Positions 1 to 64,000 of a stretch of 64,000 nt of DNA are shown here, in pieces. The first letter of the stretch is position 1, and each line of letters opens with the position of its first letter. Both the position numbers and the translations under genes were made by a program. A model generated the notes under the pieces. It was not told the DNA's origin. It saw nothing but the letters and a program-made list of their open reading frames with translations, and made no database searches. The stretch spans positions 1 through 64,000 of the forward strand of contig JAUXUD010000060.1 in assembly GCA_030680835.1 (NCBI GenBank), read 5' to 3'. This DNA comes from Bacteroidota bacterium. Its GTDB lineage: Bacteria; Bacteroidota; Bacteroidia; UKL13-3.

Positions 1-39
1 ATTCAGGATTTGATCTATGAAGCCATAAAGAAAAAGTAA
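1..39 (+). CDS. C-terminal end of an unidentified protein (partial)
   Basis: The first 13 codons of the window form an open frame ending in TAA at 37-39, reading IQDLIYEAIKKK. The lysine-rich helical tail looks like the end of a gene that begins before the window. It is too short to assign a family. It could also be a chance frame, since only 12 residues are visible. Confidence 0.4.
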   Translation: MQDLIYEAIKKK

Positions 40-136
40 TTAGTTTTCGGTTATGCTGGCTATTTTACCCAGCTTTAGAGCAGGGTCAAAAAAATATTGC
101 AAAATGTGCAACTATTGTGCAAATCTTTATTTTCTT

Positions 137-167
137 TTTGGAAAAGAGATATTTACGATTATATTTG
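137..167 (+). promoter_or_regulatory. Bacteroidota-type promoter of the RRM gene
   Basis: TTTG at 137-140 is followed after 19 nt by TATATTTG at 160-167. This matches the TTTG / TAnnTTTG pattern used by the Bacteroidota primary sigma factor. The implied transcript starts near 173, a short distance before the ATG at 190, which supports that start over the in-frame ATG at 97. Confidence 0.7.
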
Positions 168-189
168 TACTTCTTATTTCTATATATTC

Positions 190-501
190 ATGAATATTTA
201 CATCGGAAACCTAAACTGGACCGCAACTGATGATGAGTTGCGCTCACTGTTTTCTCAATTTGGCGAAGTTACTTCAATTAACATCGTAAATGACAAATTC
301 ACTGGCCGTAGCAAAGGTTTTGGCTTTGTTGAAATGCCAGACAATGCTAGCGCACAAAGTGCTATTAACTCTCTAAACGGTCAGTCTTTTAAAGACAGAA
401 ACATTACCGTTAACGAAGCGCGTCCACGCGAAGAAAGACCTAACCGCGAGAGAAGGTCTTACAACGACAGAGGCGACAGCAACAACAGAAGATCTTATTA
501 A
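190..501 (+). CDS. Single-RRM RNA-binding protein (glycine/arginine-tailed, cold-shock-like)
   Basis: This is a 103-residue protein with one RNA recognition motif. RNP2 is IYIGNL at residues 3-8 and RNP1 is RSKGFGFVEM at about 39-48. After the RRM (about 1-75) comes a short basic, Arg/Asn-rich disordered tail. Proteins of this type in bacteria bind single-stranded RNA and are often induced by cold. I start at 190 because the family begins with M-N-I-Y-I-G-N-L and because a promoter -7 box lies at 160-167, which would sit inside the coding region if the upstream in-frame ATG at 97 were used. It is monocistronic, with a strong terminator directly downstream. The family is certain; the precise RNA target is unknown. 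Confidence 0.93.
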   Translation: MNIYIGNLNWTATDDELRSLFSQFGEVTSINIVNDKFTGRSKGFGFVEMPDNASAQSAINSLNGQSFKDRNITVNEARPREERPNRERRSYNDRGDSNNRRSY

Positions 502-530
502 TATTATTTCTAAGACCCTTAAACGCTTTC

Positions 531-567
531 AAAAAAGCCGTTTCAATTTTTTTGAAACGGCTTTTTT
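531..567 (+). terminator. Intrinsic terminator after the RRM gene
   Basis: A perfect 16-bp stem (531-546 with 552-567) has a 5-nt T loop. The stem starts in A6 and ends in T6, so the U-run is built into its 3' arm. The A/T symmetry allows it to work in both directions. Confidence 0.9.
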
Positions 568-685
568 ATTTGACAGGCATATAAAAAATTTATTTTTTTT
601 GGGTGACTTAAATCAGAATTTATAGAAACTAATGTCAATTTTACATTAAAGATAAATAGTCATCTTCGCCGAAAGTTTTATAGAA

Positions 686-1075
686 GTGTTCGTAAAAGCA
701 AAGCCAACTATTTCATTATTTATTAGTTTGTGGTTGGTTATCATGTTCCATGAAATAATTCCTCATTATCACCCTGAGGGCGATGCTCTGAAAGTAAGTA
801 TATTAACAGGGAAAGATGAAAAAAGCAATGAAGAAAAAAGTGATGAAAATGGAATTTTAGATAATCTGGAAATTGTTCTCAGCAAACCTCAAAGTACCCT
901 AAACCCTTTTTTTACTTATTTAAGCAATTATTTATCTAACGGATTAGCGGATATTAATTTTTTTTATTTTCCTGATTTAATTGCTTACCTCAAATATTTC
1001 AGCACAAAGTCCCCGCCTAATTATTTAAGTGTTTATAAGGTTTCACACTTAAGGGCACCTCCTTCATTATTGTAA
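686..1075 (+). CDS. Small exported hypothetical protein with His-rich motif
   Basis: A 129-residue protein with a GTG start. It has a hydrophobic N-terminus (residues about 8-24) followed by a metal-ligand-like motif, FHEIIPHYHPE, then a charged E/K/D stretch and a C-terminal tail ending in APPSLL. The layout (signal peptide, His cluster, short tail with a Pro-Pro motif) resembles small periplasmic proteins found beside metal-handling genes in Bacteroidota, but I do not recognise a named family. It lies 66 nt before an ethylbenzene-dehydrogenase-like lipoprotein on the same strand and probably shares its transcript. A role in metal or haem handling is only inferred. Confidence 0.6.
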   Translation: MFVKAKPTISLFISLWLVIMFHEIIPHYHPEGDALKVSILTGKDEKSNEEKSDENGILDNLEIVLSKPQSTLNPFFTYLSNYLSNGLADINFFYFPDLIAYLKYFSTKSPPNYLSVYKVSHLRAPPSLL

Positions 1076-1141
1076 AACGAGCACATGGTGTTCAGTATTT
1101 ATAATAATAATTTTAATAATAATTTTAATAATAATAATAGA

Positions 1142-2338
1142 ATGAAAAGTAAAAATATTTTATTTTTAGCAATCGTATTTGCTATAGTTTCGATGATAGG
1201 TATTGCCTGTAAAAAGGAAGAAAAAGCGGTAACTGTTGATCCCCCTGCCGGACCAATAACCAGTACCACAGAATTAACCTCACTTAAGGTTACTACTGCA
1301 CCCACTCTTGATGGCAGTATAGATGCAGCATGGAATAGCTGTAATAAATTAACCGGTTCGGCTTCTGTTCCCAATGTTACAGATTTCGCATTCTTTACAG
1401 GTGAGTCGTACAGTTTTACCATGCGTTCCATGTATGATGCAACAAACATGTATTTTTTAATTGAATATCAGGATCCAAAAGAAAGTATTGATCGCGAATC
1501 ATGGTATTTTAATTCCACTACAAAGCTTTGGAAACAGCAAAACAAATATGCCACGTCGGCAACAGATAAATTTTATGAAGATAAATTTGCTTTTATGTGG
1601 CCAACCAATACCGTAACTGCAGAATATAACAACAATACCTGTTTTTCTACCTGCCATGGCGTGAATCAAACGCTTGGATATACCACAAGTACAAAGCACT
1701 ATGCCGCAACCGGAGAAATATTGGATTTATGGCATTGGAAAAGAGTACGTACAGGCGCTAACAATCAGGTTGATGATCAAAAATGTATTTCCATTGCAGA
1801 TGTAAATAATCCATCAACAACCGAAAAAGGTGAAGGAGGCAGAGGATCAGATGCCAAAACTGCCGGTGGTTATTCCGACAATAAGCAATCACTAACCATT
1901 ACCGGAACCAGTACTTCTGTTTCTGTACCTAAATATGTTATTCCCGGCAAAACCGGATACTCAGTTATTACACAAACCGAAATTGATAATGGAACTGCAA
2001 AACTCATTACGGCAGTTGACGCCAATGGTATTCTCACCTATTCTGGAGGCACAATTGACCCAACAGGAGATGCCGCTTACGAAAGTGGTACCGGGGTAAA
2101 AAGATTTCCAAGCATTGTTAATGCAGGATCATTTGTTGGAAGTCGTGGCGATATTACCTGCTTTGCAAAACATACCGGAACCGGTTGGGTTATTGAGATC
2201 AAACGTGCTTTAACAACAACAGATGTTGTAAATGATGTTCAGTTTGATCCTACCAAAACGTATATGTTTGGATTCGCAATTTTTGAAAATGCCGCCATCG
2301 GACATGGAACAAAAACCAATTTATTGCTGAAGTTTTAA
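1142..2338 (+). CDS. Lipoprotein with ethylbenzene dehydrogenase-type haem-binding domain
   Basis: A 398-residue exported lipoprotein. Residues 1-23 are a signal peptide ending in the lipobox IGIAC. The rest resembles the EB_dh family: an opening block TLDGSIDAAWN, then a strand-rich core with YDATNMYFLIEYQDP and a late FGFAIFENAAIGHGTKTN block. A CxxxCH motif (CFSTCH, about residue 171) may attach or ligate haem; normal cytochrome c sites are CxxCH. I start at the ATG at 1142 because it opens a lipoprotein signal peptide. The upstream in-frame ATG at 1085 would add a low-complexity Asn-rich stretch encoded by AATAATTTT-type repeats (1101-1139), which reads better as untranslated leader. A periplasmic electron-transfer role is inferred. 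Confidence 0.75.
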   Translation: MKSKNILFLAIVFAIVSMIGIACKKEEKAVTVDPPAGPITSTTELTSLKVTTAPTLDGSIDAAWNSCNKLTGSASVPNVTDFAFFTGESYSFTMRSMYDATNMYFLIEYQDPKESIDRESWYFNSTTKLWKQQNKYATSATDKFYEDKFAFMWPTNTVTAEYNNNTCFSTCHGVNQTLGYTTSTKHYAATGEILDLWHWKRVRTGANNQVDDQKCISIADVNNPSTTEKGEGGRGSDAKTAGGYSDNKQSLTITGTSTSVSVPKYVIPGKTGYSVITQTEIDNGTAKLITAVDANGILTYSGGTIDPTGDAAYESGTGVKRFPSIVNAGSFVGSRGDITCFAKHTGTGWVIEIKRALTTTDVVNDVQFDPTKTYMFGFAIFENAAIGHGTKTNLLLKF

Positions 2339-2363
2339 CGCATACGTTCATTTAAGTTTATTA

Positions 2364-2393
2364 AAAGGCTGTTCTTTGGGACAGCCTTTTTTT
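2364..2393 (+). terminator. Intrinsic terminator after the EB_dh-like gene
   Basis: AAAGGCTGT (2364-2372) pairs with ACAGCCTTT (2381-2389), with an 8-nt loop, and the T-run continues to 2393. Confidence 0.85.
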
Positions 2394-2452
2394 ATCAACT
2401 TTATTTGTTTGCCATAAATTGGAACAAAGGGATATTGATATGCAGATACTGG

Positions 2453-3064
2453 CTAAATTACAGTTGCTTTTAATTCAATTTCAGGTTTGGCAAATTCATG
2501 TACATCGTTTCCCTGCAACCATCTGTTTTCGTTATCCGGGGTAAGTATAACCGGCATGCGTTTTTTGTGGTTGTGAATCTCTGCCATTAACGCGTTGGCT
2601 TCGGTGGTGAGCATCGAATAGGTATTGATGATTTCGCCACTGCTTTTGTCTGTCCATTGGCTGTAAATACCCGCAAACGCAAAGGGTTCATCGTTGGGCA
2701 ATGAAATTAAATATTGTTGCTTCTTTTTCCCTTTTGGGTCAAGCCATTGCCATTCATAAAAGCCATCGGCCAAAATCAGGCATCGGTTGCCAATGTTGTT
2801 TTTAAAGGAAGGCAGCTCACAAACGGTTTCAATGCGTGCATTGAGGGTGCTTGCCCGTATGCTGGTGTCTTTTGCCCATACCGGAATTAAGCCCCAGTTG
2901 AATAACTGGATAAGCTGTGGATTCTTGTTGGTGATAACAGGAGTTTTCGGGAAAGTGAATCCGTTGAAACGATCGGCGCTGAGCTGTGCATCTTCAGCAG
3001 CTTTTGCCTTGAACCGTTTCTCCAGCGTTTGAGCGTCCTTGCTTTGTTTTGAATGAAAACACAT
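2453..3064 (-). CDS. SRAP-family DNA-protein crosslink protein (YedK/HMCES-like)
   Basis: A 203-residue SOS-response-associated peptidase domain protein. The family forms a thiazolidine crosslink through Cys2 to abasic sites in single-stranded DNA, shielding them from breakage. Visible marks are Met-Cys at the N-terminus (Cys2 becomes residue 1 after Met removal), NARIET in the middle, the active-site Glu in ADGFYEW, and the His in AEIHNHKKRMPVIL. It is slightly shorter than the usual 220-230 residues. Its ATG overlaps the umuC stop codon (TAATG), so the two are probably translationally coupled. This places abasic-site protection in the same operon as an error-prone polymerase. Confidence 0.92.
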   Translation of the reverse strand: MCFHSKQSKDAQTLEKRFKAKAAEDAQLSADRFNGFTFPKTPVITNKNPQLIQLFNWGLIPVWAKDTSIRASTLNARIETVCELPSFKNNIGNRCLILADGFYEWQWLDPKGKKKQQYLISLPNDEPFAFAGIYSQWTDKSSGEIINTYSMLTTEANALMAEIHNHKKRMPVILTPDNENRWLQGNDVHEFAKPEIELKATVI

Positions 3065-4326
3065 TATGCTTTTACTTTTATTGCTTCCTGAATGCGCGTA
3101 GAATATCGGGGGGAAAGCTTTTCCTGCCTCATTTTCCAGGTTCGCTCCAGATCCTGTGAAGCTAGCTTTATCTTATGGGTTCCCATTCCCTCATTCAGCT
3201 GATCAAGGGTTTCCATTAACTTCCGGTGTTTGGGATTTATATTGTTAAACAGGTTTATCTGATCATAATTTTCCGGACTAAAATCCATCACAATAACTCC
3301 CGCTTTTTTGTATGCATATCCCTTCCTGAATATTTTTTTTAAAGCCAGCGTTGCCTGTTTGCTCAGTTCAATGGCTGAGTTGGTGGGGAAGGGCAATTGC
3401 AGCAGATAGTTTCTGGCATACTGAGGTAAATCCTTTCGGTACCCGTTTGTATGCAGGAAAACCATAAGGGTATTGGCACACGATTTTTGTTTTCTTAACT
3501 TTTCGGCGCAGGTAACCGCAAAGGTGGATACCCTTTCTTTCAAATCATCAAACTCCGTATAATTTTTATCAAAACTGCGCGTGGTGGCAATGTCTTTTTT
3601 ACTGGCGGGTATTTCCATCTCCAGGCATTCGGTTCCCTGTAATTCTTTCTTCAGCCTTAATCCCACAACGCTCATGTGTTTTTTTACCCATTCATCGCTC
3701 AATTGGGTGAATTCGTATGCGGATTTTACACCTATTTTTTCCAGTCGCGCTGCATGCTGATGACCTATGCCCCATACATTGGCAACGGCAAGCCATTTAA
3801 GGGCTTTGATCCGCTTTGCATCGGTATCCATTACGTATACATGCGAAGTTTTATCAGGAAATTTTTTAGCCACCTTATTGGCTGCTTTTGCCAGGGATTT
3901 TGTGGTGGCAAATCCAACACTAACCGGTATGCCTGTACCTTTATAAATGCGGTGCCTGATTTTTCTGCCAATGTCTTCAAAATTAAAATGCGTTTCAAAA
4001 CCTTCAAATTTCAGAAAGGCCTCATCAATGCTGTATACTTCAATTTCGGGGGTAAACTCCGTTAACAGATCCATTACCCGGCTGCTCATATCGCCATACA
4101 AAGCATAATTGGAAGAGAAAACATGGATCTTCTCCTTTTCAAATAGTTCCTTGTGTTCAAATGCCGGCGCCCCCATGGGAATTCCGCATTTTTTGGCCTC
4201 ATTGCTTCTGGCAATTACACAACCATCATTATTGGATAATACCACAATCGGTTTATTTTTCAGTTGGGGTTGAAAAACCCGTTCGCAGGATGCGTAAAAA
4301 TTATTGCAGTCAACTAAAGCAAACAT
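3064..4326 (-). CDS. umuC: Y-family DNA polymerase V catalytic subunit
   Basis: A 420-residue translesion polymerase. It starts with MFALVDCNNFYASCE, where Asp6 is the first metal ligand; the second acidic motif YSIDEAF has Asp101/Glu102. Palm, fingers and thumb are followed by a little-finger domain and a C-terminal UmuC-type extension. I start at 4326, where the family N-terminus begins, not at the upstream in-frame ATG at 4371, which would overlap umuD. It is preceded by umuD with a single nucleotide between them and overlaps the SRAP gene by 1 nt. The product, with processed UmuD, copies damaged templates at the cost of mutation. Confidence 0.95.
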   Translation of the reverse strand: MFALVDCNNFYASCERVFQPQLKNKPIVVLSNNDGCVIARSNEAKKCGIPMGAPAFEHKELFEKEKIHVFSSNYALYGDMSSRVMDLLTEFTPEIEVYSIDEAFLKFEGFETHFNFEDIGRKIRHRIYKGTGIPVSVGFATTKSLAKAANKVAKKFPDKTSHVYVMDTDAKRIKALKWLAVANVWGIGHQHAARLEKIGVKSAYEFTQLSDEWVKKHMSVVGLRLKKELQGTECLEMEIPASKKDIATTRSFDKNYTEFDDLKERVSTFAVTCAEKLRKQKSCANTLMVFLHTNGYRKDLPQYARNYLLQLPFPTNSAIELSKQATLALKKIFRKGYAYKKAGVIVMDFSPENYDQINLFNNINPKHRKLMETLDQLNEGMGTHKIKLASQDLERTWKMRQEKLSPRYSTRIQEAIKVKA

Positions 4327-4327
4327 A

Positions 4328-4777
4328 TTAGTGTTTTTGTATGGAGAACGTAACAATACCCCAGATTTCAAAATCGTTGTATTCGGTAATTTTTGTCGGT
4401 TTGTACTGCATATTCGCCGGCATGAGCCAGATGCCTTCTTTATTCACGCAGAGCCGCTTCAGCACAAACTCCCCATCAATAACGCAAACCGCAATTTTAC
4501 CATCCGAGGGTTCGAGTGATTTGTCAATAATCAGCAAATCTTTATCCGCAATGCCTGCGCCACTCATCGAAACTCCATCGGCAAAAGCAATATGGGTTGT
4601 GGAAGGGTGTTTGATGAGGTATTTATTTAAATCAATGCGTGCATCGGTAAAATCGGCAGCGGGCGATGGAAAGCCGGCGCTGATGCCCGTTTCAATTAAA
4701 GGCAGCTCCAGTTTGGTATCTGCCGAAACGCTGTAGATTTTGAGTGTGCCTTTTGTATGTATCGGTGTAAATTTCAT
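4328..4777 (-). CDS. umuD: UmuD-like S24 self-cleaving subunit of DNA polymerase V
   Basis: A 149-residue LexA/UmuD-type protein. The self-cleavage bond is Ala34-Gly35 (SAGFPSPA). The nucleophile is Ser70 (GVSMSG) and the general base is Lys107 (FVLKRL). The spacings Gly35 to Ser70 (35) and Ser70 to Lys107 (37) equal those of E. coli UmuD (Gly25, Ser60, Lys97), so the protein should be active. It is the first gene of the umuD-umuC-SRAP operon. A TACATTTG -7 box lies only 7 nt before the ATG, implying a very short 5' leader. In family terms the RecA-DNA filament triggers cleavage and activates UmuC. Confidence 0.95.
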   Translation of the reverse strand: MKFTPIHTKGTLKIYSVSADTKLELPLIETGISAGFPSPAADFTDARIDLNKYLIKHPSTTHIAFADGVSMSGAGIADKDLLIIDKSLEPSDGKIAVCVIDGEFVLKRLCVNKEGIWLMPANMQYKPTKITEYNDFEIWGIVTFSIQKH

Positions 4778-4784
4778 CGCACTT

Positions 4785-4837
4785 CAAATGTAAAAAAAGT
4801 ATTGCGCCGAAATTGCTAAATATTCTGGCAAATATTT
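4785..4837 (-). promoter_or_regulatory. umuD promoter with upstream inverted repeat (possible damage-response operator)
   Basis: On the reverse strand TACATTTG (4785-4792) matches TAnnTTTG 7 nt before the umuD ATG. Further upstream, AAATATT (4818-4824) and AATATTT (4831-4837) form a 7-bp inverted repeat with a 6-nt spacer, placed roughly where the -33 element would be. No clear TTTG -33 box is seen. The dyad is a candidate repressor site for the SOS response; the regulator is unknown. Confidence 0.5.
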
Positions 4838-4909
4838 CAGCGGACGCAATTATTTTGCCTAACCGGAAGCCGTAGTAACCAAACCGTAAGAGGTGGGTTT
4901 GCTAAACTG

Positions 4910-4940
4910 TTGGTAGATTCATTCTAAATTAGTACCTTCG
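4910..4940 (+). promoter_or_regulatory. Bacteroidota-type promoter before the inorganic-carbon cluster
   Basis: TTG at 4910-4912 and TACCTTCG at 4933-4940 are 20 nt apart. The -7 element differs from TAnnTTTG at one base. It precedes the small gene at 4966 and could drive the downstream SulP-DabA-DabB genes. Confidence 0.5.
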
Positions 4941-4965
4941 TGTCCGAAATAGAAGCACTTATTTT

Positions 4966-5280
4966 TTGAAAAACGCAATCTTATATATCTTAATTCTTGC
5001 CGTATCATTTGCTTATAGCGGTGAAACTATTGAGTATTTTTCGAAAGCATTCGGAAATGATTCAGCGGCATGGATGGTGGATATTGATTGTGAGAATAAA
5101 AGTTCGGAACAGGAAGATTCCAACGAAGAGAAACCGGGCTATTATCATGATTTGCACCTGAATATCAATTTATATCCGGGTAATAGCTTGCATCCGGGCA
5201 GTTTGGGTTACAGACAAAATCATATCTTCCCTTCGTCCGATTACAGGTCGGAAGTATTCTCGCCTCCTGAAACGCTGTAG
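4966..5280 (+). CDS. Small exported hypothetical protein
   Basis: A 104-residue protein with a TTG start. Residues 1-17 form a signal peptide (MKNAILYILILAVSFAYSG). After it come an acidic segment (ENKSSEQEDSNEEK), a His pair in YYHDLHLN, and a C-terminal SPPETL. The size, the acidic middle and the Pro-Pro C-terminus recall the protein at 686-1075, suggesting two members of one loose class of short periplasmic accessory proteins. It precedes the SulP gene by 108 nt. No named family is recognised. A link to the carbon cluster is only positional. Confidence 0.55.
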   Translation: MKNAILYILILAVSFAYSGETIEYFSKAFGNDSAAWMVDIDCENKSSEQEDSNEEKPGYYHDLHLNINLYPGNSLHPGSLGYRQNHIFPSSDYRSEVFSPPETL

Positions 5281-5366
5281 GATTTTTCATTAAATCAGGG
5301 CTATTGCCCAAAACCATTCACATTTTTTATCATTTTCATGGGTTATAACCTGATACAGGTATAATC

Positions 5367-5384
5367 ATGAATCATAATATTCAT
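5367..5384. promoter_or_regulatory. Inverted repeat before the first SulP gene
   Basis: ATGAAT (5367-5372), six bases, then ATTCAT (5379-5384) form a 6-6-6 dyad ending 4 nt before the SulP ATG. A second short palindrome, GGTTATAACC, lies at 5341-5350. Either may be an operator or an mRNA structure controlling translation; no regulator gene is nearby. Confidence 0.3.
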
Positions 5385-5388
5385 ATCT

Positions 5389-6969
5389 ATGAGTAAACAC
5401 AAAATAGTATTAAAAGGACTAACGTTTAATTATTTAAAAAACGATTTACCGGCAGGGTTGGTTGTTTTTCTGGTGGCAGTCCCACTTTGTTTAGGCATTG
5501 CGCTTGCATCTGGGGCTCCCTTATTTTCAGGTATTATCGCCGGTATTGTGGGAGGTGTTGTTGTATCGTTTGCCAGCGGATCGGCATTGAGTGTAAGCGG
5601 GCCTGCTGCGGGTTTAGCCGCAGTTGTTCTTAGTGCCATTACACAACTTGGAAGCTATGAAGTATTTTTAGTAGCCGTTGTGTTAGCGGGGTTAATACAA
5701 ATTACATTAGGGTATTTGCGGGCAGGTTTTATTGCTCATTATTTCCCATCAAGCGTGATAAAAGGAATGTTGGCTGCCATAGGCATTATTTTAATATTGA
5801 AACAATTGCCTCATGCTTTGGGAAACGATAAAGATATCGAAGGGGACTTCAATTTTATTCAGTCGGACGGACGGAATACATTTTCAGAAATTTTAGACAC
5901 GATTAATTTTATTCATCCCGGGGCCTTAATTATAGCCGTTGTATCTTTATTGATATTAATTATTTGGGAGCGACCGGTTCTGCAAAAGTTTAGCTTTTTT
6001 AAAATTGTTCCGGGTGCATTACTGGTGGTAATTTTAGGAATTATAATTAACGAATGGTTTAAAAAATTCAATCCTGATTTATACTTATCGGGTATAAAAC
6101 TGGTACAGTTGCCGGTTGCAAGTTCGCCAAAGGGATTTATTCAGCAGTTTACTTTACCTGATTTTTCGGCACTCGCCAATTACCAGGTTTATGTAGTTGC
6201 TTTAACCATTGCGGTAATTGCCAGCCTGGAAACTTTACTAAGCATTGAAGCTGCTGATAAGCTCGATCCATACAAACGTGTTACACCCACAACACGCGAA
6301 TTAAAAGCACAGGGGCTGGGCAATCTCATTTCGGGTTTGATTGGAGGTTTGCCTTTAACTGCCGTTATTGTGAGGAGCTCTGCCAATATCAATGCAGGCG
6401 CAAAAACAAAGCTATCAGCCATTATTCATGGGGTTCTGTTATTGATTAGTGCCATCGGTCTGGCATCTGTACTGAATAAAATTCCTTTGGCATGTTTGGC
6501 CGCATTGCTCTTAATGGTAGGTTATAAGCTTGCAAAAATTTCACTTTTTAAATCCATGTATAAACTGGGCTGGGAACAGTTTCTGCCTTTTATTGTAACC
6601 ATCATTGCAATCCAGCTGTCTGATTTATTAAAAGGAATTGCAATCGGAACGGTAGTTTCGTCATTCTATATATTAAGAAACAATTATCGGAGGGCTTACT
6701 TTTTTCATGAGATTGACCACTTCGACGGTAAAATGATCACGATACAGCTTTCTGAAGATGTAAGCTTTCTGAACAAAGGAAGTATCGCACGGGCACTGGA
6801 TCGTTTACCTGAAAATTCTAATGTATTGATTGACGGAAGCAAATCACAAAATATCGACATGGATGTGCTTGAAATAATTCATGATTTCAAAAACAATACA
6901 GCAGCGTTAAAAAAAGTTAATATTGCCTTAAAGAGTATTCCTGATTTCGTGGGATTATCAGGACATTAA
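5389..6969 (+). CDS. SulP/SLC26-family anion transporter
   Basis: A 526-residue inner-membrane transporter. The N-terminus carries the SulP signature region (NDLPAGLVVFLVAVPLCLGI, GAPLFSGIIAGIVGG, SVSGPAAGL), followed by about 12 membrane segments to about residue 420. A short cytoplasmic C-terminal segment from about residue 440 (ITIQLSEDVSFLNKGS, NVLIDGS) is STAS-like. Members of this branch carry bicarbonate or sulfate with Na+ or H+. The gene ends 1 nt before dabA, and a second SulP with a carbonic anhydrase lies downstream. Bicarbonate is therefore the likeliest substrate, by context only. Confidence 0.88.
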   Translation: MSKHKIVLKGLTFNYLKNDLPAGLVVFLVAVPLCLGIALASGAPLFSGIIAGIVGGVVVSFASGSALSVSGPAAGLAAVVLSAITQLGSYEVFLVAVVLAGLIQITLGYLRAGFIAHYFPSSVIKGMLAAIGIILILKQLPHALGNDKDIEGDFNFIQSDGRNTFSEILDTINFIHPGALIIAVVSLLILIIWERPVLQKFSFFKIVPGALLVVILGIIINEWFKKFNPDLYLSGIKLVQLPVASSPKGFIQQFTLPDFSALANYQVYVVALTIAVIASLETLLSIEAADKLDPYKRVTPTTRELKAQGLGNLISGLIGGLPLTAVIVRSSANINAGAKTKLSAIIHGVLLLISAIGLASVLNKIPLACLAALLLMVGYKLAKISLFKSMYKLGWEQFLPFIVTIIAIQLSDLLKGIAIGTVVSSFYILRNNYRRAYFFHEIDHFDGKMITIQLSEDVSFLNKGSIARALDRLPENSNVLIDGSKSQNIDMDVLEIIHDFKNNTAALKKVNIALKSIPDFVGLSGH

Positions 6970-6970
6970 G

Positions 6971-9610
6971 ATGTTTAAAATGAAGAAGAACGCAACCATG
7001 CATATGGCTACTGATATTCAAAAAAAATCAGATCCAGGCCACTCTGTGCCTGATGTGCAGGATAAGCGGTTCAATAAGATGGACCCGGATTCGTCATTTG
7101 ATGAAAAAAAAGTATTGCATCTGTTAAAGCACCATTTGCCTTCTCAAACTCCTTTAAAGGATTTTATACATCACAATACTTTGCATGCATTTCAACACAT
7201 GAAGTTTTATGATGCTATTTTTAAAGCTTCCAAAATGTTCGGATATCAGGTTACGCTCGAGTTGAGTGATTACAGAAAACTGTACCATACCGGACGCATC
7301 CGTAAAGAAATTCTGGAAAGAATTATCATCCAAAAAAAAGGTGCTGTGGCTCTTAAGCTCTGGAATAACAATTTACTGATTCAGGATTATGATGAATGTG
7401 TTACGCCCTTAGTCGGAAGGTTAAGATCAGACTGGAAAAGCAGGTATAAACTGGATTTGGATTCTTTGGTGCAACCCTTATTGTTCAGAATCCTCTGCAG
7501 TTATCTGGACCAGGGAATTTCTATCTGGAATTTCCCGCTTGATAAGGACGGATTTTTAGCGTCCCTGAAGCAATTGGAGCGAAACAGTTTTGTGGGGTTT
7601 TTTAAAACTCCCAGAGCCAAACAGCTTTTATTAAATGATCACTGTGAAATAACACAGCTTCTTAAAATTCTTGTGGGCAATGAAGCCTATTATGAGCAAT
7701 ACCTGTTCGACCAGCAGTTCAGCCATCAGGGCTGGTCGGGGATTGTTGCCACCATTGAAGAGTTTCCGCAATCCCTGCACGACCGTAAAAACATTTCACT
7801 TAAAGATTTAATAATATTTGAACTTTTGCTGGAAATTGATGCACTCGATTTCCATTTGGGTAAAAATTGGGAACCCCTTTGTAATGGGATCAACAGTTCG
7901 CCTGTTGATTTATTTACCGATATCCTGAAAACAGAACTTCATGAAGTGTTTAACATTTGGCAGGAAGCATTTGAATGGAGTTATTACGATGAGGTTCTTG
8001 CAGGCATCGCATTTGAAAAAGGGAAAAAAAAGCAGGAGGTAACGAACAAAAGTTTTCAGGCCATGTTCTGTATCGATGAAAGAGAATGTTCTATTCGCCG
8101 GCACCTCGAATTTTCGGATCCGGAATGTGAAACCTTTGGCACTCCTGGTTTTTTTGGCGTTGAGTTTTACTTTCAGCCCGAAAATGGAAAGTTTTATGAT
8201 AAGCTTTGTCCGGCACCTGTAACGCCTAAATATTTAATCAAAGAATTTGAAACAAAGGATAAACGAAAACATGAACTCTTATATACAAAGTTAAGCCATA
8301 CCTTTATTATGGGTTTCCTCATTAGCATAAGCCTTGGGTTTTGGTCTGCTGTTCGTTTAATCCAGAATATCTTCAAACCTAAAATGAGTCCGGCCATCTC
8401 CAATGCTTTTGCACACATGGGTAAAGATTCGCAACTTACTGTAGAAAACAAAAATACAGAAGATATGGAGAAGGGTTTACAGATTGGTTTTACCCTTGAA
8501 GAAATGACTGTACGGGTTGAAGCTTTGTTGCGAAACATTGGGCTGATTAAAGATTTTGCCCCACTCATATATATTGTTGCACATGGTTCAAGCTCTGCCA
8601 ACAATCCGCATCACGGGGCGCACGATTGCGGTGCCTGCAGTGGCCGGCCGGGTTCGGTAAATGCAAAAGTAATGGCAATTATGGCAAACCATCAGAAGGT
8701 AAGAGCGCTGCTAAGAGAGCGAGGCATTCACATACCCGATGAAACACAGTTTGCAGGAGCCTTGCATGATACTGCCGCTGATGAAATTGAATTTTATAAT
8801 GAACAGCTATTCTCTTCTGTAAATATTGAAAAGCACAAAAAAAGTGTATTGGCATTTGAAAATGCATTGGATTTAAATGCCAAAGAACGTTCGCGCAGGT
8901 TTGCTTCCATCAATACAAAAAATAACATTAAAAAGGTTCGTCAGGATATTAAGTCCAGATCGGTTTCTTTATTTGAACCCAGGCCCGAACTGGGACATGG
9001 AACGAATACATTGTGCATTGTTGGTGGCAGAAATTTAACCAAAGGTTTGTTTTTAGACCGGCGTGCATTCCTAAATTCCTATAACTATAAAACCGATTTG
9101 GACGGCGCTTTGCTTACAGGCATTATGAAGCCGCTGGGTCCGGTTTGCGGAGGCATCAGTCTCGAATATTATTTCTCGAGAATGGATAACCATAAGCTGG
9201 GTGCAGGAACAAAATTACCCCATCATGTTATGGGGTTAATTGGCGTTGCCAATAGTTGTGATGGCGATTTAAGACCGGGTCTGCCGCTGCAAATGATTGA
9301 AGTTCATGATCCGGTGCGTTTACTCATTATAGTTGAACACTTCCCGGAGGTGGTATTGAACACCATTCAGGCAGTTCCCGAAATGTATGAATGGTTCATA
9401 AATGAATGGGTTCATTTGGTTGTATTAAATCCTGAAACCAATGAATTTAATTATTTTAAAGACGGAACCTTTACCAAATATATTCCCCTTACCAGAGACT
9501 TTAATATAATGAAGGATTTAAATGCTTTATTAGAAACAGCCCAGGAAATGGAAACCAATTATATAGTTGATGCCACCCGCGAAAATTTACCGGTTTACGC
9601 ACTAAAATAA
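6971..9610 (+). CDS. dabA: Inorganic carbon transporter subunit DabA (DUF2309/UPF0753)
   Basis: An 879-residue carbonic-anhydrase-like subunit. The zinc-site residues are all present: Cys367 and Asp369 in FCIDERECS, His538 in VAHGSSS and Cys553 in HDCGACSG. The spacing (Cys-x-Asp, then His to Cys of 15) matches Halothiobacillus DabA (C351, D353, H524, C539). In the characterised DAB system, DabA converts CO2 to bicarbonate vectorially, energised by cation flow through DabB. The gene sits 1 nt after SulP and 7 nt before dabB, giving a tight operon. It probably supplies bicarbonate for anaplerotic carboxylation, because no carbon-fixation genes are visible. Confidence 0.93.
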   Translation: MFKMKKNATMHMATDIQKKSDPGHSVPDVQDKRFNKMDPDSSFDEKKVLHLLKHHLPSQTPLKDFIHHNTLHAFQHMKFYDAIFKASKMFGYQVTLELSDYRKLYHTGRIRKEILERIIIQKKGAVALKLWNNNLLIQDYDECVTPLVGRLRSDWKSRYKLDLDSLVQPLLFRILCSYLDQGISIWNFPLDKDGFLASLKQLERNSFVGFFKTPRAKQLLLNDHCEITQLLKILVGNEAYYEQYLFDQQFSHQGWSGIVATIEEFPQSLHDRKNISLKDLIIFELLLEIDALDFHLGKNWEPLCNGINSSPVDLFTDILKTELHEVFNIWQEAFEWSYYDEVLAGIAFEKGKKKQEVTNKSFQAMFCIDERECSIRRHLEFSDPECETFGTPGFFGVEFYFQPENGKFYDKLCPAPVTPKYLIKEFETKDKRKHELLYTKLSHTFIMGFLISISLGFWSAVRLIQNIFKPKMSPAISNAFAHMGKDSQLTVENKNTEDMEKGLQIGFTLEEMTVRVEALLRNIGLIKDFAPLIYIVAHGSSSANNPHHGAHDCGACSGRPGSVNAKVMAIMANHQKVRALLRERGIHIPDETQFAGALHDTAADEIEFYNEQLFSSVNIEKHKKSVLAFENALDLNAKERSRRFASINTKNNIKKVRQDIKSRSVSLFEPRPELGHGTNTLCIVGGRNLTKGLFLDRRAFLNSYNYKTDLDGALLTGIMKPLGPVCGGISLEYYFSRMDNHKLGAGTKLPHHVMGLIGVANSCDGDLRPGLPLQMIEVHDPVRLLIIVEHFPEVVLNTIQAVPEMYEWFINEWVHLVVLNPETNEFNYFKDGTFTKYIPLTRDFNIMKDLNALLETAQEMETNYIVDATRENLPVYALK

Positions 9611-9617
9611 AAAGTAC

Positions 9618-11489
9618 ATGTCACAAATATTGCAGCTATTTATCTGGATTCCTTTAATTGGGTTTTTAGTAAGCCTCTTCATTCCGGGTAAAAGAGAATC
9701 CCTTATTGCATGGATTGCTATGGCAACAACCGGAATTCAATTTTCAGGACTTGTTGCTTTTGTATTGTATTGGCTGTTTAATAAACAAGTTGCCCTTGAC
9801 ATTAAGCATTTCGTTTTTTTTAAATCTGAAGACATTGAAATCTTCATAGATTTTTACTTTGATAAAATCACTGTTGTATTTTCACTGGTAGGTTCATTAC
9901 TTACTTTTTTAGTAGCCATATTCAGTAAATATTATATGCACAGGGAAGAGGGGTTTAAACGCTTTTTCAATACCAAACTGCTTTTCTTTTTTGGTTATAA
10001 CCTCATCATTTTCTCCGGTAATTTCGAAACCCTGTTTATCGGTTGGGAATTTTTAGGAATCTCTTCATTTTTGCTGATAACTTTTTTCAGGGACCGGTAT
10101 TTGCCGGTAAAAAATGGTTTAAAAGTAATTTCTGTTTACCGCCTTAGCGATATCTGCCTCATACTTGCCATGTGGATGAGTCATCATTTATGGCACGAAA
10201 ATATTTTATTTTCAAAATTGAATGATGTAAACCTGGTGGCTGAACACCTGAAACTTCATTATGGGTACGGCGTGTTTATTGCCTGCATGATTTTTCTAGC
10301 CGCAGCAGTCAAGTCTGCACAATTGCCCTTTTCTTCGTGGTTGCCCAGGGCAATGGAAGGACCAACAACTTCCAGCTCCATTTTTTATGGCTCGCTTTCG
10401 GTTCATCTGGGGGTTTTTGTATTACTGCGCACGTATCCCTACTGGGAAAGCCTGATTATTATTAAAGCATTGTTAATTTTCACAGGCATTTTTACCGCCC
10501 TCATTGCTACAAGTATTGCTAAAGTTCAATCTTCTGTAAAAGTTCAAATTGCCTATGCATCCATTGCTCAAATTGGATTTATGTTTGTAGAAATTGCGCT
10601 GGGTTTTCATATGCTTGCACTGTTACATTTTACCGGAAATGCTTTTTTACGCACCTATCAGTTACTGGTTTCTCCATCTGTATTAAGTTACTTAACACAT
10701 GATCAATTTTTTAACTATGAACCCAGTAAACAAACGGGTTCAAACAGGGGTCTTCAAAAAATAAAAAACACATTCTATATTTTGGCGATTAAAGAATGGA
10801 ATCTTGATTTTTTACTCAAGCGTATATTATGGAATCCGTTTAAACAGGCAGGCAATAAACTGCAATTTATTTCAGGAAAAATTGTGCTGCTTATTATTAT
10901 AGCAATTTATATATCGGGTTTATTTTGTAATTTATATCAGTATACTATACCGGTGTATTTATTTAATATTTTGCCTTTCTTTTTCTCTTTTGCAGGCTTA
11001 ATACTTATTATAAAAGCTTTTGCCGAAAGAGGTGATGCATTATGGGCCTGGTGTTGCATTGTTGCAGGGCAGTTATATATTACCCTTTCCATTACCCTGC
11101 TCAACGAAAATTTTGGACCCAACCATGTAATCCTATACCTGAGTGGTTCGGTTGCCTCTGCAATTGTTGGATTCATATGTCTGGTTAAAATTAAAGCAAT
11201 AGATACCAATATTCAGTTAAATCAGTTTCACGGTTATACCTATGAGCATCCAAAAACCGGGTTGGTATTCCTGCTTGCTTGTCTGGGACTGATAGGTTTG
11301 CCTTTTACTCCTACTTTTATTGGCATCGATTTGTTGTTTAGTCATATTCACAAGCATCAGGAGTTATTGATTATTTCTACTTCCTTAAGCTTTGTTTTTT
11401 TAGAATTATCTATTTTGAGAATTTACGCCCGCGTTTTTCTGGGACAGCACAAAAAAGCATACCATGCAATGGCTTATCGCTCTTCTTAA
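9618..11489 (+). CDS. dabB: Inorganic carbon transporter subunit DabB (NuoL/MrpA-like)
   Basis: A 623-residue polytopic membrane protein of the proton-translocating NADH-quinone oxidoreductase chain 5 family. Recognisable blocks are FIGWEFLGISSFLL, AAAVKSAQLPFSSWLPRAM and MEGPTTSSSIFYGSLSVHLG. The usual complex I neighbours are absent, and it lies directly after dabA, so it is assigned as the DabB cation channel and not as a respiratory subunit. It is expected to have about 14-16 membrane segments. It should let H+ or Na+ flow down its gradient to power DabA. Confidence 0.9.
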   Translation: MSQILQLFIWIPLIGFLVSLFIPGKRESLIAWIAMATTGIQFSGLVAFVLYWLFNKQVALDIKHFVFFKSEDIEIFIDFYFDKITVVFSLVGSLLTFLVAIFSKYYMHREEGFKRFFNTKLLFFFGYNLIIFSGNFETLFIGWEFLGISSFLLITFFRDRYLPVKNGLKVISVYRLSDICLILAMWMSHHLWHENILFSKLNDVNLVAEHLKLHYGYGVFIACMIFLAAAVKSAQLPFSSWLPRAMEGPTTSSSIFYGSLSVHLGVFVLLRTYPYWESLIIIKALLIFTGIFTALIATSIAKVQSSVKVQIAYASIAQIGFMFVEIALGFHMLALLHFTGNAFLRTYQLLVSPSVLSYLTHDQFFNYEPSKQTGSNRGLQKIKNTFYILAIKEWNLDFLLKRILWNPFKQAGNKLQFISGKIVLLIIIAIYISGLFCNLYQYTIPVYLFNILPFFFSFAGLILIIKAFAERGDALWAWCCIVAGQLYITLSITLLNENFGPNHVILYLSGSVASAIVGFICLVKIKAIDTNIQLNQFHGYTYEHPKTGLVFLLACLGLIGLPFTPTFIGIDLLFSHIHKHQELLIISTSLSFVFLELSILRIYARVFLGQHKKAYHAMAYRSS

Positions 11490-11512
11490 TTCAGGTAACA
11501 AATTCAAACAAT

Positions 11513-13729
11513 ATGTTTAAAAACGAGAGGATGATTTTCTTTACAAATTTAAAAAACGACATCCCGGCAGGTATCGTAGTTTTTTTAGTGGCATTGCCTT
11601 TAAGTATGGGTGTGGCATTGGCTTCGGGTGCACCCATTATTTCGGGAATCATTTCGGGCATTATTGGAGGTACGGTGGTAGGTATGCTGAGCTCATCGCA
11701 AACCAGTGTAAGTGGCCCGGCTGCAGGACTTATTACCATTGTGCTGGCAGGGATTACCCAATTGGGTTTTGATATATTTTTGACTGCAGTATTCATATCA
11801 GGAATATTACAGGCGGCAATGGGTTTTTTAAAAACCGGAATTTTTGCCAATTATATTCCATCCAATGTAATTAAAGGGTTGTTGGCTGCCATAGGCATTA
11901 TACTTATTTTTAAACAAATACCCCATGCTGTTGGATATGACGTTGACGTTGAAAATGACTTTTCATTTTTTCAGAGCGACAATGAAAATACCTTTTCTGA
12001 ATTGATAAAAATGTTTAATTTTATTGAACCCGGGGCAATTGTTATTAGTTTGGTTTCGGTTACGGTTTTAATTTTTTGGGATCAGTTGGCTAAAAACAAG
12101 TGGATTCAGATTCCTTCTTCCTTGTTTGTTGTAATTCTTGGAGTTGTAATGAATTATGGGTTCAGGCAATTCATTCCTTTTTTAAGCATTGAATCAACCC
12201 ATCTGGTGAACATTCCGCAGGTAAGCATCAGCAATTTATCATCCTATATTCACCTTCCCGATTTATTACATTTTACAAACTTTAAGGTATTAACCGTTGC
12301 ATTTACTATTGCAGCCGTGGGTTCACTCGAAACGCTGTTAAATATTGAAGCCGTTAATAAAATCGATCCGCATAAACGGGAGCCCTCCCCCAATCGCGAA
12401 TTGCTGGCCCAAGGTGTTGGAAATATGTTTGCCGGAGTTTTTGGTGGCATTCCCATTACCTCTGTTATTGTGAGAAGTACGGTAAATATTAATGCCGGAA
12501 ATTCCACTAAGCTTTCAACAATATTTCATGGTATTATTATGCTTGTCAGCGTTCTTACATTACCCGAAATATTAAACCAAATTCCATTGTCATCGCTTGC
12601 TGCCGTGTTATTGATTACCGGATATAAATTAATTAAATTAACCCTGTTTAAAGAGATCTATAACAGAGGTTGGCAACAATTCAGTCCATTTCTAATTACC
12701 ATCATTGCAATTGTATTTTCTGACCTTTTTATTGGAGTATTAATTGGATTGGCTGTAAGTATTTTCTTTTTAATGCGCAGCAATTATAAAAATCCGTTTA
12801 CCATGGATAAAGATAAACTGCATATTGGTGAAGTGCTTCGTTTTGAGTTTCCAAACCAGGTATCCTTTTTGAACAAACCTTCTGTTAAAGACACTTTATG
12901 GCTGGTACCCAAAAATTCAAAAGTGATCATCGATGCTACGTACGCCGATTTTATTGATGATGACATTCTGGAACTCATCCATGATTACAAAACCACGGTA
13001 GCCCCTGAGCGAAATATTCAGCTCAATGTTATCGGTTTAAAAGACAAATATGAATTGTCGGATCATATACAATTTGTAAATATTTTGGATAAAACCACGC
13101 AGCAAAATTTGTCTCCTACCGAAATCTTAAAAATACTGATTGCAGGCAATGAAAGATTTAAGAACGGGAAATGGAGCGAAAAATATTTTCGCCATCAGGT
13201 AAATGCCACTTCAATGGGGCAAAATCCAATGGCCGTGGTTATCAGCTGCATCGACTCCCGCACCTCCCCCGAAATTATATTTGATGCAGGAATCGGAGAT
13301 TTACTGATCATTCGGATTGCCGGTAATATTATTAATCCCGAAATTATTGGCAGCATTGAATTATCCGTTAAAAAAATAGGGGCTAAACTCATTTTGGTTA
13401 TGGGTCATTCAAACTGTGGCGCCATTCATTCGGCCATTCAGCAAATTCATGAAGGAAATATTGGATTTGTAACCACTAAAATTGATAAAGCGATAGCAAG
13501 CTGCGGGCTCAAACATTCAGAAATTGATGAGCAAAACAGCATTCAGGTAAAAAAAATAACCTGGGTAAATATCGAAAATTCCATTTCCGAAATATTGGAT
13601 CAAAGCAGTTATTTGAAAAAAAGGGTAGAAAATAATGAAATTGGAATTTTGGCTACGTATTATGATACGGCAACGGGAGCGGTCCATTTCAACCAATCAG
13701 GTTTGTTTTCGGGCACATTAAAATACTGA
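11513..13729 (+). CDS. SulP transporter fused to beta-carbonic anhydrase
   Basis: A 738-residue fusion. Residues 1-425 are a SulP transporter (NDIPAGIVVFLVALPLSMGV, SVSGPAAGL), with a short STAS-like linker to about 530. The C-terminal 200 residues are a beta-carbonic anhydrase with a complete zinc site: Cys579 and the Asp581-Arg583 dyad in SCIDSRTS, then His632 and Cys635 in MGHSNCGA. SulP-CA fusions are known in bacteria and are thought to couple bicarbonate movement to CO2 hydration. It lies 23 nt after dabB and is paralogous to the SulP at 5389-6969, which lacks the enzyme domain. All catalytic residues are present, so the domain should be active. Confidence 0.92.
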   Translation: MFKNERMIFFTNLKNDIPAGIVVFLVALPLSMGVALASGAPIISGIISGIIGGTVVGMLSSSQTSVSGPAAGLITIVLAGITQLGFDIFLTAVFISGILQAAMGFLKTGIFANYIPSNVIKGLLAAIGIILIFKQIPHAVGYDVDVENDFSFFQSDNENTFSELIKMFNFIEPGAIVISLVSVTVLIFWDQLAKNKWIQIPSSLFVVILGVVMNYGFRQFIPFLSIESTHLVNIPQVSISNLSSYIHLPDLLHFTNFKVLTVAFTIAAVGSLETLLNIEAVNKIDPHKREPSPNRELLAQGVGNMFAGVFGGIPITSVIVRSTVNINAGNSTKLSTIFHGIIMLVSVLTLPEILNQIPLSSLAAVLLITGYKLIKLTLFKEIYNRGWQQFSPFLITIIAIVFSDLFIGVLIGLAVSIFFLMRSNYKNPFTMDKDKLHIGEVLRFEFPNQVSFLNKPSVKDTLWLVPKNSKVIIDATYADFIDDDILELIHDYKTTVAPERNIQLNVIGLKDKYELSDHIQFVNILDKTTQQNLSPTEILKILIAGNERFKNGKWSEKYFRHQVNATSMGQNPMAVVISCIDSRTSPEIIFDAGIGDLLIIRIAGNIINPEIIGSIELSVKKIGAKLILVMGHSNCGAIHSAIQQIHEGNIGFVTTKIDKAIASCGLKHSEIDEQNSIQVKKITWVNIENSISEILDQSSYLKKRVENNEIGILATYYDTATGAVHFNQSGLFSGTLKY

Positions 13730-13792
13730 TTTTAATAATTTTACGTTTTAAGTATTGTTTTATTAATAAAAATTTCACCATATTTGGACCGT

Positions 13793-14179
13793 ATGCAAGT
13801 GGCAATTACCAAAGATGTAAAAATTGTGGTTGAAACCGCTTACCAAAGCAGTAAACCCAATAACCAGAATGGCGAACATTTTTTCGCCTATCGCATAACG
13901 ATACTCAATCAGGGCGAATACACCATCAAACTATTGCGCCGTCACTGGTATATTGTTGATTCAATTACCGGAAAAAGCGAAGTGGAGGGAGAAGGCGTTG
14001 TAGGTTTGCAGCCTGTTTTGGAACCGGGCGAAAGTCACCAGTATGTATCGGGTTGCGCCCTGCAGTCGGAACTGGGTAAAATGTATGGAACCTACCAAAT
14101 GGAACGGCAAATTGATGGCGTTTTATTTGAAGTTAAAATCCCCGAATTCATCATGGGTGTGCCGTTTAAGTATAACTAA
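13793..14179 (+). CDS. apaG: ApaG domain protein
   Basis: A 128-residue single-domain protein of the ApaG/DUF525 fibronectin-like beta-sandwich family. Typical blocks are FFAYRITILNQG, LLRRHWYIVDS, VVGLQPVLEPGESHQYVSGC and GTYQMERQIDG. The function is poorly defined; in enterobacteria it is linked to Co2+/Mg2+ tolerance, and the domain also occurs in F-box proteins. I start at the ATG at 13793. The in-frame TTG at 13784 falls inside a probable -7 element (CATATTTG, 13780-13787). That would give a leader only a few bases long. Confidence 0.9.
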   Translation: MQVAITKDVKIVVETAYQSSKPNNQNGEHFFAYRITILNQGEYTIKLLRRHWYIVDSITGKSEVEGEGVVGLQPVLEPGESHQYVSGCALQSELGKMYGTYQMERQIDGVLFEVKIPEFIMGVPFKYN

Positions 14180-14186
14180 ATAGGAA

Positions 14187-14274
14187 GGTATGAGGTATGA
14201 GTTATTAGGTATGAGTATACTTACCGATTAATATACATTCACAGTCTCATACCTCATAACTCATACCTCATACC
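14187..14274. repeat. Heptanucleotide repeat array forming a 29-bp hairpin
   Basis: GGTATGA-type heptamers at 14187-14215 are mirrored by their reverse complement at 14246-14274 (one mismatch), with a 30-nt loop. The element lies between the convergent apaG and MORN genes, so it may end transcription from both sides. Confidence 0.85.
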
Positions 14275-14288
14275 TCATAATTCGTACT

Positions 14289-14597
14289 TCAATTCTTACA
14301 ATTACAACCCTTATAAAGCTTTTCGGTTCCGTCGGCATAAATAAGCTTCACCTTTTGGTTCTTTTCGTTATAGAGGATGGTCCATTGCTTTTGGCCCTTT
14401 TTCCAGTTTTCCTTGCGTTCAAGCCGGCCGGTTTCTGCATAATAAACCCACATTCCCCTTTTTTCTGAACCCAATTGCTTGCCCTGTTCCATGATTTTAC
14501 CACTGGGATAATAATTTTTTACCCGCTGGGGTTTCTGACCATAGGTACAAATTGCAGAAATAATTAATAAACAAAAAAGTACGGTTTTTCTGAGCAT
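14289..14597 (-). CDS. Secreted MORN-repeat-like protein
   Basis: A 102-residue protein. A signal peptide (MLRKTVLFCLLIISAICTYG, residues 1-20) is followed by two or three short MORN/YwqK-type beta-hairpin repeats: YYPSGKIMEQGKQ, GMWVYYAETGRLERKENW, then TILYNEKNQKVKLIYADG. The C-terminus has a CNC motif. Start 14597 gives a clean signal peptide; an in-frame upstream ATG at 14627 would add 10 residues. Its function is unknown. It is convergent with apaG across a hairpin repeat and divergent from ruvA. Confidence 0.75.
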   Translation of the reverse strand: MLRKTVLFCLLIISAICTYGQKPQRVKNYYPSGKIMEQGKQLGSEKRGMWVYYAETGRLERKENWKKGQKQWTILYNEKNQKVKLIYADGTEKLYKGCNCKN

Positions 14598-14687
14598 ATA
14601 GTGGCGAAAATACGATGAAATTCGCAATAAATAAACCTTTTGAAATTAAAAACTTTTAGTATTTTGCGGACTTAGCGAATTTATATT

Positions 14688-15272
14688 TTGATAGCACACA
14701 TAAACGGAAAAGTTACCTATCGCTCCCCTGCATATATGGTTATAGAGTGTGGTGGCGTGGGATACGGAATTCAGATTTCATTGAATACCTACGGGAAAAT
14801 TTCGGTGGCTGAAAATGTAAAATTACTTACTTATTTATCTATAAAAGAAGACAGCCATACCCTTTATGGATTTGCTGAAGAAGAAGAGCGTGTCTTGTTT
14901 TTACAATTAATATCTGTGAGCGGCGTTGGAACCAATACCGCCCGTATGATCTTATCGAGTTTAAAACCTGCCGAAATTAAACTGGCTATTCTTAATGGCA
15001 ATTGGAATTTACTGAAAACCATTAAGGGAATTGGTCCGAAAACCGCGCAGCGCCTGGTTATTGATTTACAGGACAAACTTAAAAAGGTAGAATCACCCGA
15101 TATGGTGCATGCAGCCCAGTTTAATAATCCTGCATATCAGGAGGCTCTGGCCGCACTGGTAATGCTTGGTTTCAGCAAAGCAGAAGCCGAAAAAGGTTTG
15201 TTAAAAATAAGGCAACAAAATCCCGAAAGTAGCGTTGAGCAACTGGTAAAACTCACTTTAAAAATTCTCTGA
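14688..15272 (+). CDS. ruvA: Holliday junction branch migration protein RuvA
   Basis: A 194-residue RuvA with a TTG start. Domain I is the OB-fold (residues 1-63, IAHINGKVTYRSPAYMVIE). Domain II has the two helix-hairpin-helix motifs (VSGVGTNTARMIL and IKGIGPKTAQRLV). Domain III is the C-terminal three-helix RuvB-binding region (ALAALVMLGFSKAEAEKGL). It forms a tetramer on four-way junctions and recruits the RuvB motor. The gene is 16 nt upstream of sprA, an arrangement I recall from other Bacteroidota. Confidence 0.96.
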   Translation: MIAHINGKVTYRSPAYMVIECGGVGYGIQISLNTYGKISVAENVKLLTYLSIKEDSHTLYGFAEEEERVLFLQLISVSGVGTNTARMILSSLKPAEIKLAILNGNWNLLKTIKGIGPKTAQRLVIDLQDKLKKVESPDMVHAAQFNNPAYQEALAALVMLGFSKAEAEKGLLKIRQQNPESSVEQLVKLTLKIL

Positions 15273-15288
15273 TGGCAAAAATCTACTC

Positions 15289-18200
15289 TTGATAAGTAAC
15301 TCAAAAAGTATATATATCCGCGGCATTTTGTCGGCTTCTGTTTTGCTAAGCATGGTTTGGCAGGCTACCCCGCATGCTGCACCCAGGAGAATCCGCGACT
15401 TTATTGTGGTGCCCCCGGATACCCCCGATATTAAGAAAGTGGATTTGCCGTATCCGCTTCTGGATAAAAAACCCTATGAGCAAAACGGGAAACGCCATCC
15501 CCTCGATCTGGTGGATCCCCCTGCCATCAAAACCAAATATGTACTTGACCCCGATAAATACAAATATGACTACTCTTCAAAAGTGGGAAATGTTGACTAC
15601 AAACTTCCGGCGAGTGAAGGCATTTTAAAGCAACTTAAAACCGACGGCAAAACAAACAACAACAACTATTTCAGGCAGCGGGCCCAGGCACAGAACTTTG
15701 CAAAGGGAAATAGCATTATTCCCCAATTAAATCTGGGTTCAAGCAAGTTAATTAACAGCATTTTTGGCAGTGGCGTTATCGATATCCGGCCCAGAGGTAC
15801 TGCCGAGATTATTTTTGCCGGAAACTTTAATACGGTTCGTAACCCGGCCTATTCACTGAGGCAGCAAAAAACCGGACAATTCGATTTCAGGCAAAAAATA
15901 CAGCTGAATGTTACCGGACAGGTAGGCGATAAACTGAAGGTAAACATGAACTACGATACCGAAGCGACCTTTGAGTTTGAGAACCAGATGAAGCTCGATT
16001 TTGCCGGTAAAGAAGACGATATTATTAAAAAAATAGAGTTGGGGAATGTTAGCTTACCCCTTAACTCTTCCCTTATTCAGGGCAGCCAGAGCTTGTTTGG
16101 CGTAAAAGCCACCATGCAATTTGGCAAGCTCACCGTAACCAGTGTAATAACCCAACAAAGAGGTAAAACCCAGGAAACTGAGCTTACCGGGGGAACCAGT
16201 ACCACAAAATTCGACATACAATCGGATGCCTATGATGTAAACCGCCATTATTTTTTGGCTCATTATTTCAGAGACAATTACGAAAACTGGCTCAATAATT
16301 TACCCTTTGTAGGTTCACCCGTTGTAATTACCCGCGTTGAAGCATGGGTTACCAACAGAAGCGGTTCCTTTGAGCAATCGCGCGATATATGCGGGTTCAG
16401 CGATTTGAGTGAAAACAGCAAACGCGATAATAAATACTGGGCTGTTAATCCAAACGCTGCAGTCAACAATCTTGGAAAATACGTTAACAGTTTATATCAT
16501 TACCTGAATGGAAACGGAGACTCTGCAAAAGCTGCAAAATTTAGATCAAGTTATGACCTCGAAAATCAGATTGCGGCCGATTTCCCAACTACCAATTTAA
16601 AGGCCATTTCACAGTATCAGATTGTAAATTACGCGCGGCAATTAGGTCCCAATGAATTTACTTTCAATGCCCGGCTTGGCTATATATCCCTGAACCAGGC
16701 TTTAAACAATGATGATATTTTAAATGTGGCTTATGAAGGAACCATAAACGGAGAACCTTTTAAGGTGGGAGAATTTAGTCAGGATGTACCCCGCAATACC
16801 CAAAAACCCGAAATTCTGTTTCTGAAAATGCTGAAAGGACCGTCCCTCAGGCCCGATTTGCCTATCTGGGACCTGATGATGAAGAATGTATATTCATTGG
16901 GTTCTTTTCAGGTTCAGCCCAAAGACTTTAAACTCAGTATTATTTATGCCGATGATCCTTCGGGGGCCGACCTGAATTATTTACCTGTAAAAAATGAAGT
17001 ATTGCTGAGTGGAACGCCTTTACTCACTGTATTTAACCTCGATAATTTAAACACCCAGCAGGAACGAACCGCAGATGGTTTGTTTGATTATATTGAGGGC
17101 GTAACTATTAATTCGCAAACGGGTCGCATATTTTTACCAACGGTTGAACCGTTTGGAAAATACCTGGAGAAGAAATTTTTAAGTGACCCCACACTCGCTA
17201 ACTATTATTGTTATTTTGCCTTATACGATTCAACCCGTTTTTCGGCAGTACAGCAACCCCAGTTCAATAAATTCTTTTTACGCGGAACCTATATGGGTTC
17301 AAGCACCAACGAAATATCTCTGGGTTCAACCAATGTACCCCGGGGCTCTGTGAGAGTTACCGCCAACGGAGTACCTTTAACCGAAAATGTTGAATTTATT
17401 GTTGACTATAATTTAGGCCGGGTTAAAATTGTGAATACCGCCTTGTTAAATTCGGGTGCGGTTATTAAAGTTTCTTCCGAAAGCAATAACCTGTTTCAGA
17501 TACAACAAAAGAGTTTAATCGGAGCCCGCTTTGATTATAAATTCAACAACGATTTTGTATTGGGTTCAACATTTATGTATTTAAATGAACGCCCCTTAAC
17601 TCCTAAAGTAAATATTGGCGAAGAGCCTATTTCAAATATGATTATTGGTTTTGATGGAACCTATACCCGGCAATCGCGGTTTATTACCAAACTGGTAGAT
17701 AAGTTGCCGTTTATACAAACCAAGGAAATGTCTAATTTTACGGTTTCGGGCGAATACGCACGTTTGATACCGGGGGTTCAAAAAGCGCTGAACCAAAAAG
17801 GAACCGCGTATATTGATGATTTTGAAGGCGCCGAAACGCCCTTTGATTTACGCATGGGTAATGCCTGGGCTTTGGCCAGTACCCCGCAGGGTCAGCCTGA
17901 TATTTTCCCCGAAGGAAACTCGCTCAACAACCTGGAATATGGTTTTAAACGGGCCAATCTGGCATGGTACACCATTGCTACCACTTTTTACAGAAACGAT
18001 AATTATACGCCCGCTCATTTACAAAAAGACCCCAATGCATTATCAACCCATGCTACCCGCGAAGTATTGCAAACCGATGTTTTTAGAAGCAAACAAATTC
18101 AACAGGGATTGCCTACCACTTTGCCAACTTTGGATTTATCTTTTTTTCCCAGCGAAAGAGGGCCGTATAATTATAATGTAGATAATTTGGATACCAATGG

Positions 18201-21200
18201 TACGCTAAAAAATCCGAAAACAAACTGGGGTGGCATTATGCGCAAAATTGACCAGAACGATTTTGAACAAGCCAATATTGATTATATTGAAATTTGGGTA
18301 ATGGACCCATTTGCCGACAAACCAGCCAGTGTAGATAAAGGGTATTTATACCTGAACCTGGGCAATATTTCGGAAGATATTTTGCGTGATAACAGACGTT
18401 CGGCAGAAAATGGGTTGCCTAAAAACAGTACCCAGCAAGGATTAACCGATTCAACCATTTGGGGGATGGTTCCACGAGCCCCGGTAATTAACTATGCTTT
18501 TGATGCCGATCCCAATTCGCGTTTGGCGCAGGATATTGGTTTGGATGGTTTGAATGATGATGATGAAAAGGTATTTTATGGGTCTGCGTTTTTACAAAAA
18601 ATTCAAAACAAATATGGTACTGCAAGTACAGCTTATCAAAATGCATTAAACGATCCATCCAATGATAACTACCATTACTATTTGGGAAAAGGTTATGACG
18701 ATGAAAATTTAGGTTTGCTCAATCGATACCGTAAATTTAACCGGCATCAGGGCAATTCTAAAACCGTTGATCAGTCGTTAAAAGAGGAAGACTATCCCAC
18801 AGCGGCTACCAATATCCCCGATAATGAAGATTTAAACCGCGATTATACTGTGAATGGGGTAGAAGAATATTTTCAGTATAAAATAGAGGTAGCCCGTGAT
18901 GCTTTTGTAATAGGCAGAAATTATGTTGCCGATACCCATACGGTTCAGGCACGATTTATCAATGGTACCTATTCGCCCGAAATCTGGTATCAGTTAAAAA
19001 TTCCGGTAAGGGAGTTTGAACGCAAAGTGGGTGAGATCAACGACTTTAAATCCATTCGCTTTATGCGTATGTATATGCGTGGGTTTTCTGAACCGATTGT
19101 GATGCGTTTTGCTTCGCTGCAACTCATCAGAGCCGACTGGCGTAAATATTTAAACAACCTGGAAGCGGGGGGTGAACACAAACCCATTGACCCAACCGAC
19201 AATACCCAGTTTGTGGTTTCAACGGTTAATATTGAAAAAAACGGAGACCGGAAGCCGATTGTTTACACCGAACCACCGGGTATACAAAGAGAAGTTGATT
19301 TTAGCTCGCCCAATGCTACGCAGCAAAATGAGCAGTCGCTAAGTTTGCTTACCTGCAACTTAAAAGACGGTGATGCAAGAGCGGTGTTTAAAAATTCGAC
19401 CCTCGACTTGCGGCAGTACGGAACGTTGCGAATGTTTTTACATGCCGAAGGTGCCACGGTAAAAAATAATGAACTTACCGCATTTATTCGGTTCGGAACC
19501 GATTTAACAAATAATTACTACGAGTACGAAATTCCTTTAACCATTACGCCAAACAGCACATCAGATCCGGCTGTTATCTGGCCATCGGCTAATGAAATGA
19601 CCATTTCGCTGGAAGAAATGATTAATACAAAAATTGCCCGTACCAATGCAAACTGGGCGTTTACTGCACCTTATAGCCGTAAAGTTGGAGGCGGAACCTA
19701 TACGGTGGTGGGATTGCCCGACTTTAGTCAGTGCAAGGTTTTTATGCTGGGGGTACGGAATCCCAAACGCAGGCCCGGAAGTACCGATGATGATGGCTTA
19801 TCGAAATGTTCGGAAGTTTGGTTTAACGAGTTGCGGATGACAGACTTTAATACGCGAGGCGGAGACGCGGCAAATGCAAGAGTGATGGCTAAACTTGCGG
19901 ATTTGGGAAACGTGTCGCTAAGTGGCAGTTATAAAGGTGTTGGCTGGGGAGGCATTGATAAAAAAATGCTCGAACGCAACCTGAGTGATAACTATCAGTA
20001 CGATTTACAAACCAATTTTGAACTGGGAAAATTCCTCCCTAAAAATACAGGCATTTCAATTCCCTTTTTCTTTTCCTATGGCAATACATTAATACGTCCT
20101 TATTACAATCCGTTAAATCCGGATACACGACTGCAAAAGGAAATTGACGAAACCACCAGTCCCGAAAGAAGCGCACAAATAAGCAGGGCATCCGACGATT
20201 TTACGGCGCGCAAAAGTTATAATTTCACCAATGTGCGAAAAAACAAGGTAGGTTCAAAAAAGTCGTACCTGTGGGATATAGAAAATTTTACTTTTACGTA
20301 TTCTTTTAACGAAGTATACCGGCGTAACCAAACGGTTGATTATAATTTGTTGCGCAACTATAAGGGTATGGTAACCTATAATTACAACTTTGCCAATAAA
20401 CCGGTTGAACCCTTTAAATGGATTAAGAGCAAACATCTGGAATTGATTAAGGATTTTAATTTTAATTATTTGCCCGCCAGCTGGGGCGTGCGTGTTGAAG
20501 CCGACAGAAGATACGGGGAACTGCTGAACCGAAACAACGATAACCAGGAAACTGTGCTTCCGGTATTGTTTGATAAAATGTTTACCATGCGCCGCAATTA
20601 TGAAATGCGTTATGATTTAACCCGAAACATTAAAGTAAATTATAATGCTACAGCTGATGCACGTATTGAAGAACCCATTGGAAAAGTAGATGCCAGCACT
20701 CCCGAAAAACTGGATAGCATGAAACATAGTTTCTGGAATGGCGGACGAATGACCAAGTACGACCAAACAGCCCGTGTGGATGTAAATATTCCGGTTAACA
20801 AACTTCCGTTAATGGGTTGGGTAAGCCTGCTCAGTTATAATTATAATGTTAATTACCAATGGATGCAGGCACCCCCTGCAGCCGACAGTTTGGGTAATAC
20901 CATACAAAATTCACAGCAACAGCAATGGAATACCACTTTAAATTTTGTGACGCTGTACAATAAAGTTCCCATTTTACGAAAAATAAATTCCGCAAATCAG
21001 TCGGGTCCGTCGCGGCCCAAAAACCCGGCGGAAACAATGACGAAAGATGGCAAAAAAGTTAAAAAAGAAGATACGGGCAGGGATAAATATCCGTTTTGGG
21101 TAACAGCTCCTTTAAAACTGTTAACGAGTTTAAAGAACATGGGAGGTTCCTATAGCATTACCCAGGGAACACTGCTTCCGGGCTTTAAACCCAAACCGCA

Positions 21201-22446
21201 ATACCTGGGCCAGAATTTCGACAACAATGCTCCCGGATTCGATTTTATTTTTGGTATACAGGATCCCGAATACCGTTATAAGGCAGCTAAAAATGGTTGG
21301 ATCAGTAATGATCCCAGAATTGTGAGTCCGTATGTGCAAAACTACCAGGAACAAATAAATGCAAGGGCATTGATTGAACCCCTTGAAGATTTCAGGATAG
21401 AATTAAGTGCCACCAAAAGTTATTCAAAAAGCACCACCGCCTATTTCAGGTATGACCCCGACAGTGCAGGTGGCATATTCAGGGACGTGGGTACGCCTAT
21501 TGAGCAGGGTAGTTATAGTATCAGTTACAGTATTATCCGGACTGCTTTTTCAAAGGAAAACAGCGAAGGGGTAACAGAAGTATTCCAGCAATTTGAGCGG
21601 AACCGTATTGAAATTGCCCGAAGACTGGCTGTACAAAAAGGCATATCAGTTCCTTCAGATACCTTCCCGGAAGGGTACGGACCTTATCAGCAGGACGTGC
21701 TGATTCCCGCTTTTTTAGCTGCTTATAGCGGAGTTTCTGCTACGGATATATCTTTAAGTGCATTCCAGAAGTTTCCAATTCCAAACTGGAAAATAACGTA
21801 TAACGGTTTAAGTAAATTACCGATTATTAAAGACTTTGTTTCCAATGTTAATATTCAGCATGCTTACAGTTCCACCTATAATGTAGCCGGTTTTCAAACC
21901 GTAATGGATACGGCCCGCAACACCATGCTGAGCAATGATTTTACACCCGACTATGTGATTCGCCAGATTTCAATATCCGAACGTTTTGGGCCTTTGTTTG
22001 GAATTGATGTAACACTGGTTAATAATGTAACGGCCACCATAAAATACAACAAAGACCGAACCCTGAATTTTGCATTGGGCAACCGGCAACTCAATGAGCA
22101 AATGGGAGAAGAATTTGTATTTGGGGTGGGTTACAGAACCACCAAACTTGTGATTCCTTTCCTGATCGGGGGCCGGAAGCGCCAGTTAAACAACGATATT
22201 AATTTCAGGTTCGATTTTACCATACGCCAAAATCAAACCAAAATAAGAAACCTCGACCGCGAAAGCAATGATCCGGTATTGGGTCAAACCATATACAGCA
22301 TTAAACCCACCATTGATTATATGATTAATGAAAAACTGATGCTTCGTATTTTTTACGACCGCAGGCAAACCAATCCTTATACTTCCAATTCGTTCCCTAC
22401 AATTATTACAAGCGGAGGGTTTTCAATTAGATATACCATACAATAA
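15289..22446 (+). CDS. sprA: Type IX secretion outer-membrane translocon SprA/Sov
   Basis: A 2,385-residue outer-membrane protein. A TTG start gives an N-terminal signal segment (residues about 8-30, GILSASVLLSMVWQATPHAA). The body is rich in alternating beta strands and aromatic residues and ends on a strand (GGFSIRYTIQ), as in the very large SprA beta-barrel. Motifs such as RGTAEIIFAGNFN, YIDDFEGAE and MRNAWALAS-like blocks are typical. SprA is the channel through which folded T9SS cargo leaves the periplasm; a cargo protein with a T9SS sorting domain is encoded at 41880-47534. Its length is normal for the family (about 2,300-2,450). Co-directional with ruvA upstream and an O-methyltransferase 1 nt downstream. 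Confidence 0.97.
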   Translation: MISNSKSIYIRGILSASVLLSMVWQATPHAAPRRIRDFIVVPPDTPDIKKVDLPYPLLDKKPYEQNGKRHPLDLVDPPAIKTKYVLDPDKYKYDYSSKVGNVDYKLPASEGILKQLKTDGKTNNNNYFRQRAQAQNFAKGNSIIPQLNLGSSKLINSIFGSGVIDIRPRGTAEIIFAGNFNTVRNPAYSLRQQKTGQFDFRQKIQLNVTGQVGDKLKVNMNYDTEATFEFENQMKLDFAGKEDDIIKKIELGNVSLPLNSSLIQGSQSLFGVKATMQFGKLTVTSVITQQRGKTQETELTGGTSTTKFDIQSDAYDVNRHYFLAHYFRDNYENWLNNLPFVGSPVVITRVEAWVTNRSGSFEQSRDICGFSDLSENSKRDNKYWAVNPNAAVNNLGKYVNSLYHYLNGNGDSAKAAKFRSSYDLENQIAADFPTTNLKAISQYQIVNYARQLGPNEFTFNARLGYISLNQALNNDDILNVAYEGTINGEPFKVGEFSQDVPRNTQKPEILFLKMLKGPSLRPDLPIWDLMMKNVYSLGSFQVQPKDFKLSIIYADDPSGADLNYLPVKNEVLLSGTPLLTVFNLDNLNTQQERTADGLFDYIEGVTINSQTGRIFLPTVEPFGKYLEKKFLSDPTLANYYCYFALYDSTRFSAVQQPQFNKFFLRGTYMGSSTNEISLGSTNVPRGSVRVTANGVPLTENVEFIVDYNLGRVKIVNTALLNSGAVIKVSSESNNLFQIQQKSLIGARFDYKFNNDFVLGSTFMYLNERPLTPKVNIGEEPISNMIIGFDGTYTRQSRFITKLVDKLPFIQTKEMSNFTVSGEYARLIPGVQKALNQKGTAYIDDFEGAETPFDLRMGNAWALASTPQGQPDIFPEGNSLNNLEYGFKRANLAWYTIATTFYRNDNYTPAHLQKDPNALSTHATREVLQTDVFRSKQIQQGLPTTLPTLDLSFFPSERGPYNYNVDNLDTNGTLKNPKTNWGGIMRKIDQNDFEQANIDYIEIWVMDPFADKPASVDKGYLYLNLGNISEDILRDNRRSAENGLPKNSTQQGLTDSTIWGMVPRAPVINYAFDADPNSRLAQDIGLDGLNDDDEKVFYGSAFLQKIQNKYGTASTAYQNALNDPSNDNYHYYLGKGYDDENLGLLNRYRKFNRHQGNSKTVDQSLKEEDYPTAATNIPDNEDLNRDYTVNGVEEYFQYKIEVARDAFVIGRNYVADTHTVQARFINGTYSPEIWYQLKIPVREFERKVGEINDFKSIRFMRMYMRGFSEPIVMRFASLQLIRADWRKYLNNLEAGGEHKPIDPTDNTQFVVSTVNIEKNGDRKPIVYTEPPGIQREVDFSSPNATQQNEQSLSLLTCNLKDGDARAVFKNSTLDLRQYGTLRMFLHAEGATVKNNELTAFIRFGTDLTNNYYEYEIPLTITPNSTSDPAVIWPSANEMTISLEEMINTKIARTNANWAFTAPYSRKVGGGTYTVVGLPDFSQCKVFMLGVRNPKRRPGSTDDDGLSKCSEVWFNELRMTDFNTRGGDAANARVMAKLADLGNVSLSGSYKGVGWGGIDKKMLERNLSDNYQYDLQTNFELGKFLPKNTGISIPFFFSYGNTLIRPYYNPLNPDTRLQKEIDETTSPERSAQISRASDDFTARKSYNFTNVRKNKVGSKKSYLWDIENFTFTYSFNEVYRRNQTVDYNLLRNYKGMVTYNYNFANKPVEPFKWIKSKHLELIKDFNFNYLPASWGVRVEADRRYGELLNRNNDNQETVLPVLFDKMFTMRRNYEMRYDLTRNIKVNYNATADARIEEPIGKVDASTPEKLDSMKHSFWNGGRMTKYDQTARVDVNIPVNKLPLMGWVSLLSYNYNVNYQWMQAPPAADSLGNTIQNSQQQQWNTTLNFVTLYNKVPILRKINSANQSGPSRPKNPAETMTKDGKKVKKEDTGRDKYPFWVTAPLKLLTSLKNMGGSYSITQGTLLPGFKPKPQYLGQNFDNNAPGFDFIFGIQDPEYRYKAAKNGWISNDPRIVSPYVQNYQEQINARALIEPLEDFRIELSATKSYSKSTTAYFRYDPDSAGGIFRDVGTPIEQGSYSISYSIIRTAFSKENSEGVTEVFQQFERNRIEIARRLAVQKGISVPSDTFPEGYGPYQQDVLIPAFLAAYSGVSATDISLSAFQKFPIPNWKITYNGLSKLPIIKDFVSNVNIQHAYSSTYNVAGFQTVMDTARNTMLSNDFTPDYVIRQISISERFGPLFGIDVTLVNNVTATIKYNKDRTLNFALGNRQLNEQMGEEFVFGVGYRTTKLVIPFLIGGRKRQLNNDINFRFDFTIRQNQTKIRNLDRESNDPVLGQTIYSIKPTIDYMINEKLMLRIFYDRRQTNPYTSNSFPTIITSGGFSIRYTIQ

Positions 22447-22447
22447 A

Positions 22448-23095
22448 ATGGATCTTATTTCAGAGGCATTCAATAGGTATTGCGAGGCCCATACTACAAA
22501 AGAAAGCGAGGCATTACAAAAACTAAACCGATACACAAACGCCAATGTATTGCAACCCCGCATGCTCAGCGGACATTTGCAGGGCCGCTTTTTATCCATG
22601 ATCAGCAATATGATGAAGCCGGCGCAAATATTGGAAATAGGAACCTATACCGGGTATTCGGCAATATGTCTGGCCGAAGGTTTAAGCGAAAACGGGAAGC
22701 TGGTAACCATTGATGTGAACGCCGAACTGGAGCAGGTGGTAAGGTCGCACATTGCCCTGGCCGGTATGGAACACAAAATTCAGTTTATTATTGGCGATGC
22801 GTATCAGGTAATCAGAACCCTGCCACAAACCTGGGATCTTGTTTTTATCGATGCCGATAAACCTTCATACGCCAAATACTTCGATCTGATTATTGACCGC
22901 CTCAGACCGGGAGGATGCATTATTGCCGACAATGTTTTGTGGAGCGGCAAAGTGTTAAACCCTGCAGACCTTGCAAAAGACAAAGACACCCAGGCACTCG
23001 ATGCCTTCAATAAAAAAATACAGGCCGATCCCCGCGTTGAAAACATGCTGCTTCCCTTGAGGGATGGATTGATGCTGATTCGGAAAAACGCCTAA
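22448..23095 (+). CDS. SAM-dependent O-methyltransferase (catechol/caffeoyl-CoA type)
   Basis: A 215-residue class I methyltransferase of the O-methyltransferase family 3. The SAM-binding glycine motif is LEIGTYTGYSA (about residues 60-70). A metal- and substrate-binding region follows at VFIDADKPSYAKYF, and then GGCIIADNVLWSGKV. These Asp residues bind Mg2+ in the family. Its start codon lies 1 nt after the sprA stop, so it is likely co-transcribed with ruvA-sprA. The substrate is unknown. Confidence 0.92.
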   Translation: MDLISEAFNRYCEAHTTKESEALQKLNRYTNANVLQPRMLSGHLQGRFLSMISNMMKPAQILEIGTYTGYSAICLAEGLSENGKLVTIDVNAELEQVVRSHIALAGMEHKIQFIIGDAYQVIRTLPQTWDLVFIDADKPSYAKYFDLIIDRLRPGGCIIADNVLWSGKVLNPADLAKDKDTQALDAFNKKIQADPRVENMLLPLRDGLMLIRKNA

Positions 23096-23103
23096 GCGGT
23101 TTT

Positions 23104-23216
23104 AAGAGTTAAGAGGTAAGAATTAAGAGTTAAGAGTTTTATTTTTTACTCTTAACTCTTAATTCTTACCTCATACCTCATACCTCATACCTCATACCTC
23201 ATACCTCATACCTCCT
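23104..23216. repeat. Heptanucleotide repeats: 25-bp hairpin plus ATACCTC tandem array
   Basis: TTAAGAG-type heptamers (23104-23137) form a perfect 25-bp stem (23113-23137 with 23148-23172) around a T-rich 10-nt loop. The 3' arm then runs straight into seven or so copies of ATACCTC up to 23216. The hairpin closes the ruvA-sprA-methyltransferase unit and may act as its terminator. The tandem array ends directly at the Pho-box region. Confidence 0.85.
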
Positions 23217-23217
23217 C

Positions 23218-23273
23218 TTAACATTAACTTAACATTGAGGAAACATAGGGGTAATAATAACTTAACACCTTTG
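23218..23273 (+). promoter_or_regulatory. Phosphate promoter with five 11-bp-phased Pho-box-like repeats
   Basis: Hexamers recur exactly every 11 nt: TTAACA (23218), TTAACA (23229), GAAACA (23240), GTAATA (23251) and TTAACA (23262). A -7-like element CACCTTTG (23266-23273) follows at once, with no TTG at -33. Direct repeats on one DNA face replacing the -33/-35 box are the hallmark of PhoB/PhoP-type response-regulator binding. The genes downstream are phosphate uptake genes, which agrees. Confidence 0.75.
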
Positions 23274-23310
23274 CACCAGTTAACAATCAAATAACATTAC
23301 AAAGGCAATT

Positions 23311-24549
23311 ATGGCAAGATTACATTTTAAAATTCTATTCGTTTTATTGACAATCGTATCAATAAACACAAATGCACAGGATATTACCAAAGATTCAGTT
23401 CTTGTAATAACACCTGCCAAAGAAGTTGCTAAAGAAACACATACCAAATGGTATGATCAGATAGCAATCAGGGGTTATACTCAGGTAAGGTATAACAGAT
23501 TGTTTGAAACCAATGATGCCTTAAAATGCGAACAGTGTGACAAATCGTGGGGTAGCGGAGGTTTTTTTATCAGACGGATGCGAATTATCTTTAGTGGTAA
23601 CGTTCATGAAAGGGTATACATTTATGTTCAACCCGATTTTGCATCTTCTCCTGCAACCGGAGTAAACCATTTTGCACAATTGCGTGATGCGTATTTTGAT
23701 TTATCGTTGGATAAAAAGAAAGAATACAGGTTTCGTATTGGTCAAAGTAAAGTCCCCTTTGGTTTCGAAAACTTGCAATCCAGTCAGAACCGTTTGCCTT
23801 TGGATAGAAATGATGCGCTGAACAGTGCTGTTTCCAACGAACGCGATCTGGGTGTATTCTTTTATTGGGCACCCGCCAAAACAAGAAAATTATTTACCTC
23901 TCTAGTAAACGATGGTTTAAAAGGAAGCGGAGATTATGGTGTTTTTGGAATCGGAGCATATAATGGTCAGACTGCCAATAAAACAGATGCAAACAAAAAC
24001 CTGCATGTGGTTGCACGATTATCATACCCTATAGAATTTAAAGGACAGATTATTGAACCCGGGATACAAGGTTATACCGGTAAGTATATTGTTGAAAGCA
24101 GAACGGTGGGCGTAAAAGGACCCAATGCAGATTTTTCATTTACTGATGAAAGAGTTGCTGCAAGTTTTGTTTTGTATCCTAAACCCTTTGGAATTCAGGC
24201 AGAATATAATGTGGGACGCGGACCCGAATTTAATAAGGTAACAGATTCAATAGAAACCAAAAAGTTACAGGGTGGTTACGTTACTTTATCATATATGCTT
24301 AAATTTAAAAAGCAAATAATCATACCTTTTTTAAGAACGCAACATTACGAAGGTGGTAAAAAACATGAAGCAGATGCAAGAAGCTATACAGTAACTGAAA
24401 ATGAATTTGGAATCGAATGGCAACCGTTTAAAAACTTTGAATTTGTAGCTATGTACACCATTTCGGAGCGGAGGTTTGAAGATTTTAAGTTACAAAACAA
24501 CGACCAAAAAGGAAGTTTGCTGCGTTTACAGGCTCAATTTAATTTTTAA
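23311..24549 (+). CDS. Phosphate-selective porin (OprP/OprO family)
   Basis: A 412-residue outer-membrane barrel. A signal peptide (residues 1-22, ending NTNAQ) is followed by porin O/P family features. These include the early strand IRGYTQVRYNRLFE, the block GGFFIRRMRIIFSGNVHERV, then YFDLSLDKKKEYRFRIGQSKVPFGFEN in pieces. It also has many aromatic-ended strands and a C-terminal aromatic residue (QAQFNF). The family forms anion-selective, phosphate-starvation-induced pores. It is the first gene behind the Pho-box-like promoter, 11 nt before pstS. Confidence 0.9.
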   Translation: MARLHFKILFVLLTIVSINTNAQDITKDSVLVITPAKEVAKETHTKWYDQIAIRGYTQVRYNRLFETNDALKCEQCDKSWGSGGFFIRRMRIIFSGNVHERVYIYVQPDFASSPATGVNHFAQLRDAYFDLSLDKKKEYRFRIGQSKVPFGFENLQSSQNRLPLDRNDALNSAVSNERDLGVFFYWAPAKTRKLFTSLVNDGLKGSGDYGVFGIGAYNGQTANKTDANKNLHVVARLSYPIEFKGQIIEPGIQGYTGKYIVESRTVGVKGPNADFSFTDERVAASFVLYPKPFGIQAEYNVGRGPEFNKVTDSIETKKLQGGYVTLSYMLKFKKQIIIPFLRTQHYEGGKKHEADARSYTVTENEFGIEWQPFKNFEFVAMYTISERRFEDFKLQNNDQKGSLLRLQAQFNF

Positions 24550-24560
24550 AAAAAACCATT

Positions 24561-25376
24561 ATGAAAAAAATAATCATATCCATCATCGCCTTAGTTGTTT
24601 TATTGAGCACAACCCAGGCGCAGAAAATTAAGGGCAGCGATACCGTATTGCCATTGGCTCAAAAAGAGGCAGAACTATTTATGATGAAAAACAAAAGCGC
24701 GCGCATCACCGTTACAGGTGGCGGAAGCGGAGTGGGAATCTCTTCTCTCATCGACAATACCACCGACATCGCAATGTCGTCGCGTAAGATGAAGCTGAGC
24801 GAAAAAATGAAGGCAAATGCAAGCGGAAGCACAGCACAGGAAATTGTAATTGCACTGGATGCGCTCGCGGTAATTGTTCACCCGGCCAATAAAGTAAGCA
24901 AGCTAACCCGTGAGCAACTGGAAGGCATTTATACAGGCAAAATAAAAAACTGGAACGAAGTGGGTGGTGATAATATGACCATCGTTGTTTATGGACGCGA
25001 AAGCAGTTCGGGCACCTACGATTTCTTTAAAGAGCATGTGCTCGATAATAAAAATTATGCAGCCAGTATCTTAAGTATGCCCGCAACAGGTGCAATTGTG
25101 CAATCGGTAAGTCAAACCAAAGGCGCTATAGGTTATGTAGGACTGGCTTATATAGAAAAAAATGTAAAAGCAGTGAGTGTTTCTTTTGATTTGGGTAAAA
25201 CGTTTGTGAAGCCAAGCTTCGCAAATGCAAAAAATAAAACCTATCCAATTGTTCGTCCATTGTTTTTTTATCACATGTCAACCACTGCAAATCTGGTAAA
25301 GCCTTTTATTAATTTTGTATTGTCGAAAGAAGGGCAGGCAATCGTATTAGCAGAAGGCTATATCACTATTAAATAA
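24561..25376 (+). CDS. pstS: Phosphate ABC transporter substrate-binding protein PstS
   Basis: A 271-residue periplasmic binding protein. A signal peptide (1-20) precedes KIKGSDTVLPLAQ. Phosphate-binding blocks are the GSDT loop, TGGGSGVGISSLI (residues 52-64), the TDIAMSSR segment and GRESSSGTY (145-153). It binds phosphate and delivers it to PstCA. It is the second gene of the phosphate operon. Residues 102-207 are copied in degenerate form inside the next gene, pstC. Confidence 0.95.
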   Translation: MKKIIISIIALVVLLSTTQAQKIKGSDTVLPLAQKEAELFMMKNKSARITVTGGGSGVGISSLIDNTTDIAMSSRKMKLSEKMKANASGSTAQEIVIALDALAVIVHPANKVSKLTREQLEGIYTGKIKNWNEVGGDNMTIVVYGRESSSGTYDFFKEHVLDNKNYAASILSMPATGAIVQSVSQTKGAIGYVGLAYIEKNVKAVSVSFDLGKTFVKPSFANAKNKTYPIVRPLFFYHMSTTANLVKPFINFVLSKEGQAIVLAEGYITIK

Positions 25377-25387
25377 CAATAGGGGAC

Positions 25388-26596
25388 TTGAAAAAAATAT
25401 TCGAAAAGGTCATTGAAGGAATTTTAATGTTAAGCGGAACCGTGACTACCCTCACGGTTCTTTTAATTATTTTTTTTCTGTTTAAGGAAGGAATCGGACT
25501 GTTTGGAAAGAGCCCCACAGAAGAAGGATTTACCGTTGCCGTGAATCGCGAAAATCCGGTTAATGAGTTAAGCACGGATCAGATAAAAAACATCTTCGAC
25601 CAGAACATACACAACTGGAATGAAGTGGGCGGTAACAATGACAGCATTATTCTTTTTAGAATGGATGATTTGTTTAATTATTATACCGAAGAAGAACTTG
25701 CCGGAATAGACACCAATATGAATCTGCTCACTTCAAAAATTGATGAAGTAATAGATAAGAATAAAGGAATCATTGCATTTATTTCTTCCAAAGAAATTCC
25801 GCAAAATCCAAATTCAAAACTCATACATATCAAAGCCATTGGTTTGGGAAGTTTCTTTGGAGGCAAGGAATGGTTTCCAACTGCACAACCTGTTGCCCAG
25901 TTTGGTGTATACCCATTATTGATGGGTACCTTATGGGTAAGTTTGTTGGCCATATTGATTGCATTGCCTTTCGGACTGGCAACAGCAGTATATATGGCCG
26001 AAATTGCCAGTCCGGGTGTACGCAGTGTTTTAAAACCGGTAATCGAATTGCTGGCAGGAATCCCATCGGTTGTTTATGGGTTTTTCGGTTTGATTGTAGT
26101 AGTTCCATTGGTTCAGCAAATATTTGCATTGCCTGTTGGCGAAACCGGATTAACCGGAAGCATTATTTTGGCAATTATGGCATTACCCACCATAATAACA
26201 GTTGCCGAAGATGCCATACGTGGCACCCCCCGAAGCGTGAAGGAAGCCAGTCTTGCATTGGGTGCCTCGCAGTGGCAAACCATTTACCGCATTACCATTC
26301 CCTATGCTTCATCCGGAATTACCGCTGCCGTTATTTTGGGAATCGGACGCGCCATTGGCGAAACCATGGCCGTATTAATGGTTACCGGTAACGCCGCTGT
26401 TGTTCCGCACAGCATACTTGAACCCATGCGCACCATACCGGCTACGATAGCCGCCGAACTGGGCGAAGCAGCCAAAGGCTCATTGCATTACGATGCCTTG
26501 TTTGCATTGGGTTGCATCCTTTTTATCATCACCATGATTGTAAATTTAACAGTACAAATGATTTCAGGAAAAAGAACCCGCAATAAACTGAGATAA
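25388..26596 (+). CDS. pstC: Phosphate ABC permease PstC with an embedded PstS-like loop domain
   Basis: A 402-residue permease with a TTG start, about 100 residues longer than E. coli PstC. TM1 is at residues 15-33. Residues 47-152 form a periplasmic insert resembling the second half of PstS (both have NWNEVGG; VNELSTDQIKNIF matches VSKLTREQLEGIY). The phosphate-binding GRESSSGT loop is absent from the insert. From about residue 170 the normal BPD-transport permease core follows, with the EAA loop EDAIRGTPRSVKEASLALGA contacting PstB. The insert may dock or sense PstS. Operon position and the permease core make the identity secure; the role of the insert is inferred. Confidence 0.93.
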   Translation: MKKIFEKVIEGILMLSGTVTTLTVLLIIFFLFKEGIGLFGKSPTEEGFTVAVNRENPVNELSTDQIKNIFDQNIHNWNEVGGNNDSIILFRMDDLFNYYTEEELAGIDTNMNLLTSKIDEVIDKNKGIIAFISSKEIPQNPNSKLIHIKAIGLGSFFGGKEWFPTAQPVAQFGVYPLLMGTLWVSLLAILIALPFGLATAVYMAEIASPGVRSVLKPVIELLAGIPSVVYGFFGLIVVVPLVQQIFALPVGETGLTGSIILAIMALPTIITVAEDAIRGTPRSVKEASLALGASQWQTIYRITIPYASSGITAAVILGIGRAIGETMAVLMVTGNAAVVPHSILEPMRTIPATIAAELGEAAKGSLHYDALFALGCILFIITMIVNLTVQMISGKRTRNKLR

Positions 26597-26599
26597 GCC

Positions 26600-27463
26600 A
26601 TGAAACTAAGTACAAAAAAGAAAATATATCAGGGAATTGCCTTTAACTTATTCAGGTTGATGAGTGGCATACTGGTAGTTGTTTTGATATCAATACTTTC
26701 ATTTATAGTGGTTCGGGGCATAGGCGTAATAAGCTGGGATTTTATCACAAAAATGCCAGAAGATGGAATGACCAAAGGAGGGATCTATCCGGCCATTATC
26801 GGTACACTTTGCCTGGTTGCGGGAAGCATGTTGTTTGCTTTTCCGGTAGGGGTACTTTCGGGAATTTATATCCATGAATTTGTAAAAGACAATTGGTTCA
26901 AGCGCTTTGTAAAACTAATGACCAATAACCTGGCCGGGGTACCTTCTATTGTATTTGGCTTGTTTGGCATGAGTTTATTTGTAAACACCCTCGGTTTTGG
27001 CGATAGCATTATTGCCGGTTCATTAACCCTGGGCTTATTGGCATTGCCTGTAATCATTCGCACCACTGAAGAATCTTTAAAGAGCATCGACAATGTATTC
27101 AGGGAAGGAAGTTATGCCCTGGGTGCAACTAAAATACAAACCATCAGGCGGGTTGTATTGCCGCTGGCCATGCCCAATATTATAACAGGATTCATATTAT
27201 CAATCGGCAGGGTATCGGGAGAAACAGCACCGATACTATTTACAGTTGCCGCTTATTTTCTGCCTAAGTTACCCTCCAGTATTTTTGATCAGGTAATGGC
27301 ATTGCCGTATCATTTGTATGTGCTGTCAACCAGCGGCACCGATATGGAAGCCAGCAGAAATATGGCTTATGGAACGGCACTGGTTTTGATTATAATTGTA
27401 TTGTTGTTGAACCTGATTGCTAATTTTACCCGTTCCTATTTATCTAAAAAAGTAAAGCATTAA
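26600..27463 (+). CDS. pstA: Phosphate ABC transporter permease PstA
   Basis: A 287-residue inner-membrane permease with six predicted segments. It carries the PstA-type blocks [17 protein letters not shown] and the EAA loop [20 protein letters not shown], with the conserved [11 protein letters not shown] after it. It pairs with PstC to form the phosphate channel. It begins 3 nt after pstC and is followed by pstB after 4 nt, as expected for a translationally linked pst operon. Confidence 0.95.
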
Positions 27464-27467
27464 TTAT

Positions 27468-28214
27468 ATGATAGAGGCTAAAAACCTGAATTTATTTTAT
27501 GGCACCTTTCAGGCATTAAATGATATCAGCATGAAAGTGCCTGAGAAATCAGTTACTGCGCTTATCGGACCTTCAGGTTGCGGGAAATCTACTTTTCTGC
27601 GAACCTTTAACCGCATGAATGATTTGATTCCCGGGGTTAAGATAGAAGGAGAAGTGATTGTAGATGATATGAATGTTTATGAAAAAGGCGTTGATGTGGA
27701 CAATCTCAGGAAACGTGTTGGGATGGTTTTTCAGAAGCCGAATCCCTTTGCCAAAAGTATATTTGAAAATGTTGCTTATGGATTGCGTGTAAATGGAGTG
27801 AACGACGAAAAATTAATCAAGCAAACCGTAGAAGAAAGTTTAAAACAAGCCGCATTGTGGGATGAAGTAAAAGACAACCTGAAGAAATCGGCCTATGCCA
27901 TATCGGGTGGTCAGCAGCAACGTTTATGCATTGCACGGGCACTGGCGGTTGAACCTACGGTATTGTTAATGGATGAACCGGCATCGGCACTTGATCCCAT
28001 TTCCACATCAAAAATCGAAGAGCTCATTCACGAATTAAAGAAAAAATATACCATCTTGATTGTTACGCATAATATGCAACAAGCTGCGCGTGTAAGTGAT
28101 CATACAGCGTTTTTTTATATGGGCAGTTTGGTTGAATTTGATGAAACAAAAACCATCTTTACGCATCCGGTGAAACAGCAAACGCAAAATTATGTTACGG
28201 GAAGGTTTGGATAG
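27468..28214 (+). CDS. pstB: Phosphate ABC transporter ATPase PstB
   Basis: A 248-residue ABC ATPase. Walker A is GPSGCGKST (residues 33-41), the Q-loop is VFQKPNPF, the signature is [14 protein letters not shown], Walker B is [13 protein letters not shown] and the switch His is in IVTHNMQQA. The PstB-specific blocks [11 protein letters not shown] and [12 protein letters not shown] are present. It hydrolyses ATP to drive phosphate import through PstCA and, with PhoU, signals phosphate sufficiency to the sensor kinase. Confidence 0.96.
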
Positions 28215-28220
28215 GGAATT

Positions 28221-28262
28221 TACGATGTACGATGTACGATGTACGATGTACGATGTACGATG
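28221..28262. repeat. TACGATG heptanucleotide array, 6 copies
   Basis: Six uninterrupted copies of TACGATG begin shortly after the pstB stop. The last copy merges into the duplicated leader of phoU. The same unit recurs at 61506-61564. Exact tandem heptamers suggest recent slippage and likely copy-number variation between strains. Confidence 0.95.
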
Positions 28263-28461
28263 TATTTTGTTGATTTGAAATATACAATTTATGGTTTCCA
28301 CTTGTAGGGGTCAATTGCATTGACCCTGATTGGTGTAAACAAATTTTAATACGAAAACGATGTATTTTGTTTGATTTGAAATATACAATTTATGGTTTCC
28401 ACCCGTAGGGGTCAATTGCATTGACCCTGATTGGTGTAAACAAATTTTAATACGAAAACGA
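28261..28461 (+). repeat. Tandem duplication of the ~100-bp phoU leader, each copy with a hairpin
   Basis: A 100-bp unit (28261-28360) is repeated as 28361-28461 with only three or four differences, including one added T. Each copy contains the perfect hairpin GGGTCAAT-TGC-ATTGACCC (28308-28326 and 28409-28427) and ends at the context ACGATG. In the second copy that ATG is the phoU start; in the first the reading frame stops after four codons. The hairpin may act as a processing or attenuation signal between pstB and phoU. Confidence 0.9.
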
Positions 28462-29123
28462 TGACACATTTTGAAGAAGAATTGAAGCACCTGAAGCATG
28501 AGATGAATATCATGTTTGCATTGGTACACACACAACTGTCGAAGGCAAAGGATGCATTTATCAGGATGGATAAAGATCTGGCGCGCGAGATTATTCAGAC
28601 CGAAAAAAGGGTAAACGCACAGGAGTTAAATATTGACCGCGACTGTGAAAGTTATTTTGCCTTATACAATCCGGTTGCGGTTGATTTAAGGTACCTGCTT
28701 GCAGTGTTAAAAATAAACAGCAATCTGGAGCGCACCGGAGATATTGCCGAAGGGATTGCACGCTTTTTGGTGGTTATTGAGCAGGAATTTGATGAAGACT
28801 TACTGCAAAGTTCAAAAGTGCTGAAGATGTTTGAAGAAAGCATCAGCATTATGGAAGAGATAGAAGCTGCATTTGAAAACGAGGATACCATTAAAGCCCG
28901 GAGCATCTTTAAGCAGGATGAAATTATAAACAAAATAAACCGCGAAGCCAATGAGCGCATCGCCGAATACATTCGCCTCAAACCCGACAATGTTGAGCAG
29001 GCATTGTATATACTTTCAACCATCAGAAAACTCGAACGCGTAGGGGATCAGGCAAAAAACATTGCCGAGGAAATTATCTTTTACGTGGAGGCGAAAGTGT
29101 TGAAGCATAGTAAAAAGGTCTAG
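28461..29123 (+). CDS. phoU: Phosphate signalling protein PhoU
   Basis: A 220-residue all-helical protein made of two three-helix PhoU bundles. Metal-binding motifs of the type E-x-x-x-D are present at NPVAVDLRYLL and SNLERTGDIAEGIA in the first bundle and RKLERVGDQAKNIAEEIIF in the second. It links Pst transport to inhibition of the phosphate sensor kinase. It is the last gene of the phosphate unit and is separated from pstB by a duplicated leader. Confidence 0.95.
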   Translation: MTHFEEELKHLKHEMNIMFALVHTQLSKAKDAFIRMDKDLAREIIQTEKRVNAQELNIDRDCESYFALYNPVAVDLRYLLAVLKINSNLERTGDIAEGIARFLVVIEQEFDEDLLQSSKVLKMFEESISIMEEIEAAFENEDTIKARSIFKQDEIINKINREANERIAEYIRLKPDNVEQALYILSTIRKLERVGDQAKNIAEEIIFYVEAKVLKHSKKV

Positions 29124-29251
29124 ACTATGATTTATAGGATTTATGTGATTAATAGGATTTAGAAAAGTATGCAAGGGATTAATGGGATTAAACCATTTGG
29201 AATTTTATTTCTGAATCGGTTATCTTGCATATCATATTAACTTTCCTTCAG

Positions 29252-29593
29252 ATGGCATACAACGAAAAACTCTCAAATCGCATTCGTGAATCTATGGCAG
29301 CACTTCCAGATGTGGAAGAAAAATTAATGTTCGGAGGCGTATGCTATATGCTCAATGGAAAAATGTGTGTGGGCGTAGTTAAGGATGAAATGATGTGCCG
29401 CATTGACCCGGATGTTTATGAGGAAGCACTTTCAAAAAAGGGATGCAGGGAAATGATTTTTACCGGTAAACCCATGAAAGGTTATGTATATGTGAGTGAA
29501 GAAGGGATGAAATCAAAAAAGGATTTTGACTACTGGATCGGTCTCTGCCTTCAATTTAATGAAAAGGCAAAATCATCGAAGAAGAAGAAATAA
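29252..29593 (+). CDS. TfoX N-terminal domain protein
   Basis: A 113-residue protein equal to the TfoX N-terminal domain alone: KLMFGGVCYMLNGKMCVGVV, MCRIDPDVYEEAL, then PMKGYVYVSEEGMKSKKDFDYWI in pieces, and a Lys-rich tail. The family is named for the Haemophilus competence regulator, but short one-domain forms are widespread with unknown function. I start at 29252 (MAYNEKLSNRIRE) because that matches the family N-terminus; an in-frame upstream ATG at 29225 adds a non-conserved hydrophobic stretch. Single gene, no close operon partner. Confidence 0.85.
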   Translation: MAYNEKLSNRIRESMAALPDVEEKLMFGGVCYMLNGKMCVGVVKDEMMCRIDPDVYEEALSKKGCREMIFTGKPMKGYVYVSEEGMKSKKDFDYWIGLCLQFNEKAKSSKKKK

Positions 29594-29622
29594 AGAGAAT
29601 CATAAAGGCTGAAAAACAATAA

Positions 29623-29738
29623 AACTCCAACGGAGTTATATATGAATAGCCGTGGGTTTAAACCCACGGTTTGAAGCACGCCCAACAACTCAGCGCGGCC
29701 AATAAGGCAAGGGTCCTGCACAATTTAAATAGCCGCGC
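29623..29738. repeat. Composite palindromic element, copy A
   Basis: The stretch has the small dyad AACTCC-AAC-GGAGTT (29623-29637) and a perfect 20-bp palindrome of CCGTGGGTTT and its complement (29650-29669). An inverted pair GCGCGGC (29693-29699) and GCCGCGC (29732-29738) follows. The same order and spacing recur at 61783-61871. It is non-coding and looks like a structured REP- or MITE-type unit. Confidence 0.75.
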
Positions 29739-29744
29739 AAATAG

Positions 29745-30038
29745 ATGATTATTGTAGGAGCAACACCAGCAAATGCAGCAGGAACTATAGCAGTTACAGA
29801 AACAACAAACGCAACGACAGAACGCGTTTTAACAATTACAGAAGGACTTTGTATAATTGCAGTAAGAACTCCAACAATTACAGAAAGAACTTTAGCAATT
29901 ACAGAAAGAGTTCGTACTACTATAGAAGGAGATTGTATAACTATGGAAGGAGTTCGTGCCATTACAGAAAGAACAATTGCAATAACGGAAGGACTTATAC
30001 CTGTTAAGGAAGCAACTTGTAGCATACGGAATCAATAA
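29745..30038 (+). repeat. About twelve degenerate 21-bp tandem repeats, open on both strands
   Basis: The unit resembles GCAATTACAGAAAGAACTTTA and repeats every 21 nt from about 29766 to 30018. Read forwards (ATG 29745, stop 30038) it gives a 97-residue heptapeptide-repeat protein with units such as TLAITER, VRTTIEG, DCITMEG and VRAITER. Read backwards (30025 to 29690) it is also open, with SVIAKVL/SVIVGVL heptads. No signal peptide, ribosome site or family supports either frame. I treat it as a repeat that might encode a small beta-solenoid-like peptide, not as a firm gene. Confidence 0.6.
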
Positions 30039-30062
30039 TTATCTCCCAGGAAGGATTTGCAC

Positions 30063-30100
30063 AAAAAAACCACCCGGATACTTCTATCAGGATGGCTTTT
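30063..30100. terminator. Weak A/T-flanked hairpin between convergent units
   Basis: An A7 run, an imperfect stem (CCACCCGGATA with TATCAGGATGG, two mismatches) around CTTC, and a T6 run lie just downstream of the reverse-strand gene at 30119. It could terminate that gene on the minus strand. Confidence 0.45.
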
Positions 30101-30118
30101 TTAATTTCGCAACTTAGG

Positions 30119-30865
30119 TTAAACGATTCTGGTGAACTTTAAACGCGTTAATTGTTTGCTTTCATTGGATGAGGCTTTAAAAACCGAACGCACATAACTT
30201 TTTACCGCTTTGGTAATGTCAAACAAATTATCTGCATCCAGATATAAAATGTTATCGCGTTGGGTACGCATATCAGTAAGATTGATATAAGCAACTTCAG
30301 CAATATTATGGGTTGCAATTAAACTGGCTTGCATATCCTTAATACCTGCAATTGACAATTCGGCTTCATTGGGCTTATAATTTGCATTGCCCGATAAAAG
30401 CGCAAGGAGTTTATCCAGAGATTCCAGTCTATTATCGAAACTTTTTTTAACAGAAGCATGATTTTTTGCAGGAGAAACAGGTCCCTCTGGATTTGTACCG
30501 GCAGCCGCAGAAAGACTCTTTTTAGGACGGGTAGTCCCTTTAATTTTTTGGATTACCGTTTTGGCATCCGCGATAATCCCTTTGGGCGTATCCGAACTTT
30601 CGAGCGCTCCCAAAATTCCGGAAGCCAGAACATACAAGTCGTTAAACCCCATCTCACGTTCAGTAACTGCTGTGGTGTATGCACCATGCGCCGCATTGAG
30701 GTCGTTCATCATCTTTTGTGCGGCTTTTAACTGAAGCTCCATTTTAGGAGTGGTTAAAGCCACTTTAACCGGGTTAAATTTAACCCCAAAGGTTTTGCAC
30801 GTACTAATAAAGGGTGCAAAGTTGGCCACGTTCTTGGCGTGACCTGTTTCATTGTTTTTTGACAT
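30119..30865 (-). CDS. Hypothetical helical protein
   Basis: A 248-residue cytoplasmic protein without signal peptide or membrane segment. It reads as two helical halves: residues 20-95 (NFAPFISTCKTFGVKFNPVK, KMELQLKAAQKMMNDLNAAH) and 140-230 (FDNRLESLDKLLALLS, TDMRTQRDNILYLD). A Ser/Ala/Pro-rich linker with KGTTRPKKSLSAAAG joins them. I recognise no family; such two-bundle proteins of about 250 residues occur widely in Bacteroidota. I start at 30865 (MSKNNETGHAK); an in-frame ATG at 30892 lies closer to the possible promoter. Neighbours give no functional hint. Confidence 0.65.
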   Translation of the reverse strand: MSKNNETGHAKNVANFAPFISTCKTFGVKFNPVKVALTTPKMELQLKAAQKMMNDLNAAHGAYTTAVTEREMGFNDLYVLASGILGALESSDTPKGIIADAKTVIQKIKGTTRPKKSLSAAAGTNPEGPVSPAKNHASVKKSFDNRLESLDKLLALLSGNANYKPNEAELSIAGIKDMQASLIATHNIAEVAYINLTDMRTQRDNILYLDADNLFDITKAVKSYVRSVFKASSNESKQLTRLKFTRIV

Positions 30866-31046
30866 GTTATGCCTGTTTTTATAGGCAAACAAATTTTCGG
30901 CAAGATTTTTATTTATGCAAAAGTTGCTGCTGGTACATGGTGTTGTTTTGGTTGTTTTTGGAGGGATATTTTACAGTTTTGGGGTGATTTTGATAGACAA
31001 TGACACGCTCTTTCCCTTGATAATACTGATCGCTCCGCGATTGGGG

Positions 31047-31078
31047 AAAACAAAATCCTATATTTGGGATTTTGTTTT
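31047..31078. terminator. Perfect 12-bp hairpin with A/T ends
   Basis: AAAACAAAATCC (31047-31058) pairs exactly with GGATTTTGTTTT (31067-31078), loop 8 nt. A short frame of 67 codons (30915-31118) runs through it but has no coding features. It may be a transcription end or a small mobile palindrome. Confidence 0.5.
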
Positions 31079-31118
31079 GGGGGTTCTGGGTTGGGAGATT
31101 GGAGTTTTTGGTTTTTGA

Positions 31119-31572
31119 GTCTAAGTATGCTTTGGTTTGGGGGAGGATTTTAAAATGTATTTGTTGAACCGAATCTGTTTAATTAGAGAATGGTTGCTTA
31201 TTAATAATTAATATAAATAAGGCAATGCAAATTGAAAAACGGGGTTTTATTTAAATGAAAAGGAGTAATATTGGATAAGGAAATAACTATAGTAGTAGCT
31301 AATAGCTAATTTAAGGGAGTTGGATTGGACCTTATTGTAGGTGGTATAAAAGAGTTGGCGGCAATTTTAAGGTATTCATATGGTTTGACAATCATAAAAG
31401 ACGAGTGATAAAATAAAGCATTTAGGATTTTAATTTGTGGGCCATCCAAATTAACTTTGTGGGCCGAAAAAATCAACTGTTGGGTTGGGTAGTAGTCTGA
31501 CTCAACGAAACAGAAATCAGTGGTTGTTAAACAAAATGGAAGTATGTCAATAATCTTAAAATCAGCTATAAA
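31119..31572. other. Gene-free stretch at the left edge of the accessory island
   Basis: This 454-bp AT-rich stretch shows no convincing reading frame or RNA gene. It holds a 10-bp direct repeat, TTTGTGGGCC, at 31434-31443 and 31456-31465. The second copy overlaps a perfect -7 box, TAACTTTG (31452-31459), which could start the herA transcript about 110 nt upstream of its ATG. No -33 TTG stands at the right distance, so the promoter call is tentative. Confidence 0.4.
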
Positions 31573-33687
31573 ATGAGTGATGTTCTAAATCAAATAGTCG
31601 CATCTGAAAGTGAGTTAGTTAACTTACTTGGCACATATAATACTTCATTTGTGGGTTATGTTTATGGCATGAGCTTCGACGAAGCTCTTGTTCTTACGAA
31701 TGATGATTGGAAACATAGCGTTAACGGCATTCCACATAATTCCTTTCTTGTTGCTGCAGGTTTCAATCCAGAACGATTAGCAGATGCAGCAGAAATAGAT
31801 AAAGAAGTTGTGTTATTACGTGTTTTAGAACCTGTGACTCTTCCCCAAGATAATGACCTTATAAAAACACGGATTGAACACCACCAAAGACGTACAATAG
31901 AAGAGCAATTCCCTGGTGATGTTAATGATGGGCTTGATCCAATAACTGCTGCTGAGTTACAATCAGGCGGACTACGTTGTAGAATTCTTGGAACTTTTTA
32001 TTTGGAAAATGATGAATTAAGACTGGGAAGCGATATTGAAAATTTCATGACCTTATCAAGAATGAGGGCATATAAACCTACGGAAGCGGCTCTCTCCCTA
32101 ATTGTAAATCATGTCAACCCTGAAGTAAGGAGAAAAGCTTTAGAAGAAGCTACAAATGCAGGATTTTTACAAGCCCCTTCTCCAATAAATATTGGTACAA
32201 TAAGATATACGTCAACTGCAAGAATGCACAGGGGAACAGCTCCCTTGGTGGCTGTTTTCATTCAGCCTACAGATTTCCTTGCTCGACGTACTGCTGTTTT
32301 GGGAATGACAAGAACAGGAAAATCGAACACTGTAAAAACTACAGTTTCAGCAGTTGCAGTAGCTGCTTTAAAAGACAACATTAGAATAGGTCAATTGATT
32401 TTTGACGTAAATGGTGAATATGCCAATGCAAATCATCAAGATGATGGAAGTTCAATTGCTGAAGTGTTTCCAACACAAACTATCCGATATCGTGCTTTGG
32501 AAACTGTAGGATTTGAAGATATCCGCCCAAATTTTTATATTGAATGTGCTCAAGCACTCAATTTAATCCAAGCTTTATTCAAGAATGATAATTCACCTTT
32601 TAGTGGTCAAGATTTAGACGCTTTCATGTCGACAAGCTTAGATGAGCCAGATATAACGGAAAGAGCTGATCACATACGTTGGCAAAGACACAAATCAGTT
32701 TTTCAATGTATTTTATTTCGTGCTGCATATCCAGTTCCTACAGGGTTAATAATCGACATTCCTATTGCTGAAGCCCTACTAGTACAAATTAGAAACTGGG
32801 CTCAGGTACAACAACCAGTGGTTAATATTAACATCCCTGCAAACGCTCGGGTTACTCCTAGCGAAGCATGTGCATGGTTTGAACAATTACGATTAATAAA
32901 TATTTCTTTAAAAGAGCAACAGCATAGAAATAATACTCCTCAAATAGGACTTGTGTCTTCCACAAGAGGTTCATCTTGGGTAGATCCTACACTTGAATCA
33001 TTATTAAATATGTTAGCTAGAGAAAATAGTCGAGGGCAATCATTCGGTGGGTGGAGAGCGATTCAAAAGTATAGACCTTATCATTCCCAACGTCGAAGGG
33101 CTGACATAACAAATGAAATAATTGCTCATTTGGATAACGGACGTATTGTGATCTTGGATTTATCCGTAGGTCCTGTAGAAATACGTGAAGTACTTTCAAA
33201 AAGAATTGCTTCTCGAATTTTCGATAGACAAATGGCGGATATGCATGCAGGCAGAGTTCCACAAAATATAGTTTTATATGTTGAGGAAGCTCACAATCTA
33301 ATTGGGAAGAAGGCTGATCTCACAGATACTTGGCCTAGAATTGCGAAGGAAGGTGCCAAAGCTAGAATTGCATTTGTTTATGCAACTCAAGAACCGTCCT
33401 CAGTTCATCCAAATATTTTGGCTAATACTGAAAACTGGTTTGTCACTCATTTAAACAATGATGATGAACTTAGGACGTTAGGCAAGTTCTATGATTTCAG
33501 TGACTTTATTGCTTCTTTGAAAGCTGCACAGGATGTAGGGTTCGCTAGAATAAAGACGCTATCATCTCCATTTGTTATACCAACTCAAATTAATAGATTT
33601 ACGCCTGATGATATCAGGAGACAAATAGAAGAAATTAATTCTAGAAGTGGGAATGTTCAAAGTCAGGAGGTTCCCAATGCCATATAA
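31573..33687 (+). CDS. HerA-like DNA translocase/ATPase (DUF87)
   Basis: A 704-residue HerA/FtsK-superfamily hexameric ATPase. An N-terminal barrel-like region (residues 1-225) precedes the ATPase core. Walker A is GMTRTGKSNTVK with Lys250 and Ser251; Walker B is VLYVEEAHNL with Glu571/Glu572 (usually D/E-E-A-H); an arginine-finger region ATQEPSSVH follows. The C-terminus has a PTQINRF block. HerA motors pump DNA into the NurA nuclease; a NurA-like gene overlaps its 3' end by 11 nt, so the pair should form one complex. Bacterial HerA-type ATPases with nuclease partners often act in phage defence; the nuclease-rich neighbourhood agrees. Confidence 0.9.
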   Translation: MSDVLNQIVASESELVNLLGTYNTSFVGYVYGMSFDEALVLTNDDWKHSVNGIPHNSFLVAAGFNPERLADAAEIDKEVVLLRVLEPVTLPQDNDLIKTRIEHHQRRTIEEQFPGDVNDGLDPITAAELQSGGLRCRILGTFYLENDELRLGSDIENFMTLSRMRAYKPTEAALSLIVNHVNPEVRRKALEEATNAGFLQAPSPINIGTIRYTSTARMHRGTAPLVAVFIQPTDFLARRTAVLGMTRTGKSNTVKTTVSAVAVAALKDNIRIGQLIFDVNGEYANANHQDDGSSIAEVFPTQTIRYRALETVGFEDIRPNFYIECAQALNLIQALFKNDNSPFSGQDLDAFMSTSLDEPDITERADHIRWQRHKSVFQCILFRAAYPVPTGLIIDIPIAEALLVQIRNWAQVQQPVVNINIPANARVTPSEACAWFEQLRLINISLKEQQHRNNTPQIGLVSSTRGSSWVDPTLESLLNMLARENSRGQSFGGWRAIQKYRPYHSQRRRADITNEIIAHLDNGRIVILDLSVGPVEIREVLSKRIASRIFDRQMADMHAGRVPQNIVLYVEEAHNLIGKKADLTDTWPRIAKEGAKARIAFVYATQEPSSVHPNILANTENWFVTHLNNDDELRTLGKFYDFSDFIASLKAAQDVGFARIKTLSSPFVIPTQINRFTPDDIRRQIEEINSRSGNVQSQEVPNAI

Positions 33688-35038
33688 TAGGGAAACAGCC
33701 GGTAAAGGAGGACATTCAGATTTCGTCCGAAATCCGGATATTCAGAACTTTCTTTCATCCTGTGAATATTTGAGACCTCCTTCAGATGATGAAGCAAGGG
33801 TCATTGCCTCTCAGTTTATTCAAGCACCTGAAGTCAATCCAGCAAGATTACCAAATTTTGTTGTTGCATCCGATGCAAGTAAGAACGACACACCTATCAA
33901 TGATAAGCTTCCTAGCACACAGATAGGGTTTGTTAAAGTGAGTCACGTGCTTATAGCGATGGATCGATATGCTGAACTTATTGATCCTGCTACAAGATTT
34001 GTTGATCCATTTAAAGCTGCTGCTTTGCACCGAAATGCTCAACCAGTAACATATGTGCTACCCGGAAGTAATATAAAGTACCGAGGGGCGGCAACAGTAA
34101 AGGATGGTTTCAGACTCGCAGTCTATGATCAATTTACAGTAAACCGTCGGGAGGGGACTAGTCGTTTAGTGCTTACAGAAACTCTTCTTTTACTAAATAA
34201 TAATAGGCTGACCATTTCTAAATGTCCCTCTTGTTCTTCTCAAATCGATCTTGATTTTTCTTCACAGCAAACTTTAAGGGCATGTTCTAGGTGCGGGGTA
34301 AATGTATATGCAACAGATTGGCTAAGGCTACATGAGGGCATAAGCGACTTTGGAGATAATACAAGCGCAATGACAAGAATGATGAATGCTGTAGAACATC
34401 TTTTACTTGGAGCTTTTGTTTTGGAGCTTCTCAATAATAGCCCTGCAGCACTTAGTAGTATAGCGTTTATTATCGATGGGCCATTGGCACTATTTGGCGA
34501 ACCTGCAAAACTACACCAGCGCTTAATGTCACTTATTCATGAGGCAAATGCAAGAATGTCTACGTTGGGTTATGAACCTATTCTAATAATGGGACTTCAG
34601 AAAACAGGTAATGTAATGGATCATGCTCGATTGTTAGAGAAGTATCTTCCTAATGGTGTTATTAAAGTGATTGATGATGTATACAGACAAACTTATATAA
34701 CCGGATCAGATACGGTTTCTGAAAATTTTGGAAATGAGACTTATTACGGTCAAGATTTTCTTTTTAAAACAGAAAAGGGCAGAATTTTCAACTTTGCTTT
34801 ACCATATCCCTTTCCTGACAAGGGTTCAAATGGTGGGGATTTTGCTACTAGAAAAGTAATGTTACCGAATTATGGATCGTTAATTAAGCGTGCCTGTGAC
34901 TTAATCCGGTATTTTGAACTTGATCTTTATGATAATGCTATTGTTCCTGTTGCCTTGGCACATAGGCATGCATCTATAAGTCTTGTACCGGGAGGAAAAG
35001 TACTTGATTTGATTACTAGAGCAGGTCTAGCACGTTAA
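33677..35038 (+). CDS. NurA-domain nuclease with zinc ribbon
   Basis: A 453-residue protein. The NurA fold is marked by an acidic residue at the end of strand one (Asp66 in VVASDAS) and a second in FIIDGPLALFGEP (Asp267), plus a downstream LIMGLQKTG strand. Between them lies a CxxC-(16)-CxxC zinc ribbon (Cys183, 186, 203, 206), not part of the minimal archaeal NurA. I start at ATG 33677, preceded by an AGGAGG-like sequence, giving an 11-nt overlap with herA. NurA is a 5'-3' nuclease working inside a HerA ring during end resection. Confidence in the nuclease call rests on the motifs plus the herA overlap. Confidence 0.82.
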   Translation: MPYNRETAGKGGHSDFVRNPDIQNFLSSCEYLRPPSDDEARVIASQFIQAPEVNPARLPNFVVASDASKNDTPINDKLPSTQIGFVKVSHVLIAMDRYAELIDPATRFVDPFKAAALHRNAQPVTYVLPGSNIKYRGAATVKDGFRLAVYDQFTVNRREGTSRLVLTETLLLLNNNRLTISKCPSCSSQIDLDFSSQQTLRACSRCGVNVYATDWLRLHEGISDFGDNTSAMTRMMNAVEHLLLGAFVLELLNNSPAALSSIAFIIDGPLALFGEPAKLHQRLMSLIHEANARMSTLGYEPILIMGLQKTGNVMDHARLLEKYLPNGVIKVIDDVYRQTYITGSDTVSENFGNETYYGQDFLFKTEKGRIFNFALPYPFPDKGSNGGDFATRKVMLPNYGSLIKRACDLIRYFELDLYDNAIVPVALAHRHASISLVPGGKVLDLITRAGLAR

Positions 35039-35081
35039 AAAAAATGTGTTAATTTTGTAAAAAGATTATGGCAAAAAAATT

Positions 35082-35975
35082 ATGAATGCAACCCCGTTAA
35101 GATATCCCGGTGGAAAATCTATTATGTCACCATTTTTTGAGAAACTAATAAAGCTCAATTCACTTAAAAATGTGATATACTCAGAGCCTTATGCTGGTGG
35201 AGCTGGTGCTGCTATCAATTTATTACTTAATAATAGCGTCGAAGCAATTCAGATTAATGATGCTTCTAGAGGTATTTTTTCCTTTTGGGATTCTTTGATA
35301 AATGAAGGGGAAAAATTTTTAGATAAGGTTTACAAGACCGATGTTACCTTAAAGGAGTGGCAATCTCAAAGATTAATTTTCAAAAATCCCACATCTGCAA
35401 GTTTTGATTTGGCATTTGCAACTTTTTTTCTTTCGAGGACGAATCGTTCTGGAATACTTGCTGCAGGACCAATTGGTGGGCAAGACGAAAAAAATCAACA
35501 AATTGCTAAATATAAAATTGATTGCAGATTTAATAAAATTGAGTTGATAGAACGACTCCAAAAAATTATCGATAAGAGAGACAAGATATTTGTTTCAAAT
35601 TTAGACGCATTAGTTTTTCTAAAGCAAATAAGGAGCGAGAATGCTTTTGTATATTTAGATCCACCTTATTACGCTCAAGGTAAAGCACTTTATTTAAATT
35701 ATTACCATCATGAAGATCATGTGATGCTTGCAAATTTCCTAAGATATTCTGCAAACTTTAATTGGGTGTTATCATATGATAGTGTGCCGGAAATCTTAGA
35801 ATTATATTCAGACTTTCCACTTTTTGAGTTTGTACTAAATTATTCGGCGCAAGACTCAAAAAAAGGAACAGAATTACTCACTCATTCCTCAAGAATATCT
35901 TTTCATTCTATTACGTCAATAAAAAAACAAGTAGAAATGGGGATGTTGCGCTCCATGGAATTTGAAAATATTTAA
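35082..35975 (+). CDS. D12-class (Dam-type) DNA adenine methyltransferase
   Basis: A 297-residue N6-adenine methyltransferase. It has the Dam N-terminal motif RYPGGKS, the SAM-binding motif EPYAGGAGAA (Pro36-Gly40) and the catalytic DPPYY (Asp193-Tyr196). A variable target-recognition region lies between (about residues 75-165). The motif IND at 64-66 is kept in a changed context (INDASRGI). It is 43 nt downstream of the nurA gene on the same strand. In a defence setting the methylase would mark self DNA, with HerA-NurA as the restricting arm. A stand-alone methylase is the alternative. Confidence 0.9.
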   Translation: MNATPLRYPGGKSIMSPFFEKLIKLNSLKNVIYSEPYAGGAGAAINLLLNNSVEAIQINDASRGIFSFWDSLINEGEKFLDKVYKTDVTLKEWQSQRLIFKNPTSASFDLAFATFFLSRTNRSGILAAGPIGGQDEKNQQIAKYKIDCRFNKIELIERLQKIIDKRDKIFVSNLDALVFLKQIRSENAFVYLDPPYYAQGKALYLNYYHHEDHVMLANFLRYSANFNWVLSYDSVPEILELYSDFPLFEFVLNYSAQDSKKGTELLTHSSRISFHSITSIKKQVEMGMLRSMEFENI

Positions 35976-36195
35976 ACCTTTTATTGTATTGGTACATCGT
36001 TGAAATTTTAATGGTTTATCCTTCTTGGTGAATATTCAGTACTTATGAACCCCTGACGGTTGGAAAGTTTTGAGGTTTTGGGATACCGAAGTCCATAAAA
36101 ATATACGATATTGCATAACAAAAATTGAGCGAACCATTAAGACAAGAAAAAATGGCTACTATCCCTAACGCAACACGACTCGCAGCCTAATACAT

Positions 36196-36969
36196 ATGAA
36201 AGAAGGGCAAAAACTCTGGACAAGAGGAGAATTAATATTAGCAATAAATCTTTACTGTAAACTTCCATTTGGAAGATTACATAGTAGAAACCTGGAAGTG
36301 ATAAATCTTGCAAATTTAATTGGAAGAACCGCAAACTCTGTTGCATTCAAACTTGTAAATTTTGCAAGCCTTGATCCAAGCCTTAAAGCAAGGGGAATTA
36401 AAGGAGCTTCAAACGCCAGTAATCTTGATAAAGAAATTTGGAATGAGTTTTTCAATCATTGGGATGAATTACCTTTTGAAAGCGAAAAGCTTCTCGCCAA
36501 AATTGAAAAAACAACCGTAGAAAAATTAAATCATATTCCCGAAAACGAATTGCCAAAAGAAGGAAAGACTAGAGAACAAATAGTAAAAATCAGGGTTAAT
36601 CAGTCATTCTTCAGAAGTTCCATTTTAGCTTCTTATAATGATACCTGCTGCATTACTGGGATTCAACAATCAGAGTTTTTAATTGCCGGTCATATTAAAC
36701 CGTGGGGAATTGATGAAAAGAATAGATTAAATCCGAGAAACGGAATTGCAATTAATGCACTACACGATAAAGCATTTGAAACTGGGCTACTTACTATTAC
36801 AACTGATTTCAAAATCAAAATTTCTTCTGTTTTAAAAAAACAAAATAAAATCCCATCAGTTCAAGATTTTTTTCTGAAATATGAAAATCAATCTATGATT
36901 CTACCTTCAAGATTTTTACCTGACATTGAGTTTCTAAATTATCATAATAATGAAAAATTTAAGCCATAA
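36196..36969 (+). CDS. HNH endonuclease (HNH_2 type)
   Basis: A 257-residue protein. The N-terminal 90 residues resemble a SANT/Myb-like or wHTH DNA-binding head (WTRGELILAINLY, LANLIGRTANSVAFKL). The C-terminal nuclease has CCITGIQQSEFLIAGHIKPW, then LNPRNGIAINALHDKAFE, giving His-Asn-His. Such proteins are annotated as putative restriction endonucleases. It overlaps the next small gene by 20 nt. A 220-bp spacer separates it from the methylase, so it is probably a separate unit in the island. Confidence 0.88.
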   Translation: MKEGQKLWTRGELILAINLYCKLPFGRLHSRNLEVINLANLIGRTANSVAFKLVNFASLDPSLKARGIKGASNASNLDKEIWNEFFNHWDELPFESEKLLAKIEKTTVEKLNHIPENELPKEGKTREQIVKIRVNQSFFRSSILASYNDTCCITGIQQSEFLIAGHIKPWGIDEKNRLNPRNGIAINALHDKAFETGLLTITTDFKIKISSVLKKQNKIPSVQDFFLKYENQSMILPSRFLPDIEFLNYHNNEKFKP

Positions 36970-37300
36970 CATAAAATTTAATTACCTCTATCGTGATGCA
37001 GGGAATTATAAAATTTTCGGCTCTGTAATTTTTGAAAACCCTGATAATATTTCTCTTTCAGAAATTGAAACAAATATCAAACAATGTTTAATTTATAGAG
37101 AATTCTTTGACCCAATTAAATTGAATATACCCCAATTAGCGTTTGCAGAAATTGATGAAGAAGTTGACCATAATTGGAATGAGTTTCAAAGTATTGAATT
37201 AACATTAGAATCAATAACTGATAAAAGAGCTATCAATTATTTCCTAAAAGAAATGGAATTATTCCAAAACAATTTGAAGCAACGGCAGAAGATAAATTGA
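36950..37300 (+). CDS. Hypothetical small acidic partner of the HNH protein
   Basis: A 116-residue cytoplasmic protein whose start overlaps the HNH gene by 20 nt. It carries features of a recurrent uncharacterised family: FNYLYRDAGNYKIFGSVIF at the N-terminus, ISLSEIETNIKQCLI, then REFFDP and VDHNWNEFQSIELT. I recall similar proteins in defence and toxin-antitoxin-rich regions but no function. The overlap suggests it is made together with the nuclease and could modulate it. Confidence 0.75.
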   Translation: MKNLSHNIKFNYLYRDAGNYKIFGSVIFENPDNISLSEIETNIKQCLIYREFFDPIKLNIPQLAFAEIDEEVDHNWNEFQSIELTLESITDKRAINYFLKEMELFQNNLKQRQKIN

Positions 37301-37456
37301 TGCACTGTTTCATTGGTTTTTTGAAATCACTCAAGTTGGAATTTCAAACAGCTATGGACCTTGCAACCAATTCACGAAATTGTTACAACGGAGCATAAAA
37401 TCAAAAAAAGGCAATTCAAGTATCATTTTTAATTAAATTTATTAAAAAATATTATA

Positions 37457-37675
37457 ATGGAAGCCATACGATATATAATAACACCGCGAACAACGAACTT
37501 ACAAATCATTTTACCAGAAAGTTTGGTAGATAAAAAATTAGAACTCATCATTTTGACTTTTGATGAAAACAAGGAGAATGGTAAAGCAAAACGCATTCCC
37601 GGAGCTTTAAAAGGTAAAGTTTCCATTCCGGATGATTTTAATGAGCCATTGGAAGATCTAAACGATTTAATGTAA
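37457..37675 (+). CDS. DUF2281-like antitoxin, without a visible toxin
   Basis: A 72-residue protein with an N-terminal beta strand region (NLQIILPESLVDKKLELIIL) and the C-terminal motif ALKGKVSIPDDFNEPLEDL, typical of short VapB-like antitoxins. These are normally followed by a PIN-domain toxin. Here the next 230 bp hold no toxin frame, only a 28-bp scrap (37714-37741) matching the end of the membrane-protein gene at 40983-41010. It appears to be an orphan left by a rearrangement. Confidence 0.8.
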   Translation: MEAIRYIITPRTTNLQIILPESLVDKKLELIILTFDENKENGKAKRIPGALKGKVSIPDDFNEPLEDLNDLM

Positions 37676-37850
37676 TGATGCAATTCGCCAACAAAACGAA
37701 ATTGTTCTATATTATATCAAAACGTGATTCATTGTAAATCTGGGAGCTCAAACGGCCAAAATAATTGGAACCGAAACGTTATGCCCTACACTTTCACTCG
37801 CATCTCATCAATTATCAAGAACATATTGACTGAATTTAACAATTAATAAG

Positions 37851-37882
37851 TTGAAATTGAGTGTAAATAAAATGTACATTTG
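37851..37882 (+). promoter_or_regulatory. Bacteroidota-type promoter of the SRA-HNH gene
   Basis: TTG (37851-37853), 21 nt, then a perfect TACATTTG (37875-37882), 26 nt before the TTG start at 37909. This supports independent transcription of the nuclease gene. Confidence 0.7.
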
Positions 37883-37908
37883 CCTTTAATATTCAAATTG
37901 TAAAAACT

Positions 37909-38811
37909 TTGATATTGGACAGAATACCTTTCATTCCAAACCAGATTTACAATCGTAGAAATGATATTCATGCCATTTATGGAGGTAACTGGCAGGGAGG
38001 AATTTGTCCTTCAGCATCATACCCATATATATTTATCTTCTCAGGAAAATCAGGACATCAACACGGATATAAAGATGGCTGGGATAACCCTAAGGTGTTT
38101 ACTTATACAGGAGAAGGACAATTAGGCGACATGAAATTTACCAGAGGGAATCTTGCACTTAGAGATCACCTGCAAAATGGCAAAAGAGTATTTCTTTTTG
38201 AAAGTCACTCTAAAGGCTATGTGAAATTTATTGGAGAGATGGAGTGTTTTGATGCAGATTTCTTTGAAACACATGACACATCTGGAATAGCAAGAATAGG
38301 TATCAATTTCTTTTTCAAGCGTAAAGGGGCTTTTCTTTCTTATCAACCGGAAATGTATCAAATCCCTTCTATAGTTGAAGAGCCTGAATCTGAATATGGA
38401 ATTATATTTCAAAATGAAACCGAAAGAAAAGGATTAGTTACTTCTAGAGTTGGACAAGGCGCTTATAGAAAGCGAATTATTCATCGATGGGAATCTAAAT
38501 GTGCAGTTACCGGTTTCGATAAATTGGACATTTTAATTGCTTCACATATTTTGCCCTGGGCGGAGGCAGATGACAATCAAAGATTGGACGTTCATAATGG
38601 CATTTTGCTATCTCCAGCCTACGATGCATTGTTTGATCGACATTTAATAAGCTTTGAGAATACCGGCAAGATTATTTTATCTGATTCAATAGAAATTCAA
38701 GCATTTCAAAAAATTGGTATTACAGGTAAAGAAAAGATCAATAACTTAAGTTGTTACAATTTAGAATATTTGGATAAACATAGAATAAATTTTATTATTC
38801 AAAACCAATAA
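37909..38811 (+). CDS. HNH endonuclease with SRA-like N-terminal domain (modification-dependent restriction type)
   Basis: A 300-residue protein, TTG start. Residues 15-130 have SRA (YDG)-like blocks: IYGGNWQGGICPS, YKDGWDNPKVFTYTGEGQ in parts, GDMKFTRGNLALRDH and KRVFLFE, as in McrA-type enzymes that read methylated or phosphorothioated DNA. Residues 180-275 hold the HNH: YRKRIIHRWESKCAVTGF, ILIASHILPW, LDVHNGILLSPAYDALFD. A modified-base-dependent restriction role is inferred from this architecture. It has its own promoter, and a lipoprotein gene follows after 10 nt. Confidence 0.88.
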   Translation: MILDRIPFIPNQIYNRRNDIHAIYGGNWQGGICPSASYPYIFIFSGKSGHQHGYKDGWDNPKVFTYTGEGQLGDMKFTRGNLALRDHLQNGKRVFLFESHSKGYVKFIGEMECFDADFFETHDTSGIARIGINFFFKRKGAFLSYQPEMYQIPSIVEEPESEYGIIFQNETERKGLVTSRVGQGAYRKRIIHRWESKCAVTGFDKLDILIASHILPWAEADDNQRLDVHNGILLSPAYDALFDRHLISFENTGKIILSDSIEIQAFQKIGITGKEKINNLSCYNLEYLDKHRINFIIQNQ

Positions 38812-38821
38812 GAGCAAGGCA

Positions 38822-39175
38822 ATGAAATTCAAAATATTATTTTTGGCCACTGTTTTAGTATTATCATGCAGTAAACAAGAATCAAAAAGCGATTTAAATA
38901 TTCAAATTAGAACAACAGTACTACCTGCTTATGTAATACTTTATAAGAATAACGCTTTTTATGATAGTATTAACTTTCAAATTGATGGTTCAATTGGGTT
39001 CTGGGACATTGAAGTTCCATTAAATACGAGCTATTCTCTTGAGGTTAGAAAAATCAACATTAAGGATACAGGAGCTGTTGATATAAAATGGTTTAAATCG
39101 GCAAATTTGGCTCAGCATGACTATATAAAATTAGATTCCATCAGTTTGAAGAAGTCGTTTTTTTTTAAAATGTAA
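38822..39175 (+). CDS. Small hypothetical lipoprotein
   Basis: A 117-residue lipoprotein: signal peptide and lipobox LVLSC at residues 12-16, then a single beta-rich domain (DLNIQIRTTVLPAYVILYKN, GFWDIEVPLNTSYSLEV). No family recognised. Its first 63 bp are repeated almost exactly at 41812-41874 as a truncated copy. Confidence 0.7.
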   Translation: MKFKILFLATVLVLSCSKQESKSDLNIQIRTTVLPAYVILYKNNAFYDSINFQIDGSIGFWDIEVPLNTSYSLEVRKINIKDTGAVDIKWFKSANLAQHDYIKLDSISLKKSFFFKM

Positions 39176-39218
39176 AAAGGAAATCATATTTACATGGTGC
39201 AGCCATCCTTAAAGGTAA

Positions 39219-40378
<1,160 letters not shown>

Positions 40379-40454
40379 TAATGCCTTAGCCGCATTATGA
40401 ATTGAATCAAAAAATTCAAAAAAGCTGGTTTTTATTTAATTTAAACAGAAAAAT

Positions 40455-41030
40455 ATGAGAACAGAAAAAGTTTTGACAATTTTATTCCTAGTAGGACTTT
40501 TATTCAAAGTTCTACATTGGATTGGTGCAAGTCAAATACTCGCAATTTCCCTAATGACAATTGCAATGCTATATTTTCCAGCAGCATTTTATTTCTTTTG
40601 TGACAAAGTTATTAAACGGCAAAACATTGCCTTATCAATTGTCTCAGGTCTTTTCCTTTCATTAATTCCTTTAGGCATTCTTTTTAAAATTATGTACTGG
40701 CGGGGTGGACAAGTTTACCTATTAACCGGCTTAGTGACTGCACCAATCATTTTAGCAGTTATTTATTTTCTTAAATCCAAAACGGCTGACGAATTGAAAA
40801 CATATTATAGAAATATGTTTTTACGAACAAGTATCTTGACCGCATTGGCATTCCTTTTTTATTTAACTCCGACTTCAACGCTATTAGAAATACAGTATTT
40901 CAGAGACCCTGAATTAGCAAGATTAAAAACGCTGCATTACACATATCCTGACAATTATGAATATAAAAAACAACATGATGATTATATATCAAAACGTGAT
41001 TCAATGTATATCTACCTCAACAAGCAGTGA
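40455..41030 (+). CDS. Hypothetical integral membrane protein (two GldL-like motifs)
   Basis: A 191-residue protein with about five predicted membrane segments. Two motifs, LLFKVLHWIGAS (residue about 15) and ILFKIMYWRGGQ (about 75), resemble the FKxxHWPGA signature of GldL-type and related Bacteroidota membrane proteins. The C-terminal 45 residues are soluble and Tyr/Lys-rich. No function is assigned. A 28-bp piece of its 3' end occurs at 37714-37741, so a related copy once lay there. Confidence 0.65.
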   Translation: MRTEKVLTILFLVGLLFKVLHWIGASQILAISLMTIAMLYFPAAFYFFCDKVIKRQNIALSIVSGLFLSLIPLGILFKIMYWRGGQVYLLTGLVTAPIILAVIYFLKSKTADELKTYYRNMFLRTSILTALAFLFYLTPTSTLLEIQYFRDPELARLKTLHYTYPDNYEYKKQHDDYISKRDSMYIYLNKQ

Positions 41031-41060
41031 CCACTATGCTTACAATAATCTGCAATAAAA

Positions 41061-41591
41061 ATGAATCCCAATTTCCCAAAAACTAAATTCTACAAGGAAC
41101 TCGAATCTTCCCTCCCTGCAAGCACTGCAGAAAAAAGGAAAATATGGGCAACTACAATTATAGAAAAGGACATAGATATAAAATACCTTTCCGAATTGTT
41201 AAGGGGTGAACAGAAAATTGCGATTCGGTTTCTATGGCTCCTGAGTGAGATTGGAACATTAAATCCAAATAGGTTATTGATTGAACTTCCCTTTTTATTG
41301 GATTTATGTGATCAGCTCAACCCTATTTACAAAAGGTCCTTTGCCAATTTCTGGCTTATTGCAGGCGTACCCATCGAAAATGAAGGCCGGGCCACCGACT
41401 TATTGTTTCAATGGCTGCTGTCGGCTGATACAAATGTCACAATCAAATCAAGGTCGCTCCGGGTGCTGTTCAAACTCACAAAAAAATATCCTGAACTAAA
41501 AAATGAGCTAAAACTTTGTTTACAGGATCAGATGGACAAACACTCAAATGACTTTAAAAAAAGAGCAAGCAAAATATTGAGTGGACTATGA
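41061..41591 (+). CDS. Hypothetical HEAT-like helical protein
   Basis: A 176-residue all-helical cytoplasmic protein with repeated helix pairs (YLSELLRGEQKIAIRFLWLL, ELPFLLDLCDQL, FANFWLIAGVPI, SRSLRVLFKLTKKYP), as in HEAT or Armadillo-type adaptors. No catalytic motif is seen. It is the last intact gene before the large reverse-strand T9SS gene. Confidence 0.65.
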   Translation: MNPNFPKTKFYKELESSLPASTAEKRKIWATTIIEKDIDIKYLSELLRGEQKIAIRFLWLLSEIGTLNPNRLLIELPFLLDLCDQLNPIYKRSFANFWLIAGVPIENEGRATDLLFQWLLSADTNVTIKSRSLRVLFKLTKKYPELKNELKLCLQDQMDKHSNDFKKRASKILSGL

Positions 41592-41811
41592 TTTATATTA
41601 TTACCCTGAATTAAATAGGAGTCGAAACAAAACAAAAATGGAAAACCGGCAAACATTTAATTTTTATCGGGTTATAAATTCCTATGAAGTGGAATATTTG
41701 CCAGGGATTCTCAATTAAATCTTCGAAATCGTTTTTCCTGCATTATTGAAAAGTCAATTTATCATTAATATAATAGTTTCATTTTTAGGAAGGAAATTAT
41801 TCATTTGGTCA

Positions 41812-41874
41812 ATGAAATTCAAAATATTTTTTTTGGTCTCTGTTTTTGTATTATCATGCAGTAAACAAGTATAA
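41812..41874 (+). pseudogene. Truncated duplicate of the lipoprotein gene at 38822
   Basis: A 20-codon frame encodes a lipoprotein signal (lipobox FVLSC) and then stops. It matches the first 63 bp of 38822-39175 with only a handful of differences, and the duplicated stretch ends abruptly after SKQ. It marks a duplication or deletion endpoint at the right edge of the island. Nothing else is seen in the rest of this intergenic stretch (41592-41879). Confidence 0.85.
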
Positions 41875-41879
41875 TAAGC

Positions 41880-44800
41880 TTAATGTACAAGTATCTTCCT
41901 TGTAATGCATTCTTCCTCCGTGATCACTTTAATAAAATACAACGCAGGCGGAAGTGAAAAATTTAATTCAATTGTATTTTTCCCGTCACAACGTTGTTTC
42001 AATATAACTTTGCCACCCGGATCAATCAGTTCAATCAGTTCAATTAATTCTGATGAGGTAACGGTGAATTTCCCATTATTTGGATTTGGATAAATGTTGA
42101 GTTCACTTTGCTTTGTATATTCATGAATGCCGTTTAAAACAAATTGAAAAGTATCAGAAGTATTTGAACAACTGTCGGAATTGGTAACTGTCACAAAATA
42201 GCTTCCGTTTTGCTGAGGAGTATATGTTTGTGAGGTTGCCCCACTGATTGGTGATTGGTTTAAATACCATTGGTTACCCGTTGCGGAGCTTGAATAAAGC
42301 GAATTTAACAATTGGGTTATTATTGGTTTTTGAGGACTGTGATTAACTATAACCAAAACAGGTAATGTTACTGAATCGCATCCGTTGCTAATTTTTACTT
42401 TGTAACTTCCGCTCAAGTTAACGGTGATGGATGGATTAGTGGAATACGGTAAATTATTTCTATACCATTGGTAAGTGGAACCTGTTCCTGCTGCATAGAG
42501 GATCAAACTATTCCCATCGCAAAAAGTAGTTTTTCCGGTAAAGAAAATATTGGCTGAGGGCAGGTTTAACAACGATACCATTGTTACAGCGGAAGTATCA
42601 GTACATTGATGCGGGCTGCTTACGATCACTTTGTAATTTCCTGCAAGGTTGGTCGTATAATCGAAAGCATAAGCCTGATTGATTATATTGCCATTCCGTT
42701 TCCATTTATAGGTGTAGCCGGTATCATGGTTTGCATTGAGTGTAATCCATTGCCCGGTGCAAATATTGGTACTGCCTGAAGTTGCTATAGTTGCGCCGGG
42801 TTGCGGAAATACTGTTATAGGTGTTACGATAGAGTCTTTGCATGAAGCATAACTGGTCACAATCAGCTTGACTAAATAGGTTTTTGGAACAGAGAAAACT
42901 TTAGATGGATTTTTAAAAGTGGAAGTAGTATTGTCATCAAAGTCCCATTTTATACTAAATGTTCCGACTTCAATAACTGAAGTATCGCGCAGAAAAAATC
43001 TGTTTCCATTGAGACACTGTGCAAAGCTATTGGAACTGAATCCTGCTTTGGGTTGTGGAGTTACCGAAATAATCCTGGTAAAAGTATCCCGGCAATTTTC
43101 AAGGTCGATCACGGTTAATTGAATCAAATAGTCGTTAACATTTTGATAGGTTTTGGAAGGATTGGGAAAAGTCGATGTGTCATAATCTCCAAAGTTCCAC
43201 AATCGTTTAAGTGGTCCGTTGGAAAGTGGGGAGGTATCATTGAAAATAAAACTATTTCCCAATAAACATTGCTGATCATTATTGACTGTAAAAGCCGCTA
43301 CGGGTTTTGGTAGTACTAAGATTGATTTGCTTACTGAGTCTTTGCAGCTTCCATTATACGCCAGCAATTTTACTGTATAATTGCCAGCTGCAGGATAATG
43401 TTTTACCGGATTAGCACCAGAGGAAGTATCATATGTACCTGTACCAAAATCCCATTTTCTTATTAGCATCCCGTTATACGATGTATCACTAAAAGAAAAG
43501 CTATTATTGTTTACACATTGTGAAGAATTATTGATGGTGAACCCAACCGCAGGAATTGTGAAAACTGAGATAGTTTTTAATAGTGAATCTTTGCAACCCT
43601 TGTCACTGGTTTCAATCAGTTTTATGCTGTATGAATTAGCAATATTGTATGTTTTAACCGGCGTTTGGTTTGTTGATGTATCGTTCAAAGAACTGCTGAA
43701 CCTCCATAATCGGGTAATATTCCCGGAACTGACCTTTGAGGTATCATTGAAAATAAAGTTATTTCCGCTGATACATTGATTTGGATTATTGATACTAAAA
43801 CCAGTTTGGGGTTTTGGATGTACGATAACCGTTTTGATTGCAGAATCAGTGCATCCCAGATTACTTGTGGAAAACAATTTAACCGTATATACCCCCGGGT
43901 TGACATAGGTTTTTACGGGGTTGCTACCAGCCGAGTATGTGGCATCGCCAAAACTCCAGAAGCTCTTGAGTGTGCCCTGATCGATTTTAGAAGTATCGCT
44001 AAAAACAAACCTGTTTCCGTTTAAACATTGTGCATTTAAATCAAGAGTAAATCCGGGCTTTGGTATAAATCCTATAGACATGGGTTTTTCGATCGCTGTC
44101 GTGTCAGGCGGATTACTTGATATTACCCTGAGCCGGTATGCATTTCCAGGATGTGTGGCAGCAGGAATGATCACCGGAATAGCACCGGAAGTAGTACCGT
44201 AATAAGAACCAACAATTACACCACTTTCATAATTACCTGATGAATCGCTCAACTGAACTTTAAAAATATTTCCTGAATTATATGATTTTGTGACACTAAA
44301 AAAAATGTTCATTGCTGAGCCAATGCAGGCAAAAGATAAAGGACTTGTAAAATTAAAACCGGTATCCTTGCTGATAGCGGCCAGAGAAGTAGCATTGATT
44401 CCACCAACATTCATAAAAGAACCACCGGTTGCTATAATACTATCCGAAATACAAATTGTAAAAATTTCCTTATCCGGATCAGGGTTCCAGTTTCTTGCCT
44501 GTCCTGTTAGTGCATCGATACTACCAAGACTATTTCGCTTGTTATCATTCAAATACAGGAAGGCTCCTCCGGCATATAAGATATTACCACTTAGCGCAAC
44601 AGTATTCACATAATTATCTGCTGCGGGATTCCATATTTTACTCATACCCGTGGCACTGTCAAGTGCGGCCAGGTATGAACGGCCTTGCGAACCAATCGTT
44701 TTGAAAATGCCCGCGGCATAAACTGTATTGCTGTTTGAAATCAGCGATCTCACTTCTCCATCAGCATTCGGATTCCATGAAAAGCAACTACCCGCATTGG

Positions 44801-47534
44801 TATCAAGCGCAGCGATCCTGTTCCTGGTTTGCCCGCCGATCATGGTAAATTTACCCCCGGCATAAACTCTGTTTCCGTGCACAATCAAGGTACTTACAAA
44901 GTTATTGGGATTGGGATTCCAACTTTTAAGTACTCCTGTTGTTGCATTCAGCGCGGCTAAATAATTTCTTGTTTGGGTGCCTATATGTGTAAAAATGCCG
45001 CTGGCATAAATGGTGTTATCCGATACTGCTATTGTATTTACCGCGTTGTCGGGATTTATATTCATGTTATATGAAGCACCACTCACGCGATCAATTGCAG
45101 CAATCCTTTTTTCACCTACATCTATGTACATATAGCCACACGCATATATTTTGTTAGCACTGGTAACCAGGCATTTTATATAGGACTGGTTGGTACAGGG
45201 ATTCCATGAAGTTATTGTTGCTGTTTTCAAATTAATAGACGCCAAGCCCATGCGTTTGAGTCCACCAAGTCCTGTAAATTCGGCACCTGCATACAATGTA
45301 CCACCCGAAACAGAAAGCGTATAATTACTATAATCAATTGTTGTATTATAAGCATAAGCGAGTGGATGGGACCATGCGATTAAACTTCCATTAACTTTAT
45401 CCAGGGCGTACAATTTATTACCCAACACATGAATTTTATCAGCAGATGCGCAGATGGCTCTAATACCCGTAAGTCCGCTGGTATTAGGTGTCCAGGGTGT
45501 AGCACTGCCGAACACGGTATCAACTGCAGCCAGGTTATTTCTACCTTGCCCGCCAATGGTTGTAAATGCCCCACCAACATATATTTTGCCATCGGCATAC
45601 GCCATGGCAGATATATAAGCTCTTCCTGCCCCGAACACTACATTTGGATTCCAAGAGGTTACGTTATGAGTATTTATATTAACAGCACCCAGGCAATTCC
45701 TGTTCACAGAATTAATCTGGCTAAAAGCACCACCAATATAAAGTGTATTCCCCTGTAATAGCATTTGTGTCGGTTCAGCCAAAAATGTTGTTGTTGTCAA
45801 ACCCCATTGTATTAGTCCCGTAGTTTTGCTAAGTGCACTTATAAAACCGTCGTTAATATATACCATATTATCTCTCACTGCAATTGCATACACATCAAAA
45901 ATATGCTGACCGAAAATATAGCCGGAGGGAGGATTCCATGAAATTAGCTGGCCGTTTTCAACATTTACACCTGCAAGGTGATTTCTGAAATGTCCGTTTA
46001 ACGTAAACGCACCCCCGATATAAATAGAATTACCGAATGAAAAGTTTAAATAGTATCCAAAACTTTCCACCGGGCTGTAACCTATACTCGGATACCAACC
46101 TGAAACATTTCCTGCACCCGTATCAACAGATGCTAAAAACCACCTGGGTGTTCCACCAACACTGTCAAAAGTACCATTTAAATATACGCGGCTTCCTATA
46201 AAAACGAATCTGCCCACCGCTGCCGAATACGTTTTAGCCATAGGGTTCCATGAGCTTAATGCACCTGATACCGGATTGAATGCTGCCATCCCATTTCGGA
46301 TTGCTCCATGGATGAAACTAAACGCGCCTGCAACATATAGTTTATTTTGATAAAGTTGAACGGAACTAACCTGCATGTTGGCAGAAAGGATATGTGTGAT
46401 TGCGGCGCTTGACGTATCGATCGATCCGAAATTTTGAAAATTATAATTGACGCCGCTCGAATTAGAGATATAACCAAAGTTGCCACCAATGAATATTGAA
46501 TTTCCATAAACTTCCATTGACAGAACAATACCCCCTATATAAGGTGCCCAGTTAGTCGGAATTCCCGTGGTGCGATTAATGGCAACCAATCTGCCCCTTG
46601 TCAGTCCACCAACACTTGTAAAATCTCCACCTGCAAAAACAATATTGTTTGAAAATGTAATACAATAAACCGTTCCATTAGGCGATGGATTCCATGGTAA
46701 CACCTGGTTTGTTAAAAGGTCAATAGCGGCCAAATTACTTCTTTTTACCCCATCAACCAGGTTGAAAAATCCACCCACATATAAAACATGATCAGCAATA
46801 ACCAGACTATTTAAACTTATCGAAGTATTCGATCCCGTGTCCGTTCGCAATATCGAAAACCATGTGGGATCAATATGTCCCATACTATCCAGATGAAATA
46901 TTCCCCCGCTACTGAATCCGGCTTTTAATAAATATCCTCCAATAAAATACCCTCCCTGGGCATCACTCACAATACAAGTAATGCCTTTGAAGTTCGACCG
47001 TAAACTTAGGGTTAAAGGATTGTTTACAACATTTCCATTGGTATCTAATACACACGATTCTCCAAAAATATGGTTCCCGGCTAAATTAAACTTACCTCCT
47101 AAAAATAAGGTATCGTTATTAAGCGTCATCGTGTAAACAGCTTTGTCAGTTCCAAAGCCATTTAGTTTGGCAGTTACATTTCCATTGCTATCAATATGCG
47201 CAACTCTTAGCCTGATTGAGTCGCCCAACATCGTAAATTCACCACCAATATAAAAACCACTTTTCCCATCCGGAATAGCTGTTCTCACTATGCCATTAGG
47301 CTTTGGCCATTTGTGGTTAATCTGACCGGTTAGGGGGTTTAAAGCAGCACCGTAATCACTCATACTGTCCGCCAGGCCAACACGGTTAAAATCGCCGCCA
47401 ATATACAAGGTGTCGCCAATCCGTGCACTGCTAAGTACTTTTCCATTAGTAACAGGAAATTTTGTGCTAACCGTTTGTGCAGAAACATGCTGCAGAAACA
47501 AGAATCCAATACAACTTAAAATTGAAAATTTCAT
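41880..47534 (-). CDS. Giant T9SS-secreted surface protein: propeller-like repeats, five PKD and three Ig-like domains
   Basis: An 1,884-residue exported protein. A signal peptide (1-19) is followed by about 1,090 residues of YIGGDF / AGGKFT-type repeats, a delta-60/propeller-like array (LAAIDTxTG... W-N-P blocks). Then comes a sandwich domain. Five PKD domains follow (each with a QC-GN-F block and W-F-G/D signature), then three Ig-like domains. The C-terminus is a type A T9SS sorting domain (NIYPNPNNGKFTV, LPPALYFIKVITEE). It should be carried across the outer membrane by SprA, encoded in this window, and anchored to the cell surface. A 9-bp tandem repeat (ELIELIELI) lies inside the sorting domain. 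Confidence 0.93.
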   Translation of the reverse strand: MKFSILSCIGFLFLQHVSAQTVSTKFPVTNGKVLSSARIGDTLYIGGDFNRVGLADSMSDYGAALNPLTGQINHKWPKPNGIVRTAIPDGKSGFYIGGEFTMLGDSIRLRVAHIDSNGNVTAKLNGFGTDKAVYTMTLNNDTLFLGGKFNLAGNHIFGESCVLDTNGNVVNNPLTLSLRSNFKGITCIVSDAQGGYFIGGYLLKAGFSSGGIFHLDSMGHIDPTWFSILRTDTGSNTSISLNSLVIADHVLYVGGFFNLVDGVKRSNLAAIDLLTNQVLPWNPSPNGTVYCITFSNNIVFAGGDFTSVGGLTRGRLVAINRTTGIPTNWAPYIGGIVLSMEVYGNSIFIGGNFGYISNSSGVNYNFQNFGSIDTSSAAITHILSANMQVSSVQLYQNKLYVAGAFSFIHGAIRNGMAAFNPVSGALSSWNPMAKTYSAAVGRFVFIGSRVYLNGTFDSVGGTPRWFLASVDTGAGNVSGWYPSIGYSPVESFGYYLNFSFGNSIYIGGAFTLNGHFRNHLAGVNVENGQLISWNPPSGYIFGQHIFDVYAIAVRDNMVYINDGFISALSKTTGLIQWGLTTTTFLAEPTQMLLQGNTLYIGGAFSQINSVNRNCLGAVNINTHNVTSWNPNVVFGAGRAYISAMAYADGKIYVGGAFTTIGGQGRNNLAAVDTVFGSATPWTPNTSGLTGIRAICASADKIHVLGNKLYALDKVNGSLIAWSHPLAYAYNTTIDYSNYTLSVSGGTLYAGAEFTGLGGLKRMGLASINLKTATITSWNPCTNQSYIKCLVTSANKIYACGYMYIDVGEKRIAAIDRVSGASYNMNINPDNAVNTIAVSDNTIYASGIFTHIGTQTRNYLAALNATTGVLKSWNPNPNNFVSTLIVHGNRVYAGGKFTMIGGQTRNRIAALDTNAGSCFSWNPNADGEVRSLISNSNTVYAAGIFKTIGSQGRSYLAALDSATGMSKIWNPAADNYVNTVALSGNILYAGGAFLYLNDNKRNSLGSIDALTGQARNWNPDPDKEIFTICISDSIIATGGSFMNVGGINATSLAAISKDTGFNFTSPLSFACIGSAMNIFFSVTKSYNSGNIFKVQLSDSSGNYESGVIVGSYYGTTSGAIPVIIPAATHPGNAYRLRVISSNPPDTTAIEKPMSIGFIPKPGFTLDLNAQCLNGNRFVFSDTSKIDQGTLKSFWSFGDATYSAGSNPVKTYVNPGVYTVKLFSTSNLGCTDSAIKTVIVHPKPQTGFSINNPNQCISGNNFIFNDTSKVSSGNITRLWRFSSSLNDTSTNQTPVKTYNIANSYSIKLIETSDKGCKDSLLKTISVFTIPAVGFTINNSSQCVNNNSFSFSDTSYNGMLIRKWDFGTGTYDTSSGANPVKHYPAAGNYTVKLLAYNGSCKDSVSKSILVLPKPVAAFTVNNDQQCLLGNSFIFNDTSPLSNGPLKRLWNFGDYDTSTFPNPSKTYQNVNDYLIQLTVIDLENCRDTFTRIISVTPQPKAGFSSNSFAQCLNGNRFFLRDTSVIEVGTFSIKWDFDDNTTSTFKNPSKVFSVPKTYLVKLIVTSYASCKDSIVTPITVFPQPGATIATSGSTNICTGQWITLNANHDTGYTYKWKRNGNIINQAYAFDYTTNLAGNYKVIVSSPHQCTDTSAVTMVSLLNLPSANIFFTGKTTFCDGNSLILYAAGTGSTYQWYRNNLPYSTNPSITVNLSGSYKVKISNGCDSVTLPVLVIVNHSPQKPIITQLLNSLYSSSATGNQWYLNQSPISGATSQTYTPQQNGSYFVTVTNSDSCSNTSDTFQFVLNGIHEYTKQSELNIYPNPNNGKFTVTSSELIELIELIDPGGKVILKQRCDGKNTIELNFSLPPALYFIKVITEEECITRKILVH

Positions 47535-47828
47535 TTTATTAGTTTCAAATCAAAAAGTTGTATTGAAGCAATTGCTAAATCAGTTCCGTGAACATTAATT
47601 TTGTTGCTTACTTTTTAATTAGGCTTTTCAAATATATGAATAATAATTTGTGTCACTCAATTAATATACAACCTTCAAATTGGATTATTAATTAACTTTG
47701 GAGAAGCAAGTTTAAATTTCAAACGCCTGACCAACAAAAAATATAAACCAGAAACACCATCTGGACTATGATTTATGTGATTATAAAGATTAATTTGATT
47801 TATGACCAAAAGATTAATTTATACTATT

Positions 47829-48437
47829 ATGAAATCAAGAAAAATATTATTCATATTACTGTTCCCTTTTATGGCTGAATTTATTGTTTCTTGTTGTAAC
47901 TGCGCAGATCCATTATTCAAACATTTTACCAACAAATCCATCTGGGTGAATAACCTCGACAATAGCGGTAAAGTACCTGTTCAAATGCCGGCTGACTCCA
48001 TTGTGAAAACGGCATTTGGAATCAGACTTCAATTTTCCAGGGAAGAAGCAGCTTTTTTTAAAATACCCGCTTCCCTGTTTATTCAAAATGCGTGTGCAAC
48101 AAGTTGCAAATGTCCGCCATCGGTCCGGTATTCACCTAAGGAACAAGTAACAGCGATTAAAATATTTACCTTAAATGAATTTGATGGGAATCATCCTGCA
48201 AATTCTGACATTTCCATTTACTTTAAAGTTTATAAACAAAATTCATTTACATTTATTAAAGAATTTCTGAATAACCTGAATGTAGTATTTGATAATGAAA
48301 TGGAGTCTGAACTTGACTTAGACCTGCTTTTAATGACTCCCCCTACCCTCAATAAACTGCATAAGTTCAAGGTACAAGTCACTTTTTCAGACGAAAGAGT
48401 TTTAGAAGAAGAAACCCCTGCAATAAAATTATATTAA
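47829..48437 (+). CDS. Lipoprotein, DUF5034-like
   Basis: A 202-residue lipoprotein with lipobox FIVSC directly followed by CNC. The body matches what I recall of the Bacteroidota DUF5034 family: IWVNNLDNSGKVPVQM, AFGIRLQFSREE, VTAIKIFTLNEFDGNHPANS. No function is known. Start 47829 gives a proper lipoprotein signal; the in-frame ATG at 47802 adds nine residues. Its stop overlaps the next gene's ATG (TAATG), so the two are coupled. Confidence 0.75.
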   Translation: MKSRKILFILLFPFMAEFIVSCCNCADPLFKHFTNKSIWVNNLDNSGKVPVQMPADSIVKTAFGIRLQFSREEAAFFKIPASLFIQNACATSCKCPPSVRYSPKEQVTAIKIFTLNEFDGNHPANSDISIYFKVYKQNSFTFIKEFLNNLNVVFDNEMESELDLDLLLMTPPTLNKLHKFKVQVTFSDERVLEEETPAIKLY

Positions 48438-49222
48438 TGCAAAAGCAATATTTCATAGCTCTTGTTTTAAGCATACTGACCATGCATTTATCGGCTCAGG
48501 AATCTTTAAATTATAAATCAAAATTGCAAACAAATCCATCTGTTGGGATTAACATTCCGATAACAAAACTTTTAAATGGAAAGCTTACCGATTATTTAAT
48601 TGAGTACGACGATCAATCCTATTATTGGCAAATTATATCCGGCACGTTCTTCTTTCATAAGTACTGGGGTATTGAATTTAATTTTCAGGCAAATAGTTCA
48701 AACAGCATTTCAAAACGAGCTGACAATTTCTTGCAATCGATGCAATCTGAGTATGGGAATGAATATTTTGTTACCCCATCAACAGGAGCAGGCGATGAAA
48801 AGGTAAGTATCATCAGCGGTAATTTTGAACGGGGTTATTTAGGATTGATTTACAGAATTGAATCCGAAAAGTATTTCATTTACCCAAAAATTGCTATTGG
48901 GGTTACTTCATTTTATACCGACTGGGGAAAGGCTTACTTAAAGAAAAAAAACTTTAATGATATAATAGAAATTTCATATTCATCAGGAAAAGCACCCAAT
49001 GATTTTTTTATCATAGCCACATCTGCAACGTTTGGCTACAAGCTAACAAAAAGAATCTTTTTTAATTTTGACATTGGGGTATCCCATTACAAAACAGATT
49101 TGACATTTATAAAAACGATGACAGATATAAATTCGGGTCAAAGTACCAAAGAAGATTTTGCATACAAAAAAAATGTGTTTAACTTAAGTTTAGGAACAGG
49201 TATTATTATCGTGATAAAATGA
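48437..49222 (+). CDS. Outer-membrane beta-barrel protein (hypothetical)
   Basis: A 261-residue exported protein. A signal peptide (1-20, ending LSAQE) is followed by strand-rich sequence with alternating aromatic residues (YYWQIISGTFFFHKYWGIEF, RGYLGLIYRIE, FGYKLTKRIFFNFDIGVS) and a final strand (LSLGTGIIIVIK), as in small 8-strand barrels. Coupled by a TAATG overlap to the DUF5034-like lipoprotein, so they may work together at the outer membrane. Function unknown. Confidence 0.75.
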   Translation: MQKQYFIALVLSILTMHLSAQESLNYKSKLQTNPSVGINIPITKLLNGKLTDYLIEYDDQSYYWQIISGTFFFHKYWGIEFNFQANSSNSISKRADNFLQSMQSEYGNEYFVTPSTGAGDEKVSIISGNFERGYLGLIYRIESEKYFIYPKIAIGVTSFYTDWGKAYLKKKNFNDIIEISYSSGKAPNDFFIIATSATFGYKLTKRIFFNFDIGVSHYKTDLTFIKTMTDINSGQSTKEDFAYKKNVFNLSLGTGIIIVIK

Positions 49223-49475
49223 CTTGTAATGCATATAGTGTAATTTGGATAATTGTATATTCAATTAGTAACGGAGAAACCATTTTTCTTCTGGTATAAA
49301 GGTTACTAAAAAGTATTGGTTATTAGATAAATGGCACATATTGCCGGACTTCAATTATTTTTTACTTTACGTCAGTTAATAATAAGAAAATCGATCCGGG
49401 TTACATAAGAATAGCCGTGGATTTTCAGCTTTTTTCCAAAATTTTTCTTTTAAAAAGGTTTTATTATATTTGCTT

Positions 49476-50102
49476 GTGAGAATCAATTTAAAAGATGAAT
49501 TACACAATGTCATTTCAGGAAAGAGCCAGGTTAGGTATGGAGGAATTATCCAAACAATCGCCAATTACCTTGACGAAGGCAAGAGAACAAGCCCGAAAGC
49601 TGAAATTAGCAAGCAAGACAAAAATCAAGAAACAAAGAAGTTAGAGCGATATATTGAGCAAAATGATCTATGGGTAGAGATTGATTTGAATCAGTACGTA
49701 AGTGAAGGAGCCGAGCAAAAAGTATATCTGAAAGATTCAGAATCTGTTTTTAAACTTAACGACGCAATTTATTATAGTTGTTGGAGAGATTATTTTATAA
49801 ATTTATTACTTCATAATTTTTTTTTCCCAGACACGGCATATAAATTAATTGGGTTCACAAAGGCTGAGGGCTCAATATTCGCGGTAGTGGAACAGGCCTT
49901 TGTCACCTTAACAGAAACAACAGATTTAGATCAGGTAGAAAGATTTCTGTCACAAAATGGATTTCAGAAAACAAAGAATAATGACTATTACAATCCAATT
50001 TTAGGGATTATCATTGAAGATCTGCATGATGAAAATGTACTAACAAAGAATAACATTTTATATTTTATAGATACCGTGTTTTATATAACCGAAAATTTCT
50101 GA
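49476..50102 (+). CDS. Polyvalent-protein-type kinase-like protein
   Basis: A 208-residue protein. Residues from about 65 resemble the kinase-like domain of phage and plasmid polyvalent proteins: VSEGAEQKVYL (Gly loop), VFKLND, LLHNFFFPDTAYKLIGF, VEQAF, then GIIIEDLHDENVL (catalytic loop) and LYFIDTVF (DFG-like Asp). The N-terminal 60 residues (GKSQVRYGGIIQTIANYL) are typical of Bacteroidota relatives. I use GTG at 49476; the TTG at 49470 falls inside a TATATTTG -7 box (49465-49472), so the transcript may be almost leaderless. Likely mobile-element-derived. Confidence 0.75.
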   Translation: MRINLKDELHNVISGKSQVRYGGIIQTIANYLDEGKRTSPKAEISKQDKNQETKKLERYIEQNDLWVEIDLNQYVSEGAEQKVYLKDSESVFKLNDAIYYSCWRDYFINLLLHNFFFPDTAYKLIGFTKAEGSIFAVVEQAFVTLTETTDLDQVERFLSQNGFQKTKNNDYYNPILGIIIEDLHDENVLTKNNILYFIDTVFYITENF

Positions 50103-50175
50103 TTGAAATGGATTCTGAATAAAATCCAAACCTTCCCAATGTCAACATAGTCGATCATATATCTAAACACCAATC

Positions 50176-50664
50176 ATGACCATACGCAATTATAACTCCG
50201 CAGACAAACAAAAATGCATTGAAGTATTCCAAAGCAATTGCCCAAAATATTTTGATAAAGATGAATTGAAGCTTTTTATTAATTGGCTGGATCATCAGCA
50301 AGATAAAAGTGTTACGTATAAAAGTCCGACGTATACGAATTCTGAAAAAGACGCCTATTTTGTTATTGAAATCCCGGAAATTGGAGTGATGGGTTGCGGT
50401 GGGTTTTACATTGTTAAAGAGCTAAACGAAGCCCGCCTGGCATGGGGAATGATACATGCTGATTTTCACAGGCAAGGTTATGGGAAAGCGCTGTATGATT
50501 ATCGAAAAGCAATGCTTGATAAGAATTGGCCGGATCATGTAATCACATTGGGAACCAGTCAGCATACGTATTTATTTTATGAGAAAATGGGGATGAAGGT
50601 TACCGCAACATTTAAAGAGGGTTATGGTGCCGGGCTTGACCGCTATGATATGGTAGAAATGTAA
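50176..50664 (+). CDS. GNAT-family N-acetyltransferase
   Basis: A 162-residue acetyltransferase. The acetyl-CoA loop is FHRQGYGKALYDY (R/Q-x-x-G-x-G/A at about residues 98-106), preceded by the strand ARLAWGMIHADF and followed by ITLGTSQHTYLFYEKMGMK, a normal GNAT C-terminal half. The substrate cannot be inferred. A single gene between the kinase-like gene and a DUF2461 gene. Confidence 0.9.
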   Translation: MTIRNYNSADKQKCIEVFQSNCPKYFDKDELKLFINWLDHQQDKSVTYKSPTYTNSEKDAYFVIEIPEIGVMGCGGFYIVKELNEARLAWGMIHADFHRQGYGKALYDYRKAMLDKNWPDHVITLGTSQHTYLFYEKMGMKVTATFKEGYGAGLDRYDMVEM

Positions 50665-50739
50665 TGGCGTAGAGTTGGCTTTAAGGTAAAAATTTAGAAT
50701 ATGTTTTTTATCTTGCACAAAATACTAAACTTTACAACT

Positions 50740-51408
50740 ATGATATATTTTAAACCTGCCTTTATAAAGTTCTTTAAGGAACTATCAGCAAACAACACCT
50801 CCGAGTGGTTTAATGAAAACCGCAAAACCTATGAAAAGGAAGTGAAAGAACCTTTTTCCATTTTCGTGGGCGACATGATAAACCGCATCCGCAAGTTTGA
50901 ACCCAATATCAATATCAAACCAGCCGATGCAATTATGCGGATCAATAAAGACATTCGTTTTTCAAAAGACAAAATACCTTATAACAATTATGTAGCAGCC
51001 ATCATCTCCGAAACCGGGAAAAAAGATAAAACCTGCCCCGGACTTTATATCCAGCTTTCGCATGATAAGCTTTCTATTTTTGGCGGAGCCTATATGGTTG
51101 AAACTGCTGCATTGCAAACCCTCAGAACATACATAACTAAACATCCAAAAGAATTTGCCGCCGCGTATAACGATAAAAATTTCAAGCAAAAGTTTGGCTC
51201 GGTTCAAGGCGAAAAGCACAAAAGAGTTCCACCCGAATTTCAAAGTTTTGCAGAGAAAGAACCCTTAATTGCCAATAAACAATTTTATTTTATGGCCGAG
51301 TTAAAAGCAAATATTCTCACCAAAGAAGAATTGGCAGACACCGTAATGGAATATTACCAGGCCGGAAAGAAGATGAATGATTTTTTATCTGTTGCTCTAA
51401 AGAAATAA
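50740..51408 (+). CDS. DUF2461 (TIGR02453) family protein
   Basis: A 222-residue protein with the family blocks FFKELSANNTSEWFNENRKTY in parts, DAIMRINKDIRFSKDKIPY, GGAYMVETAALQTLR and PPEFQSFAEKEPLIANKQF. The function is unknown; the domain is widespread in bacteria and fungi. I start at ATG 50740 (MIYFKPAFIKFFK), the family N-terminus. The in-frame upstream ATG at 50701 overlaps a promoter-like TTATCTTGCAC also seen before the TfoX gene. Confidence 0.88.
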   Translation: MIYFKPAFIKFFKELSANNTSEWFNENRKTYEKEVKEPFSIFVGDMINRIRKFEPNINIKPADAIMRINKDIRFSKDKIPYNNYVAAIISETGKKDKTCPGLYIQLSHDKLSIFGGAYMVETAALQTLRTYITKHPKEFAAAYNDKNFKQKFGSVQGEKHKRVPPEFQSFAEKEPLIANKQFYFMAELKANILTKEELADTVMEYYQAGKKMNDFLSVALKK

Positions 51409-51430
51409 CGGGTTGAAATGAAAGGAACGC

Positions 51431-51645
51431 ATCAGGCCTTCAGCCTGAAGGAGATTTGCTGGGCGGATAAACTAGGGGCGGGGCTCAGCTAGGGGCGGGG
51501 CCCCTAGTCAAGGTGCACCAGGCTTTCAGCCTGAAGAAGATTTGAAGCAAAACAGCCTGAAAGGCTGTCGCATACCAAATAGGGGCAACGCCCCTATACT
51601 TAGCCTGAAAGGCTGTCGCATACCAAATAGGGGCAACGCCCCTAT
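51431..51645. repeat. REP palindrome cluster upstream of the RAYT gene
   Basis: GC-rich palindromes in an AT-rich region: CAGGC-CTTCA-GCCTG (51433-51447), CTAGGGGC-GGG-GCCCCTAG (51489-51507), CAGGC-TTTCA-GCCTG (51519-51533) and TAGGGGC-AAC-GCCCCTA (51580-51596 and 51628-51644). A 44-bp unit is exactly repeated at 51554-51597 and 51602-51645. Short stems in such clusters are typical substrates of REP-associated tyrosine transposases. Confidence 0.9.
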
Positions 51646-51691
51646 GGAGCCCAAGGAGCCACAATAGATTCACTATATAAGAATAATAACT

Positions 51692-52141
51692 ATGGGACAA
51701 TCACTATCACAAATGTACATCCACCTGGTCTTCGGAACCAAAGGCAGACAGCCAAGAATTACCTTAGCTGTCGAAGAGCGACTTCACGCATACATGGCAG
51801 GAATTTTAAAAAGTATGGAATGTCCGGCTCTTAAAATAAATTCAGTACCGGATCATATTCATCTGCTGTTTAAACTCTCAAAAAATGAGGCATTAGCCAA
51901 AGTAGTAGAGCAGGTTAAAAAACAATCATCAAAATGGATGAAAGAAAACGGTGTTGAGGGCTTCACATGGCAGATTGGTTACGGAGCATTTTCAGTCAGC
52001 AGATATAATGTTGAAATGGTAACTAATTATATTATCAGGCAAAAAGAACATCATAAAGTCCATACCTTTCAGGATGAAATAGAGCAGTACGTGAAAGAGT
52101 TTGTTTTTACAGATTATGACGCCAGATTTTTTTGGGATTAG
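51692..52141 (+). CDS. REP-associated tyrosine transposase (RAYT, IS200-like Y1 family)
   Basis: A 149-residue Y1 transposase. The HUH motif is DHIHLLF with His55 and His57; the catalytic Tyr113 lies in NYIIRQKEHH with Gln117 four residues on. It begins MGQSLSQMYIHLVFGTKGRQ. Length and motifs fit a complete, active enzyme that nicks and rejoins single-stranded hairpin DNA. It is flanked on both sides by the same REP sequence, and no IS605-type TnpB is present, so it is a domesticated RAYT more than a mobile IS200. Confidence 0.93.
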   Translation: MGQSLSQMYIHLVFGTKGRQPRITLAVEERLHAYMAGILKSMECPALKINSVPDHIHLLFKLSKNEALAKVVEQVKKQSSKWMKENGVEGFTWQIGYGAFSVSRYNVEMVTNYIIRQKEHHKVHTFQDEIEQYVKEFVFTDYDARFFWD

Positions 52142-52208
52142 GGGAAGCGCTAAATCCGGAGAGATTTGTTATGCGGGAAAGCAGGGGGGTGGCCCCCAGC
52201 GAAGAAGC

Positions 52209-52390
52209 ATCAGGCCTTCAGCCTGAAGGAGATTTGTTGGGCGGAATGGCCAGGGGCGCAGCCCCTGGTTATGATGCAGCAGGCTTTCAGCCTGAAGAAT
52301 ATATCTCTATGTTAGTAGCAATTTGCTTAAGGCGTCACCGAGAAAAAGCCTGAAGGGCTTATGCTCCTCGACTAGGGGCAACGCCCCTAG
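52209..52390. repeat. REP palindrome cluster downstream of the RAYT gene
   Basis: The 37-bp stretch at 52209-52245 repeats 51431-51467 with one mismatch. Further palindromes are CAGGGGC-GCA-GCCCCTG (52251-52267), CAGGC-TTTCA-GCCTG (52280-52294) and CTAGGGGC-AAC-GCCCCTAG (52372-52390). A frame at 52132-52353 runs through these and is not considered coding. The whole 52142-52499 spacer otherwise shows no gene. Confidence 0.9.
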
Positions 52391-52467
52391 GATTCGGCGC
52401 GTAATCTTGCCGGTTACGCTTACCGTTTAAGTTCCCGCTGAAGCCCGGCGCTCCTCTGCCCTTTTAA

Positions 52468-52493
52468 TCCGCCGTAGCTTCAGCGAAGGCGGA
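52468..52493. repeat. 26-bp imperfect palindrome, also at 55731-55756
   Basis: TCCGCCGTAGCTTCAGCGAA followed by GGCGGA has 6-bp complementary ends. The second copy (55731-55756) differs at two positions and lies after the methionine attenuator. Both are intergenic and non-coding. Confidence 0.8.
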
Positions 52494-52499
52494 ATGCCC

Positions 52500-53660
52500 C
52501 TATAGCTTCTGAAACGTCTTCATCCATTTATCCGGCAGTTCATCATTAAGTGCGGTTTGATAATCTTTATAGCTGCAGGGCACTAAAAACTTTCCTTCCT
52601 GGGCACTGAGTTCCCTCGGGTAAGGAACTTCCATCCACCATCGGTTGCTGAGTTTGCTTTTATAAAATACTACTTCGTGGGTGAGGTTTTTTGAGTTGGT
52701 GCGGTAGGTGATATAATCATTGCTTTCGGCAACCGGATAATCGTTGCGGCGATTGGCAAAGCCTTCCACAAAATACCAAAGCATTTGTGCCAGCAGCGCG
52801 CTCGTTATATTGTTGATGTCGGCATTGGGGTTCAAATCGTAAAAGCCGGCACTCATTACATCATTGCTCATGCCTGCATAACGGCAAAGCTGGCAGGCTT
52901 CTTCGCCGCCAAAACCATTCGGACTGGGTTTTAACTGAGCCGGTGCATCGGCTGCACGGATTGCCTGCATGCTAAAGCCCAGCATGTTTGCATTGCGGCA
53001 AAAGGGTTCAATTTCCTGCATATTTCCACGCAAACTTCCCAGGCGCATCATGTCAAAATTCATTCGTTCAAACGCATCATACGTTTCCGGTTCAACATAA
53101 TAACTTTGATAACCTGCCTGAGTTATATTAAAAAGGTAACCGGGTTCGTGCGCAATAATGCGCGGTAAATAATTGTCTTCGTTATTGTTTTCATGTGTGT
53201 GCACATCCACTTTGGCATCAACCAGCAATACATGCATATTCTGACAATTGCCCTGATATGCAGCATACTGTGCAGCCATTAAATCCTGACTACCACCAAT
53301 GATGAGTACCACAGTTTTTTGTGCAAGCAATGGGTTCAGCACTTGCTTTAATGCAAAATGGGTATCATTGATGCTGTTACCGGCCTGGATATTTCCGAGG
53401 TCTATAATTTTTAAATCGTTGCGGGGTTTTATCAGTGCGTAAAATTCTTTGCGAACCTTATTGGGTGCGAGTGCACAACCTTCGTATTCAGGTTTAAAAC
53501 GGTCTTCATTAACGCCTAAAATGGCAATATCAAATGTCTGGTCTTCGGGGTAACTGTCTTTTAAAAACCAGGTGCTTTGAAAAAGACTTTTTGCACTGCA
53601 ATGTTGTTTCAAAACAGTGATGAACGACTCGGCAAGGGGATTTAAATATTCGATATTCAT
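52500..53660 (-). CDS. Arginase/formimidoylglutamase-fold protein lacking metal ligands
   Basis: A 386-residue protein of the ureohydrolase fold. In active members the Mn2+ ligands are in GGDHS, DAHxDxH and SxDxDxxDP. Here the aligned blocks read GGSQDLM, LVDAKVDVH and FSMQAIRAADAP, so the His of the first, the first His of the second and the Asp pair of the third are lost. Catalysis is therefore unlikely. The surrounding fold is well conserved (NGFGGEEACQLCRYAGMSNDV). I recall relatives in Bacteroidota annotated as formimidoylglutamase. It is divergent from an SDR gene. A binding or regulatory role is inferred. Confidence 0.78.
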   Translation of the reverse strand: MNIEYLNPLAESFITVLKQHCSAKSLFQSTWFLKDSYPEDQTFDIAILGVNEDRFKPEYEGCALAPNKVRKEFYALIKPRNDLKIIDLGNIQAGNSINDTHFALKQVLNPLLAQKTVVLIIGGSQDLMAAQYAAYQGNCQNMHVLLVDAKVDVHTHENNNEDNYLPRIIAHEPGYLFNITQAGYQSYYVEPETYDAFERMNFDMMRLGSLRGNMQEIEPFCRNANMLGFSMQAIRAADAPAQLKPSPNGFGGEEACQLCRYAGMSNDVMSAGFYDLNPNADINNITSALLAQMLWYFVEGFANRRNDYPVAESNDYITYRTNSKNLTHEVVFYKSKLSNRWWMEVPYPRELSAQEGKFLVPCSYKDYQTALNDELPDKWMKTFQKL

Positions 53661-53738
53661 GAAATAAAATTAAGAGTGGGAAATTATTCTCCAAAACTCA
53701 CTAATTTAGCCGGCCATTTAATGCACATTTCCACACCC

Positions 53739-54764
53739 ATGAATATTGTTTCCGGAGCAACCGGATTTTTAGGCGCACATGTTGTTTGCCAGCTGCTGCA
53801 GGTAGGTAAAACCGTGCGTGCCTTTCGCCGTAATAAGTCTGATTTAAAGGAGTTCAACCTTATTTTTGAGTGGTATTTGCAAAATAATCTGCTTGAACCC
53901 AATGCCAGAGAAAACATGGCTTGGGTGGAAGCCGATGTGCTGGATGTGGACACTTTAGGAACTGCTTTGCAGGACGCTTCGGTAGTTTATCATTGCGCTG
54001 CCATTGTTTCTTTTGAACCCGGCGACCGGGATGAAATGATGAAAGTGAATGTGGAAGGAACGGCAAACATGGTTAATATTTCGCTTATAGCCGGAGTAAA
54101 ACAATTTTGTTATGTGAGTTCTATTGCATCTCTGGGAAGAAGAAAAAAGGGAGAGCATATTGATGAAAATAATCGTTGGGAACACAGCAGGTTAAACAGC
54201 AATTATGCAATCAGCAAATACCGGGCTGAACTCGAAGTTTGGCGTGCTGCCGAAGAGGGGCTGAATGTGGTGATGGTGAATCCGGGTGTTTTTATCGGTC
54301 CCGGAGATTTTACAAAAGGTTCAAACCATTTAATAGAAAGTATCTATAAAGGCTTACCCGTGTATTCAATGGGTATAAATGGTTATGTTGATGTGAGAGA
54401 TGTGGCCAGAGCCATGTTGCTTTTGGTTGAACGCAACATCGTACATAAACGTTTTGTGATGATTTCAGAAAACATGCGCATCCGTGATTTGTTTTTTGCC
54501 ATCGCCGATGGGTTCAGTATAAAACGACCGGCAATTAAGGTTAAACCCTGGATGGCAGCAATTGTGTGGCGCCTGGTTTGGATCGTACGCTTATTTGGTA
54601 AAAGAGGAATTGCCATTACAAAAGAAACGGCAAGAGCTGCAGTTAATGAATCGTATTACAGTTCGCAAAAAATAATAAACGAACTTAATTTTAATTTTAT
54701 TCCCATTGCACAAACCATAACAGATAGTTGTGCAACTTATTTAAAACAAAACCATACAAAATAA
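53739..54764 (+). CDS. NAD(P)-dependent epimerase/dehydratase (extended SDR)
   Basis: A 341-residue Rossmann-fold enzyme. The nucleotide-binding motif is SGATGFLGAHV (residues 5-15), the VYHCAAIVS strand follows, and the catalytic YAISKYRAE supplies Tyr and Lys with Ser in YVSSIAS. A C-terminal region shows two hydrophobic helices (MAAIVWRLVWIVRLFG), as in 3-beta-HSD or dihydroflavonol-reductase-like relatives. I start at 53739; in-frame ATGs lie at 53676 and 53721. The substrate is unknown. A TPR lipoprotein follows after 3 nt. Confidence 0.88.
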   Translation: MNIVSGATGFLGAHVVCQLLQVGKTVRAFRRNKSDLKEFNLIFEWYLQNNLLEPNARENMAWVEADVLDVDTLGTALQDASVVYHCAAIVSFEPGDRDEMMKVNVEGTANMVNISLIAGVKQFCYVSSIASLGRRKKGEHIDENNRWEHSRLNSNYAISKYRAELEVWRAAEEGLNVVMVNPGVFIGPGDFTKGSNHLIESIYKGLPVYSMGINGYVDVRDVARAMLLLVERNIVHKRFVMISENMRIRDLFFAIADGFSIKRPAIKVKPWMAAIVWRLVWIVRLFGKRGIAITKETARAAVNESYYSSQKIINELNFNFIPIAQTITDSCATYLKQNHTK

Positions 54765-54767
54765 ATT

Positions 54768-55451
54768 ATGAAAAAAATAACAGTCGTGTTGCTGCTTGTG
54801 GCTTTAGTTGCCTGTAAACAGCCGGGTTCAAACAATAACTATGAAGCATTGTTTACAAAAAGCATGCAGGTAAAAGATTATCAATCGGCAATTACCGCCA
54901 TTCAGTTTTTATTGCTTGAAGATAGTACCAATAAAATGTATTTGGATACTTTACCTGAGTTATATGCAGGGGTTCAAAATTATGCGGCATCCGAACATTA
55001 TACCGATATCGCGTTAAAAAGTTACCCAACCAATGAGCGCTATTTGCAGTTAAAAGCTTTGTGTTTGCAACAAACCGGGAAACTGGAAGGAGTTATGGAT
55101 ATTTATAATAAGCTCTACGCGGCCACTCAAAAAATTACCTACCTCTATCAGATTGCAGCATTTCAGTTTAGTGCTCAGGATATGCAGGCGGCAGAAGCCA
55201 GTTTGAAATTGCTTGAAGAAAAAATGGTAAACAGCAAAGACAGTGTTGATTTTATGGTATCGGAAAGCGAGAAACAAAAAGTTCCGGTTCGTGCAGCCGT
55301 TTATAATATGAAAGCATATATGGTTGCGCAAAAACGCGATCTGGCAGGTGCGAAAAAATATTTCGAAATGGCCATAAAAGAATATCCAGACTTTATAACT
55401 GCCCGTCAGAACCTGCAACAATTGATGCAAGGCGGAAGAGAAAGACAATAA
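54768..55451 (+). CDS. TPR-repeat lipoprotein
   Basis: A 227-residue lipoprotein (lipobox LVAC, residues 13-16). The mature part is made of tetratricopeptide-like helix pairs: DYQSAITAIQFLLLED, YAASEHYTDIALKSYP, ERYLQLKALCLQQTGKLEG, DLAGAKKYFEMAIKEYPDF. It probably acts as a periplasmic or outer-membrane adaptor. Co-transcribed with the SDR gene, 3 nt apart. Confidence 0.85.
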   Translation: MKKITVVLLLVALVACKQPGSNNNYEALFTKSMQVKDYQSAITAIQFLLLEDSTNKMYLDTLPELYAGVQNYAASEHYTDIALKSYPTNERYLQLKALCLQQTGKLEGVMDIYNKLYAATQKITYLYQIAAFQFSAQDMQAAEASLKLLEEKMVNSKDSVDFMVSESEKQKVPVRAAVYNMKAYMVAQKRDLAGAKKYFEMAIKEYPDFITARQNLQQLMQGGRERQ

Positions 55452-55488
55452 TTTTTAATGCGTAAAATGAACAAGAAAAAAAAAGTTC

Positions 55489-55520
55489 TTGCATCTTTGA
55501 TTATTCTTACCATACATTTG
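55489..55520 (+). promoter_or_regulatory. Promoter of the methionine operon leader
   Basis: TTG (55489-55491), 21 nt, TACATTTG (55513-55520), a full Bacteroidota match. The start would be near 55527, about 22 nt before the leader-peptide ATG and about 280 nt before metB. Confidence 0.75.
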
Positions 55521-55548
55521 CGCCAGTTAAAAAAACAGATAAAATAAA

Positions 55549-55623
55549 ATGATCAATCAACAAAACATGCGAATGCATTCAATGTGTTTCCTTTCTGAGG
55601 GGCCTCTTGCATGTATGCGCTAG
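55549..55623 (+). CDS. Met-rich leader peptide of the methionine operon
   Basis: A 24-codon frame (ATG 55549, TAG 55621) with five Met and two Cys: Met at codons 1, 7, 9, 12 and 23. Sequence in two parts: MINQQNMRMHSM then CFLSEGPLACMR. It lies between the promoter and an intrinsic terminator, 186 nt before metB. Bases 55595-55603 inside it (CTGAGGGGC) can pair with the terminator's 5' arm (55651-55659), giving an alternative antiterminator. When charged Met-tRNA is scarce, a ribosome stalled at codons 7-9 would leave this segment free and prevent termination. This is the classic amino-acid attenuation design, here inferred from sequence alone. Confidence 0.75.
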   Translation: MINQQNMRMHSMCFLSEGPLACMR

Positions 55624-55650
55624 TTTAACAAGAAACTTATACAGGTAAAA

Positions 55651-55680
55651 GCCTCTCAGCATGTCTGGGAGGCTTTTTTA
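55651..55680 (+). terminator. Methionine attenuator: intrinsic terminator with competing antiterminator
   Basis: GCCTCTCAG (55651-55659) pairs with CTGGGAGGC (55665-55673), 9 bp with one G-U, loop CATGT, then T6. The 5' arm can instead pair with CTGAGGGGC at 55595-55603 inside the leader frame, also 9 bp with one G-U. The two structures are mutually exclusive. Confidence 0.85.
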
Positions 55681-55693
55681 TTTATAAAAAATC

Positions 55694-55728
55694 AAGCCTT
55701 CCCGCCAACCGCAGGGAGGCTTTTTTTT
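55694..55728 (+). terminator. Second intrinsic terminator before metB
   Basis: AAGCCTTCC pairs with GGGAGGCTT (one G-U), with a loop around CGCCAACCGCA, followed by T8. It stands 20 nt after the first terminator. It may back up the attenuator or stop any transcript that escapes it. A 26-bp palindrome follows at 55731-55756. Confidence 0.75.
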
Positions 55729-55808
55729 CATCCGCCGTAGCTTTAGCGAAGGTGGACATCCATAAAGCAAATTTCAACTAATAAAAACCAATTAATAAAA
55801 TATAACAC

Positions 55809-57029
55809 ATGAACCACTTAAAATTAAACACTCAAATCATTCACAACATACCGGTTGATCCCCTGACGGGAGCCATCAGTGTGCCCATTTATCAAACCTC
55901 AACGTATGTGCAGGAAGCACCGGGTGTGCACAAAGGCTTTGATTATTCACGAAGTAACAATCCCACCCGCAAAGTACTGGAAGAGCTATTGGCGCAGCTT
56001 GAACAGGGCGAACAGGGTTTTGCTTTTGCAAGCGGACTGGCAGCCATTGATGCTGTTTTAAAAATGCTGAAATCGGGAGACGAGATTGTTGCAGTAGATG
56101 ATATTTACGGCGGCTCCTTCAGAATTTTCACCCATATCTACGAAAAATTTGGGATCAAAGTAACGTATGCAGATACCTCAAATATTCAAAATGTTTTGGA
56201 AGTGATGAATGAGAAAACAAAGTTTGTATGGGTTGAAACGCCCACCAATCCTACGCTGAAGATTTCGGATATACGGGCGCTTGCAGCCATTGCCCATACC
56301 TATGATGCCTTGCTGGTGGTTGACAATACCTTTGCTTCTCCGGTATTGCAGCAACCCATTACTTTGGGTGCAGATATTGTAATACACAGCGCAACCAAAT
56401 ACCTGGGCGGACATTCGGATATTATTGCCGGAGCTGTTATCGCCAAAACAAAAGCCTTGGGTGAACAAATAAAATTCATCCAGAATTCTTCGGGGGCCAT
56501 ACTCGGTCCGTTTGATTCCTGGTTGCTGATACGGGGCATAGAAACACTTCCCTTGCGGGTTGAAAAACATGCAGACAATGCGCAAAAAATTGCAGATTAT
56601 TTATGCAGGGAACAGGCAATTGAACAATTGTTTTATCCGGGATTGCAAAATCATCATAACCATGAAATCGCAAAAAAACAACAAAGTGCATTTGGGGGCA
56701 TTATATCCTTTTCATTAAAGGAAGATACGATTGCGGCTGCCGAAGCATTTGTGTCGGCTACCCATTTATTCAAGCTGGCCGAGAGTTTGGGCGGAGTAAA
56801 AAGTTTAATTTGTCACCCGGCACAAATGACGCATAAGTCTATTCCTTCTGCAATCAGGAAAGCTTCAGGCGTATGCGATTCGTTAATCCGCCTTTCGGTG
56901 GGTTTGGAAGATGCAGGTGATTTGATAGAAGATCTGAAACAGGCATTTCGGAAATCAGGCAATGCAAATGCTTTTGCAAATGCAAACAAACAATACGAAC
57001 AAATTAGTGCATCAGGAAGCATAAAATAA
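55809..57029 (+). CDS. metB: Trans-sulfuration PLP enzyme (cystathionine gamma-synthase/lyase type)
   Basis: A 406-residue Cys/Met-metabolism PLP enzyme. The PLP Lys is in HSATKYLGGHSD; the phosphate-binding YSRSNNPTR and FASGLAAI, and the ring-stacking region DDIYGGSFR are all present, as is PTNPTLKISDI. It could be cystathionine gamma-synthase or beta/gamma-lyase; the family cannot be split by motif alone. Its place behind a Met-rich attenuator and before homoserine dehydrogenase favours methionine synthesis (metB-like). The C-terminal tail is Asn/Ala-rich (residues 381-395). Confidence 0.9.
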   Translation: MNHLKLNTQIIHNIPVDPLTGAISVPIYQTSTYVQEAPGVHKGFDYSRSNNPTRKVLEELLAQLEQGEQGFAFASGLAAIDAVLKMLKSGDEIVAVDDIYGGSFRIFTHIYEKFGIKVTYADTSNIQNVLEVMNEKTKFVWVETPTNPTLKISDIRALAAIAHTYDALLVVDNTFASPVLQQPITLGADIVIHSATKYLGGHSDIIAGAVIAKTKALGEQIKFIQNSSGAILGPFDSWLLIRGIETLPLRVEKHADNAQKIADYLCREQAIEQLFYPGLQNHHNHEIAKKQQSAFGGIISFSLKEDTIAAAEAFVSATHLFKLAESLGGVKSLICHPAQMTHKSIPSAIRKASGVCDSLIRLSVGLEDAGDLIEDLKQAFRKSGNANAFANANKQYEQISASGSIK

Positions 57030-57034
57030 TAAAC

Positions 57035-58246
57035 ATGAAAACACAAAATACAAACATTGGTCTCTTTGGTTACGGAGTTGTAGGGAAAGGATTTTATAAA
57101 CTCTCACTGGATCATCCGCAATTAAAAATCAATACAAAACGAATTGTTATAAAACATAGAAATAAACATGTAAAGGCTGAACATGTTAGCAATACTGTGC
57201 ATTCTTCAGAGATACATTTTTCTTTACAGGCGGGTGATATATTAAACGATAAAGGAATTACAACCATAGTGGAATTAATTAATAACAGTGAGGATGCATA
57301 CCGGATTGCCAAAAATGTTTTAGAAAACGGAAACACTTTAATTACTGCAAATAAAAAAATGCTAGCCGATCATTTTATTGAATTGCTGGAGCTCGAAAAA
57401 CTTTATGGCGGTTGTTTATTATACGAAGCATCATCGGCAGCCAGCATTCCCATTATCCGATTATTGGATACCTATTTTGCCAACGAAGAAATCCGATTGG
57501 TGGAAGGGATTTTAAACGGCACCTCCAATTTTATTTTATCTTCTATTTTCAACAACAACATAACATTTAAAGAAGCTTTGAACCAGGCACAAATAAAAGG
57601 TTTTGCAGAGTCTGACCCCACTCTCGATATTACCGGGTTGGATGCGCTCAACAAATTAATCATTATCAATGCACACGCATTTGGGGTAATTGTAAAAACA
57701 CAGGAAGTTTTTAATTACGGCATCACCCATTTAGATAAACAGGATATTGAATTTGCCCGGCAAAACGGGTTTGTGATTAAACAGGTAGCCCATGCGTCTG
57801 TGAATCCGGAAGGGAAATTATTGCTGTATGTAGCACCGCAATTTGTGAAACCTCAAAATCCATTGCGTCATGTAGATTCGGAAAATAATGGAATTGTTGT
57901 AGATGCCGTACATAGCGGAAAGCAATTTTATTCGGGCAAGGGAGCAGGCGGCAGCCCAACAGGAGCAGCGGTTTTGGCGGATGTAATTTCCTCGGCACAG
58001 CATAAAAATTATACCTATACCAAGCTCAGGAAACCGGTTACGGTAAGATATGATGATTCGTTAAGCGTTTCTGTTTATCTCAGATATTCAAAAGTGATAA
58101 AGCGTTTACCTTTTAAAATTAATGTTAAAAAACACTATGTGTTGGGGGAATTTAATTTTACTATTGGGTATGTTTCTTTGAAGGAATTGATATTGTATAA
58201 AGTATGGTTGGAAGCAAATGAGGTTTCACTAATTATTTTGAGTTAA
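57035..58246 (+). CDS. hom: Homoserine dehydrogenase
   Basis: A 403-residue enzyme reducing aspartate semialdehyde to homoserine. The NAD(P) motif is GLFGYGVVGKG (residues 9-19), then TANKKM and the homoserine dehydrogenase signature GFAESDPTLDITGLDALNKL in pieces, with NGTSNFI and GKGAGGSPTGAAVL. Regulatory C-terminal residues (about 340-403) are short and lack a clear ACT domain. It begins 5 nt after metB and is the second gene of the methionine operon. Confidence 0.94.
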   Translation: MKTQNTNIGLFGYGVVGKGFYKLSLDHPQLKINTKRIVIKHRNKHVKAEHVSNTVHSSEIHFSLQAGDILNDKGITTIVELINNSEDAYRIAKNVLENGNTLITANKKMLADHFIELLELEKLYGGCLLYEASSAASIPIIRLLDTYFANEEIRLVEGILNGTSNFILSSIFNNNITFKEALNQAQIKGFAESDPTLDITGLDALNKLIIINAHAFGVIVKTQEVFNYGITHLDKQDIEFARQNGFVIKQVAHASVNPEGKLLLYVAPQFVKPQNPLRHVDSENNGIVVDAVHSGKQFYSGKGAGGSPTGAAVLADVISSAQHKNYTYTKLRKPVTVRYDDSLSVSVYLRYSKVIKRLPFKINVKKHYVLGEFNFTIGYVSLKELILYKVWLEANEVSLIILS

Positions 58247-58504
58247 GGGGATAATTTGGTTGAAATGCAGGGGGGATTAAACACCTGGAATAACTATGTG
58301 TCCTGTTAAAAGCAAAATCCTTATTGAACCAAAACAAAAAGACAGAAGCCGAAGCAATTTTAAAGCAGGTAATTTCATTAAAAAAATCAAAAGAAACAGA
58401 AGCGAAAAATTTGTTGAAGGGGATTGAGTGAGTAGGTTGTTTATTGGATAATAATCCTTCGGCAAGCTCAGGATGACAGGTGTTAAAACAAAAAAAATGG
58501 TTCT

Positions 58505-58906
58505 AAACCACGTCAGTGGTGACATCTAAGTAGCAGCAGCATCAGAATGGAATAATATTAAACCACGTAAGTGGTGACATCTAACAATCAATAATTGTAA
58601 GTTGATTTTTTTTAAATTTCATAATAATCGAATTCAATTGCTTTCAATGTTAAGAAGAAAGATGCCACAGCTACGCTGTTAAATCTTATATTGCTAATTA
58701 TTTTGCTACTGAGATGGCACCGCTGACGCGGTTATTGGAACAATAGATTTTATTTGAATTTTTTCAACATCGACGAATACAGATCCATTTATGGATTAAA
58801 TGTAGGTAGAAAACATATTTATCAAAACCAACGAATACAAATCCATTTATGGATTAAATATGGGTTGAAAACATTGCAACCATAAACCCTGAAATCCCGT
58901 AGGGAT
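58505..58906. repeat. Cluster of short palindromic repeats in a 770-bp gene-free stretch
   Basis: Between hom and hrpB (58247-59017) no gene is supported. Two copies of AAACCACGTMAGTGGTGACA plus TCTAA stand at 58505-58529 and 58560-58584. A 44-bp repeat with the palindrome AATCCAT-TT-ATGGATT occurs at 58773-58816 and 58831-58874. A 13-bp dyad ATCCC-GTA-GGGAT lies at 58894-58906. The first type is related to the repeats at 61701-61780. They look like REP-type elements. Confidence 0.85.
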
Positions 58907-59017
58907 GAAATAAATGTAACAAATGATAAATCGAATCCCAAATTTATGCTTTAATGATAATTCCACAGCTTCAACTATCTTTAACTAAATTCGCCCTTTA
59001 ATTTAAAACAACATCCT

Positions 59018-61501
59018 TTGTCATTTAATCCCTATAAAACCGAATTGCCTGTTTGCGAAATTATTCCGCAGGTAAAAAATGCACTATTGCAGAATAATAC
59101 ATTAATTGTTCAAGCACCTCCCGGTTCAGGCAAAAGCACCTTATTGCCTTTGGTATTAATTGATGAACCCTGGTTGCAGGGCAAAAAAATTATTATGCTC
59201 GAACCACGACGGCTGGCAGCACGCGCCATCGCTTCCCGCATGTCGTGGCTTTGGGAAGATGCCCTGGGTTCAACCATTGGTTACCGCATTCGTTTTGATA
59301 ATAAGGTGAGTGCGCAAACCCGGATTGAAGTGGTAACCGAAGGTATTTTAACCCGCATGCTGCAAACTGATAATGCACTGGAAGGAGTAGGCCTGGTTAT
59401 TTTTGATGAGTTCCACGAACGCAGCATTCATGCCGATGTGGCCATGGCATTATGCCGCGAAGCTCAACAGGTATTACGACCTGATTTGCGTATGATGGTA
59501 ATGTCGGCAACCCTGAACATTACCGAACTGAGTCGCTTGTTGAACGCGCCGGTTATTGAAAGTTCGGGCAAACAATATCCTGTTGAAATTAAATATACGG
59601 GCGAGCAGGATGAACGTTTGATGCCTGAATTGACTACCCGAATTGTAATCAAAGCAACGCGTGAACATGATGGGGATGTGCTCGTGTTTTTACCGGGTGA
59701 AGGTGAAATAAAAAAATGTGCAGAGCTGCTTAAAAAAGAACTTGATGGTTTTGCCATTCATCCCTTATACGGGGTATTACCACAACACGAACAAAATGCT
59801 GCGATTATGCCCAATAAATCGGGTAAGCGAAAAATTGTTTTGGCCACATCCATTGCCGAAACCAGCTTAACTATTGAAGGGATAAAAATTGTGGTGGATA
59901 CCGGCTTCGGACGAACCTCACGCTTTGACCCCAAATCGGGTTTATCGCGTTTGGAAACAGTTCAGATTTCAAAAGATTCGGCCGACCAGAGAGCCGGAAG
60001 AGCCGGGCGGTTGAGTGCAGGGGTTTGTTACCGCATGTGGACCAAAGCCACACACGAACGATTGGCCGAACACCGCATTCCTGAAATTAAGGAAGCAGAC
60101 CTTGCCAATCTGATGCTGGATATGGCACAATGGGGCATCACAAATATTGAACACCTTACCTGGCTCACGCCTCCGCCAAAAGCGGCCATTGCCAAGGCAA
60201 GCGAAACGCTGCATCAACTTAATGCGCTCGAAAACGGACGCATTACCGAACATGGAAAACAAATTCATAAGCTGGCCTGTCATCCGCGTTTGGCACATAT
60301 GTTATTGTGGGCAAAAAAAGATGCAGCTGTTCAGTTGGCAACGGATATTGCAGCAATTCTCGAAGAGCGGGATCCCTTGCCCAGAGACACAGGCATTGAT
60401 ATTAACCTGCGTATTGAAGCATTAAGAAGAGCAAGAAAAAACGGAGGCTCCGGGAATAATTTTTCAAGAATTGAAAAGGTAGCCGAATCCTACAGGAAAA
60501 TGTTGAATGTGGATATGGATAATGGTCCGGTTGATCCTTTTGAAACCGGTTTGTTAATCTCTTATGCATACCCCGAACGCATTGCATTTGCGAGGCCGGG
60601 TAATAACGCACAATTTCAGTTATCCAATGGAAAATATGCAACAGCCGGATATAAAGACGATCTTGCCCATGAGCCCTGGCTGGCCGTTGCACACATGGAC
60701 ATGCGCGATGGCCTGGGTAAAATATTTATGGCCGCACCCTTAAATCCGAAAGATTTATTGCCCATGGTAAAGGAGAAGGAAATCATTACCTGGGATACGC
60801 GTAAAGGCGGTTTGATTGCCACAAAAGATTTGATGATTGGAAGCATTGTATTGCAATCAAAACCTTTGCCGGCACCCAACGAAAAACATCTTATTGAAGC
60901 CATATCCAATGCCATAAAAACGGAAGGTGAAAACCTTTTATCATTTGATGAACCGATGACTCAATTACAAAACAGAATATTGAGTTTACGTAAATGGAAC
61001 CCGCAGGATAACTGGCCGGATGTGAGCACGCAAACACTTTTAATAAGCAATAACGATTGGCTGAGTCCGTATTTAATAAACATAAAAAAGCCTGAACAGT
61101 TAAAGAAAATAAATCTTAGTCAGGCCTTATTGAGTTCACTGGATTGGGAAAAACAACAGGCACTGGATGTGCTGGCACCGGCTAAAATAGAGGTCCCGAG
61201 CGGTTCAAAAATTAAATTGGATTATTTACCCAATGGAGAAACGCCCATTCTTTCGGTTCGTTTACAAGAGTTATTTGGTATGAGTGATACCCCAAAAATA
61301 AATAATGGAAAAACATTAATTGTTTTTTACCTGCTTTCACCCGGTTACAAACCCGTGCAGGTAACCGATGATTTAAAAAGCTTTTGGACACACACCTATT
61401 TTGAAGTTAAAAAGGAATTGAAACGGAGATATCCAAAACACACCTGGCCCGATGATCCAATCAATGCAATTGCAGTGGCTAAAGGTGGAGTGAAGCGATA
61501 G
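59018..61501 (+). CDS. hrpB: ATP-dependent helicase HrpB
   Basis: An 827-residue DEAH-type RNA helicase with a TTG start. Motif I is APPGSGKST (residues 35-43), Ia LEPRRLAARAIA, II IFDEFHERS (DEFH), III VMSATLN, then IV-VI with TSIAETSLTIEG and DQRAGRAGR. The HrpB-specific C-terminal region follows (AYPERIAFARPGN, LSVRLQELFGM, TWPDDP). The length fits HrpB (about 800-850). Its RNA target is unknown. Single gene; a promoter-like TAAATTCG lies at 58986-58993. Confidence 0.93.
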   Translation: MSFNPYKTELPVCEIIPQVKNALLQNNTLIVQAPPGSGKSTLLPLVLIDEPWLQGKKIIMLEPRRLAARAIASRMSWLWEDALGSTIGYRIRFDNKVSAQTRIEVVTEGILTRMLQTDNALEGVGLVIFDEFHERSIHADVAMALCREAQQVLRPDLRMMVMSATLNITELSRLLNAPVIESSGKQYPVEIKYTGEQDERLMPELTTRIVIKATREHDGDVLVFLPGEGEIKKCAELLKKELDGFAIHPLYGVLPQHEQNAAIMPNKSGKRKIVLATSIAETSLTIEGIKIVVDTGFGRTSRFDPKSGLSRLETVQISKDSADQRAGRAGRLSAGVCYRMWTKATHERLAEHRIPEIKEADLANLMLDMAQWGITNIEHLTWLTPPPKAAIAKASETLHQLNALENGRITEHGKQIHKLACHPRLAHMLLWAKKDAAVQLATDIAAILEERDPLPRDTGIDINLRIEALRRARKNGGSGNNFSRIEKVAESYRKMLNVDMDNGPVDPFETGLLISYAYPERIAFARPGNNAQFQLSNGKYATAGYKDDLAHEPWLAVAHMDMRDGLGKIFMAAPLNPKDLLPMVKEKEIITWDTRKGGLIATKDLMIGSIVLQSKPLPAPNEKHLIEAISNAIKTEGENLLSFDEPMTQLQNRILSLRKWNPQDNWPDVSTQTLLISNNDWLSPYLINIKKPEQLKKINLSQALLSSLDWEKQQALDVLAPAKIEVPSGSKIKLDYLPNGETPILSVRLQELFGMSDTPKINNGKTLIVFYLLSPGYKPVQVTDDLKSFWTHTYFEVKKELKRRYPKHTWPDDPINAIAVAKGGVKR

Positions 61502-61505
61502 GGAA

Positions 61506-61564
61506 TGTACGATGTACAATGTACGATGTACAATGTACGATGTACAATGTACGATGTACGATGT
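61506..61564. repeat. TGTACGA/TGTACAA heptanucleotide array
   Basis: About eight heptamers, alternating TGTACGA and TGTACAA, follow directly after the hrpB stop. The unit is the one found after pstB at 28221-28262, with an A/G change. Confidence 0.9.
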
Positions 61565-61700
61565 GTTTCGGTTCGAGCGGTCCAGATAGCTATCGGGGTA
61601 CGAATTACGTTATGCTATAAACTATGAACTATGAACATGTATTTGGATGTGCAAGGTACACTTACAATGTATTAATCAAAGTGGTATGGTTAAATTTTCT

Positions 61701-61780
61701 AAAACCACGAAGTGGTGATATTATAGCAATCAATGTGGCACCATTAAATTTCTAAAACCACGAAGTGGTGATATTATTAT
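61701..61780. repeat. Pair of ACCACGAAGTGGT repeats
   Basis: AAAACCACGAAGTGGTGATA plus TTATAGC at 61701-61727 is repeated, with one 3-base addition, at 61754-61780. The core ACCAC-GA-AGTGGT is a hairpin with a conserved GATAT tail. It is related to the ACCACGTMAGTGGTGACAT repeats after hom. Confidence 0.85.
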
Positions 61781-61782
61781 AG

Positions 61783-61871
61783 CCCCCGGTTTTAACCGGG
61801 GGTTTAGATGCCAAAATACATTCCCGGCGCGGCTTCACAATGATTGTTGGAAATGGAATTGATGGCCGCGC
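61783..61871. repeat. Composite palindromic element, copy B
   Basis: A perfect palindrome CCCCCGGTT-TT-AACCGGGGG (61783-61802) is followed by GCGCGGC (61827-61833) and GCCGCGC (61865-61871). Order and spacing match copy A (palindrome to first box 44 versus 43 nt; box to box 38 versus 39 nt), while the spacer sequences differ. The remaining stretch to 62131 shows no further gene; a -7 box TATATTTG at 62102-62109 precedes the RHS gene. Confidence 0.75.
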
Positions 61872-62131
61872 AATTAACAGGTAATTGTGTTGTGAAAATA
61901 TTTTTGGTTCACGAAATATGAACGAACCATAAATGTATTCGTATTCCAGAAATAAGGGACAATCATTTACCAATGTTGTAATTGTATAGCTTTATCTATT
62001 AAACTGAAACTTTTACAGATTAGGTTCAAAACAGTTTCTTAAGAAAAAATTAAGAATTAATTTGACATTAATTTTATCTTCTGTATATATATCTTATGTT
62101 ATATATTTGAATCCTCTAATACTCAACCAGT

Positions 62132-64000
62132 ATGAATAAACTTTTACCGTTACTGATATTTATTTTATTTAGTTATGATTCTGATGCTATAAAAATTGCG
62201 ATACCCAATTCCGCCTTATTTGCACCCTGCTTTGGAGCTCCCGCCGCGCCATCGAATTTAAAGGCAATTACGGCTTCTCCTTCAAAAATTATTTTAAACT
62301 GGACCGACAATGCTACTGATGAAGAGGGTTATCTGGTTGAACGCTCTTCCGTTTCAGCCACCGCCGGATTTACACAAATTGCTTCACTTGGAATCAATGT
62401 TAAGACCTATTCAAATGCCGGTTTAAATGCGAACAAACGTTACTGGTACCGGGTAAGAGCCTATTGCGGAACCTTCTTTTCAACCTATACAAATATTGCA
62501 AGCAGCATTACCTTAACTTTTGGTATTGTCCATGCAATTAAACCCGAAATTAAAAGCGGCATCGTTAACAAATGCATTAACATGGCTACCGGAACCTATT
62601 TTTATAAGCAGCTGGATTATAATATTCCAACCGTGGGTCGTCCGCTTAAATTTGAACGCTATTATAATTCAGGCCTTAACAATTACAACCGTCAAATGGG
62701 TTTTGGATGGAGTCATTCCTATGATTATTTTATCACAAATATTGGAGATACCATCTGGAATGTGCATTATGGCGATGGACATGAGAGTCCGTTTGTAAAT
62801 TATAGCGATGGAACCGCAACTCCGGTATTTGGCGGAATCTTTGAAACCCTGTTTCGAAATGTAAATAAAACCTGGTCGCTTACGTTCAAAAATCAGGAAG
62901 TTTTTCTATTTGATTCTACGGGCGTATTAATGTCAATTACCGACAGAAACGGCAATCAAACCATCCTTAATTATAACGCAGGGAAATTGACAACCATAGT
63001 AGGTCCGGGTGGCAGAAAATTAACATTTACCTACAATGTAAATAACCGGATACAGACGATTACGGATACCTTGACGCGCAATTCTGTTTATAGCTACAAT
63101 GCCGCAGGCAATCTGATTACCTATACGTATCCGAAAGCAGGCACCATGAGACATACCTATGATGGTTCACATAAAATGATCCGAATGATTGATGCCCGCA
63201 ATGATACCATTGTTACAAACACCTACGATGGATCAAATCGTATCGTTACACAAACCGATGCGGCCAATTTTGTAACCACAATGATTTACGATCAGATACC
63301 AGCCGATACGGTATCGGCAATACTTACCAACGGAGCTACTCCAAGGTATATTCACGACTCTTTATACCGCTTGCTGATTGAATACAATGAGAATGGCGAT
63401 TCGCTTGTTTATACCTACGATCAGGATTTTAACTGCAAATCTATCCTTGATGAATTGAACAACCTGAGCTCCATGATGTATGATGCACGCGGAAATTTAA
63501 CCCAAATCACTAAATCCAATTTAACCAGCACCCAATATTTTTACAATGCACAAAATGATACCACCAGTATTGTTGATGCATTGAATAAAACCATTAGCAT
63601 GAATTATGATGCAAATGGAAACCGGATTTCAATAACGGATGCGTTAAACAATATGCAAACATTTAATTACAATCCGGCCGGACAATTAATAGGCGCAATG
63701 GACCGCTTAAATCATCCTGTTAACTATACATATAATTCCAGTGGCGATATGTTAACGTATTCAACCACGGCTGGAACAACCACGTATACTTATGATGCCG
63801 GCGGAAGAGTTATAAATATAAGCGATGCAAACGGACATGCAACCAATTATACCTACGACAAGGCTGATATGATTACAAATATCCGGGATGCCTTAAGTCA
63901 GAATATTATTTGCGTGTATGATAACAACAATAACCTGACCGAATACAAGGACAAAAAAGGATTGAGTACATTTATTACCTATGATAAGAAAAACAGACCG
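62132..64000 (+). CDS. RHS/YD-repeat protein with fibronectin type III domain (partial, continues past the window)
   Basis: An open frame from ATG 62132 to the window end, 623 codons with no stop. Residues 1-20 are a signal peptide. Residues about 38-125 are a fibronectin type III domain (PSNLKAITASPSKIILNW, ERSSVSATAGFTQIAS, YWYRVRAYCG). Then comes a DUF6531-like entry block (NMATGTYFYKQLDYNIPTVG, RPLKFERYYNSG) and from about 250 repeated YD motifs (YNAAGNLITYTY, YDARGNLTQITK, YDANGNRISITD). RHS proteins form a shell that encloses a C-terminal toxin or effector. The C-terminus is not visible, so the payload and the secretion signal are unknown. Confidence 0.9.
   Translation, partial: MNKLLPLLIFILFSYDSDAIKIAIPNSALFAPCFGAPAAPSNLKAITASPSKIILNWTDNATDEEGYLVERSSVSATAGFTQIASLGINVKTYSNAGLNANKRYWYRVRAYCGTFFSTYTNIASSITLTFGIVHAIKPEIKSGIVNKCINMATGTYFYKQLDYNIPTVGRPLKFERYYNSGLNNYNRQMGFGWSHSYDYFITNIGDTIWNVHYGDGHESPFVNYSDGTATPVFGGIFETLFRNVNKTWSLTFKNQEVFLFDSTGVLMSITDRNGNQTILNYNAGKLTTIVGPGGRKLTFTYNVNNRIQTITDTLTRNSVYSYNAAGNLITYTYPKAGTMRHTYDGSHKMIRMIDARNDTIVTNTYDGSNRIVTQTDAANFVTTMIYDQIPADTVSAILTNGATPRYIHDSLYRLLIEYNENGDSLVYTYDQDFNCKSILDELNNLSSMMYDARGNLTQITKSNLTSTQYFYNAQNDTTSIVDALNKTISMNYDANGNRISITDALNNMQTFNYNPAGQLIGAMDRLNHPVNYTYNSSGDMLTYSTTAGTTTYTYDAGGRVINISDANGHATNYTYDKADMITNIRDALSQNIICVYDNNNNLTEYKDKKGLSTFITYDKKNRP

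What the first reader, a model, noticed from the sequence alone, without database searches (positions are those of the whole stretch)
31573..35975. HerA-NurA-Dam cassette: candidate defence system with a methylase
Seen: a HerA-type ATPase (Walker A with Lys250, Walker B EEAH) overlaps a NurA-like nuclease by 11 nt, and a D12/Dam-type adenine methylase follows after 43 nt on the same strand. The NurA carries an extra CxxC-CxxC zinc ribbon. Known: HerA-NurA is the archaeal end-resection motor-nuclease, and bacterial HerA ATPases paired with effectors occur in phage defence. Inference: the methylase marks self DNA, and HerA-NurA degrades unmarked DNA, giving a compact three-gene restriction system. 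It sits in a nuclease-rich island. I cannot tell whether this exact trio is already described.
Basis: partly seen in the sequence, partly recalled or inferred. Interest (0 to 1): 0.8.

Follow-up and report, generated by a model that had tools for sequence, protein, structure and literature searches.

The report
HerA-NurA motor-nuclease paired with DNA methylase
A three-gene bacterial cassette pairs a DNA-pumping motor and a DNA-shredding nuclease with a DNA-methylating enzyme; the same kind of pairing recurs in very different bacteria and some archaea, so it is probably a little-noticed way of destroying foreign DNA that lacks the cell's own chemical mark.

Summary
The trio is real: herA 31573-33687, nurA-like 33677-35038 (11-nt overlap), D12 adenine methylase 35082-35975 (43-nt gap), with conserved catalytic residues. 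It is no local accident. Of 97 non-redundant loci of this NurA family, 76 could be judged, and 68 of 76 have a DNA methylase within 3 kb, against 1 of 24 classical NurA loci. Five of the eight misses are Nostocales. The methylases are of different kinds (D12, N6/N4 type; a type I system abuts one miss) and lie upstream, downstream or on the opposite strand. In the window's branch HerA-NurA pairs stay together while methylases differ. A Mariniphaga genome shares 31391-35975 at 87% DNA identity with unrelated flanks, so the trio moves as a unit. By Foldseek the nearest solved structures are TdpA and TdpB, recalled as the restriction half of a Thermus phosphorothioate system. Best reading: a modification-restriction module in which HerA-NurA threads and degrades DNA lacking the partner's methyl mark; methylation replaces sulphur. 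PADLOC, Pfam and NCBIfam scans and ten paper searches gave no name for the trio; most subscription papers could not be searched. Function and sensing are untested. New variant of a known kind.

The parts
31391..31572 (+). upstream leader inside the DNA segment shared with Mariniphaga (L008)
   Evidence: blastn: one 4.6 kb alignment, window 31391-35975, 87.4% identity; alignment of the edge
31573..33687 (+). herA: HerA/FtsK-type DNA translocase, 704 aa, TdpA-like
   Evidence: Pfam DUF87 1.9e-13; PADLOC HerA 1.4e-22; best PDB sequence match TdpA 1.3e-23, next 1.1e-11; best Foldseek match TdpA 4.0e-29, next family 1.3e-20
32302..32325 (+). Walker A of HerA (GMTRTGKS, K250)
33283..33294 (+). Walker B of HerA (EEAH, residues 571-574)
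33677..35038 (+). nurA-like nuclease, 453 aa, TdpB-like NurA fold; D66 at 33872, E240 at 34394, D267 at 34475
   Evidence: model pLDDT 87.0, pTM 0.86; Foldseek TdpB 6.9e-12, D. radiodurans NurA 4.7e-6; Z 20.9 to TdpB, 14.8 or less to other NurA entries; coordinates
34223..34294 (+). CxxC...CxxC zinc ribbon inserted in the nuclease (C183-C206)
   Evidence: conservation counts; weak Pfam Zn-ribbon matches, below cut-off,
35082..35975 (+). D12-class adenine-N6 DNA methyltransferase, 297 aa; DPPY at 35658-35669; the only PF02086 match in the genome
   Evidence: Pfam D12 2.9e-15; PADLOC PD-Lambda-5_B 3.1e-103, MTase_II 1.3e-84; single PF02086 match in the genome; motif coordinates

Best explanation
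The cassette is a modification-restriction module. A HerA hexamer is thought to encircle double-stranded DNA and pump it into a NurA dimer docked on it, which cuts both strands as they emerge. The methylase puts a sequence-specific methyl mark on the resident DNA, and incoming DNA without the mark is degraded. It is the methyl counterpart of TdpAB, whose HerA-NurA pair is recalled to be blocked by phosphorothioate on self DNA. Shown here: the three genes, intact motifs, TdpA/TdpB-like folds, and recurrent HerA-NurA-methylase linkage over many phyla. Also shown: transfer of the trio as one DNA segment, and different D12 methylases beside related HerA-NurA pairs in the window's branch. Inferred: that the complex forms, degrades DNA, is restrained by the mark, and protects against phage or plasmids. 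The sensing step is open: either the mark stalls translocation or nuclease in the tunnel, as recalled for Tdp, or the methylase itself acts as site reader.
For: 68 of 76 judgeable loci have a methylase within 3 kb, 65 of them at least one on the same strand. The position control is low: upstream 45 of 65 near against 3 of 65 at 2.5-5.4 kb, downstream 17 of 70 against 3 of 70. Classical NurA control: 1 of 24. Methylases come from two Pfam families, and a type I R-M operon with HsdM starts 40 bp after NurA in L103. The window trio and L008 share one 4.6 kb DNA segment ending at the methylase stop, with unrelated flanks. In the D12 set NurA and HerA identities correlate at 0.90 to 0.93 whichever doubtful loci are left out, NurA and methylase only at 0.20 to 0.59; without doubtful L088, 8 pairs with NurA identity of 0.5 or more average 0.58 NurA, 0.62 HerA and 0.35 methylase. 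Both folds are closest to TdpAB by Foldseek. The D12 enzyme matches the PADLOC model of PD-Lambda-5_B, part of an experimentally antiphage system. In a nine-locus Bacteroidota clade Septu-like genes follow directly.
Against: Six judgeable loci have no recognised methylase nearby: five Nostocales (L003, L004, L007, L031, L038) and Helicobacter L074. L009 has one only at 3.3 kb on the other strand. So a local methylase is not absolutely required, or an unlinked one serves there. There is no separate target-recognition subunit, so how sites are read is unexplained. The T. kodakarensis HerA-NurA paper describes degradation without any methyl mark ('methyl' does not occur in its text; PMC12977600, passages), so gating cannot be read from the fold. 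The homology search pattern contained the DGPLA motif, so conservation of D267 is partly built in for L008-L087. VIA-align ranks TdpA level with the HerA of another complex (30.0 against 30.4), so the TdpA link rests on sequence and Foldseek. The weak NurA-methylase correlation depends on the set: 0.41 (33 of 500 permutations reach it), 0.20 (112 of 500) or 0.59 (18 of 500).
Confidence: 0.7

Rival explanations
1. The methylase is an orphan or phage-derived enzyme that travels with HerA-NurA without functional coupling; HerA-NurA is a defence or repair nuclease acting on DNA ends whatever their methylation.
For: Related D12 methylases occur in phages without this nuclease: 43 phage records matched the methylase, only 2 the nuclease. 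Some family loci lack a methylase. The T. kodakarensis complex degrades DNA with no mark mentioned in the passages seen.
Against: Chance or hitch-hiking does not explain 68 of 76 against 1 of 24 in classical NurA loci, methylases of different families in the same place, or co-inheritance in the N6/N4 set (rho 0.80, 0 of 500 permutations).
Confidence: 0.12
2. The methylase is the site reader of one complex, as in BREX or type I and III enzymes: it binds unmodified sites and recruits or loads HerA-NurA there, rather than only laying down a mark that blocks it.
For: Apart from the methylases, no BLAST cluster of neighbours occurs in more than 11 of the loci, so no general extra DNA-reading gene is seen. 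In the N6/N4 set the methylase is as conserved as its partners (0.63 against 0.56 NurA and 0.64 HerA in 168 pairs with NurA of 0.5 or more) and co-varies with NurA. Type I subunits lie beside HerA-NurA in L103.
Against: In the window's branch D12 methylases of 0.21 to 0.37 mutual identity lie beside HerA-NurA pairs of 0.59 to 0.71 identity (without doubtful L088 the lowest are 0.30 to 0.37), and six D12 neighbours lie on the opposite strand. That is easier for a free-standing mark writer than for a fixed subunit.
Confidence: 0.3
3. It is a DNA double-strand-break resection pair like classical HerA-NurA, with methylation guarding replication or repair intermediates.
For: HerA and NurA folds; D. 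radiodurans NurA-HerA resection is reported (PMC9960219, passages).
Against: Patchy: only the window's own genome among 19 of the genus carries this HerA, and 13 of 395 genomes of the phylum, its own included, the nuclease. It is found on plasmids and in prophages and moves as a cassette. The window protein has no PF09376 match.
Confidence: 0.08

Closest known systems
TdpAB(C) of Thermus (PDB 8wet, 8wfd, 8y1k; system described from recall)
   Same: HerA-type translocase plus NurA-type nuclease; both window proteins have TdpA and TdpB as best Foldseek match, and TdpA is also the best PDB sequence match
   Different: By recall Tdp marks self DNA with phosphorothioate through TdpC; here a DNA methylase takes that place. 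Sequence similarity of the nucleases is not detectable, and the window nuclease carries a zinc ribbon whose presence in TdpB was not tested.
Classical HerA-NurA (T. kodakarensis, S. solfataricus, D. radiodurans)
   Same: Same two folds; operon-like pairing; active-site Asp essential in T. kodakarensis
   Different: No methylase of the profiled kinds within 3 kb in 23 of 24 classical NurA loci; window nuclease below detection by PF09376
PD-Lambda-5 (PMC9519451)
   Same: Methylase matches the PD-Lambda-5_B model at 3.1e-103
   Different: No match to a PD-Lambda-5_A model in the ten ORFs scanned; partner here is HerA-NurA
HerA-SIR2 and HerA-DUF4297 defence complexes
   Same: HerA joined to an effector enzyme in antiviral complexes (stated in PMC12977600, passage)
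   Different: Effector here is NurA-type, and a methylase is part of the module
Type I R-M, BREX and BREX-related systems
   Same: ATP-driven DNA engine plus self-marking methylase (BREX surveys read in passages)
   Different: No HsdS, PglZ or BrxC among the Pfam matches of the window ORFs scanned; the engine is HerA-NurA

Membership tests
TdpABC | TdpA-type HerA translocase | tested here: met
   phmmer 1.3e-23; Foldseek 4.0e-29, next family 1.3e-20; VIA-align Z 30.0, tied with another HerA at 30.4
TdpABC | TdpB-type NurA nuclease | tested here: met
   fold only: Foldseek 6.9e-12; Z 20.9 over 310 residues, next non-Tdp 14.8; no sequence match
TdpABC | TdpC phosphorothioation enzyme (recalled) | tested here: inconclusive
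   No TdpC model was at hand; window neighbours scanned show no sulphur-transfer domain, and a methylase sits there instead
TdpABC | Self mark blocks the HerA-NurA engine (recalled) | not testable with these tools
   needs biochemistry
NurA (PF09376) | match to the Pfam NurA profile above its cut-off | tested here: not met
   no match at E up to 1 for the window protein; relative L003 scores 20.7 bits against a cut-off of 21
NurA fold and active site | NurA fold with conserved carboxylates | tested here: met
   Z 10.5-14.8 to nine other NurA-type entries, best unrelated row 8.6; D66, E240, D267 in 89, 88, 88 of 89, D267 partly by construction of the search
PD-Lambda-5 | PD-Lambda-5_B methylase | tested here: met
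   PDLC04018 3.1e-103
PD-Lambda-5 | PD-Lambda-5_A partner | tested here: not met
   no match at E up to 0.01 among the ten ORFs scanned
Dam (TIGR00571) | score above curated cut-off | tested here: not met
   53.7 bits against 114.85
Type II R-M | methylase and nuclease act on the same DNA site | not testable with these tools
   recognition site unknown
MADS | mad1 to mad8 gene set | tested here: not met
   only a weak mad8 match, 6.2e-10, to HerA among the ten ORFs scanned

The most novel reading that the evidence does not exclude
HerA-NurA is a general restriction engine into which cells plug different self-marking enzymes: D12 adenine methylases, N6/N4-type methylases, perhaps type I methylases, and (in Thermus, by recall) sulphur. 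The engine itself reads no fixed sequence but senses chemical modification of the DNA it threads. That would be a class of R-M systems defined by its motor-nuclease rather than by its methylase.
Probability: 0.4. Interest if true: 0.88.

Novelty: new variant of a known kind. Interest (0 to 1): 0.72.

Why it matters
HerA-NurA is known as an archaeal end-resection machine, yet recent work doubts this and points to possible defence (PMC12977600, abstract and passages). A family of HerA-NurA pairs that usually lies beside a DNA methylase (68 of 76 judgeable loci), in 19 phylum-level groups by the labels, archaea among them, gives that doubt a concrete form: a restriction engine gated by methylation. 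It can be tested with three genes in a laboratory strain. If right, one motor-nuclease works with chemically different marks, and genes annotated as 'DNA double-strand break repair nuclease NurA' or 'DUF87 domain-containing protein' in such loci would be defence genes.

Tried and rejected
Considered and rejected: (1) Chance adjacency: rejected by near/far and classical-NurA controls. (2) PD-Lambda-5 member: only B present. (3) HNH gene at 36196 as part of the cassette: outside the segment shared with L008. (4) A hypervariable recognition region in methylases of close pairs, which would show site switching: no localised dip in the pairs I could see (whose output was cut in the middle); instead whole-enzyme differences in the D12 set. 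(5) An empty site downstream of phoU in sister genome G460: the phoU region aligns but no DNA match follows it, so no clean empty site. (6) A promoter-like site at 31385-31414: its -35 part falls in a gap in L008, so no claim is made. (7) PDB sequence search with the nuclease (no match) and its profile (two matches at E 0.78 and 0.88, not credible). (8) Papers on Tdp: none found in the library, so Tdp function is recalled and only PDB titles and molecule names were seen. (9) Deinococcus m4C papers and an ICE paper that hold the words HerA and NurA: in two NurA occurs only in reference lists, in the third an ICE HerA beside an endonuclease. (10) Iyer 2004 and Makarova 2013 were looked up by ids recalled from memory and are not held; an early prediction of such an operon there cannot be excluded.

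Limits of the counts. One search found 88 relatives and kept the best 80; its scan used one DGPLA-type pattern, so members lacking it are under-sampled. One search used 97 loci: L001, L019, L080, L089-L100 and L104 were dropped as duplicates or superseded. 21 of 97 were set aside because flanks were short or no HerA of 400 aa was found; 13 of these 21 have a recognised methylase nearby, 8 do not (81 of 97 in all). Several of the 76 are near-identical (L002/L018, L023/L024/L025, L109/L110, L057/L105), so they are not independent. Methylase profiles were built from this family's own neighbours plus one HsdM; other methylase kinds would be missed in family and control alike. The control has 24 loci: 20 of the 50 places listed and two more from L018's own genome, one from L059's genome, one from L038's; 17 of 24 have HerA nearby. 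The D12 comparison holds 10 of 15 D12 loci; L006, L010, L013 and L015 fell out by length filters and the window is represented by L008. L088's methylase lies several genes away with little upstream flank, and L112's nuclease has a very long branch; one search repeats the test without them. For one search I placed L015 and L107, which are not in the tree, in the window's clade by hand. Paper searches listed 30 of 112 and 30 of 267 papers.
Full report
What is there. The three genes lie as described: herA 31573-33687, a nurA-like gene 33677-35038, and a D12 methylase 35082-35975, on one strand with an 11-nt overlap and a 43-nt gap. HerA has intact Walker A (K250) and Walker B (EEAH, 571-574) motifs; G244, G249, K250, S251, E571, E572 and H574 are invariant in 79 of 79 aligned relatives. 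The methylase keeps DPPY at residues 193-196 and is the only PF02086 match in the 4.3 Mb genome. The nuclease is single-copy and has no Pfam NurA match at E up to 1.

Is it a NurA. An AlphaFold model of the nuclease from 51 sequences has pLDDT 87.0 and pTM 0.86. Foldseek against the PDB gives TdpB first (8wfd_G, 6.9e-12), then NurA of D. radiodurans (4.7e-6) and S. solfataricus (6.2e-6). VIA-align gives Z 20.9 over 310 residues to TdpB, 10.5 to 14.8 to the other NurA entries, and at most 8.6 to unrelated rows. D66, E240 and D267 are kept in 89, 88 and 88 of 89 full-length members. The residue at 429 is His in 25 of 26 members of the window's clade and Asn in 63 of 63 of the other. D267 lies in the motif used to find L008-L087, so its conservation is partly built in; D66 and E240 are not in that pattern.

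HerA points the same way. The window HerA's best PDB sequence match is TdpA (1.3e-23; next 1.1e-11). A model from 35 sequences (pLDDT 82.4, pTM 0.79) has TdpA as best Foldseek match (4.0e-29; next family 1.3e-20). VIA-align puts TdpA (30.0) level with the HerA of another complex (8xau, 30.4), so Z alone does not decide. With a TdpA fragment as query, family HerAs on Deferribacter, Tolypothrix, Nostoc and Calothrix plasmids are among the 25 rows listed of 482 matching records.

The methylase is part of the unit. Relatives were gathered from plasmids and phages, a collection of 84,980 species genomes (best 80 of 88), 395 genomes of the phylum (13 with a match, the own genome included) and viral contigs (two loci, of which L184 came late and was not counted). 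Of 97 non-redundant loci, 76 had a HerA of 400 aa or more and 1.5 kb on both sides; 68 of these 76 have a methylase within 3 kb, in 65 at least one on the same strand. The misses are five Nostocales, Helicobacter L074, L009 (N6/N4 methylase at 3.3 kb, other strand) and L103, where a type I R-M operon (HsdR, HsdM, HsdS) begins 40 bp after NurA. Position control: upstream 45 of 65 within 2.5 kb against 3 of 65 at 2.5-5.4 kb; downstream 17 of 70 against 3 of 70. Classical NurA control: 1 of 24.

Different methylases, one engine. The neighbouring methylases that were scanned belong to PF02086 (window, L016) or PF01555 (L002, L021, L045, L106). The cluster that holds the PF01555 ones mostly carries SPPF or SPPY, a motif that from recall is typical of N4-cytosine enzymes. 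The nuclease tree has two clades, each with support 100/100 (drawn with midpoint root). The window's clade of 26 holds D12 methylases upstream, downstream and on the opposite strand, plus a branch with the N6/N4 type downstream. In the other clade of 64 the methylase is mostly the N6/N4 type upstream. Judgeable loci with a methylase: 21 of 23 and 47 of 53 (two loci assigned by hand). In the D12 set (10 loci) NurA and HerA identities correlate at 0.92 (0 of 500 permutations reach it), NurA and methylase at 0.41 (33 of 500). Without L088 and L112 the values are 0.90 and 0.20 (112 of 500), and without L088 alone 0.93 and 0.59 (18 of 500). In the N6/N4 set (40 loci) they are 0.93 and 0.80 (0 of 500 for both). 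So around the window HerA-NurA has kept together while the D12 methylases differ far more than their partners: 0.35 mean identity against 0.58 and 0.62 in the 8 closer pairs left without L088. In the larger set the methylase is inherited with its partners. Replacement, rather than fast divergence, is my reading of the first pattern.

It moves as a unit. Against Mariniphaga L008 the only DNA match found over its 17 kb is window 31391-35975 at 87.4%, starting in the leader and ending at the methylase stop; an edge alignment shows some tens of further bases alike. Among 19 genomes of the genus only the window's own carries this HerA; the one other match, G464, is partial (E 3e-5). The cassette follows the phosphate-uptake and phoU genes here; in sister genome G460 the phoU region aligns but nothing after it matches at DNA level.

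Mechanism. The reading best supported is modification-gated restriction: HerA pumps double-stranded DNA into NurA, which destroys it unless it carries the partner methylase's mark. The pumping-and-cutting half is documented for T. kodakarensis HerA-NurA, which cleaves both strands of double-stranded DNA, needs the HerA ATPase for this, loses activity on D49A, and is judged by its authors unlikely to act directly in end resection and possibly a defence enzyme (PMC12977600, abstract and passages). The gating half rests on the recalled Tdp system and on gene linkage. Whether the mark stalls the engine or the methylase guides it is not settled. Exchange of methylases in the window's branch leans to the first; co-inheritance in the larger set allows the second.

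What is known. PADLOC has HerA models and a methylase model (PD-Lambda-5_B, 3.1e-103) but gave no match for the nuclease of the window or of L003, L005 and L056. The PD-Lambda-5 paper was read in passages only; [quoted passage not shown] The Dnd and BREX surveys of HerA/FtsK defence systems (PMC10853773, PMC12839542; passages) do not hold the word NurA by the counts. Paper searches combining NurA and HerA with methyltransferase, methylase, restriction-modification, phosphorothioate or defence terms showed no description of the trio in the titles, abstract starts or passages seen. The library lacks most subscription papers and all preprints, and two lists were capped, so an earlier report is possible.

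Verdict. Restriction, methylation site and sensing are untested.

Noticed in passing
L044, L054, L056, L057, L058, L060, L062, L086, L105: In one nine-row Bacteroidota clade the order is methylase-HerA-NurA followed directly by two genes of one BLAST cluster (the first split in L058); in L056 they match Septu PtuA (2.1e-207) and PtuB (5.2e-102) models. A composite of two defence systems, possibly with Septu as backup effector.
   Followed up: partly
L003, L004, L007, L031, L038: Nostocales, three of the five on plasmid records, carry HerA-NurA behind an 82-aa gene (HTH_3 regulator in L003) and without a recognisable methylase within 3 kb; what marks self DNA there is unknown.
   Followed up: partly
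nuclease residue 429 (window 34961-34963): Clade-wide switch from His (25 of 26) to Asn (63 of 63) near the C-terminal motif; it may mark a difference in catalysis between the two clades.
   Followed up: no
L103:5941-14771: HerA-NurA placed directly in front of HsdR, HsdM and HsdS of a type I R-M operon.
   Followed up: partly
L005:4141-7939: The Deferribacter HerA gene is interrupted by an IS200/IS605 element with TnpB; in Methanosarcina L081 an opposite-strand gene also separates two HerA pieces.
   Followed up: no
window 36196-40378: Low-GC stretch (32% for 36001-41800) with two HNH_2 genes, one with a weak SRA match, and a PDC-S14 candidate defence gene carrying DUF4357; a separate part of the island.
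   Followed up: partly
L185:2122-4804: A relative of the window methylase in Citrobacter phage phiNP sits by a gene annotated as an AAA ATPase and is itself not annotated there.
   Followed up: no
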